Virus record (IMG/VR): IMGVR_UViG_3300043774_001556
Location: 1 to 32,284 of that record
Strand: one strand, 5' to 3'
Length of the DNA stretch: 32,284 nt
From: a virus
Below, in pieces: positions 1 to 32,284 of this stretch. Made by a program: the position numbers and the translations under genes. The notes below the pieces were generated by a model. The model did no database searches, was not told where the DNA came from, and was given only the letters and a program-made list of their open reading frames with translations. Numbering within the stretch: the first letter of the stretch is position 1; every line of letters starts with the position of its first letter.

Positions 1-1614
1 TCACGTGGCACTGAGACGGCGGAAACGACTTAGTAGGTCAAGCCCGCTGCCTGCGGATGATTGGCCCGTTTGCAGGGTCCAGGTGCCAGTGGGGAGATCG
101 TAGCTTTCCTCACGGGTGGTGGCCCTGCAGGCGGCCAGCTCGGGAGTTCCTCCCACTACGTTCACGACCTTGCCCAAGGTGCGAGCGTAGCCGAGGTAGG
201 CATCGCCAACGATCCGTCCCTCGTAGGGGGCTTCGGCCATAGTACTCAGCAAAAATGAGGCAATGCCGGACGGCGGCGGCATGAGGGGAAAGTCTCCGGG
301 ATCACGCAGGATCGTGTCTGTGGCGTAAGCTACGCTCAAAGCGCGAGTGGTCACAGTGCTCTTGTATCGGTAAAACCAGAACCCAGGGTTCTCGTAGAAG
401 AGCTCCATGGCCTGCAGCAGTTCAACCTGCCCAGCGGTAAAACCAAAGGACTTATTCGCGGCCACCCAGTAGGTACCCTCGACTTGCACTTCCTCTGATG
501 CGATCCCTATCTTGGATGCCATCCATTCCTGCCAAGCCCCATTCACAAGGTAGTGGGTAAAGGTTGGTGATGCTGCACTGCCTAAAACGCGGCGCGACTG
601 GGGAAACGTCCAGTTCGTGATGGTGAATCCTGACCACGTGGGGCTGCTTACGGATAATGGGCCGCTGGAAAGGTTCGCCGAGACCAGGCCGGGATACGCG
701 GCTTCCAGCTCACCCAGGCGAGCATCCCTGGCAATGAAGACAGATAGTGGCAGGGAACCCGAAAGCATTACCGTGCGGACCGTTTGCTGGGTTTGGGTGG
801 CGCGGGCTTGAAAGTCCTCAAAGCCTGTGCCTGCAGTAACCACTGTGAGGCGGTTGCGAGGGGCATCCGCTCCCGCACTCTGCGTCTGTTGGGTCACGAT
901 GCCATTGGTATCTGCCACGGCGTAGGTGAAATCCACGCGATCCGTGGCGACGGAGTCATCCGGGGAGAGTTCGCACTGGATGATGGCATCGCGGCCGAGG
1001 ATGATCTCGCGGACGGCGGCCGTGGGGCGGCGCGTGACGTGGATCGTGGGCATGCCTGGAGTGGTATAGTCCACATAGCACATCGCATCTTGAGCAAAAC
1101 GCAATAGATCACTGAGCGTGGCGGCCACTGAGGAAGCGCGAAACTGGAGCGGGAAGCAATCCATCATCTCCGCCACATTACCTAGCTGGATCCGGGCACC
1201 TTGGGAGATAGCGAGCGTTATAATATCGCGGATGCTGGTGCTGAGATTTTGCTGGGGGATATCGTAGGTGGCAGAAGATGCAGCGAGGAGAGGTAGTCGC
1301 TCCAGTTCATACCATCCTCCTTTCACCTCGATCTGCCAGCCCTGACCGGTGGGGTTCCAGATGTATTTGCGCGTCACCACGCGGCCGGTGAACTCGCGCT
1401 GGCCATTGCGCCACAGCGTGATGACCTGCATGCGATCCGGCACGTAGGCGCTGTTACTGCCGTCCGCCTCGATGGGGAGGAAATAGCCCCAAGAGTCCGC
1501 TGCTTGGGAGCGGAAAACAAGCGGGCGCACCAGCGGAAATAGTGCCTGCAACGGCAGCAAGCCCGGCCCCATAGCCGCGCCGATTTCACCGGAAATTTCC
1601 CATAGATCCTGCAT
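1..1614 (-). CDS. Putative tail hub / baseplate protein (537 aa)
   Basis: Complete ORF whose TGA stop is the first codon of the window. It is the last gene seen in the leftward late operon, 4 nt after the tape measure, which is the usual place for a distal tail or hub protein. An AGGAAG Shine-Dalgarno sits 9 nt before the ATG. The N-terminal third (about residues 60-110) is rich in short beta strands with W, R and G turns, the kind of region seen in gpD/gp27-like hubs. The middle (about 135-240) has mixed alpha/beta segments. No catalytic motif, signal peptide or membrane segment is visible. The hub assignment rests on size, composition and position, not on a diagnostic motif; it could be another distal tail component. 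Further tail genes may lie to the left, outside the window. Confidence 0.55.
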   Translation of the reverse strand: MQDLWEISGEIGAAMGPGLLPLQALFPLVRPLVFRSQAADSWGYFLPIEADGSNSAYVPDRMQVITLWRNGQREFTGRVVTRKYIWNPTGQGWQIEVKGGWYELERLPLLAASSATYDIPQQNLSTSIRDIITLAISQGARIQLGNVAEMMDCFPLQFRASSVAATLSDLLRFAQDAMCYVDYTTPGMPTIHVTRRPTAAVREIILGRDAIIQCELSPDDSVATDRVDFTYAVADTNGIVTQQTQSAGADAPRNRLTVVTAGTGFEDFQARATQTQQTVRTVMLSGSLPLSVFIARDARLGELEAAYPGLVSANLSSGPLSVSSPTWSGFTITNWTFPQSRRVLGSAASPTFTHYLVNGAWQEWMASKIGIASEEVQVEGTYWVAANKSFGFTAGQVELLQAMELFYENPGFWFYRYKSTVTTRALSVAYATDTILRDPGDFPLMPPPSGIASFLLSTMAEAPYEGRIVGDAYLGYARTLGKVVNVVGGTPELAACRATTREESYDLPTGTWTLQTGQSSAGSGLDLLSRFRRLSAT

Positions 1615-1618
1615 CTAG

Positions 1619-3238
1619 TTAGCTTCCTGGAAGTGACCGAGCCAGGGCTTGGACCTGATCGGATAATTGTTGCTGCCGCGATGCTAAATTCGAGATCTGC
1701 CCCGTGATCGTGCTCAGGTCAGCTTGTGTCTTCTGGACTACGCCAATGATATTGCCAAACTCACCCTTGAGCAGACCACTGAGATTCGCGAGTTGCTGCA
1801 CGGCACCAGCTGCCTCGCGAGCATCCAGTTCTTTGTCCTTGATCATGGCTTTCAGGTTGTCCAATGACTCCTGTTCCAATCGGGTCTGGGGTTCGATGCC
1901 TTCAATGGCTTTGGCGATTTCCGCCGCACCTTTTTCCATCACCTCCTTCGATTTTTCACCCAATTCTTTGGCCGCATCTTGGATGCCCTGAGAGTCAAAT
2001 TCGGAGGCGATTTTTTCAATCTCCACCTGTAAGAGTTGAGCACCTTGTTGCAAGGCATTTTGCGCGGCCGTGACCTTGTCTGCGGCGGCCTTGATCTGGT
2101 CCCCGGAAGCGTTGGCTTCTGCCTCGGCTGCCTGCAATTCACCTAGGATTTTTCCGCGTTCTGCGGAGTCGTCGAGATTATTTGGATCACCCTGGAAGCG
2201 ATCCAGGTTTTGCTGGGCGGCATCGAGCTTGCGCTGGGCGATTTCCGCCCGGTCTTCGATCGCCTGGTAGGCCGTTTGCGCGGCGTCCATTTCTGCCTGG
2301 AGTCTCTTCTGCCGGGCCTCTGCATTGGCGATGGCTTCACGCCTGTTAGCCTCGGCTTCCTGAGCCCTCAGAGTCGCCAATTGTGCATCGGCCTGCTTGT
2401 CCGATATAACGCCGGTTTGCCGTTGAGTGGCGATGATGGATTCTTGCGCGTCCCGCGCATTCCCGCCCATCGCGGCTGCTGCCTGACGGCGAGCATTTTC
2501 CAGTTCAATGTTATCGCGCACAGCCTGGTTGATACCCTCGATCAGAGCGCCCATGTCACGCCATTGCTTTTCGTATCCCTGGCTAAGGCGCAGTTGCGTG
2601 ACCTTAGCGGCATGCTCGGTAATCGCTTCGTTATTGAGGCGGATTTTTTCATCCGTCTCCGCTACCACTTTCTTATATTCCTCCCAGGCTTGTTTGACGG
2701 CACCTATAGAACCCGCCACCGCACCCAAGGCAGCTCCCCACGGACCTGCGGCCGCTGCGCCCTGCGCTGTGCTGGCAGCGATTCCTGCCAGCTCCGGATT
2801 CACCACGGCCAGTCCTTTCGCAATCTCCGCAGTAGCAATAGAACCTATTTGTAATGCCAACCTGCGGGAAGACTCTGCAGCGGCAGTAGTGGCAGCTTGC
2901 ACAGATCGTTCAGCCTCTTGTTGTGCCTTTGCCGCCTGCAACGATTTGGCACGTGCCAAATCGAGGTTGCCTTGTTCGACACGCAGCTTTTCAGCGGCGG
3001 CCTGCGCCTCATCCATGGCGGTGGCAATCGCTTTCTCTGCCTCCGCCTGCTCCAGGATTTCATCACGCGGTGGCCCCATCATGGCTTCCGGCAGAGACAT
3101 GGGGCCGGACGCTTGCTGCGTGGCCTCCGCTGTAGCCTTGGCCTGATCCTGCACATCGCGCAGGGCTTTTTCCTGCTGCTTCGCTCCGGCCGTATTGGCC
3201 GTGCTGGTGATCTTGATGTTGATGTCTTGCTCTGCCAT
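1619..3238 (-). CDS. Tail tape measure protein, short (539 aa)
   Basis: The protein is almost wholly helical and rich in Ala, Gln, Glu and Lys. It has long coiled-coil stretches (about residues 15-45, 60-125 and 200-420), an internal hydrophobic glycine/alanine segment (about 130-181) and another coiled coil up to the C-terminus. This is the classic tape-measure pattern: heptad helices plus one membrane-active hydrophobic patch. At roughly 1.5 angstrom per residue (established for tape measures) it would specify a tail of about 80 nm, short for a siphovirus. It is followed after 4 nt by the putative hub gene. Unusually, eight genes separate it from the tube gene, and no frameshifted chaperone pair (gpG/gpGT type) is seen before it. 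Confidence 0.8.
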   Translation of the reverse strand: MAEQDINIKITSTANTAGAKQQEKALRDVQDQAKATAEATQQASGPMSLPEAMMGPPRDEILEQAEAEKAIATAMDEAQAAAEKLRVEQGNLDLARAKSLQAAKAQQEAERSVQAATTAAAESSRRLALQIGSIATAEIAKGLAVVNPELAGIAASTAQGAAAAGPWGAALGAVAGSIGAVKQAWEEYKKVVAETDEKIRLNNEAITEHAAKVTQLRLSQGYEKQWRDMGALIEGINQAVRDNIELENARRQAAAAMGGNARDAQESIIATQRQTGVISDKQADAQLATLRAQEAEANRREAIANAEARQKRLQAEMDAAQTAYQAIEDRAEIAQRKLDAAQQNLDRFQGDPNNLDDSAERGKILGELQAAEAEANASGDQIKAAADKVTAAQNALQQGAQLLQVEIEKIASEFDSQGIQDAAKELGEKSKEVMEKGAAEIAKAIEGIEPQTRLEQESLDNLKAMIKDKELDAREAAGAVQQLANLSGLLKGEFGNIIGVVQKTQADLSTITGQISNLASRQQQLSDQVQALARSLPGS

Positions 3239-3250
3239 AGCGGGATGATG

Positions 3251-3868
3251 TTAGGCGATGCGTAGGGCAAACATGGTGAATCCAGCACGCAGGGTGGCCG
3301 TGCGGGATGCGATCTCATTGGCGACGCGCATTTGCACTGACCCCGTGCCGCTGGCTACAGTGGCGATGACCACACCGACGAATCCGAAGTCAGTAGCAGT
3401 GGCCGGTGAGGTGAGAGGATCTCCGGCGAATGTTCCGCCTGCGATGGTAGCCGTGCCGGAGGTGGTGAGCAGGATGCCATTGTCCGCATTTTGCGAGCTG
3501 AGTCTGCCCGTGGCGAATACTGCCCATGTGCCGGGAGGCAGTGTGAGCAACAGGCCGGTCACATCGGTCACGGTGTTGGTGTTATGCGTGAAATCAGCAC
3601 TCAGTGCCACGCGCAGGTCCGATGCGATGACCATGCGTCCGGCTTGGTTAGGGATCGCCACGGGGCGAATGGCATCAGCCTCGCTGGTGAACTGGCTCAT
3701 GGCCATGGAGCTGCTACCCACGCCCACGATGCCATTGCCCATGTAAAGGGCCGTGCCCGTGCCATCGCCCCACTCCACGCGATAGACTGTGCCAGCCACT
3801 GGAGTGTCCGTGGGTAGAGTGAGCAGTGCCTTGTAAGTAGCGCCTGGTGTTTTTCCTGCTAAGTTCAT
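3251..3868 (-). CDS. Virion surface / fibre-like protein (205 aa)
   Basis: Unrecognised at family level. The composition is beta-rich (Thr, Ala, Gly, Val) with few charged residues, typical of virion surface proteins. The C-terminal 100 residues read as a jelly-roll-like series of strands with a TWAVFATGR-type strand, a pattern seen in C1q/TNF-like fibre head domains. Residues 15-60 contain a glycine-rich segment with an EWGDGTGTALYMGNG turn. It is expressed in the leftward late operon, 4 nt after its upstream neighbour and 12 nt before the tape measure gene. A trimeric fibre tip or decoration role is an inference from composition and position. No enzyme motif or membrane segment is visible. 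Confidence 0.5.
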   Translation of the reverse strand: MNLAGKTPGATYKALLTLPTDTPVAGTVYRVEWGDGTGTALYMGNGIVGVGSSSMAMSQFTSEADAIRPVAIPNQAGRMVIASDLRVALSADFTHNTNTVTDVTGLLLTLPPGTWAVFATGRLSSQNADNGILLTTSGTATIAGGTFAGDPLTSPATATDFGFVGVVIATVASGTGSVQMRVANEIASRTATLRAGFTMFALRIA

Positions 3869-3872
3869 AATA

Positions 3873-4418
3873 TCAGATTGGTGTGATGGTGATGGTTTCC
3901 CAGTTCTTGGTGATGCTTTCCCATGGCGGGCATGCGGCGGTGACCAGCAGTGGCCAGCGGGCGGAAATGCCGGACGGGATAGGCCCCGCGATGATACGCA
4001 TCGGCCCGCATGCGGCAGAGTAAGCCTGGAGCAGATAACTGCCAGGGAGTTCGGGGTAGCTTGGCGTCACGTCCTTCACCGTGGAGCGGTCCCAGCCGAA
4101 GGTAGCCCCGCCGAGGATCGCGACTTTCAGTAGGCCGCTGTGGCCCCAGGGGAAAAGGAGCTGATCGATCATCGCCTGCGTGCGTGGCAGAGACGCCAGC
4201 TCGCGGCGGCGGGTCCAGGATGAGGATGTTTTTGCGCCGCCTTGGGCTAGCGTGTTGCCCCAGGGAGAAAACAGCGGCGTTGTCTGCGCCACATCCTGCG
4301 CTACGGGCATGGCCGGCTCCGCCTCCATGGCATCGCCGTGATCCAGCAATAGAATCTCCTCCCAAGCACGTGGGCCAGTGCTGGGAATAAAGGTGATGCG
4401 CCAGAGAGACTTAATCAT
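3873..4418 (-). CDS. Hypothetical tail-region protein (181 aa)
   Basis: Not recognised. The reading frame is open throughout, lies in the late operon with 4-nt spacing on both sides, and starts with ATG. The protein is tryptophan- and proline-rich (many W and P residues after residue 50) with a conspicuous FSPWGNT segment echoed by FPWGHSG. That suggests a compact beta-structured virion component rather than an enzyme. The N-terminus reads like a small beta-sandwich start. No signal peptide, coiled coil or metal site is visible. Its place between the fibre-like genes suggests an adhesin or fibre accessory role, but this is only contextual. Confidence 0.5.
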   Translation of the reverse strand: MIKSLWRITFIPSTGPRAWEEILLLDHGDAMEAEPAMPVAQDVAQTTPLFSPWGNTLAQGGAKTSSSWTRRRELASLPRTQAMIDQLLFPWGHSGLLKVAILGGATFGWDRSTVKDVTPSYPELPGSYLLQAYSAACGPMRIIAGPIPSGISARWPLLVTAACPPWESITKNWETITITPI

Positions 4419-4422
4419 GATT

Positions 4423-4989
4423 TTAGATTTCGATTTTGGCCGCTGAGATGAATAGTTGATCGAGGGCGTGTGCGCTCATGCCGAGCATTTGACCTAGGTC
4501 GTTAACAGTGGGAGATTTGCGAGAAAGTTTTACGTCGCCCGCCCACGCGAATGATACCACAGTTTTTTGAGGCTCTGGCAATTGCGCTAGAGCGGACTCT
4601 ACGTGAGCTAGCAAGCCCATTTGAGCGAGCACGGCCTTTGCTCTCCAGTTGGAAATTTCTGGTGGCACACGGTCTGGCAAGGTCGGCTGAATGCCATTGC
4701 AAAGGTCCTGCAAAACTTTTGCAGGATCATCGCCAAGGATCGAGCGAATGCGGTCAGCGTGGTGGTCAATCGTATCAATCGCGGCCTCGGGGAAATCCTC
4801 CACACTGTAGAGCAGCATGGCATTAGGGATTGGCGGCAACTCTGCAAACATTTGCCGCGACTGATTGTTGATTCGCAGATGTGCGTGCACCACGGTAAGC
4901 GTGCGCGTAGTGGGACTAACGCCCTCGCGAGCTGGCCGCAGCTGCATCGTTACGGGAGACGGAAGATCGATAGAAAGTAGAAGTTGCAT
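4423..4989 (-). CDS. Hypothetical tail-fibre accessory protein (188 aa)
   Basis: The C-terminal about 75 residues begin with a WRAKAVL helix and continue through an ALAQLPEPQK segment to a final TVNDLGQMLG / LDQLFISAAK unit. This helical layout is shared by small proteins or C-terminal domains encoded beside fibre genes in many phages; the resemblance is from memory of the pattern, not a search. The N-terminal half is mixed beta/alpha and not recognised. There is a 4-nt gap to the next gene and a 1-nt gap from the 345-residue gene upstream. A fibre assembly or attachment role is likely but unproven. No frameshift or truncation is apparent. Confidence 0.5.
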   Translation of the reverse strand: MQLLLSIDLPSPVTMQLRPAREGVSPTTRTLTVVHAHLRINNQSRQMFAELPPIPNAMLLYSVEDFPEAAIDTIDHHADRIRSILGDDPAKVLQDLCNGIQPTLPDRVPPEISNWRAKAVLAQMGLLAHVESALAQLPEPQKTVVSFAWAGDVKLSRKSPTVNDLGQMLGMSAHALDQLFISAAKIEI

Positions 4990-4990
4990 A

Positions 4991-6024
4991 TTATTGGTGA
5001 GTAAGTCTTACACGGGCAAATCCCGTAAACGCTTCGACGTATGGAGCTCCATCCGGCGCACGCACATTGTCAAAAGATGAGTACACCGTATTGTTGTCTC
5101 TCATGCCTAAGTAGTTCCCGAAAAAATCCCAGGCCGCGATAGGGTCAGCAGGCAGGTAAGTGCAATCCACACTCCGGGTCAGATCGGACGCTAAACGGTT
5201 AGGCAATAAAATCGTCCACGTGCCCGCATGCAGCGTCACCGTGGTGTATGAGAAACCAGCATCACGCAAATCGGTTTGCAACTGCGCTGCGTCACCAGGC
5301 AAAACATACGGGTAGTTCGGCAGGGCAATGGTAACGCCAGTATTTGCAGGCCGCGCATTCGTGACTGCGTTGCCGACATGTGTCAGCCGTATGAGAATAG
5401 CTCCATTCACGGTGTAATTTCGTGCACGTGCAACGATCGGAGCCTCATCATAGGTTACCGTCGCATCTGTAAATCCTGCGGCTCGCAGGTCCGCTTGCAA
5501 TACGGCAGCCTGCGATGGCATTGCATAGGGGAAATTCGGCAATGATTGAGGTGTCAAAAACGACGTCAACGAGGTGATTGATTTGGCATGTAGGTCAGAC
5601 TGAATCGTGACATCAATCAGCGTGCTCCTCCAAAAAACAGGTGTCGCATCGTAACGGGCAAACCATTTCTTTTTGCCGCCACTGAGAGTTTCCGGAGTCG
5701 TGCCTGGCGTTGTGATCCATCCGTCCGACAACCAAGTTTGCAAATCGCGAGCCCACTCCAACTGCAAATGCATCGCTTCATGACTCCATCCGGTTTCCGG
5801 CGAACCCACAAATGTATCAGGCAGCACAATTTCCACGTCAAACCATCGAGCAACACTGTCCAGCGTTGTATTGGCTAAAGTAGTCACGTTGGCGTCGACC
5901 CATTGTTTTGCATACGCCTGAGTGACAGCCGGAGCCGCATAAAGTATGCGGTCATCCTTCATCAGCACATCGACTCGGCGCGTGCCTCTTCGCAGCCCTT
6001 GTGGCGTTCTGTTTCCTACACGGA

Positions 6025-6028
<4 letters not shown>
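4991..6028 (-). CDS. Putative tail fibre/adhesin protein with an internal duplication (345 aa)
   Basis: Two copies of an approximately 30-residue unit are visible, at residues 163-192 and 237-265. Both have the pattern LPN(F/Y)PY..P..AA.LQ.DLR.AGF...TVT, each followed by a beta-rich segment. The N-terminal region (1-150) contains a [17 protein letters not shown] stretch and many aromatic residues. The gene overlaps the collagen-like gene by 4 nt (6025-6028), so the two are probably translationally coupled and their products may form one fibre. The duplicated modules look like small alpha/beta domains, perhaps binding units. No catalytic motif was found. Assignment as a fibre or adhesin rests on neighbourhood and repeat structure. 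Confidence 0.5.
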
Positions 6029-6450
<422 letters not shown>

Positions 6451-6452
6451 AG

Positions 6453-6824
6453 TCAAAGAGTGACGTCAGGATCTACGGTGATCACCCCTTTATACAGGGT
6501 CAGTGGGCTCGCATCGCCTTGATTATAGAACTCCATATCCCATTCCCATTTCCCACTGCTTGGCAGAAAGCTTTGAACTGCGTAAATGTGCGCGGACCAA
6601 GTATCAGCATCGTCGATAACGATTGGAGCATCCGGACTTGTGCTAGGGTCACTGTCCAGTCGATAGACTTGGTTTTTTTGAACGAAGTGCATACGGATGC
6701 GCGTCAATGCATGCGGCGGGGTGTTTCCATTGATGACAACAGGCCCGATAGCTCCGATGCCAGGCCAGCGGTCACCGCGCTTGTGATTCGGCAGGTTGAT
6801 AAGAACGGCGTAGTCAGCAGACAT
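6453..6824 (-). CDS. Small beta-rich tail protein, baseplate-upper-protein-like (123 aa)
   Basis: Not firmly recognised. The order of features is: a short beta segment ([10 protein letters not shown]), a GDRWPG turn, a central segment with [17 protein letters not shown], a [12 protein letters not shown] strand and a [14 protein letters not shown] strand near the C-terminus. The combination of a declared property or range, a default value and a final W-E-W-D strand resembles the small N-terminal domain of phage baseplate upper or receptor-binding proteins (BppU-like) that anchors fibres. It sits just before the collagen-like gene, which fits such an anchor. Confidence in the family is low; confidence that it is a real gene is higher because spacing and frame are tight. 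Confidence 0.5.
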
Positions 6825-6829
6825 ATAGG

Positions 6830-7405
6830 TTAGAGAATGATTTTAGTAGGCGGTGCTAGCGGGTTGACTCCTCCCGTCAGCGTGGTAGTTGGTGCGCTGA
6901 AAGGTCCATCCAGCAAGATCGGTATGGAATTTCCTGCCTCGCCAATTACTTTGGCTGTGACCAGAATCGTCGGGCCATTAGCAGTGGCGCTCACTTGCGA
7001 GTCATAAGCGTTGATTGCACTCGCTAGCTTAAGCGCCTCAGCTTCAGGGGTAGACTCTTCGTCGACTTGGATCTGAGGTAAGGCCGAAGCCATATTACGC
7101 CAGCGATACCCGTTGGGGCCAATGCCTACCGTGGTATCGTCACCCGGAACCTCGTCGATAGTAATCGTTCCTCTAGCAAAAGCGGCCGCTGCTGGTTTAG
7201 GCAAAAGTGCGATTGGCTCCGAAGCATCCAATTCATCTAGTATCGCCAAAATGATCAGTGGAGCATTAGGGGCGGTTCCAGAAGGCGCTGCCAGAATAGG
7301 CGGCGGCAACGTAGCATCTCCTCCGGTTGACGGAGGGATCACTACGCTAGGAGAATCCGGGTCTACGGTGGCAGTTGGCAAGATTGGTGATGGCCCGATG
7401 AGCAT
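6830..7405 (-). CDS. Hypothetical tail protein (191 aa)
   Basis: The frame is open back to an ATG at 7492, but that longer version would overlap the upstream gene and run through a strong hairpin. I therefore place the start at the ATG at 7405 (MLIGPSPILP...). The N-terminal 70 residues are a Pro/Ala/Ser-rich, low-complexity linker. The rest contains a TITIDEVPGDDTTVGIGPNGYRW segment, an AEALKLASAINAYDSQVSA helix and a final beta region with repeated GNSIPI and GGVNPLAPP turns. This looks like a secreted or surface beta domain of a virion protein. A role near the tube or fibre base is inferred only from its position directly after the tube gene. Confidence 0.5.
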   Translation of the reverse strand: MLIGPSPILPTATVDPDSPSVVIPPSTGGDATLPPPILAAPSGTAPNAPLIILAILDELDASEPIALLPKPAAAAFARGTITIDEVPGDDTTVGIGPNGYRWRNMASALPQIQVDEESTPEAEALKLASAINAYDSQVSATANGPTILVTAKVIGEAGNSIPILLDGPFSAPTTTLTGGVNPLAPPTKIIL

Positions 7406-7427
7406 AAATCTATGGAGTTGAGTAATA

Positions 7428-7453
7428 GGGAGGGCGACACTCGCCGCCCTCCC
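7428..7453 (-). other. GC-rich hairpin downstream of the tail tube gene
   Basis: Perfect 9-bp inverted repeat (GGGAGGGCG / CGCCCTCCC) with an 8-nt loop, starting 16 nt after the tube gene stop codon and before the next gene. No T-run follows in the leftward direction, so it is not a canonical intrinsic terminator. It could stabilise the 3' end of the upstream mRNA or partly attenuate downstream transcription. Confidence 0.65.
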
Positions 7454-7469
7454 GGCTATGGAGCAAAGC

Positions 7470-8024
7470 TCACGACGGATCCGGGAACACAACGGTGTTC
7501 AGAGAACTTGGCAGCTTTTGGAAGCGCAACGTGGGACGCAGTGTTTTGTCGTTACGGTCAAGCGCATCCGTGAGCGTCATCTTGCACCACCAGTCCATGA
7601 CAAAGTCATCGTTGCCATCTTCCTTGCGGCCTTGAATTTTCAGCCAGCCCTTGATTTCGCGCACGCGCTGATTGTGCGGAACCTGAGCAGCATCGAGCAC
7701 GATCGGACCGGCCAGACCGAATTCCAAGCGCTTCACCAGCTCGTTCATGAAGTTGCTGCGCAAGTTCAGGAAATCGGACACGACGCGGTTTTCTTCTTCC
7801 TCTTCATAGCCGCCCGTTTCAGAGGGACAAATGAAGGTTTCACTCGATTTTTTTGTTTCGAATTTCGCACTCTCAATGCAGCCGATCTGCGGCCAGTTTG
7901 AGGTCGGGTTATTGTCCGGCTTCGCTGTTGCGGAGACGTTGATGGAATCCACTGTAAGGCCTGCTTCCACGAAGAACGCGAAGCAGCCAATGAGTTGACG
8001 TTCAGTAAGGGCAATGTTGCTCAT
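7470..8024 (-). CDS. Putative major tail tube protein (184 aa)
   Basis: Size, late-operon position (head completion, then this gene, then tail genes) and the hairpin directly after its stop all fit the abundant tail tube subunit. The sequence has a long, charged, glutamate-rich loop (EEEEEN around residue 75), an N-terminal helix and a C-terminal beta half (VREIKGWLKIQGRK ... VMDWWCKMTLTDAL), consistent with a tube-fold beta barrel with a flexible loop. No motif proves the call; major tail proteins are highly divergent. Its start is preceded by AAACATCATC rather than a Shine-Dalgarno. No separate sheath gene accompanies it, supporting a non-contractile tail. Confidence 0.55.
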   Translation of the reverse strand: MSNIALTERQLIGCFAFFVEAGLTVDSINVSATAKPDNNPTSNWPQIGCIESAKFETKKSSETFICPSETGGYEEEEENRVVSDFLNLRSNFMNELVKRLEFGLAGPIVLDAAQVPHNQRVREIKGWLKIQGRKEDGNDDFVMDWWCKMTLTDALDRNDKTLRPTLRFQKLPSSLNTVVFPDPS

Positions 8025-8056
8025 GATGATGTTTGTTTGATGTTATGGTTGGAGAG

Positions 8057-8257
8057 TTAAACGGTCGGTAGTTCCTTGATCACATGGTCACCCAATGCGG
8101 CAGCTTGCGCATTGGTGAGCAGAAGGTTCTTGTGCCCCTTCGCGAGGATCATTCCCCGCACTTTGATTGGCCCTTTGACCACCGTGTAGTAGGCATCAGG
8201 TTCCGGTGTCGTCGCCTTCGTAGAGGCAGCATCTTTTGTTTCTTTTTCGTCTGACAT
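8057..8257 (-). CDS. Small hypothetical head-tail region protein (66 aa)
   Basis: Not recognised. The N-terminal 22 residues are charged and low in complexity (many E, K, D, T). The remainder is a compact module, from YYTVVKGPIKVRG to an AQAAALGDHVIKEL helix. The latter part resembles the small beta/alpha domains encoded between head-completion and tube genes in many phages, where tiny connector or tube-associated proteins are common. It lies 17 nt from the tail-completion gene and 32 nt before the tube gene. Its length and frame make it a credible real gene; function is unknown. Confidence 0.5.
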   Translation of the reverse strand: MSDEKETKDAASTKATTPEPDAYYTVVKGPIKVRGMILAKGHKNLLLTNAQAAALGDHVIKELPTV

Positions 8258-8274
8258 GGTCGTTTGGTTGTTGG

Positions 8275-8721
8275 TTAAATTTTCACGCTGTAAGGCATCT
8301 CGTAGAGAAGGAAATTTCTATCCGGCACCAAGTCCGCACCTTCGCCATTCATTTTGTAAAGGCAGTGTCCGCTAATAGACGCACCTGCAGGCACCCACTC
8401 ATCCAGAACCGTGTCGATCCTCTCGACAATATCATCGGCCGGATAGTTTCCATCCAGCAGCACCGGACGTGAATAAATGCGCAGCACATAGGTGGCAGCG
8501 CGCTCACCAGTAGGCGTCCGGCCAAAGCCGGTCCACAGAATTGTCACGACGCATCCGCTAGCCTTGGCCACCGCAGTGTTGATCTGCGTGAGAATGTCCT
8601 TTTGTCGATCAACGATCACCGTCACGCCATCCAGAGCGACCTCAAACTCGGCGGCCTCATCAGTGAACTTTTGATCCAGACGCTCCTTAATGTTTTCTGC
8701 GATCGTTAGATACTTGCTCAT
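8275..8721 (-). CDS. Putative tail terminator / gp37-like head-tail joining protein (148 aa)
   Basis: I place the start at the ATG at 8721. It overlaps the upstream stop as ATGA, and a strong AAAGGAGG Shine-Dalgarno lies 9 nt upstream. The frame extends further 5', but that stretch lies inside the upstream gene. The protein is alpha/beta: an N-terminal helix (about residues 3-20), a DGVTVIVDRQKDILTQIN segment, a strand with ILWTGFGRTPTG and an alternating beta C-terminal half. This layout is that of tail-completion/terminator proteins (Mu gp37/DUF1834-like, lambda gpU-like), which cap the tube at the head junction. It is encoded after the gpG-like gene and before the tube gene, where such proteins occur. 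Confidence 0.5.
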   Translation of the reverse strand: MSKYLTIAENIKERLDQKFTDEAAEFEVALDGVTVIVDRQKDILTQINTAVAKASGCVVTILWTGFGRTPTGERAATYVLRIYSRPVLLDGNYPADDIVERIDTVLDEWVPAGASISGHCLYKMNGEGADLVPDRNFLLYEMPYSVKI

Positions 8722-9311
8722 GACGGAACACCTCCTTTCAAAATGGTGGCTAGGTAGGCATTCGCACTTCTCGTCGCTACTGCGAGCGTGGCTGCATCTG
8801 ATGGCAGCAGCGAGCGGTCCTGTTTGATCGTCACGGCCGTGCGCAGCCAATACGCCACGCTACCCTTGTCTGGACCGTTGGTGAAGACAAGCGCGCGGTG
8901 ACGGCCGCCCACGATGGCAAAGGTCATGTCATGCACAATCTCACCGGCTCGCTTGCCATACGTGGTGCGGTGAGCGGGAATCGTCAGGTATTTTTTTCCA
9001 GCCCTGGGAGTGATATTCAGATCGCGGAAAGCGCGCCCCAGACCGGTAGATCGAGGGATGCGAACATAGGCGGCGGCCTCATCGCTGGCCCCTTCGATGC
9101 GCTTCGCAGCCTTTGCCAGATGATTGGTCGGCTTTGCGCCGAGCTGCGTTGCGGTCTTATGCCGTTCCAACGAACCGACGTATCGCTGGTAGAGCTGCTC
9201 GGCATCAGCGGCGATCAAGCGGTGCATGTCAGCAGGGCGTGCAAGGCCATTGCGCAGAGCCTGCACTAGGTCTGCACTCGCCTCGATCTTGATGTCCAAG
9301 ACTACACTCAT
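8718..9311 (-). CDS. Virion morphogenesis protein, gpG/HK97 gp10-like (197 aa)
   Basis: The gene overlaps its upstream neighbour by 4 nt and its downstream neighbour as ATGA, so translation is coupled. Visible features: an N-terminal segment with MHRLIAADAEQLYQRYV, a HKTATQLGAKPTNHLAKAAKRIE region (the Mu gpG family has a similar conserved basic motif with N-H-L), and a C-terminal strand-rich half containing AHRTTYGKRAGEIV and a final helix. Mu gpG-type virion morphogenesis proteins act in head completion and tail joining. The motif match is by eye and the family is diverse, so the family is likely rather than certain. Confidence 0.6.
   Translation of the reverse strand: MSVVLDIKIEASADLVQALRNGLARPADMHRLIAADAEQLYQRYVGSLERHKTATQLGAKPTNHLAKAAKRIEGASDEAAAYVRIPRSTGLGRAFRDLNITPRAGKKYLTIPAHRTTYGKRAGEIVHDMTFAIVGGRHRALVFTNGPDKGSVAYWLRTAVTIKQDRSLLPSDAATLAVATRSANAYLATILKGGVPS
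8731..8738 (-). promoter_or_regulatory. Strong ribosome binding site for the tail-terminator gene
   Basis: The minus strand reads AAAGGAGG, nearly ideal, with 9 nt to the ATG at 8721. It lies inside the upstream gene and decides the start of the 148-residue product against the longer in-frame extension. Confidence 0.8.
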
Positions 9312-10219
9312 TGCTTCTCGTATGCTTTTGCGGCCGCCTTCAGCTCCGCTTCTAAAATATCGTCAAAATTGATACTGCCATCCGGCTTGGTGTAGGACTT
9401 CACTTCCTCTTCCAGCCGCGTGCGGATTTCCGGATCCACATTTTTCACCTGCAGCTTCGGCGCTGGCAATGGCACCTGGCCGGACAGTGTTCGCGGGCGT
9501 TCCTCTGCCCCCAGAAACTCTTCCCAGGGAGTGCCATCACTCGCCGTGATGCCCATCGTCGTTGCGGCCTGCGCAGAGACCTCGCGCCAGCCCATGCCGG
9601 AATTGAACGCGAAGGGCGGATGGTCAACATCCAGTGAGTCATCGAACGATGAACCCAGCTCTCCCCAGATCGGGTCTCCCTTTGGTGCAATCATGCGGCC
9701 GTCATACAATGCGCCGCCCACCTCTTCCCACCGTTTCTGCCAGTCACGCGGCACGCGCACAGGTAAAACACGCAACAGCTCCCAGCACGGGAATGCTGCC
9801 AGTCGCACTGGCTCCAGACCACGCATCTGCTGTCCAGCGCCGGTCATCAGATCGATCTGCGTGCGCACGATCAGATCCAGTCTGCGGAAGCTGCTCAGAT
9901 CTTGGAGCGAGCCACGCACGGCAGGTGGCACACTTCCGGCATCTTCCGGGAATCCACCCTCAGGCGTATATTCCAGCGCGCGCAGCGTCTCCAGCAAAGC
10001 CACTCGCGCATCCGCTTCGCCGATGTCACCGGCAGCGAGCTGGTTGATCACTTGCTTGAGCTTGCTCGCAAAAACGGCACTTGTGCCACGGGCCACGAAG
10101 ACACTACGTGCACGAATGCCTGCCGAGAGATCGCGCAAATCGGCACTGCCCAGATCCGTGGGAAGAATCCCCCGATCCTGCGCCGCCTTGAATGCGTCAA
10201 ATGTCTCTCTCTGGTTCAT
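9308..10219 (-). CDS. Minor head protein, gpF/SPP1 gp7-like head morphogenesis protein (303 aa)
   Basis: The N-terminal half is helical with ADLRDLSAGIRAR and DIGEADARVALLETL segments. The C-terminal half has an RTQIDLMTGAGQQ region, then KGDPIWGELGSSFDDSL and VDHPPFAFNSGMGWREVS. A D-H-P-P-F turn followed by an N-S-G-M-G-W-R region is characteristic of gpF/gp7-type minor head proteins attached to the portal. In Mu the F gene sits directly after the portal; here it lies after the J-like gene, a rearranged order. It overlaps the next gene by 4 nt and lies 3 nt from the one before. A likely Shine-Dalgarno AAAGGGA precedes its ATG. Confidence 0.65.
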   Translation of the reverse strand: MNQRETFDAFKAAQDRGILPTDLGSADLRDLSAGIRARSVFVARGTSAVFASKLKQVINQLAAGDIGEADARVALLETLRALEYTPEGGFPEDAGSVPPAVRGSLQDLSSFRRLDLIVRTQIDLMTGAGQQMRGLEPVRLAAFPCWELLRVLPVRVPRDWQKRWEEVGGALYDGRMIAPKGDPIWGELGSSFDDSLDVDHPPFAFNSGMGWREVSAQAATTMGITASDGTPWEEFLGAEERPRTLSGQVPLPAPKLQVKNVDPEIRTRLEEEVKSYTKPDGSINFDDILEAELKAAAKAYEKQ

Positions 10220-10222
10220 GCG

Positions 10223-10666
10223 TTAGAGTCCCTTTAATTGATCACGGCCAGCGATGCGTGGTCTGCTCACAAGAGTTTCTGTCTGCGCGCTCGCACCGGT
10301 TGCTTCGGTGGCTCCCTGCGGAGCTTCGATACCCACCTTGCATTCCGCCACTCGTTCAAAGAAACGCATCGCGGCGCGGTATTCCGTCCTGCGGTCTTCG
10401 CTCACTTCCATGTCCAGGCGCGTCAGCATGCGGTAGCGGATGATGGCGAGGATGTGATGCACCACACGATCCGGCACCGTGCTTCCAGCTCCTAGTGAAT
10501 TGGTGGCACAGTCGGCGATGTGTGCACGCGCTTCCTGCACCGCCGTCTCGGTGATGTCAGCCAGCGGGTCTTGTCCAATACCGATGGCGGCCGCGTTGTA
10601 CGCATCCAGCTCCGGAGAGCTCATTGCTCCCTTGACATCATCTGCGGTGATTGTTCTCCATGCCAT
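10223..10666 (-). CDS. gp36/J-like head-tail protein, DUF1320 type (147 aa)
   Basis: The sequence opens with a short N-terminal DDVKGAMSSPELDAY region and continues with a helix-rich body containing DITETAVQEARAHI, VVHHILAIIRYRMLTRL and RTEYRAAMRFFERVAECK. That succession of helices, with a D/E-hinge then repeated Arg and Leu positions, fits the DUF1320 family (Mu gp36/J), a head-tail connector or stopper component. It lies after the capsid gene, as in Mu. The C-terminal 35 residues are low in complexity. The hairpin at 10714-10743 separates it from the capsid gene. Confidence 0.65.
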   Translation of the reverse strand: MAWRTITADDVKGAMSSPELDAYNAAAIGIGQDPLADITETAVQEARAHIADCATNSLGAGSTVPDRVVHHILAIIRYRMLTRLDMEVSEDRRTEYRAAMRFFERVAECKVGIEAPQGATEATGASAQTETLVSRPRIAGRDQLKGL

Positions 10667-10713
10667 AAAATCGAAATTTCAGCTTATTTGTTTTCCCATT
10701 GGTTGCCCGGTGA

Positions 10714-10743
10714 TGCGGCTGAGAGCTGTTACCCTCAGCCGCA
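10714..10743 (-). other. GC-rich hairpin downstream of the major capsid gene
   Basis: Perfect 10-bp inverted repeat (TGCGGCTGAG / CTCAGCCGCA) with a 10-nt loop, starting 16 nt after the capsid stop codon. No U-tract follows leftward. It resembles the hairpin after the tail tube gene and may protect the 3' end of abundant capsid mRNA or reduce transcription of the genes that follow. Confidence 0.65.
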
Positions 10744-10759
10744 CGAACCGGATTACCTA

Positions 10760-11902
10760 TCAGGAGAAGGTCGGCGCAGTCTTGCGAATGCCGAGCGCAC
10801 TGGTCAGCTCAACAAGGGAGTAATGCTCCACGCTGATTTTGGTGCGTTTCAGCACCGGCTCAACATACACGCGGAACGTTCCTCCACCTGGCACTGGCGT
10901 CACAAAGCGCTTGATGTTTGAAGCGTCGTTAGTGGTGGCTCCAGCTTTAGTAAAGTAGGAGAACACCTTGTCGCCAACGATCTTACCTTTTGTCGTGGCA
11001 CCTGTTTGGCGGCGGAACTTTGCCACCATCAAACGATCCACCATCAGAAGAGCGCTGAGCTGATCAGGAGTAAGGTTTCGAGTCTGATGACGCGCGGCAT
11101 TGCTGCCGAGGCCAAGAGACAGGAAGCGCTTCACCCATGCGCTGCCACCATAGAGGACGGTGTTGCTGTTAATACCGCGAGCATCGCCACCCAAGTCAAG
11201 GTCAGCCATGATGTTGCCATCAGGATCTGCAGCTGCATTGGATCCACCCCAGTTGGGTGTCAGTGCGGTATCATTCGCTTCCAGCAATGCCTCAACGCGG
11301 TACAACTCCGTGCGAAGAAGTCGGTTGCGGAGGTTGGTGATCCATCGTTGCTGCACGGTCATGTCTTCACCGCCTTGGTCATTGTCGAGAATGACGGTAA
11401 AACCTTTGTTGTGCGTGCGGCCTTCAACTTGAGTTCCCGTAGGACGGACCAGCGGAAATTCACCACCGATTTCTCGGATGTCCTCGTCATTGATCGCGGC
11501 TTGGAAAGCCTCGGCCGTATCATGCTTACGGTAACTGAATGCTCGGCCAACCGGCACTGATGGACATGCTTGTTCCAGCATGATATCCAAACCGTCATCA
11601 TCCGGAGTATCCGCGATGTATTCGGTCAGGGGTTCGCTTAGGTGAGTTGCGTCAAAGTTGGCATCATTGGCAGCTAAGACAATTCCAGATGGCGCATCGT
11701 TGGATGATGGCTTATAGAAATGACTGTTGTCATTGAGCGAGTTGACGTTGGCCGCGAGAGCAGCGAAGCGACTGACAGCAGAACCGGCGGCTTCGCGGCT
11801 GTTAGCCACGAGGGTGCGGCCGGTGTGGGAAACCCATGCAAAGAGCACAGGGGCGATAATGGCGCAAAGCGCCAACATTAGGATGATGTGCAACATTTTC
11901 AT
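10760..11902 (-). CDS. Major capsid protein, Mu gpT-like, with hydrophobic N-terminus (380 aa)
   Basis: Position (after protease-scaffold and cement genes), length and a long alpha/beta body (about residues 80-380) ending in a PGGGTFRVYVEPVLK and VEHYSLVELTS segment mark this as the HK97-fold capsid subunit of the Mu gpT type. The N-terminus is unusual: residues 1-24 form a strongly hydrophobic, signal-peptide-like segment. It is followed by a flexible region with LVAN (31-34), LAAN (49-52) and LAAND (76-80). Capsid proteins normally lack membrane segments, and prohead proteases normally remove an N-terminal delta domain; here the removed part would include the hydrophobic segment if cleavage occurs at the LAAN sites (inference). 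No Shine-Dalgarno is visible before the ATG. Confidence 0.85.
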   Translation of the reverse strand: MKMLHIILMLALCAIIAPVLFAWVSHTGRTLVANSREAAGSAVSRFAALAANVNSLNDNSHFYKPSSNDAPSGIVLAANDANFDATHLSEPLTEYIADTPDDDGLDIMLEQACPSVPVGRAFSYRKHDTAEAFQAAINDEDIREIGGEFPLVRPTGTQVEGRTHNKGFTVILDNDQGGEDMTVQQRWITNLRNRLLRTELYRVEALLEANDTALTPNWGGSNAAADPDGNIMADLDLGGDARGINSNTVLYGGSAWVKRFLSLGLGSNAARHQTRNLTPDQLSALLMVDRLMVAKFRRQTGATTKGKIVGDKVFSYFTKAGATTNDASNIKRFVTPVPGGGTFRVYVEPVLKRTKISVEHYSLVELTSALGIRKTAPTFS

Positions 11903-11934
11903 ATGTGTAAATTAGAAGACTGATTGGCTAGAGG

Positions 11935-12411
11935 TTATGCAAAGACCATGCGAACTGGCGTGCAGCAGACTACCTCGATCACCTCATCGGTGGATCCGGC
12001 GGTCAGTGCAGTGCCCACAAGGTAGACGGTGGCTCCGGTAGGCTGATCTTGCACCTTGCCATTGGCAGCGGTGTAGACTTGCTCTCCGGCGGTGATTGCT
12101 TCAGAGGCGATCATTTTTTTCGTCGGACCTTTACCCAGCAGCAGCACGCTTTGCCGCATGCCAGTCGAGGTCTCGATGTTGTCGATGGTGCCCAGCGGCA
12201 CGTCGCCAGCGCCGCAGATGTCCACCGTGTTGTCACCAGCTCCTTTTTTCCAAAGTAGGTGGCGCGTAGCGATGGCTGCGTCGTTAGTGCGAGTCACGGA
12301 GGATTCGTGAGTTTCCACGGCGGCATCGTAGGTGTTCGCCGCGAGGCGCATGCCTCGGATAGCGGACACCAACGCAGCAACCGCGATGATGATGTGTGTT
12401 TTCATTTTCAT
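11935..12411 (-). CDS. Capsid cement/decoration protein with hydrophobic leader (158 aa)
   Basis: The C-terminal two thirds show the beta-tulip-like cement pattern seen in DUF2190/gpD-type decoration proteins: short strands, G turns such as ITAGEQVYTAANG and a VYLVGTAL strand. It sits between the protease-scaffold and capsid genes, where Mu-like phages encode cement. The first 21 residues are hydrophobic (IIIAVAALVSAI) with a basic start, like a signal peptide, and LAAN lies at residues 23-26. Cleavage there would leave a soluble protein. Residues 28-48 are Thr/Ala/His-rich. The start is preceded by AAACATCATC, the same leader as the tube gene, with no Shine-Dalgarno. Confidence 0.7.
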   Translation of the reverse strand: MKMKTHIIIAVAALVSAIRGMRLAANTYDAAVETHESSVTRTNDAAIATRHLLWKKGAGDNTVDICGAGDVPLGTIDNIETSTGMRQSVLLLGKGPTKKMIASEAITAGEQVYTAANGKVQDQPTGATVYLVGTALTAGSTDEVIEVVCCTPVRMVFA

Positions 12412-12457
12412 GATGATGTTTGGTTTACAGGGTGCGTGTTGCTATGCTACCGGGCGG

Positions 12458-13672
12458 TCACGCTGCCGATCCGGAAGATTCTTTCTTCCCGAAGACCTCG
12501 GGATTCTTTTTCTGAGCACGTTCCCAGGCGATGCGCTTGCGCTCACCCAGGGACAATGTCGGATTGGTGTTTTGAAATTCGTTTTCCACCAACGTGGCAC
12601 GTTCCGCACGTGCCGCAGCAGCGGCATCATTGGAGGCCTGCACCAGGCGTGATTTCTCGCCGCCCAGGTTGCCGGTGACACTAGAGGTTTTCACCTTGGC
12701 TTCCAGTTTGCCTAGGTCTTGCAGCGCCGTTGCAAAGTCATTCGCGGCCAGCAGCTCGCTTACCTTCGCATCACGCTCGGCTGTGGTGATCTTGCCAGAC
12801 TTGACTGCGGCATCTACGGCCGCATTGGCGGCAGCGGTCAGAGCTGACTCCAGGAACACGATTTTGTTGCGGGCAGTCGACGCGGAATTTTCCGCCGCCA
12901 CCTTGTCCTGCTCGGCCTTCTGCTTTTCCTCTTCCGCTTTGAGCTTTGCAACATCCGCATCGAGCTTGGCCTGATTCGCGGCCGCAGCATCGGCTTTATC
13001 CTTCAAAACGGCAGACAGTGCTGCCAGCACATCGTCGTATGTCGCCTCGGGAGGCAGACCCAGCATTTCGATCATCTTGGTAAGATCCATATCGTTGTTT
13101 TGTTGTTGAGATTCGTCCTCGTCGCCCATGTCATCTTCCTGATCGGCTTCATTCGCCAATGCAGGCACGGGGATATTCGGGTCATTGGTCAGGCCCATAC
13201 TTTTCAGAGAGACCGGCTGCACCACGCCGCGCTTGGCTGGTTTGGTCCACCAAAGCGGGGAATAGAACCGGAAATGCCCATTCTCAACTAGCTCGCGCCC
13301 AGCATCACTCCACTTCACAGGCAGACGGAGTCCATCATTTTCGGCAATCATGTCCTCGATCCAGCCATAGGCACGTTTGTCCGTGTCCTTTGATCCTGGC
13401 AAATCAGGGTGACCGATATAAACGGGGTAGCTGGCCGATTTGCCTCGTGCCCAGCTTACGATCTTGTTGAGCATCCCGTTGTGGTTCGCCACCATTTCCT
13501 CCGCAGCAGCTTTATCGAATCTCTGCAAGCCCAGCTTGTGCGGGAATTCACCGTAAGGCACAAAAAAGCCATCCGGTTGTAGGATCGCAAATGGGCTTCC
13601 GCCATCCGCAGCATTGGCGAGGATTGCCTGGGCGGCATCATTGGCCGCAAGAACGTAACGTTTCAGTTTCAT
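12458..13672 (-). CDS. Prohead protease-scaffold fusion, Mu gpI-like (404 aa)
   Basis: The N-terminal 170 residues form the protease part, with a Y-I-G-H-P-D turn at 85-90, a GYIEDM-like YGWIEDM strand and an FRFYSPLWW segment (135-142) that matches the conserved Y-S-P region of Mu gpI-type proteases. An acidic linker (about 176-195) leads to a long coiled-coil scaffold (about 215-330) rich in A, K, E and D, then a basic C-terminal tail (360-395). This matches Mu I/Z, where the protease carries its own scaffold at the C-terminus. LAAND occurs at residues 8-12 and 308-312, possibly autocleavage sites. It lies between the portal gene (4-nt overlap with the portal stop region) and the cement gene. 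Confidence 0.85.
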   Translation of the reverse strand: MKLKRYVLAANDAAQAILANAADGGSPFAILQPDGFFVPYGEFPHKLGLQRFDKAAAEEMVANHNGMLNKIVSWARGKSASYPVYIGHPDLPGSKDTDKRAYGWIEDMIAENDGLRLPVKWSDAGRELVENGHFRFYSPLWWTKPAKRGVVQPVSLKSMGLTNDPNIPVPALANEADQEDDMGDEDESQQQNNDMDLTKMIEMLGLPPEATYDDVLAALSAVLKDKADAAAANQAKLDADVAKLKAEEEKQKAEQDKVAAENSASTARNKIVFLESALTAAANAAVDAAVKSGKITTAERDAKVSELLAANDFATALQDLGKLEAKVKTSSVTGNLGGEKSRLVQASNDAAAAARAERATLVENEFQNTNPTLSLGERKRIAWERAQKKNPEVFGKKESSGSAA

Positions 13673-15105
13673 GGTTGGTCTTGGTTGTTGGTTCGGAGCA
13701 GTGCTTCCGTTAGAAGTTTTGTGACCGCATCATCCAAAGCGGCATTGGTGAGTTTGTCGGGCAGTAATGCGGCCGCCTCCTGGAGCAATCGCGCTCGCTC
13801 TTTACCCTCTGCGCGCAGGGCCTGATCGATCAACACCGCCACATCGGCAAAGCCTTCCGCCACCAGCCCGCGCAATTCATCTGCCTGAAAATACTCGGCC
13901 TCATTGGCCATGGTGACGGTAGGCACTACCACCGGCTGCGCGATCTCGCGTCCGTAACGCTCTGCCAGATCTTCCGGATCCTGCTTCACGCCCAGCTCGG
14001 ACAGCCCCCTGTCGATGTTGAGTTCGCGCACCAGATCTTCATCGCTTGGTGGATTGACCACGATGTAGGCGGCCGGCTTCACGTCGCCATGCACCATGCG
14101 GATCACCATGCGGTCGAGTTGAGTTTGCAGTGTCTCGGAAATCATCGCGCAGTCATCCTGCAGCAGCGCATCCATTTCATCGGTTTGCGGATTGCTGCCC
14201 GTGCCATCGCCACGAGAAATGGTGGAAAGGTCACCCCCGCGAACAAGGGTGGCAATGCCGCGATCCATATACTCGATGATGCTCATCTGAGGCAGCGTGC
14301 CGCTGCTCGGCGTTTGCATGATTTCGATCGGGCTCTTGATAGATCCGTCATCATTGTAGGTCACCCCAATCCAATCGGCGGCATAGGACATCACGCTATC
14401 GCGCATCGCTTTTCCGGCATCGCTGTCTTTCGCCGCAGTGGTGCGCCCCAGCACACCAGGGATGGAAAACTTTTCAGAAAAGGCGATGAGATCTTGCACG
14501 CCCAGGCGCTTGAACATGTAGAGGATGGAAAGAGCCTCACCCAAGCCATCGCCCACCGTCACCATCCAGCCGCCCTCTTCCAGGGGCGTTCCATCGGCAC
14601 GGTTGTCCACGCCCACGAACTTGAGCTTACCCGTGCGGTTCTCGAAGAAATACAGTGGCACGCGCCGCAGCTCAGCCGTAACGCCATCGCCATCTAGCTT
14701 CCAGATAATTTCGTGCACCGCATACTTCTGCAGCACGGCATCCATCATCTGGCGTAGCAGGCCGCTCACGCCGGTTCGGACATTCAGGTCCGTGGCATCG
14801 GTCACTGTGAGGTTGTTGTAAAAATACTCCAGCGTGGCTTTGTGTGCTTCGGCATTAGGATCATCCGGATCAGGCGTGATGATCTGCCAGTCCCGGCGGG
14901 CCACTGCCGCGCGGCGCTTGGCCATCACCGACTTGATCATGAACTCGCGCGACTCGATGGTTTCAAAGATCAACGCCGCGTCCCGCAGCCAACCTGCTGC
15001 GAATTGATCGAGCGATGAGGCTAACTTCTCCGGAGTAAGCGATCGCAGCGGATTGAACCGCGTCAGACGCCAGCGTTGACCCAGACTCTCCATGTCAAAA
15101 CTCAC
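13669..15105 (-). CDS. Portal protein, Mu gp29-like (DUF935), GTG start (478 aa)
   Basis: DUF935 portals are recognised by length and by motifs present here: an N-terminal PLRSLTPEKLASSLD region, SREFMIKSVMAKRRAAVARRDW, VHEIIWK, LYFFENRTGKLKFVG, the wing segment and RGGDLSTISRGDGTGSNPQTDEM. The portal is the dodecameric DNA channel of the head. The start codon is GTG at 15105, supported by AGGAGG 6 nt upstream; an ATG four codons later would leave 18 nt to the same site. The GTG overlaps the terminase stop as GTGA. The C-terminal 100 residues are helical and less conserved. It overlaps the protease gene by 4 nt. Confidence 0.9.
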   Translation of the reverse strand: MSFDMESLGQRWRLTRFNPLRSLTPEKLASSLDQFAAGWLRDAALIFETIESREFMIKSVMAKRRAAVARRDWQIITPDPDDPNAEAHKATLEYFYNNLTVTDATDLNVRTGVSGLLRQMMDAVLQKYAVHEIIWKLDGDGVTAELRRVPLYFFENRTGKLKFVGVDNRADGTPLEEGGWMVTVGDGLGEALSILYMFKRLGVQDLIAFSEKFSIPGVLGRTTAAKDSDAGKAMRDSVMSYAADWIGVTYNDDGSIKSPIEIMQTPSSGTLPQMSIIEYMDRGIATLVRGGDLSTISRGDGTGSNPQTDEMDALLQDDCAMISETLQTQLDRMVIRMVHGDVKPAAYIVVNPPSDEDLVRELNIDRGLSELGVKQDPEDLAERYGREIAQPVVVPTVTMANEAEYFQADELRGLVAEGFADVAVLIDQALRAEGKERARLLQEAAALLPDKLTNAALDDAVTKLLTEALLRTNNQDQP

Positions 15106-16502
15106 AGGACACCTCCTCTCCCTCGGCGTGTGCCGTCATTGGAAATTTTCATACTATCGAAAGCTACCGGCACGCCATTTGTCTTGCCAGCGTGCAGAGC
15201 AAGAGCCAGCGCCCAGAATCTATCGGAGTGACCATTCTTGCCACGGTCGGCCGTGAAGCGCACGTTGCCGCTCGCGGTCGTTTCCTTTTTGATGGCGCGC
15301 AGGTCGGCCGTGATCTCGCGGCGATCCGGGATGCGGATGCGCATGTCTTCAAAGGCGGCTTTTACCGGATAGGCCAGCTCCTCTTTCACCGGACCGGTGA
15401 AGCGCACACCTTCCACACGGTATTTGCCAAAGCGCTCGGCAGCCCGCTCCGCGAACTGCATGCCCAGGCCGGTGTCGTCAATGCAGGTGCGGCGCACGTT
15501 GCGCTGCTCCAGCACTTCATACATCCGCGCTTCCTGCGCGCTGAAAGTTTCCGCCTTCATCTCGATGACACGGCGCGTGAAATACACACCGCCGAATTTT
15601 TCCAGCACCCAGATCACCGTCAGGTCATGCTCGCGGCCCACGTCCACACCCACGTAGATGTCGCCGGTCATCTCAGGCCATGCCGTTTCCCAGGCATCGT
15701 TCGGACCGTAGTAGCACTTAGCGATTTCATCGTAGGAGAGAAACGCGCTGGCATCATCCGCAGGCACGCACATGTATTCCTGCAGAAAGCTCTCCTCATC
15801 CGCGCAGCCGCTCTTGATAAAGTTGAAGTAATCCGCCTCGTCCATCTCCTGGCGCTCATCATCCGCTGGCAGCTTGCTCTGCAGCTTGAAAAGAAATCCG
15901 GCATCCAACGCATCCTGCAAGGTGACCCGGTGCAGACTGAACTTTTTCGGATTGCCCTTCTCGCGGATCTCTCGGATGAGCTGATTGAAGAAATTGTGGC
16001 TGCCACGGTGCGTGCTGAAGATTTCAATCGAGCCGCCCCAGGTAATGCCGGGATACGCAATGGAGTAGAGCTTGCGCGGATCCGGATGCAGTGCGAACTC
16101 ATCCAGCACACGGTCGCCGCGCTTGCCCGCCTGGGCATCGGGATTAGATGACATGCTGTGCAGGCGCAGATCGTTCGCCATTTGCAGCACGTAGGCACTG
16201 TGACCTTTATCATCGATCACGCGTTCCCCCATGTCTTTGGCCGCCGTGTTCAGCAGCCCGGCAAAGCCCTTGCAGTCCTCCAGAAACAATCGTGCCTGAA
16301 TATCATCCCGCGAGCTGATCCACGCATCGAGCTTGGCAGTCACCAGGGACTTGCGGGACACCAGCCCGTAGGCCGTCGCCCAGGTCCATCCGATCTGGCG
16401 GGATTTCTCACAGATTTTCAGGCGAGATTCATCCTTCACCCAACGCGTCTGGTAGGGCAGCAGTAGCGTATTCTTCGCCGGTATGTTTTTTGCTCGTCCC
16501 AT
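15102..16502 (-). CDS. Terminase large subunit, Mu gp28-like (466 aa; 544 if the upstream ATG is used)
   Basis: With numbering from the ATG at 16736, the core begins at M79. An ATPase with a Walker A-like EKSRQIGWTWA (110-120) and a Walker B region RVLDEFALHPD is followed by a nuclease domain with GVDVGREHDLT, IDDTGLGMQF and a final GHSDRFWALALAL, all carrying conserved acidic residues. These are the motor and RNase H-like nuclease of Mu gp28-type terminases that package DNA. I prefer the ATG at 16502 because the preceding 78 codons match nothing in the family and cover two poly-C runs and a tandem repeat. A longer start at 16736, 21 nt from the small terminase, is possible. The portal GTG overlaps its stop. 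Confidence 0.85.
   Translation of the reverse strand: MGRAKNIPAKNTLLLPYQTRWVKDESRLKICEKSRQIGWTWATAYGLVSRKSLVTAKLDAWISSRDDIQARLFLEDCKGFAGLLNTAAKDMGERVIDDKGHSAYVLQMANDLRLHSMSSNPDAQAGKRGDRVLDEFALHPDPRKLYSIAYPGITWGGSIEIFSTHRGSHNFFNQLIREIREKGNPKKFSLHRVTLQDALDAGFLFKLQSKLPADDERQEMDEADYFNFIKSGCADEESFLQEYMCVPADDASAFLSYDEIAKCYYGPNDAWETAWPEMTGDIYVGVDVGREHDLTVIWVLEKFGGVYFTRRVIEMKAETFSAQEARMYEVLEQRNVRRTCIDDTGLGMQFAERAAERFGKYRVEGVRFTGPVKEELAYPVKAAFEDMRIRIPDRREITADLRAIKKETTASGNVRFTADRGKNGHSDRFWALALALHAGKTNGVPVAFDSMKISNDGTRRGRGGVL
15112..15117 (-). promoter_or_regulatory. Ribosome binding site deciding the portal GTG start
   Basis: The minus strand reads AGGAGG, with 6 nt to the GTG at 15105. The alternative ATG at 15093 would have 18 nt spacing. 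The site lies inside the end of the terminase gene. Confidence 0.75.
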
Positions 16503-16757
16503 ATCCGTAAATTCAGCCGCAAACGCCTCGGCCAGCGATAATGCCAAAACCGACCAGAGGATTCCCCCCCTGCGCGCCCACAAAGCCATTGCAAAGCCAT
16601 TGCAAAACGATTTCCCCGCCCTCAGGAGCGTCACAGTGGCGGTTTTCAGGAACCCCCCCCTTAAATCGCCGATTTGAGCGGTTTTTCCCAAACCTCCCGA
16701 ATCCCGCTTTTTTTCGTTTTGTGTCCATCGTTTCATCCATTCAAAAATTGCAGAGAC
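16503..16757 (-). other. Terminase leader region with poly-C tracts, tandem repeat and palindrome
   Basis: If terminase starts at 16502 this 255-nt stretch is noncoding. On the plus strand it holds C7 at 16564-16570, C8 at 16653-16660, T7 at 16708-16714, two tandem copies of an AAAGCCATTGC unit near 16582-16605 and a 13-bp palindrome AAATCGCCGATTT at 16663-16675. Two minus-strand frames stay open over most of it. It could be a leader, a repeat remnant or a site with length variation. Confidence 0.5.
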
Positions 16758-17291
16758 TTAGAGCAGGCCTGCCGCCTCCTCGATCACCTTGAGAGTCTCA
16801 GCAGTGAGCCCTCCTTTATTGTCCTTCGCCAGCGTCTCCAGCTTCGCCTTCGCGCTCGCGGCATTTTCCTCCAGCAGCCGGATCCGGCGCTGGTCGTTTT
16901 TCACCTTCTCCGCATCGAGGCGCAGCTTGGCCAGGGCGATGTAAGTCTTCGGGTCATCCTGGTCGAGCGTCGCGTTGGCGAAGACGAACTGCGCTGCATC
17001 GTGCATCTGCTCCAGCGTCATACTCGGGTCACGACGCATTTGCTCCATCACCTGGTCGGTGATTCGGCGGCCGCTTTCCATCCTGCGTTTGAACCGCAGC
17101 CATTTGTAAAATTCGCTGAGCGTCGAAATACTGACCTCGACACCATGCTCGTTCTTCAGCTCCACCAGCACTGCTTCCAGAGTCAGCTTTTCGCCATCCT
17201 CTTCGGGATGGCGTAAACGCCAAAGTGTATCCAGAACATCCGGGGAGAGGTTCTTAAGCTTAGCATCGGCTCTGACTTCCTTGTCGCTCAT
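16758..17291 (-). CDS. Small terminase subunit, Mu gp27-like (DUF3486) (177 aa)
   Basis: The features in order are: an N-terminal short basic/charged segment; LDTLWRLRHPEEDG with a helix-turn-helix-like LTLEAVLVELKNEHGVEVSISTLSEF; a WLRFKRRMESGRR basic stretch; and a C-terminal coiled coil (about residues 120-165: DAEKVKNDQRRIRLLEEN). DUF3486 proteins (Mu gp27) have this layout, DNA binding followed by an oligomerising coiled coil, and are encoded directly before the large terminase. They recognise packaging DNA, for Mu near the phage end. The gene is 1 nt from the gene upstream. Function is assigned with good confidence by synteny and layout. Confidence 0.75.
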   Translation of the reverse strand: MSDKEVRADAKLKNLSPDVLDTLWRLRHPEEDGEKLTLEAVLVELKNEHGVEVSISTLSEFYKWLRFKRRMESGRRITDQVMEQMRRDPSMTLEQMHDAAQFVFANATLDQDDPKTYIALAKLRLDAEKVKNDQRRIRLLEENAASAKAKLETLAKDNKGGLTAETLKVIEEAAGLL

Positions 17292-17292
17292 G

Positions 17293-17553
17293 TCAGTTAC
17301 GTTTCACGGCCTGGCCGCGTTCAGTGATCGTGTATTGGATGAGATCGCCATCGAGTTTGTTCGGCACCTTGGCAATCAGATCGTTTTTGAGAGCATCTCC
17401 GGTCATGCCATTCCATTCGCTATCTTTGAGCGGTGGCTTCACCAGGTCGCTTACGTAAGAGCGCAACACTCCATCTTCCACGGGATAGCCATCAGCGGCG
17501 TCCAGTGCCTCCAGGAGCGCATGCATCGCTCGTTTTTTGCGAAATACTTCCAT
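17293..17553 (-). CDS. Small winged-helix-like late protein (86 aa)
   Basis: Not recognised at family level, but the architecture (an N-terminal basic helix, a helix with HALLEALDAADGYPV, then LLRSYVSDLVKPPL-like and DGDLIQYTITERGQAV strands) suggests a winged-helix fold with a C-terminal beta wing. In Mu, genes between the lysis region and gp27 include small proteins gp25 and gp26, and this gene occupies the gp26 position. It lies 1 nt from the small terminase and 5 nt from the TM/coiled-coil protein. DNA binding in packaging or late control is a possibility only. The start is preceded by AAACATC. Confidence 0.55.
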   Translation of the reverse strand: MEVFRKKRAMHALLEALDAADGYPVEDGVLRSYVSDLVKPPLKDSEWNGMTGDALKNDLIAKVPNKLDGDLIQYTITERGQAVKRN

Positions 17554-17558
17554 GATGT

Positions 17559-17996
17559 TTAGCCTTGTGGTTTCTTTCTCTCAGCCAGCACCCGCAGCAT
17601 TTCATCAATTCGGTTGTGCACAGGGCTGATGCTTTTCTCGATCTTATCCATTAACCTGAGCTCGCTCGCGTGCTGACTTTCCATGATCATCACAAAGTTC
17701 TTTCCCTGCGCAGCCTTGATCTCATCGACCCTGCGTTCCACTTGACTCATCCGATCTTTCAGATCGCGCACCTCTGTCCAGGAAACTTGGGGCTCACGTT
17801 TGCCTGGCATGTGATCTACGCTCACAGCTCCATCCACCGTCACCTTTGTCCGCGTGCGAAAATACATCACCAGCACCGATACTATGCCACCGGCAATGGC
17901 TGAGATCGCTCCTGTGGTGATCGTGGACACCTCACCCTGAGTCCCGTGCGTGACCACGGCCTCAGCCAACACCATTTGCATCCATAGCATCATCAT
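17559..17996 (-). CDS. TM plus coiled-coil late protein, Mu gp25-like (DUF2730 type) (145 aa)
   Basis: I place the start at the ATG at 17996, overlapping the upstream stop as ATGA; an upstream in-frame ATG at 18050 would overlap the preceding gene. The first approximately 45 residues contain a hydrophobic start and a second membrane segment (IAGGIVSVLVMYFRT). A charged coiled coil with DRMSQVERRVDEI and a C-terminal helix follow. This is the layout of DUF2730/gp25-like proteins, common beside the terminase genes of Mu-like phages. Function is unknown; it might be a spanin-like or membrane-bound accessory. A basic RTRTK after the TM predicts a cytoplasmic C-terminal part. Confidence 0.5.
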   Translation of the reverse strand: MMMLWMQMVLAEAVVTHGTQGEVSTITTGAISAIAGGIVSVLVMYFRTRTKVTVDGAVSVDHMPGKREPQVSWTEVRDLKDRMSQVERRVDEIKAAQGKNFVMIMESQHASELRLMDKIEKSISPVHNRIDEMLRVLAERKKPQG

Positions 17997-18208
17997 AAAT
18001 CGTCTGTGAAAAATCTCTGAGCCGCTTCCATTTCCACCAAGCCTTTGCACAAACCCGGCACGCCTGTTTCAGCCCCTCCATTTCGCGCGATCACATGCGC
18101 GATGTGATTCGATAGCAGCACTAGCTCGTGCTTGCTTAGCTCCGCCACATTCGACCGTGGATCAGGTGCGTCGCAAAGCAGCTCGTAAAGATGTTGCGCC
18201 TCGTTCAT
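17993..18208 (-). CDS. Small hypothetical protein (71 aa)
   Basis: Not recognised. It is helical throughout, with LYELLCDAPDPRS and HELVLLSNHIAHVIARN helices, two cysteines and an acidic C-terminus (FFTDDL). The frame is tightly packed, 1 nt after the endolysin stop and overlapping the next gene by 4 nt, so it is a credible real gene in the late operon. No metal site or membrane segment is visible. Its place between endolysin and the TM/coiled-coil protein would fit a lysis accessory or packaging regulator, but nothing in the sequence supports one over the other. Confidence 0.5.
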   Translation of the reverse strand: MNEAQHLYELLCDAPDPRSNVAELSKHELVLLSNHIAHVIARNGGAETGVPGLCKGLVEMEAAQRFFTDDL

Positions 18209-18209
18209 G

Positions 18210-18656
18210 TCAAAACTCCACGTTGGTGCCGCGATTGTCCAGGTGCACGAAGTTCGCGTATTTGAGACCGAGTCCGCCGGTGAAAAACCCTTCCGAGCGG
18301 AGTTGCTTCAGCATCGCCCGCAGCTTGGTCACCGGGATCTTGGGCGCGGCAATGTCCAGCGCATCGCACTGCATGTGTCGCGACGCGCGCGCGCCACCGA
18401 TGGCAGCATTGTACGCAGGGGACCGATACGCGGAGAGAATGATCACGCCAGTGCGCAGTCGCTCCCTGGCTTCATCCGCTGCACGCAGCACCGGAACCAA
18501 CCGCGCACGCAGAGACTTCGGCGGCAGCGTATTCAGCCCGGCGGCCTTGCCGTTGGAATAGTGAGCATTGCCCAAGAACCGCACCTCATGCGGCTTGAAA
18601 TGGCGGAGATTCAGCGATTCCACCCACGTATCGAATTCTTCAATTGCCTTGCTCAT
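18210..18656 (-). CDS. Endolysin, M15-family D-Ala-D-Ala peptidase (148 aa)
   Basis: The peptidase M15 fold is clear from LSAYRSPAYNAAIGGARASRHMQ (broken here by residue numbering: R78-P80, then S92-R93-H94), followed by C97-D98-A99-L100-D101 and H138-L-D140 near the C-terminus. His94, Asp101 and His138 are the expected zinc ligands of the SxHxxxxAxD...H family. These enzymes cut peptide cross-links in peptidoglycan, releasing progeny. It is a single-domain enzyme with no cell wall binding domain and no signal peptide, so export would need the holin-like protein encoded upstream. It is 1 nt from the next gene. Confidence 0.85.
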   Translation of the reverse strand: MSKAIEEFDTWVESLNLRHFKPHEVRFLGNAHYSNGKAAGLNTLPPKSLRARLVPVLRAADEARERLRTGVIILSAYRSPAYNAAIGGARASRHMQCDALDIAAPKIPVTKLRAMLKQLRSEGFFTGGLGLKYANFVHLDNRGTNVEF

Positions 18657-18745
18657 AACCTGTGTTGTTGGCGTTAAAAATTGGGCTCTCGCGTGTCATC
18701 CCACTTTCGCGCTGTTCATCCTTCTACCGGAGATTTAAAAAACCC

Positions 18746-18780
18746 TGATCATTGCTCACTTCGCACTGATCACTTCCACT
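18746..18780. repeat. Heptad repeat block H1 (TGATCAC-type)
   Basis: Five consecutive 7-nt units in phase: TGATCAT, TGCTCAC, TTCGCAC, TGATCAC, TTCCACT. The block straddles the 3' end of the holin-like gene, so part is coding. It shares consensus with the intergenic blocks H2-H6 and reads in the same strand sense as those beside plus-strand genes. Confidence 0.65.
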
Positions 18781-19175
18781 TCAATTCCACTCTTCGATCC
18801 GTAGCAAACCTTGTTGCCATTCTTGCCCTCATAGCACGCCTTCACCGGCACGTTCTTAGCCGCTTCAATCTGCTGGGGAGAACAGGATGGCAGGCCCAAT
18901 CCCATAAGGCCTGCCACCCCCAACAACAGCAGCAAAGCGCTACCGCCATTCCCATCCTCGTTTTCCATGGAGAAAATCTTGACCCCGAAATGGATCATGA
19001 GCCGAGCGATGACCGCCACCGCTACGACAGCGAGCGCATCCTGAATCGTGGCCCCGCTGGCATTCACAGCGGCGGCATCTTCTGGAGCGATCAGACCGCG
19101 CCCGGCCAGAAATGTTCCCACCCCGGCCAATGCCGTGAGTGCGTGACGAACAAGAGATAAGATGATGTTTTTCAT
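18756..19175 (-). CDS. Holin-like membrane protein with C-terminal lipobox segment (139 aa)
   Basis: I place the start at the ATG at 19175: an AAAGGA Shine-Dalgarno lies 9 nt upstream, whereas the longer frame to 19277 runs through the hairpin. Residues 7-25 and 47-66 are membrane segments separated by an acidic loop, typical of small holin-like proteins. Then residues 81-95 (LLLLLGVAGLMGLGL) are followed by P-S-C at 96-98, a lipobox-like signal, and a Cys-containing, Lys-rich tail. That tail resembles an outer-membrane spanin or Rz1-like lipoprotein fused behind a holin. The internal M70 could start a separate lipoprotein. Endolysin follows directly downstream. Confidence 0.7.
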   Translation of the reverse strand: MKNIILSLVRHALTALAGVGTFLAGRGLIAPEDAAAVNASGATIQDALAVVAVAVIARLMIHFGVKIFSMENEDGNGGSALLLLLGVAGLMGLGLPSCSPQQIEAAKNVPVKACYEGKNGNKVCYGSKSGIEVEVISAK

Positions 19176-19198
19176 GATGTGTGTCCTTTGGCTTGTTG

Positions 19199-19240
19199 CG
19201 CCGGTGCGGAGGGAGATACCCAAAACCTTCCGCACCGGCG
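19199..19240 (-). promoter_or_regulatory. 12-bp hairpin in the leader of the lysis/late operon
   Basis: Perfect 12-bp inverted repeat (CGCCGGTGCGGA / TCCGCACCGGCG) with an 18-nt loop, 23 nt before the holin-like start. No U-run follows on either strand. It could be an attenuator, an antitermination or regulator-binding site, or a translation-control structure. Confidence 0.65.
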
Positions 19241-19353
19241 ACTTGTGCAGGTATGGCGGTCCTGCGAGGGACTTCACTTTGCCATAGCCGCATTACGGCA
19301 GGGTCACACATCACGCACGTGACGCACCTTCACTTCACTAGCAGCCGTGAAAT

Positions 19354-19388
19354 CAATCACTGATCACTGCTCACTCATGACTTCACAC
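19354..19388. repeat. Heptad repeat block H2
   Basis: Five 7-nt units: CAATCAC, TGATCAC, TGCTCAC, TCATGAC, TTCACAC, directly downstream of the HTH gene stop (19393). Fully intergenic. Confidence 0.7.
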
Positions 19389-19392
19389 CCAA

Positions 19393-19695
19393 TCAAAACA
19401 CTCCAGTTTGCTGGATGGCCGCCTTATATCTCAGCACGCTCTCCGTGTCGAGCCTGAGCTTCGCGTTGCTCTTACGTCCATCCTTCCGGACAGTAAGTCC
19501 AGCACCGGGTTTGCAGCCAGTCAGCACTCCATTGCGGTAGAGCCGCCACACCGTCTGCACATCGCAACCCAGCACCTTAGCGGCCTTATCAGCCGTCATC
19601 GAAAACACCGGCTTGCGGGCGATCACGGCACTGCCATTGCCATTGCTGCTAACGCTGGTCTCCCAGATCATCAGTGTCATCTGCTCCGTTGCCAT
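19393..19695 (-). CDS. Small MerR/excisionase-like HTH regulator (100 aa)
   Basis: The start is set at the ATG at 19695 because a TGCTATACT extended -10 lies just before it and a terminator stands upstream; an in-frame ATG at 19797 would run through the terminator. Residues 31-60 (MTADKAAKVLGCDVQTVWRLYRNG) form a helix-turn-helix of the MerR/excisionase type, followed by a short basic beta wing (KPGAGLTVRKDGRKSNAK) and a helix. Such small wHTH proteins bind DNA as regulators or directionality factors. It is the first gene after the moron and before the lysis/late operon, so a late regulator role is plausible, but not shown. Confidence 0.6.
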   Translation of the reverse strand: MATEQMTLMIWETSVSSNGNGSAVIARKPVFSMTADKAAKVLGCDVQTVWRLYRNGVLTGCKPGAGLTVRKDGRKSNAKLRLDTESVLRYKAAIQQTGVF

Positions 19696-19701
19696 GCCGC
19701 A

Positions 19702-19710
19702 AGTATAGCA
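19702..19710 (-). promoter_or_regulatory. Extended -10 promoter for the small HTH gene, apparently leaderless
   Basis: The minus strand reads TGCTATACT, an extended -10 element. With usual spacing, transcription would begin at or next to the A of the ATG at 19695. No good -35 is present. The element lies directly downstream of the terminator at 19715-19744. Confidence 0.5.
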
Positions 19711-19714
19711 CACG

Positions 19715-19744
19715 AAAAAGCTCCAGATCACTCCGGAGCTTTTT
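19715..19744 (-). terminator. Bidirectional intrinsic terminator after the moron genes
   Basis: A GCTCC/GGAGC stem extended by five A-T pairs, with a 10-nt loop and a T-run on either strand (T5 leftward, T6 rightward). It lies 40 nt after the stop of the membrane-anchored repeat gene and would end its mRNA before the HTH promoter. Confidence 0.75.
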
Positions 19745-19783
19745 TCGTAATGGAGATGGCGCTTGGTAACGCTTACGATTTGT

Positions 19784-20575
19784 TTACCTAGCGGCATCTA
19801 ATCTTTCTTTTGCGTCTATCTGATTTTCAATTTCATAGACCATCATGTTGTAATTTTGGGGCCATTTTTTCGCCGCTGAGTTGATCATTGTCTTCATCAA
19901 CGGCTTCCAGCTTTGCTTTTGATATTGAGCCAACTTGTCAAATGCCTCCATTTGATTATTCAACTCATATTCCATCATCGAGTAGTTATTAGGCCATTTT
20001 GCTTCTGCGTTTTTCCTAGCTATAGCCAGTGCCTGATTCCTTGTTGGCATCTGCCAATTAGGAACGGCCGGTTCTGCGTCTGTCGCTTTGACAATCGGCG
20101 GCAGATAAGCAGGCGGGGATTGAGGCACAGCTGTATTGTAATTGGCGGGCTTCTCTACCACGCTTTCAGCCATAGCAGCCTCCTTAGCCTTGTATGCTTC
20201 GATTAGTTTTCGCGATGCTTCCTTTGCTTTTTCATGTGCGGCTAAGCTATTTTCATAGCTTGCCTTCAATTCCTCTACTGACTCTGCGACTTTGCGCGTA
20301 AGTTCTAATTCGCGCTTTTGTTTGGCAATCTGCTCTTTTGCTTTTTTGAGCGCCTGAGTGTCTCGCAAACCCTCAAACAACATCTGTTGCTCTGGCCCGT
20401 TTCCATGCTTAGCATAGAGAAGCACCATGTCAGCCTCCGAAAAGTTGCCTTTTTCAAGAAAACCTTTGACGTCGCTGATAACTTTTCCGCGAGCATTCTT
20501 CTGCATCAAATTACTCACAAAGCTTGTGATGACAATAGTAATAGCCCAAAACACTGGGATAAGAATTTTTTTCAT
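19784..20575 (-). CDS. Membrane-anchored coiled-coil protein with a duplicated WPxNYxMMxYE module (263 aa)
   Basis: Residues 4-23 form an N-terminal membrane anchor with a two-lysine start; a type II topology with the rest in the periplasm is likely but not certain. A long coiled coil (70-135) and a Pro-rich linker (145-180) follow. The C-terminal module is repeated: residues 192-215 and 236-259 share W-P-x-N-Y-x-M-M-x-Y-E-x-x-N-Q. The gene is visibly AT-richer than the phage structural genes, suggesting later acquisition. It shares its transcript with the thermonuclease upstream and is closed by a terminator, i.e. a moron. It is not an obvious known family; superinfection exclusion or envelope alteration is a guess. 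Confidence 0.6.
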   Translation of the reverse strand: MKKILIPVFWAITIVITSFVSNLMQKNARGKVISDVKGFLEKGNFSEADMVLLYAKHGNGPEQQMLFEGLRDTQALKKAKEQIAKQKRELELTRKVAESVEELKASYENSLAAHEKAKEASRKLIEAYKAKEAAMAESVVEKPANYNTAVPQSPPAYLPPIVKATDAEPAVPNWQMPTRNQALAIARKNAEAKWPNNYSMMEYELNNQMEAFDKLAQYQKQSWKPLMKTMINSAAKKWPQNYNMMVYEIENQIDAKERLDAAR

Positions 20576-20641
20576 TACTTGGCTATCGTGCCTAACGAGG
20601 ATTACATGCGCAATTCCAAAATACAGCCGATTTTCTCACGC

Positions 20642-21100
20642 TTACTTTTTCTGGTTCTTCCTAAACTCCCACGGTGCCACCGGCTGCGGATCCACCCACA
20701 GGCCAATCTTCTTTTCTTTCGCCTCGGTTTGGGCATCCGCATAACGCTTGTCTTTGCTGTATTCAGTAAAATGCCAGGCCATGCCGGTCGCAACTTGTTT
20801 TAGGTTTACCTCTGTAGATCCAATCTTCACTTGACCTATGATTCGTTGGTAGCGATCACGTTTTGTCCAGTCCACGGTCACCTGTTTTCCAGCGACTAAG
20901 GCGGCCAGAGCTTTCCTTGATGCTTCGCCAAACGCCTGCTTGCTTTCGGGTGCATCAATCGCGTCCAGCCGGATCTTGTGCTGGGTGTTGTCAGCCAACA
21001 GCGTGATGGTGTCTCCATCATGAACATTCACCACCTTACCTTTGATTTGCTCTGCCCAGGCAGGACAAAAACAAAGTGCGGCTGCGAGGATCAATTTCAT
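20642..21100 (-). CDS. Secreted thermonuclease (staphylococcal nuclease-like, SNase) (152 aa)
   Basis: Residues 1-16 are a signal peptide (hydrophobic, ending in PAWA), so the enzyme is exported. The SNase fold is shown by VHDGDTITLL (26-35), RLDAIDAPES (44-53) and RDRYQR (81-86): Arg44, Glu52 and Arg86 align with the family catalytic Arg35/Glu43/Arg87, and the acidic calcium ligands are present. The C-terminal GLWVDPQPVAPWEFRK is typical. It cuts DNA and RNA. In a phage it may serve nucleotide scavenging, biofilm DNA cutting or destruction of incoming phage DNA in the periplasm; none is shown. A TTTACC/TATTAT element lies upstream. Confidence 0.85.
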   Translation of the reverse strand: MKLILAAALCFCPAWAEQIKGKVVNVHDGDTITLLADNTQHKIRLDAIDAPESKQAFGEASRKALAALVAGKQVTVDWTKRDRYQRIIGQVKIGSTEVNLKQVATGMAWHFTEYSKDKRYADAQTEAKEKKIGLWVDPQPVAPWEFRKNQKK

Positions 21101-21140
21101 ATGGTTATGTTAGATAAGCTTGAATGGCCACGGCCCGATG

Positions 21141-21168
21141 ATAATATGTTCGTTAGTGATACGGTAAA
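21141..21168 (-). promoter_or_regulatory. Possible promoter of the moron (thermonuclease) unit
   Basis: The minus strand has a TTTACC -35-like box (21163-21168) and a TATTAT -10-like box (21141-21146), 16 bp apart, in the 80-nt gap before the thermonuclease. It would give the unit its own promoter. The match is moderate, so low confidence. Confidence 0.35.
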
Positions 21169-21180
21169 TGGGGGGATTTT

Positions 21181-21510
21181 CTATCCGGCTTTCGTGTTTT
21201 CATCGGAATTGCCGGTTCCGGGAACAGGCTTGAGTTTGGTTTTTTTGGGTTTGGCCGAGACTTTCAAGTCTTCAATCTGACGACTTGAAATCTTCTTGGG
21301 CCGCCCTCCTTTTGACTTGCCAGTTCTAGGAGGAGCTGCACGAAAAGACATTGGCAGCTTAATATTGTTTTGACTTAAATACTCATGAACCGCAGCCCTG
21401 ACAAAGCTAGCACGGTCGCTGTATCCCAAGCTCGGATACGCCTTGTCGATTTCAGCAAGGAAAGCTTCGCTCACCATTAGAATCATTCCCTTTTGTCTGC
21501 CTTCATTCAT
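21181..21510 (-). CDS. RHH-type DNA-binding protein, repressor candidate (109 aa)
   Basis: Residues 8-45 fit a ribbon-helix-helix domain: a short beta strand (KGMILMV), then helices SEAFLAEIDKAYPS and DRASFVRAAVHEYL. The C-terminal 50 residues are highly basic with a GRPKK AT-hook-like segment at about 69-73 and a Lys/Pro-rich tail, unusual for a plain RHH protein and likely to add nonspecific DNA contact. It is divergent from the plus-strand RHH gene across an 84-bp region with a 19-bp palindrome, the classic position of a phage repressor. It is not similar to Mu c, which is a winged-helix repressor. Confidence 0.65.
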   Translation of the reverse strand: MNEGRQKGMILMVSEAFLAEIDKAYPSLGYSDRASFVRAAVHEYLSQNNIKLPMSFRAAPPRTGKSKGGRPKKISSRQIEDLKVSAKPKKTKLKPVPGTGNSDENTKAG

Positions 21511-21594
21511 CGCAATTTCAAGGGTGTAGAACTTTTTTCAGCGCAACGCAATTTTTTTATTGCAATTATATAATCATTATATAACGTGTTTCCC
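21511..21594. promoter_or_regulatory. Divergent control region between the two RHH genes
   Basis: An 84-bp AT-rich gap. It contains CGCAATTT at 21511-21518 and again at 21547-21554, a GCAAT-N6-ATTGC inverted repeat at 21548-21563 and the palindrome at 21566-21584 described separately. RHH proteins bind such short repeated sites as dimers, so this is a likely operator array controlling both strands. Confidence 0.6.
21566..21584. promoter_or_regulatory. 19-bp perfect palindrome: operator overlapping divergent -10 boxes
   Basis: TTATATAAT-C-ATTATATAA, 9+1+9 bp, perfect. The plus strand has TATAAT at 21569-21574 and the minus strand has TATAAT at 21576-21581, so one bound dimer would cover both candidate -10 boxes. 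Clear -35 boxes are absent on both strands. Located 11 bp before the plus-strand RHH ATG. Confidence 0.6.
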
Positions 21595-21762
21595 ATGCCT
21601 GCCACGAAACGCAAAAAGCCAACCGGCAAAAAAGCACTGCTCATCTACTTCCCCGAGTCGATTATCGACGACCTGAAAGCTGCTGCCAAACGCGAGGATA
21701 CGGATTGCAGCAAACTTATCCGCAAAGCAGTGCGTGAAAAACTCAACAAGCAACCCGCCTAA
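21595..21762 (+). CDS. Small RHH (Arc/CopG-like) DNA-binding protein (55 aa)
   Basis: ATG at 21595, TAA at 21760-21762; too short for common ORF cut-offs. The basic N-terminus (PATKRKKPTGKK) leads to a beta strand ALLIYFPES and helices IDDLKAAAKREDT and SKLIRKAVREKL, the ribbon-helix-helix pattern of Arc/CopG regulators. It is the first gene of the rightward early operon, directly downstream of the palindrome at 21566-21584 and divergent from the larger RHH gene. The pair could be antagonistic regulators, like c and Ner of Mu by position though not by fold (inference). No clear Shine-Dalgarno lies before the start. Confidence 0.7.
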   Translation: MPATKRKKPTGKKALLIYFPESIIDDLKAAAKREDTDCSKLIRKAVREKLNKQPA

Positions 21763-21769
21763 CAACACC

Positions 21770-21958
21770 ATGGCCCAGAACCTCCAAGTCAACTACGCCG
21801 CCAAGCACAATGCCGTGCTGGAAAAAATCGCACGCTTGCAATCGGCGGCAGAAGACATGCCGTCACCGGATCATCCGCAACTCGCATGGTCAGATCACGG
21901 TGAACTCTGCCGCCTCGATCGCGATCTCGAAGAAATCCTAGAATACCTCGAATCATGA
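21770..21958 (+). CDS. Small hypothetical early protein (62 aa)
   Basis: I place the start at the ATG at 21770, preceded by AACAACACC; an in-frame ATG at 21734 lies inside the upstream gene. Two helices with charged residues (HNAVLEKIARLQSAAEDM and CRLDRDLEEILEYLES) flank a short proline-rich turn. No known family is recognised. The stop overlaps the next ATG as ATGA, so translation is coupled. Role unknown; small helical early proteins often modulate host factors. Confidence 0.5.
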   Translation: MAQNLQVNYAAKHNAVLEKIARLQSAAEDMPSPDHPQLAWSDHGELCRLDRDLEEILEYLES

Positions 21959-22122
21959 AAACCCAGCTCAAACCAGATTTCATTGCCACCGCCCGCGCCC
22001 AACGTCGTCACCATGCTCGCTGGCTCCATGCACTTGCCGGAGACAAACGCACCCACCTCATCGCCTCCCGCATCTTACGCCTCTACCGCCTCTACAAATC
22101 CCAAATCAAAATCCCAGCCTAA
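21955..22122 (+). CDS. Small basic hypothetical protein (55 aa)
   Basis: ATG at 21955 overlaps the upstream stop; TAA at 22120-22122. The product is strongly basic with clustered Arg and His (RAQRRHHARW) and a second helix with LIASRILRLYRLYK, suggesting nucleic acid or membrane surface contact. No known family. Coupling with its neighbour makes it likely real despite its size. A heptad block starts right after its stop. Confidence 0.5.
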   Translation: MKTQLKPDFIATARAQRRHHARWLHALAGDKRTHLIASRILRLYRLYKSQIKIPA

Positions 22123-22123
22123 C

Positions 22124-22147
22124 TGATCACCTTTCACTCCATTCACC
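22124..22147. repeat. Heptad repeat block H3
   Basis: Starts TGATCAC (22124-22130), then CTTTCAC (22131-22137) and a degenerate TCCATTC; intergenic between two small early genes. Confidence 0.6.
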
Positions 22148-22351
22148 ATGCCCAGCTCAGCCTCCAAATCACAGCACACTAGCCAGCTCATTCCTGGCGT
22201 GCCTCGCCGCGAGGTAGCAAAGCGCATGGGGCTCAAAGAATCCGAAGTCGCCGCGATCGAACTAAAATTCCGCCTTCGCCTTCGCCAGCACTTGGCCGCT
22301 GACCCTGAGACCGCTCACCTCCTTACCATCCTACCCAAATCAAAGCCATGA
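22148..22351 (+). CDS. Small HTH-like early protein (67 aa)
   Basis: The central segment GVPRREVAKRMGLKESEVAAIEL resembles a helix-turn-helix (A-x-R-M-G-L-K-E-S-E-V) as in small transcription regulators or sigma region 4-like units. A basic LKFRLRLRQHL helix follows. It starts with ATG after heptad block H3 and overlaps the next gene by 4 nt. The family is not identified. A regulator of the early operon is a plausible but unproved role. Confidence 0.5.
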   Translation: MPSSASKSQHTSQLIPGVPRREVAKRMGLKESEVAAIELKFRLRLRQHLAADPETAHLLTILPKSKP

Positions 22352-22581
22352 ATCCCGCATTAGAAAAACTCGGAATCACCAACGAACTGCAGGCGTCTAA
22401 AATCATCTCTCTCTTGGAGGGCATCACGGAAGTGCTCGCCAAAGCTATCGCTGGTGATGACTCGCCAGTCGCCACGCGCGCTGCCGCCTTTGATGTGAGC
22501 ATCGACTTCGCATCCGCATCTTCCCACTGCTCTCAGATTTACAAAGCCCTTCGCACCCCACCTCAACCCACTGCTCACTGA
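22348..22581 (+). CDS. Small hypothetical early protein (77 aa)
   Basis: Not recognised. A helical protein with an ELQASKIISLLEGITEVLAKAIA segment and a second helix ATRAAAFDVSIDF, then a short tail ending PPQPTAH. The gene begins with ATGA overlap and ends with a TGA that is the first base triplet of a TGATCAC heptad. Six neighbouring genes are also small and coupled, so it is likely a real member of the early operon. Confidence 0.5.
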   Translation: MNPALEKLGITNELQASKIISLLEGITEVLAKAIAGDDSPVATRAAAFDVSIDFASASSHCSQIYKALRTPPQPTAH

Positions 22582-22592
22582 TCACTCAATCC
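22572..22592. repeat. Heptad repeat block H4
   Basis: TGCTCAC, TGATCAC, TCAATCC in tandem (7-nt phase), the TGATCAC beginning with the upstream gene stop codon (22579-22581). Confidence 0.65.
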
Positions 22593-22608
22593 TAACCAAC
22601 TCGATTCC

Positions 22609-22863
22609 ATGATCCCACAATCCTACATCCGCTCATTAGTCCAAGGCACCACTGCTTTGCTCGTCATCAATGCGTTGCTCTGCCTGATCGGCACTGCGCT
22701 GTGCGCTGCAATGCTCTACGCCATTGCGATCAACCCTCAGTGGCCGTTCCTGATCATTGCACTGATCTCACTGATCATCGCAGACCTAGCCCGCACGATG
22801 ACCATTCACCAGCTCCGCAACCGCCGCCACTGGAAATCCTATCTCAACACCACGGATCGCTGA
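22609..22863 (+). CDS. Small two-TM membrane protein (84 aa)
   Basis: Two hydrophobic segments (about residues 11-35 and 45-62) separated by a short turn, with an Arg/His-rich tail (RNRRHWKSYLNTTDR) predicted on the cytoplasmic side. No family is recognised. An early expressed membrane protein in a temperate phage could act in superinfection exclusion or as an anti-holin, but no motif supports either. It ends at a TGATCAC heptad (22861). Confidence 0.6.
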   Translation: MIPQSYIRSLVQGTTALLVINALLCLIGTALCAAMLYAIAINPQWPFLIIALISLIIADLARTMTIHQLRNRRHWKSYLNTTDR

Positions 22864-22874
22864 TCACTCCACAC
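22861..22874. repeat. Heptad repeat block H5
   Basis: TGATCAC then TCCACAC, starting with the TGA stop of the two-TM gene; followed by a short A-run before the next ATG. Confidence 0.55.
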
Positions 22875-22890
22875 TTCCCAAAAAAAAGAG

Positions 22891-23595
22891 ATGTCCAAAA
22901 AACTAACAACCAAGCTCCCATCCTGGGATGATGCCCGTCAGCTGCTGGACCTGTTCAAAGGCCACGCCCTCATGACTGTAGCTGCCAAAGTCTGCCTCGG
23001 CATGACTCTACAAGCACTCAAAGAAAAAGAAGGATACACGCACGGAGGAAATCGCCACTCGGCCGAAGGAAAAATCACCTGGCCGGAGCTGCTGCAAAAG
23101 GAACTCGGCATCAGTGAACCCACCGCCCGCCGGTTCATTGAATCCGGGCTCGCCGTGAAAGCCAAGATCGCCAAGATCGGAGGATCCACGAAGCTGCTCG
23201 GCCTGCTAGACAAACCTGTGCAAACTCTGAGCCAGGCCGATGCAAAAACCCTGCAAGACGCCATCCGCACTGCCACCGATGGCGAAAGCATCACCAGCCT
23301 GCTGCAGGAATTCAGACTCATCAAATGCCCTCCACCCGCCCCGGATCACAGCGCTGGTGGCAGCGCGAAGCGCACCAAGCCATCAGAGCTGCAGCTCGCC
23401 TGGGACTTCGCCGGTGGTAGCGTCATCACAGAACTCAGCAAACTCCGCTCTGGATCCAACTTCAAGCACGCCCTGCACACCCTGCCACTCTCCGCTACGG
23501 ATGAAGTGCCCTTTGGCCTTGTCGACTACGTCGCCGAACTCCGCGCCACCTATGAGGAAGCGGAAGCCGTGCTGAAGACCCGCATGAAATCCTGA
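22891..23595 (+). CDS. Putative DUF3102-like DNA-binding protein (234 aa)
   Basis: Residues 35-90 carry a segment with L-K-E-K-E-G-Y, H-S-A-E-G-K-I-T-W-P-E-L-L and LGISEPTARRFIESG, the layout of DUF3102-type proteins in which a phage or plasmid HTH follows a conserved helix. The rest (about 110-234) is helical and charged with a Ser/Pro-rich linker near residue 145 and a C-terminal EEAEAVLK helix. It is the gene directly before MuA, where early regulators or replication accessories are found. Match is by pattern only. It is bounded downstream by heptad block H6, which begins with its own TGA stop. Confidence 0.5.
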   Translation: MSKKLTTKLPSWDDARQLLDLFKGHALMTVAAKVCLGMTLQALKEKEGYTHGGNRHSAEGKITWPELLQKELGISEPTARRFIESGLAVKAKIAKIGGSTKLLGLLDKPVQTLSQADAKTLQDAIRTATDGESITSLLQEFRLIKCPPPAPDHSAGGSAKRTKPSELQLAWDFAGGSVITELSKLRSGSNFKHALHTLPLSATDEVPFGLVDYVAELRATYEEAEAVLKTRMKS

Positions 23596-23627
23596 TCACT
23601 GATCACTTCCCACTCGTCACTTCCACC
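23593..23627. repeat. Heptad repeat block H6
   Basis: Two perfect TGATCAC units (23593-23606) then three degenerate units (TTCCCAC, TCGTCAC, TTCCACC) immediately before the MuA start (23631). No Shine-Dalgarno sits in the gap, so the repeats fill the ribosome-binding region. Confidence 0.75.
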
Positions 23628-23630
23628 ACC

Positions 23631-25742
23631 ATGTCACTCGCGCTCAAATCCCTGCACCCTGAGGAGCTACACGATTTCTCACAACTTCGTGAAGACGTTC
23701 GCCGCGATGTGCTCATGTGGATGGAAGCGATCAAAGAGTTGAACTCTGCCGGGCGAGGAACCACGGGGCAGGTGATCGCATCGATCTGCACCCGCCTGCG
23801 AGTGTCACCAGGCACTGTCTATCGAAAAATCGAGGCATTCAGAGAGCGTGGATGGACGGGCCTTATCAATGGCGCGAAATGCCCCGAGAGTGGATTGCCT
23901 CCCGCATTCAAAGCTTGGGTGGAATCCCTGCATCTTCGCAATCAGCGCGATAGCTCCGGCGCTGCCGTGCAGCGCATCGTCATCGATCAATGGTCTCTCT
24001 GGCGGCGCACCGGTGATCCGCAGCACGCATTGCCAGGATACACAACGCCTCCACCACCCAGCGTAAAAGGATACCCCGCTGGGTTCAGCGTAAAAAATCT
24101 CAATCGCCTCAAACCCTGCCAGCACAATCAGCGCCTCGCCCGCCAAGGCACCAAAGCTGCCAGCGCCTTTCTCCCCTCCATCCTCAAGACTCGTGTCGGC
24201 CTCAAATTCGGACAGGTCATGTTCTTCGATGACCAGGACTACGATCAGCGCATCGTCGCTCCAGGACTTAGCCAGAAGGCCATGCGCCCCCAGGGATTCA
24301 ATGCGCTCGATTATCTCTCCGGCTGCTTTGTCGACTACATCATCCGCTCGCGCTATCTCGATGCCGATAGCGACACCGTGAAGTCTCTCAACCAGCAAGA
24401 CTTTGTTTGGTTCGTGATTCACGTGCTCACTCACATTGGCTATCGCACGGATGATGAAGGTTCCATTTTCGTTTTCGAACACGGCACCGCATCCGGCTAC
24501 AACAACCAAAAGATCGAGACCGCCAATGGCATCAGCAACTTCGATGAAGCCCTGGCATTCGTCACCGGTGGCAAGCTCCGCATCGATCGCTCCGGCCTCT
24601 TCAATCAACCAGCATTCGCTGGCATGCTCTTCCGCCCGCAAAGCTCTGGCAACTTCCGCTTCAAGTCTCCCATCGAGTCCATGTTCAATCTCGTCCGCAA
24701 TGAGTCCAGCATGCTGCTCGGCCAGATCGGCCTGAATGAGCGCACGCACGGCCCCGAAGAAAACTATGGCCTCGATATCTATACCACCCAGCTGCTCAAA
24801 GCCTACGCCACACTCTCACCGGAACGCCAAGAAATGATTCGCTGGCCGCTGCACACGCTCGCGCAATTCGGCCAGCTCTACGCTTCCATCTATGAGACCA
24901 TCAACGCCCGCACAGATCACGCTCTGGAAGGCTGGGAGTCATGCGGCCATGTGGTTCCGCTCATCCGATTGGCTCCATCTGATGACGCGCCTTGGATGAC
25001 ACCGGACCAGCTGGCCAAGCTGCCAGCCCGCACCCAAGAACTCGCCCTCAGTTTGCTCGATGCACCTGGCTTCACCAAACCCCATCGCCTCAGCCCTCGC
25101 CAAGTCATGGAGATGCACAAGGGCGAACTCACCAAACTTCCCAAGTCCGCCGTGCCGCTGCTCATCCCGCGCCAGTGGGCGAGGGAAGTCACCGTAAAGA
25201 GCGACCGCACCATCACCATCCAAGACCAGCTCGCGGGGCCAGAGCCTTTCATCTATCTCTGCCGCATCATCACTCGCCACGGAGCAGAAATGCTTCGCCC
25301 TGGACTGAAACTGTTAGCTCGCTTCAATCCTGCCGATCCCACCGAGGTTTGCATCTCGGATGAGAATGACTGCTACATCGGTCACCTCGCCGCCACGACA
25401 CGTATCGGATTCATGGATACCGATGCCATGACCGCTCGCCTCGGCGAGCGCAGCGCCATCAAGGCAGACCTGGAAGCCCCGGTCCGCAATGCCCTTGCAC
25501 CTGTCATCCAAGACCGCATGGAAATGCGCGAGCACAATGATCGCCTCATCACCGGCGCACCCGTGACCGAGGAGGAAATCGCGGCCGCCCGCAGTGAGTC
25601 TGCACAGAAGGCTGTCACTACCCGCCGCCACCGCTCCTGGGCAGAGCATCTTGACGAGGCTGCGATTTCCCAAGCCCTCACTCCCGAGCAAGTGCAGCCC
25701 GCCATCAGCGACGAAACCATCGCTCACTACCTCGAAGATTGA
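23631..25742 (+). CDS. MuA-type transposase, DDE recombinase (703 aa)
   Basis: Layout: N-terminal HTH (about residues 45-80, TGQVIAS...VSPGTVYRKIEAFRERG), second DNA-binding region (about 90-185), RNase H-like core (190-365) and a C-terminal beta-barrel/MuB-contact region (about 500-703). Core carboxylates: D200/D201 in MFFDDQD, E349 in SPIESMF, but the second position reads F-E-H-G-T-A (E283) where Asp is usual. The transposase cuts phage ends, joins them to target DNA and drives replicative transposition. It precedes MuB as in Mu. It starts directly after heptad block H6 with no Shine-Dalgarno. The length is close to Mu A (663 aa). No frameshift or stop is seen. Confidence 0.9.
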   Translation: MSLALKSLHPEELHDFSQLREDVRRDVLMWMEAIKELNSAGRGTTGQVIASICTRLRVSPGTVYRKIEAFRERGWTGLINGAKCPESGLPPAFKAWVESLHLRNQRDSSGAAVQRIVIDQWSLWRRTGDPQHALPGYTTPPPPSVKGYPAGFSVKNLNRLKPCQHNQRLARQGTKAASAFLPSILKTRVGLKFGQVMFFDDQDYDQRIVAPGLSQKAMRPQGFNALDYLSGCFVDYIIRSRYLDADSDTVKSLNQQDFVWFVIHVLTHIGYRTDDEGSIFVFEHGTASGYNNQKIETANGISNFDEALAFVTGGKLRIDRSGLFNQPAFAGMLFRPQSSGNFRFKSPIESMFNLVRNESSMLLGQIGLNERTHGPEENYGLDIYTTQLLKAYATLSPERQEMIRWPLHTLAQFGQLYASIYETINARTDHALEGWESCGHVVPLIRLAPSDDAPWMTPDQLAKLPARTQELALSLLDAPGFTKPHRLSPRQVMEMHKGELTKLPKSAVPLLIPRQWAREVTVKSDRTITIQDQLAGPEPFIYLCRIITRHGAEMLRPGLKLLARFNPADPTEVCISDENDCYIGHLAATTRIGFMDTDAMTARLGERSAIKADLEAPVRNALAPVIQDRMEMREHNDRLITGAPVTEEEIAAARSESAQKAVTTRRHRSWAEHLDEAAISQALTPEQVQPAISDETIAHYLED

Positions 25743-25763
25743 TTTTTCAACACCACACACATC

Positions 25764-26870
25764 ATGGCAAAAACAACAACAACAATACCCACCGATACCA
25801 CCACAGAAGAACTGCGCGGAGCATCCATCGTTGCACGCGGCGAATCCGCTCTCGCCTCCTCGGCGCACAGCAGAATCAACATCCCGTTCAATCTCAATTC
25901 ATGGCGCGAACTGGATCCAGAAATTGCCGAAGAGCTTGCATGGTTTCATCAACACAGCCTGGAAGAAAATCTGGACTGGAAACAAGTCTGCAACGCGCTC
26001 AACTACTCACAGACCGTGATCTTCCGCGTGCTGAAAGGCACCTACGAAGGAAGCTGGGACAAAGTGGTGGAGAGCATCAAATCCTACCGCCGCATTATCA
26101 CGGAACGGGTCGCCATCAAGCACGCAGATTTTCGTGAGACACGCATCACTCGCCTCGTCACCGGCGGCCTCACCTACGCTCTGGCAAACAACTCCATTAC
26201 CAAGATCACTGGTGAGTCACGCCAAGGCAAAACCGTAGCTGCAAAATGGTGGCGTGATCAGAACAACCACGGCCGCACCGCCTACATCACCGCACCCGCC
26301 ATCGGCGGCGCAAAACCGCTCCTCAAAGAACTCGCCATGGTCCTCGGCATCAACAAGGCCAATAGCACCACGAACATGCACGATGCCATCCTGCGCGCCT
26401 TCAACAGCAACCGCATGCTCATCGTCGACGAGGCGCACCGGCTGCTCCCCAAAGACCGCCGCACCGATCCCACGCTGCTGGAGATCCTTCGCGATATCCA
26501 CGACCGCACCGGCTGCGGTCTCGGCCTGCTCACCACCCGCCGGTTCGATGAAGGCATCGCCAAGAGCGACTACATGTATGAGCAAGTTCTCGGCCGTATC
26601 GGCATGCCGGTGCAATTGCCCCGCGAATTCGAATGGGATGACATTGGCCCCATCGTCGATCAATACCTTGCGCACACTCCGGCGGATCTTCGCAAAGAAC
26701 TTATCAAAATCGCCAATAGCCCAGGCCGCCTTGGCATCGTCTGCGAGACCCTGAAATTCGCCAGCCGCATCGCCAAGAAAAAGGACTGCAAACTCACTGC
26801 AGCGGAGGTGAAAGAGTCCATGGCCGTCCGTCACCAAATGATGGGAGAAACCCAATACGCCAAGAAATGA
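25764..26870 (+). CDS. MuB-type AAA+ ATPase, transposition target selector (368 aa)
   Basis: Walker A is GESRQGKT (150-157) and Walker B is MLIVDEA (218-224), followed by HRLLPKDRR. The LTTRRFDEG segment (about 257-265) may contribute a sensor arginine. An N-terminal extension (45-130) has a helix-turn-helix-like region (WKQVCNALNYSQTVIFRVLKG) longer than needed for the ATPase, matching Mu B, whose N-terminal part binds DNA. The C-terminal 60 residues are helical and basic. MuB binds DNA, recruits the transposase and prevents self-insertion. Encoded directly after MuA and preceded by a CACACACATC leader with no Shine-Dalgarno. Confidence 0.85.
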   Translation: MAKTTTTIPTDTTTEELRGASIVARGESALASSAHSRINIPFNLNSWRELDPEIAEELAWFHQHSLEENLDWKQVCNALNYSQTVIFRVLKGTYEGSWDKVVESIKSYRRIITERVAIKHADFRETRITRLVTGGLTYALANNSITKITGESRQGKTVAAKWWRDQNNHGRTAYITAPAIGGAKPLLKELAMVLGINKANSTTNMHDAILRAFNSNRMLIVDEAHRLLPKDRRTDPTLLEILRDIHDRTGCGLGLLTTRRFDEGIAKSDYMYEQVLGRIGMPVQLPREFEWDDIGPIVDQYLAHTPADLRKELIKIANSPGRLGIVCETLKFASRIAKKKDCKLTAAEVKESMAVRHQMMGETQYAKK

Positions 26871-27169
26871 CTAACCACGAGAAAATCCTCAAAGACCTCA
26901 GCATCAGCCAAGCGACCGCCGATAGCATCGCTGGCCGCCTCGATCTGCCTACCGAGGCTGTCCAGCTGCTTCTCTCCCAGCTCGTTGCACGAAAATTCAT
27001 CGAGTGCAGTCCACTCGGAAACACCAACCTCATTGTCTACCGCCTCACCTCCAACAACACCATCCCATGCTCGACCTCGCCACCACCCGTGAAGAACTCG
27101 AAGAACTCGCCACCGCAGCAGATCACATCGCCCGCACCGGCCAAGTCTACATCTCCGAGCGCGCCGTGA
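26867..27169 (+). CDS. Small winged-helix-like protein with overlap-derived tail (100 aa)
   Basis: Residues 1-60 form a likely winged helix (EKILKDLSISQATADSIAGRLDLPTEAVQLLLSQL and a FIECSPLGNTNLIVYRL wing) suited to DNA binding. The last approximately 35 residues are Pro/Ser/Thr-rich and lie within the first 103 nt of the next gene in another frame, so they may not be folded. ATGA overlap with the MuB gene suggests coupling. The function is not identified; an early regulator is plausible. The tail may reflect loss of an earlier stop codon. Confidence 0.5.
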   Translation: MTNHEKILKDLSISQATADSIAGRLDLPTEAVQLLLSQLVARKFIECSPLGNTNLIVYRLTSNNTIPCSTSPPPVKNSKNSPPQQITSPAPAKSTSPSAP

Positions 27170-27291
27170 ATTTCTGGAAACACAAAGCCGAATTCCTTCG
27201 CGGCCTCAGCGATGTCCTAGAACAACTCGAAACACAAGACCTCACCCTCACCAACCTCCAAACCGCCGCCGAACAAGCACTCATCCATTAG
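27067..27291 (+). CDS. Small hypothetical early protein (74 aa)
   Basis: I place the start at the ATG at 27067 inside the tail of the preceding gene; an in-frame start at 27004 would lengthen a shadow region. The protein is helical and acidic (TTREELEELATAADHIA ... LEQLETQDLTLTNLQTAAEQAL), possibly a coiled coil or dimer. No family recognised. The frame-shifted overlap with the winged-helix gene over 103 nt is unusual for this compact genome. Confidence 0.5.
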   Translation: MLDLATTREELEELATAADHIARTGQVYISERAVNFWKHKAEFLRGLSDVLEQLETQDLTLTNLQTAAEQALIH

Positions 27292-27303
27292 CGTTACTCC
27301 ATC

Positions 27304-27468
27304 ATGAAAGAAACCATCTCCTATCTCGAAACCCAGATCGAAATGATGCTCAACAATGCGCAATACCAACAAAGCGCCGGTGATCACATCAACGCCAAAC
27401 GCAACAGACGCATGGCAAAGGACTTGCAAAAAATTGTCAAGCTCGCCCGCGCCATTTTCCTCTCCTGA
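27304..27468 (+). CDS. Very small hypothetical protein (54 aa)
   Basis: ATG at 27304, TGA at 27466-27468; below common ORF cut-offs. Helical and basic in the C-terminal half (NAKRNRRMAKDLQKIVKLARAIF). In line with the gene spacing of the early operon (12 nt after its neighbour, 34 nt before the next gene), so a credible small gene. No function can be assigned. Confidence 0.4.
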   Translation: MKETISYLETQIEMMLNNAQYQQSAGDHINAKRNRRMAKDLQKIVKLARAIFLS

Positions 27469-27502
27469 TCCTCACACCCCAAACCTCCAACTATACAAAC
27501 GT

Positions 27503-27724
27503 ATGCCATCCAAAGCCGAAATCAAAGCCAACCAGAAAGAAGCCCGCGAGCTGAAAAAAATGCTCACTTCCAAGCAACGCGCCAATCTCAAAGAGACCAA
27601 GGCCCAGCGTGCCATCATCCGCAAGGCCGAGCGCAAAATCGCCGTGCTCGCCCTGCAGCAAGACCTGTTCACCAAAGACGTCAACCGCCGCCTCGCGATT
27701 CTCGAAGGCCGCAACGAAGCCTAA
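27503..27724 (+). CDS. Small basic helical protein (73 aa)
   Basis: The start is taken at ATG 27503; the frame also extends upstream across the previous gene. Long basic amphipathic helices with heptad-like Leu/Ile positions (KEARELKKMLTSKQRANLK, KAERKIAVLALQQDL) and no known motif. A nucleic acid-binding or coiled-coil role is possible. TATACAAACG (27492-27501) precedes its start directly. Confidence 0.5.
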   Translation: MPSKAEIKANQKEARELKKMLTSKQRANLKETKAQRAIIRKAERKIAVLALQQDLFTKDVNRRLAILEGRNEA

Positions 27725-27742
27725 TCCCGAACCAGCCCGATC

Positions 27743-28243
27743 ATGACACCAGAACAAAAAGCCGCCGATATCAAACGTGGTCACGAAATCAAAAAGCTCA
27801 TCGCCGAGTTGGAAACTGAACTCGAAGCCATCGTAGAACGCCTCGAAGCCGATGCACTCGCAGGCCCTCACGTTCCTCTCGAAGACGCCGAGCGCGAAGG
27901 CAAACAACGCATCATCGAGACGCCCACACACCGCCTCCGCATCCGCATCGAGAGCGATTCCCTCGTCGGCGGATTCGATATTGGCAGCGATCTGGAAAAG
28001 GACATTTCCGCGATGATCACCACAGATCAATTCAACGCTTTGTTCAAGCGCGTAGAAAAGTACGAGCGCAAAGAAAAAGACGGTCACAAATTCCGCATCA
28101 AAGCCAAGAAGGCCCTGAAGGATCAAACACTCTACCTCAAGCTCATCCGAGCCCTGCGCTCGCTCGACAACAACGGCATCGCCAAATCCAAGATCGTCAT
28201 CCCCTGGAACGAAATCGAAACCCTCACACCTGCCCAGCAATGA
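27743..28243 (+). CDS. Hypothetical early protein, coiled-coil start (166 aa)
   Basis: Residues 8-45 form an acidic/basic coiled coil (IKKLIAELETELEAIVERLEADAL). A central beta-alpha region follows (RIIETPTHRLRIRIESDSLVGGFDIGSDLEKDIS), then a Lys/Arg-rich helix (KRVEKYERKEKDGHKFRIKAKKAL). In Mu the gene roughly here encodes Gam, which also has a coiled-coil start and a beta/alpha body of similar length, but I see no convincing motif match. It overlaps the next gene by 4 nt. A DNA-end binding role can only be proposed from position and size. Confidence 0.5.
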   Translation: MTPEQKAADIKRGHEIKKLIAELETELEAIVERLEADALAGPHVPLEDAEREGKQRIIETPTHRLRIRIESDSLVGGFDIGSDLEKDISAMITTDQFNALFKRVEKYERKEKDGHKFRIKAKKALKDQTLYLKLIRALRSLDNNGIAKSKIVIPWNEIETLTPAQQ

Positions 28244-28458
28244 GCACAGTCACCTGGATCGATGCTATACAAGCCCTGCCCGATGACGACATGACCGTCC
28301 TGATCGGCCTAGAAGACGGCGAAGTCTGGACCGGCTTCCTCGACTCCGGAATCTGGCGCTATGTCAGCGCCGACAAAATCGAAGCCAAAGTAACCCACTG
28401 GGCAGAATTCCCCGCCCCGCCCAACGCCGAGCCCATCCACGGCGAGAAAGATGTCTGA
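28240..28458 (+). CDS. DUF551-like phage protein (72 aa)
   Basis: DUF551 is recognised by a short beta module with a W-I-x-x-x-x-x-L-P-D-D-D start (TWIDAIQALPDDD), an internal strand and a VTHWAEFPAPP ending. All three are here: W-I-D at 6-8, P-D-D-D at 14-17, VTHW at 51-54. Such proteins are frequent in temperate phage early regions; the function is unknown. The ATG overlaps the upstream stop as ATGA, and the stop overlaps the next possible start by 8 nt. Confidence 0.65.
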   Translation: MSTVTWIDAIQALPDDDMTVLIGLEDGEVWTGFLDSGIWRYVSADKIEAKVTHWAEFPAPPNAEPIHGEKDV

Positions 28459-28657
28459 ATACACAATCGAGCTTATCGCCGTTGGATGCGGCGATTTGTT
28501 CATCCTCTTCCGAACTACCGAAAACCATGGAACCAGAAAGAATCGCAATCGAAAAATCCGAGCTAAAACAATGGCTCAAAGAAGCCGAGGCCGGGCTAAA
28601 TCCGCAAGTCGAATACCAACAGGGCGAAGATCGCCGGATGCTGGACGATGCCTTTGA
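28451..28657 (+). CDS. Possible small protein overlapping its neighbours (68 aa)
   Basis: The ATG at 28451 overlaps the DUF551 stop. The first 25 residues read as a plausible strand-rich start, but the rest is a basic low-complexity region lying over the next gene, which favours a spurious or short ORF. Alternatively the 28527 gene is the shadow. Only one of the two need be expressed. Confidence 0.2.
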   Translation: MSEYTIELIAVGCGDLFILFRTTENHGTRKNRNRKIRAKTMAQRSRGRAKSASRIPTGRRSPDAGRCL

Positions 28658-28715
28658 GGAGCGCGGCAAACGTCTGCAACTCATCGCAAATCGGCTGCGA
28701 ATATTTCTCGGATGA
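28527..28715 (+). CDS. Small hypothetical acidic protein (62 aa)
   Basis: The ATG at 28527 is preceded by AAAACC. The product is helical and acidic/basic-mixed (KSELKQWLKEAEAGL, QGEDRRMLDDAFEERGKRLQL). No family recognised. It has a more natural composition than the overlapping frame and ends before the Cys-rich gene. The frame extends further upstream over the neighbour, which I treat as shadow. Confidence 0.45.
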   Translation: MEPERIAIEKSELKQWLKEAEAGLNPQVEYQQGEDRRMLDDAFEERGKRLQLIANRLRIFLG

Positions 28716-28756
28716 ACAGTTAATTATACGAACGCTAAAATCCAATAACCACAGTC

Positions 28757-28972
28757 ATGAAATGCGAATGCCGCCAGTGCCGCAATGAAGCCACGTGGCA
28801 TCGCGCCCAGGCGATCCACGGCTGCGCCAACGCCCTCTGCAATGGCTGCTTCCTCCGGATCTACCATGGCTACCCGCACCACGTTTCCGCCTGGGAAAAA
28901 ATCCAACAACCCCAGCCTACTGCCCCTCAACCAACCACGAGCGCACCCACGCATCAACCAACACTTTTCTGA
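28757..28972 (+). CDS. Cys-rich putative zinc-binding protein (71 aa)
   Basis: Six cysteines (residues 3, 5, 8, 23, 28, 31) plus His in the first 43 residues, in a CxCxxC and CxNALCNGC arrangement, form one or two small zinc sites. The tail (50-71) is Pro/Thr/Gln-rich and disordered. Similar miniature zinc proteins occur in phage early operons; no family name is certain. The next gene, also Cys-rich, starts 3 nt after its stop. Confidence 0.55.
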   Translation: MKCECRQCRNEATWHRAQAIHGCANALCNGCFLRIYHGYPHHVSAWEKIQQPQPTAPQPTTSAPTHQPTLF

Positions 28973-28975
28973 ATC

Positions 28976-29203
28976 ATGAAGCATACCCCAGCTCGGTCCT
29001 TTACCTCAGCGTACAAATGGCTGGAATACAAATCCAAAACGACATGCACGGTCTGCGGCGACACGGGTAAATATCGTGGTTTCAAAGACGAATATGGCAT
29101 GGCAAAAAAAACCTATCGGTGTGGGTGTGATTATCCGGACGCATGGCGCACCCTGCAATATCCACCCCGCGTTAAAAAGACGCGCACCAACAAAAAAGCC
29201 TGA
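28976..29203 (+). CDS. Small zinc-ribbon-like protein (75 aa)
   Basis: A C-T-V-C-G-D-T-G motif (about residues 24-31) and later R-C-G-C-D make a C2-C2 zinc-ribbon, with a KYRGFKDEYGMAKKTYR beta loop between. The C-terminus is basic (KKTRTNKKA). Zinc ribbons often bind nucleic acid or partner proteins; function unknown. It is adjacent to another Cys-rich gene and an ASCH gene, forming a small nucleic acid-linked cluster. Confidence 0.55.
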   Translation: MKHTPARSFTSAYKWLEYKSKTTCTVCGDTGKYRGFKDEYGMAKKTYRCGCDYPDAWRTLQYPPRVKKTRTNKKA

Positions 29204-29207
29204 TTCC

Positions 29208-29588
29208 ATGATACGCCGCCCACTCAATTCCCAATTCAACACGGCCATTTTAGCTGACCGCAAACGCACGACGATTCGCAACAAGCCATGGCCAGTCGGG
29301 AAAACGATCCAACTCTACAATTGGAGTGGTGCCGCCTATCGAAGCAAGCAGATCGAAGTGACCGTAATCACCGTGTTATGGACTGCCCCGATCACCATCG
29401 AGAGAATTGACGACAGAGTGCTCTTTTACATCAATCACCTATTCTCAAAACCACTGTGGATACTCGAAGGCTTCGACTCACAAAAATCCATGCATGACTG
29501 GTTTCTTGCAAAACTGAAAAAAGGACAACGCCTGCAGCAGCACCTCATGTGCTTTCGACGTGTCACCAGCGAATTGCCAATCGCCTAA
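29208..29588 (+). CDS. ASCH-domain-like protein (126 aa)
   Basis: I place the start at ATG 29208; the frame is open upstream over the zinc-ribbon gene, which is shadow. The first 50 residues fit the ASCH fold: FNTAILADRKRTTIRN with the conserved T-x-R-N, a PVGKTIQLYNW strand and VTVITVLW. ASCH proteins bind RNA and modified nucleotides and can be nucleases or translation regulators. The C-terminal 40 residues are helical and basic. The assignment is by pattern only. Confidence 0.6.
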   Translation: MIRRPLNSQFNTAILADRKRTTIRNKPWPVGKTIQLYNWSGAAYRSKQIEVTVITVLWTAPITIERIDDRVLFYINHLFSKPLWILEGFDSQKSMHDWFLAKLKKGQRLQQHLMCFRRVTSELPIA

Positions 29589-29592
29589 CCCG

Positions 29593-30009
29593 ATGCCCTG
29601 CGACTACAAACAGTATCCGCTCGATTGGCATTCCAGAATCCGCCCTGCGATCCTGGAAAGAGCAGGGAATTGCTGTGAGAAATGCGGCCTCAAAAACCAC
29701 AGCATCGTGCTGCAAAAATCTCGAATTCCCATGGTCGAGGGATGCACCTACCGGTGGGCAAAACAGAACCTTGATTTCTACCACGATCCCACAGGCGGCA
29801 AAGCCATCATCATCGTGCTCAACATCGCCCACAAAGACCATTTCCCCATGAACTGCGCTCCGGAAAATCTCCTGGCACTCTGCCAAAAATGCCACAACCA
29901 AATGGACGCCAAACACCGCGCCAAAACGCGCCAAAAAAAACGCCGCGAAGCTCTTGAACTTTCCGCCCCCAGCCTTCCTCTCATCACCTCCATCATCTCA
30001 AAACTATGA
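29593..30009 (+). CDS. HNH-type endonuclease-like protein (138 aa)
   Basis: The start is taken at ATG 29593 (MPCDYKQYPLDW); an in-frame ATG 33 nt upstream overlaps the previous gene. The HNH core is ILERAGNCCEKCG with a zinc CxxC, then NIAHKDHFPMNCAPENLLALCQKCH with H-K-D-H, N and C-x-x-C-H. This is the fold of HNH nucleases, including those in phages. A tail with KTRQKKRREAL is basic. It could nick DNA in transposition or host takeover; the exact site is unknown. It overlaps the next gene by 4 nt. Confidence 0.75.
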   Translation: MPCDYKQYPLDWHSRIRPAILERAGNCCEKCGLKNHSIVLQKSRIPMVEGCTYRWAKQNLDFYHDPTGGKAIIIVLNIAHKDHFPMNCAPENLLALCQKCHNQMDAKHRAKTRQKKRREALELSAPSLPLITSIISKL

Positions 30010-30560
30010 GCATGCTCTCTCGCCAATCCGACTCCGAAAAACCAGCTCGCAAACCCAAGCCAGCATTCGCACAAAACTGGGTTACAAAAAGTCTCAGCAA
30101 TCAGCAAAAAGCCCAGCTCAGCATCGCTGCTCGCGAGGCATTTGATGTGCAATCGAACCATGGCCTCACTGGTGATCTGTCCTACGATGCGTGGCGTCAC
30201 GCAGAGACCAAAGTCGCCTGCGGAAAAGAGAGCTTTCGCGAGTGCACCAACAAGGATTTCCGGAGCATCCTTGCTCGCTTCTACGCACTCGCCGGGCGCG
30301 AGAAAGATGCCGCCGCACTCTGGCAAAAAACTGGCCGCGTGAAAGGCTCCGAGGAACTCAACGATACCCACGAAAACCGCGAACTTTGCCGCGCCCTGAT
30401 TCGCGATAAAATCGCTGCCTCAAATGGTGCCATCCATGATGCCTACGTGGCCGCCATTGTCCGTAATAAACACCAGGGCAAAACCATACACGATCTCACC
30501 GCCAGCGAGCTGCAACAGCTCGTCTACACCATTACCGCTCGCCTCGCCAAAAAAGAATGA
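30006..30560 (+). CDS. Hypothetical early protein (184 aa)
   Basis: Not recognised. Basic, disordered N-terminus (about 1-30, SDSEKPARKPKPAF), a central helical body with AFDVQSNHGLTGDLSYDAWRHAETK, KESFRECTNKDFRSILARFYALAGRE and a C-terminal helix TASELQQLVYTITARLAKK. The last helix loosely resembles the C-terminal part of GemA (DUF1018) of Mu, but the rest does not. ATGA overlaps with both neighbours imply coupling. A replication or regulation role is only a guess. Confidence 0.5.
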   Translation: MSMLSRQSDSEKPARKPKPAFAQNWVTKSLSNQQKAQLSIAAREAFDVQSNHGLTGDLSYDAWRHAETKVACGKESFRECTNKDFRSILARFYALAGREKDAAALWQKTGRVKGSEELNDTHENRELCRALIRDKIAASNGAIHDAYVAAIVRNKHQGKTIHDLTASELQQLVYTITARLAKKE

Positions 30561-30901
30561 GCGATCAGCTCCAACTGGACTTTGAAGCCAAGCCGCCAGC
30601 GCACGATGACATCGAGCGACTGGCGGTTTGGCTTTATGCCCAAGGAGCCAAATGGACCACGGCCAAAGAGATCACGGAAGCCCTCCATTTCACCGACCGC
30701 CAGATCCGCAAACTCGCCTCAGAATCCAACGGCCTGATCCTCTCCGGCCCCGGCTGCCCAGGCTATCGCCACGTGCGTCGGGCAACCCCGGAGGAAGTCC
30801 AGGAAGTCGTCAATCGCCTGCGCCACCAAGCACACATGATGGACCAGCGGTGCAGCGCAATACACCGTGCCTTCCACGCTCATGTCCACAAGCCTGCTTG
30901 A
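30557..30901 (+). CDS. Winged-helix DNA-binding protein (114 aa)
   Basis: Residues 20-70 form a winged HTH: VWLYAQGAKWTTAKEITEALHFTDRQIRKLASE then SNGLILSGPGCPGYRHV as the wing, followed by an R-x-A-T-P-E-E-V helix. This is close to small replication or plasmid-type wHTH proteins. The C-terminal 40 residues are helical with several His. It is the last gene of the rightward operon before a convergent minus-strand gene (3-nt gap). Confidence 0.6.
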   Translation: MSDQLQLDFEAKPPAHDDIERLAVWLYAQGAKWTTAKEITEALHFTDRQIRKLASESNGLILSGPGCPGYRHVRRATPEEVQEVVNRLRHQAHMMDQRCSAIHRAFHAHVHKPA

Positions 30902-30904
30902 CAA

Positions 30905-31198
30905 TTATTTTTCCTTCAAAAAGGGGGCAACATTACCATCCGCATCACGCGATACAATGAATCCGTTACTGCCGCCAGCTACGCTGAACATGATTTTTTG
31001 GACTCGTTCAAGATCAATGCGCGTTGCATGTGCGATCGCAGAATAATGGTATGTTCCGCAGCCATTCTTCCTAATCATCTCATTGGCGCAATCCTCCAAA
31101 ATCTGTGCGTCGCGATCCCACTCTCTCGCTAATCTCATTTTTCGTTCGTCCCTGCCTCTGTAGGGATCACGGGCAACTCGTATAGGATATCTGACCAT
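30905..31198 (-). CDS. Small HTH-like protein on the opposite strand (97 aa)
   Basis: The only minus-strand gene in the rightward half. The order is: basic N-terminus (RDPYRGRDERKMRLAREW), a helix with AQILEDCANEMIRKNG, and GTYHYSAIAHATRIDLERVQKIMFSVAGG with SNGFIVSRDADGN. The S-N-G-[LF]-I-[VL]-S wing-like motif matches that of the adjacent plus-strand winged-helix gene, so the two may be distant paralogues placed tail to tail. Stop TAA is 3 nt from that gene stop. It may be an antisense regulator of the early operon; unproven. Confidence 0.55.
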   Translation of the reverse strand: MVRYPIRVARDPYRGRDERKMRLAREWDRDAQILEDCANEMIRKNGCGTYHYSAIAHATRIDLERVQKIMFSVAGGSNGFIVSRDADGNVAPFLKEK

Positions 31199-31283
31199 GA
31201 ATGCATTCTGAAGATTGGCCCCATCATGTCAAGCAGCTTCACCCTTGACAATATCCATACGATACACATCTCAGCGGCATGCC

Positions 31284-31457
31284 ATGAACTCAGCAGCCAA
31301 ACATAGCCGGTGCGGAAAAAAGCAGCGAAACAAACGCGAGAAATCCATCGACCTCAACTTGATCAATTTTCTGGAGAAGCGCGGTCTTTACCAACGCGGC
31401 CGCCATGGCCTCGATTTCAGGTCACAGAAAAAGATTGACCGGAAGCATGCGGCGTAG
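31284..31457 (+). CDS. Small basic hypothetical protein (57 aa)
   Basis: ATG at 31284; in-frame upstream codons to 31215 are not needed. Highly basic (KHSRCGKKQRNKREKS ... RSQKKIDRKHAA) with a central DLNLINFLEKRGLYQRG helix. No known family; nucleic acid-binding is possible by charge. Separated by 14 nt from the methyltransferase, with which it may be cotranscribed. Confidence 0.4.
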   Translation: MNSAAKHSRCGKKQRNKREKSIDLNLINFLEKRGLYQRGRHGLDFRSQKKIDRKHAA

Positions 31458-31471
31458 ATCTCGCCCTGGTC

Positions 31472-32284
31472 ATGAAACCGAAACCATTGATCAGCTGGCC
31501 TGGCGGCAAAAGCCGCCTATTGAAACATCTCATTCCTCACGTCTCACCAGAGCGAGGTTACATCGAAGTATTCGCCGGTGGCTGCGCACTGCTGCTCGCC
31601 AAGGAGCGATCTACACTCGAAGTAGCAAACGATCTGAACGGCGATATCATCAACCTCTTCCGCGTGGCCAATTACCACCCGGACGAACTCAGCAAGGAAA
31701 TCGGCCGTCTACCTGCATCCCGCGAGCTACTTGCCGACAGCGTGGCCCTGCTGCGCACGGATGCCCTGACAGACGTCCAACGGGCCGCGCGTTTCCTTTA
31801 TGCCAACAAGGCATCGTTCGCTGGCACCGGCACCAGCCTGGCGATTGCACGCGCTCCGGAATCCCGCGCATTCCTCGGCACTACTGCCATCATCGAGCGC
31901 ATCACAGCTTTCAGCCAGCGCTTCGACAAGGTCATCATCGAGAACCTGGACTACCGCCGCTGCCTGCGCCTCTACGATCACCCCGGCAACCTGTTTTTCC
32001 TTGATCCGCCCTACCTGGACAGCAAGGCCGCCAACTATCGCGGCTGGTCAGAAGCAGAAATGCAGGAATTCCACGACCACGTCCTCGCCCTGCACGGCCA
32101 GTGGATCGTCACCGTTGATGATTCGCCATTCAACCGAAAGCTCTGGACCGGCCACGACTGCCTTTTCCTGACCACGGCCAACGGCGCGACAAACAAAGCC
32201 AAGGATCCGGGCAAGCGCTTTGGAGAAATGGTGATCTACGGACCCGGCGTCCGTCCGGCGCATGCCGCAGCCAAAGCCGCCTGA
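31472..32284 (+). CDS. dam: D12-class N6-adenine DNA methyltransferase (Dam-like) (270 aa)
   Basis: The class D12 motifs are present: WPGGK (9-13), FAGG (34-37, SAM pocket), the VANDLNGDIINL stretch (motif near 51-62) and DPPY (178-181) at the catalytic site, with LFF before it. D12 enzymes usually methylate GATC adenines; the specificity here cannot be read from sequence. A phage-borne copy can protect its own DNA from host restriction or alter methylation-sensitive control. The TGA stop is the last triplet of the window. No operator or Shine-Dalgarno precedes its ATG; 14 nt from its small basic neighbour. Confidence 0.9.
   Translation: MKPKPLISWPGGKSRLLKHLIPHVSPERGYIEVFAGGCALLLAKERSTLEVANDLNGDIINLFRVANYHPDELSKEIGRLPASRELLADSVALLRTDALTDVQRAARFLYANKASFAGTGTSLAIARAPESRAFLGTTAIIERITAFSQRFDKVIIENLDYRRCLRLYDHPGNLFFLDPPYLDSKAANYRGWSEAEMQEFHDHVLALHGQWIVTVDDSPFNRKLWTGHDCLFLTTANGATNKAKDPGKRFGEMVIYGPGVRPAHAAAKAA

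Follow-up and report, generated by a model that had tools for sequence, protein, structure and literature searches.

We present evidence for a recognition motif shared by the head proteins of a Mu-like transposable phage, which is carried on an IMG/VR contig, and by their counterparts in its relatives; the contig was analysed over its full length of 32,284 nucleotides and is referred to here as the window. The motif LAAN(D) is very probably one form of a family-wide cleavage signal of a head-maturation serine protease of the gpI type, with cleavage predicted at its sites. The signal is found near the start of the protease, where protease and scaffold join, in repeats along the scaffold, and at the junctions between leader and body in the cement (decoration) and capsid proteins. 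The type of enzyme and the process are already known, but the recognition residue is new and the substrates are unusual.

The prediction makes the specificity of the head protease, and the N-termini that its substrates have after maturation, predictable from sequence across a large family of uncultured phages, and the scaffold repeats of the phage itself would be the key to reading that specificity. The characterised phage members of this fold group cut after Glu, to which Asn (and His) would now be added. The prediction also includes a step of which we found no report, in which a decoration protein would lose a membrane-type leader.

The phage, its head genes and its relatives

The following genes of the window are relevant to the analysis.

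25764-26870: MuB-like ATPase (AAA_22 match; weak TniB and MuB_C matches)
23631-25742: candidate transposase, a long open reading frame adjoining the MuB-like ATPase (weak winged-helix match)
12458..13672, minus strand: protease-scaffold fusion, Mu gpI-like, 404 aa (PF10123, phrog_328)
11935..12411, minus strand: putative cement (decoration) precursor, 158 aa (PF09956 below cut-off; phrog_673)
10760..11902, minus strand: major capsid precursor, 380 aa, HK97 fold (AF2, Foldseek, weak phrog_1005)

The product of 23631-25742 is a probable transposase. On the minus strand, the order of genes is terminase, Portal_Mu portal, PF10123 protease-scaffold, cement-like protein, capsid and gp36.

The protease matches PF10123 with E=6.7e-27 (95.3 bits against a curated cut-off of 25.2) as well as phrog_328, a family of head maturation proteases. 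Its protease domain extends over residues of about 28-170 and the scaffold over about 195-404. The AF2 model (pLDDT 84) has low-confidence linkers at residues 12-29 and 176-192 and, after the protease domain, a helix at 212-291, i.e., a fused coiled-coil scaffold upstream of the capsid gene. Foldseek places T4 gp21 first among matches to the protease model (E=4.7e-3, prob 0.91, full chain), followed by herpesvirus proteases, and this likeness of the modelled fold is modest in score and consistent in kind. Searched by sequence with a profile of the protease, the PDB yielded no convincing match, mostly coiled coils at E >0.1. Only two residues are invariant across the proteases of 63 relatives, and both are predicted to be catalytic:

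13409..13411, minus strand: predicted catalytic His88 (GHPD), invariant in 63 relatives
13259..13261, minus strand: predicted catalytic Ser138 (YSPLWW), invariant in 63 relatives

Met195, located after the protease/scaffold boundary, is a candidate internal start (compare Mu gpZ); a Met followed by hydrophobic residues within 45 aa occurs in 46 of 70 relatives.

The AF2 model of the capsid (pLDDT 86.5) is HK97-like, with 3bjq as the nearest Foldseek match (E=5e-14) and HK97 prohead I at E=5e-7. At the sequence level, no Pfam family, including that of Mu gpT, was found for the capsid at E 1e-3, and phrog_1005 is a weak match (7e-4). The cement scores 20.5 bits against PF09956 (Phage_cement_2), below the cut-off of 24, and is matched at 1.3e-11 by phrog_673, which is labelled head scaffolding.

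The first relatives came from searches with the terminase and portal, and a capsid profile then gave 80 viral and 19 genome contigs. When the capsid protein of the window was used alone as the query, neither viral nor genome contigs gave a match, and the phage records searched with the capsid likewise yielded no isolated member of this family. The named genomes among the relatives are nearly all from Verrucomicrobiota, and we regard the family as one of Mu-like phages with hosts of this type. The alignments comprise 90 capsids, 63 proteases and 90 cements, and motif enrichment was assessed on about 84 protease-scaffold proteins. Individual relatives are cited below by L numbers.

Motif copies and their conservation

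An initial annotation of the window reported LAAND at protease-scaffold residues 8-12 and 308-312, LAAN at cement residues 23-26, and LAAN at 49-52, LAAND at 76-80 and LVAN at 31-34 of the capsid, and all of these positions are correct. The five copies of LAAN in the three proteins compare with 0.087 expected from composition shuffles (0 of 5000 reach five), and the three copies of LAAND with 0.007 expected. None of a further 34 plausible genes in the window (8244 aa in all) contains LAAN, which bears out the statement that the motif is missing from other late proteins as far as the strict form is concerned; a relaxed version, [LMFIV]A(A)N, however, occurs 10 times in other window genes (for example, MANEAE at residue 399 of the portal), so that only strict LAAN is exclusive to the protease, cement and capsid. 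The six copies (five LAAN and the LVAN) are encoded by six different codon strings. Because the codons all differ, the likeness is at the protein level, and a recent duplication of the motif in the DNA is ruled out. An ssrA/SspB degradation tag (AANDENY...) was also rejected as an explanation, the motif being N-terminal or internal rather than C-terminal and varying to FANE, LANE and LAHE.

As a description of the shared signal LAAN(D) is too narrow, the relatives exhibiting the broader pattern [L/F/M/A]-A-N-[E/D/A/S]. Similarly, all of the sites originally listed exist, but LAN at protease residues 18-20 and 172-174 was overlooked because these sites have a single Ala instead of two. The sites in the protease-scaffold are:

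13637..13651, minus strand: LAAND, protease residues 8-12 (N11), the same in L002
13610..13621, minus strand: LANA, protease residues 18-21 (N20), predicted N-terminal processing site
13148..13159, minus strand: LANE, protease residues 172-175 (N174), protease/scaffold boundary
12737..12751, minus strand: LAAND, scaffold residues 308-312 (N311), conserved in L002
12626..12640, minus strand: QASND, scaffold residues 345-349, aligned to LAANDE of L002

The best conserved protease sites among the relatives are N20, just ahead of the protease domain (Asn in 57 of 63 relatives, His in 3), and N174, at the end of the domain (Asn in 60 of 63, His in 2). The low-confidence linker 176-192 directly follows LANE at 172-175, and LAAND at 308-312 falls at the break between AF2 helices 297-309 and 313-321. 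QASND is probably a weak or degenerate site, judging by its alignment. With the site loosely defined, scaffolds of the relatives have a median of 8 sites per protein, at a median spacing of 33 aa.

The leaders and sites of the other two proteins are as follows.

12334..12411, minus strand: cement leader, residues 1-26, a hydrophobic helix and then LAAN (12334-12345)
11666..11902, minus strand: capsid leader (propeptide), residues 1-79, with a hydrophobic N-terminus
11801..11812, minus strand: secondary leader site LVAN, capsid residues 31-34 (LAAN at the same place in L014)
11747..11758, minus strand: secondary leader site LAAN, capsid residues 49-52 (LAGN there in L002 and L014)
11663..11677, minus strand: principal capsid site LAAND, residues 76-80 (N79), from 90 aligned capsids

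Membrane-helix-like leaders on the cement are the most unusual feature of the system. The leader of the window cement, with a KD19 hydrophobicity of 1.92, is common to the window, L002, L014 and L015; across the family, 81 of 90 cements have a leader and 56 of those contain a strongly hydrophobic 19-residue stretch. Asn occupies the N26 column in 74 of the 78 aligned rows that have a residue there, and 3 more rows have Asn one column earlier; the residue is present in essentially every leader-bearing cement. This column is the end of the leader, after which the conserved fold starts, and the cements of some relatives, which have no leader, start at the body ('MSIGTHENG' compared to '...LAN-VAEGTHEDG').

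In the capsids, the N79 column contains Asn in 86 of the 90 aligned sequences and His in 2. The preceding residue is A in 75, G in 3, C in 3, S in 2 and V in 3 of the 90, the position two before the Asn is mostly L, A, F or M, and the position after it mostly E, D or A. The sequence upstream of the conserved Asn varies in length and composition but the HK97 body downstream does not, and from this alignment the mature capsid is predicted to begin near D80. AF2 blocks 21-70 of the leader have the lowest confidence of the model. The window leader is probably real coding sequence, since it aligns with the leader of L014 and the third codon positions differ most (32/28/47 differences by codon position). 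It is not common to all close kin, the capsid of L002 starting 42 residues later, and it begins with a membrane-type helix in three aligned capsids (window, L014 and L049).

These alignments support the original proposal of a recognition motif shared by the substrates of a gpI-type protease. Across very diverse relatives, Asn is conserved where leader and body meet in capsid and cement and at N20 and N174 of the protease; it recurs along the scaffold and, as described below, changes to His in concert in three related genomes. The notion of a random motif that is not conserved in relatives clearly fails.

Enrichment, co-variation and alternative explanations

In about 84 protease-scaffold proteins, the motif occurs 286 times compared to 23.9 expected (12x), the reversed motif 51 times compared to 24.7 (2x). 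The corresponding counts for the N-terminal regions of the capsids are 99 against 4.9 (20x) and, reversed, 3 against 5.0 (0.6x), while control ORFs contain 218 against 94 expected (2.3x). Expressed per 1000 aa, the density is 9.0 in the protease, 3.9 in the capsid, 3.0 in the cement, 1.8 in the portal (mainly in its C-terminal part), 0.9 in the terminase and 0.5 in gp36; terminase, gp36 and other head genes are near background.

The residue two positions before the Asn (-2) tends to match among proteins of the same phage. Between scaffold and capsid the match is 0.455 compared to 0.212 in permuted data (<50% capsid identity, n=23), and cement and capsid have the same residue in 50 of 76 phages (20.4 permuted) and in 9 of 18 representatives at <50% (4.0 permuted, p=0.006). 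It is F in L059, L062, L065, L066, L073, L078 and L081, A in the window clade and, for the most part, L elsewhere; in L059, L078 and L081 of the F clade, FCN is common to capsid and cement. Control ORFs show weaker matching (0.198 compared to 0.115 permuted, p=0.0006, <50% identity). When the -2 residue was tested on a tree with independent pairs, the outcome was not significant, there being too few switches: among the pairs listed, at most 6 are on supported branches and both traits differ in about one. The sequence matching within phages is clade-structured and is supporting only, and because the phylogenetic test is also underpowered we do not rest the case on covariation.

Stronger sequence evidence comes from a concerted change of Asn to His. 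In L093, L111 and L124, His replaces Asn at capsid, protease and scaffold sites together, giving VAHE at the protease N-terminus, LPHE at the boundary, LAHEK or LSHEK in the scaffold and LAHEA in the capsid; as the three genomes are related, it counts as a single event in evolution. Exceptions to the agreement among proteins are L089 and L128, where the capsid has L/M-A-D and the scaffold mostly L/M-V-N.

We propose that, after assembly of the prohead, the protease would release itself by cuts at N20 and N174, chop the scaffold into short peptides able to exit the shell, and strip the leaders from the capsid (new start near D80) and the cement (new start near T27). Each cut would be C-terminal to Asn, with L/F/M/A at P3, A or another small residue at P2 and N at P1, although this assignment is less certain than the steps themselves. 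The bond after Asn is probably the one cut, as expected from a layout of the T4 type, which has an invariant residue at P1. A cut between Ala and Asn (P1 = Ala, P1' = Asn), a variant of the same explanation rather than an alternative to it, is less likely. Most capsids have Ala or a different small residue at -1, and the herpesvirus proteases, whose maturation sites are cut between Ala and Ser, are apparent fold relatives as well. On the other hand, the -1 position is more tolerant than the Asn (P, F, V and L occur at protease sites), and in T4 gp21, whose solved fold is the closest, the cut follows the invariant residue (PMC9026906).

The weakest step of the proposal is that the hydrophobic leaders might keep the cement, and in the window clade also the capsid, at the membrane or the prohead core until the cut. 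Membrane tethering of the cement until cleavage is plausible by analogy because the proheads of T4 and SPN3US are built on the inner membrane and come away from it once proteolysis has taken place (PMC9026906). A more specific version, which we regard as tentative, makes the cement (and the window-clade capsid) a membrane-anchored precursor freed by the head protease at Leu-Ala-Asn, with the specificity co-evolving across three or four proteins; if true, head assembly, membrane release and decoration would be tied together by one protease specificity.

Two explanations that involve no cutting at the motif are both improbable. The Asn could have a purely structural role, serving in the capsid as a helix N-cap or an N-arm contact and in the scaffold as a helix breaker, and indeed a short helix begins at about residue 80 of the capsid model and the scaffold site 308-312 is at a helix break. 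However, one structural role is difficult to reconcile with the same motif at leader-body junctions in three unrelated folds, and it explains neither the scaffold repeats, nor the cements that are without both leader and motif, nor the simultaneous switch to His at all sites. Slightly less probable still is a docking or packaging peptide that recruits proteins to the prohead. The motif is indeed located in leaders and scaffold, and the capsid-targeting sequences of T4 are likewise leader peptides (PMC9026906); but these are themselves removed by the T4 protease, so that docking and cleavage roles coexist, and the conserved residue coincides exactly with the leader-body junction and with the limits of the protease domain, where a cut would be expected. 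Chance is scarcely credible: the window scaffold is Ala-rich, with AAA as its commonest tripeptide, and such a coiled coil might yield AAN repeatedly, but composition is ruled out as the cause by shuffles, by reversed and permuted motifs and by the fixed homologous positions.

Comparison with known head-maturation systems

As a PF10123 protease fused to a scaffold, the window protein resembles Mu gpI/gpZ and its counterparts in the Mu-like P. aeruginosa phages D3112 and JBD30. The gene order also agrees with that of D3112, where a small gene for a virion protein separates protease and capsid. In contrast to the processing predicted here, the capsids of classical Mu-like phages are unprocessed where known: the sampled Mu-like capsids have no leader and no N-terminal LAN site, the start of Mu gpT is annotated as confirmed by amino-acid sequencing, and the N-arm of the JBD30 capsid is resolved from residue 6 (PMC11445458). 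The JBD30 procapsid is without decoration proteins (PMC11445458), which makes the question of cement tethering an interesting one. In the searchable literature, the sites at which Mu gpI cuts were not found described. Most of the Mu-like gpI proteins sampled have a repeated A-L-S/T, with 8 copies in Mu compared to 0.83 expected and 9 in Mannheimia compared to 0.85 (reversed 0), and weaker repetition in others. This suggests that the cleavage signal of each lineage may be readable from its own scaffold repeats, A-L-S/T being the candidate in Mu.

In HK97 and T5, the N-terminal delta-domain of the capsid is removed on maturation (PMC3185693), and an N-terminal region of an HK97-fold capsid is likewise predicted to be removed in the window phage. 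Compared to those phages, the leader in the window family is highly variable in length, the scaffold is separate from the capsid, and three capsids have a membrane-type helix. Herpesvirus assemblin is an apparent fold relative of the window protease with a different recognition sequence. It is made as a protease-scaffold precursor with internal cleavage sites, and herpesviruses are not known to have a capsid propeptide.

The head protease of phiKZ and SPN3US is a separate gene. Cleavage in SPN3US follows A-X-E, with multiple sites per propeptide, and homologous proteases of giant phages differ in cleavage specificity (PMC10052503, PMC5694885). The pair phiKZ gp175 (S-X-E) and SPN3US gp245 (A-X-E) is thus a precedent for differing specificity with a fixed P1 and several propeptide sites, although their P1 is Glu and their lineage is unrelated to that of the window phage.

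The nearest solved fold is that of T4 gp21. In T4, the scaffold gp22 is cut into many fragments after L/I-X-E, the N-terminus of the capsid is trimmed, and gp21 has a cleavage-type sequence of its own, LIE-9, near its N-terminus (PMC9026906). The L/I-X-E sites span gp22, gp23, gp24 and internal proteins. Both systems have a three-residue signal in the scaffold (at many sites), in the capsid propeptide and in the protease itself, and the scaffold spacing of ~33 aa in the window family is comparable to the fragmentation of gp22. The window family differs in its invariant Asn (His in one clade) in place of Glu, in having protease and scaffold in one polypeptide, and in having a decoration protein among the predicted substrates. 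By this analogy, the rule most likely resembles that of T4, except that asparagine replaces glutamate and that the leader peptides to be removed are of membrane type.

The predicted signal in portals and a divergent form of it

The predicted cleavage signal of the head-maturation protease occurs about threefold more often than expected in the portal proteins of the window (13669-15105) and its relatives, mainly in their C-terminal part, as with MANEAE at residue 399 of the window portal. This enrichment suggests that the portal may also undergo trimming. In an Akkermansia-containing group of relatives (L107, L112, L050, L095), REECHN or REEVCN is found repeatedly in the protease N-terminus or the cement leader and REVVCN in the capsid leader, a divergent version of the predicted signal.

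The putative cement gene and its neighbor

For the putative cement gene of the window (11935-12411), the match to phrog_673, a family that bears the label head scaffolding protein, is stronger than that to the Pfam cement family, and decoration or core protein are both candidate roles for its product. One clade of relatives has a second small ORF between cement and capsid, the product of which is possibly another virion protein. Its leader is frequently hydrophobic, and its body mostly resembles 'QYDVAYAIRVSGTGP':

L029:4609-5037, second small ORF
L042:4136-4834, second small ORF
L044:4421-4807, second small ORF
L045:4428-4820, second small ORF
L047:4598-4939, second small ORF

Scaffold products and the comparison with Mu

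Some relatives (L106, L110, L062, L065, L066, L068, L105) carry an additional scaffold-like ORF between protease and cement. Since it contains LANE repeats in L106 and L110, these two seem to encode some of their scaffold in a gene of its own. The positions of these two ORFs, of phage Mu gpI and of Met195 in the window protease are:

L106:646-1188, scaffold-like ORF with LANE repeats
L110:4062-4556, scaffold-like ORF with LANE repeats
L113:1057-2142, phage Mu gpI, with A-L-[S/T] repeats in the scaffold
13073-13090, Met195 (MDLTKM) of the window protease, downstream of the boundary site

A-L-[S/T] recurs along the scaffold in most sampled classical Mu-type gpI proteins (L113, L118, L119, L121, L114), with 8 copies observed versus 0.83 expected in phage Mu, 9 versus 0.85 in Mannheimia gpI, and 0 for the reversed motif; A-L-[S/T] is a candidate for the maturation signal of Mu itself. 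The stretch immediately before Met195 of the window protease shows no strong Shine-Dalgarno sequence. Translation of a separate scaffold may begin at this residue, in the manner of Mu gpZ, which is made from an internal start in the gpI gene.
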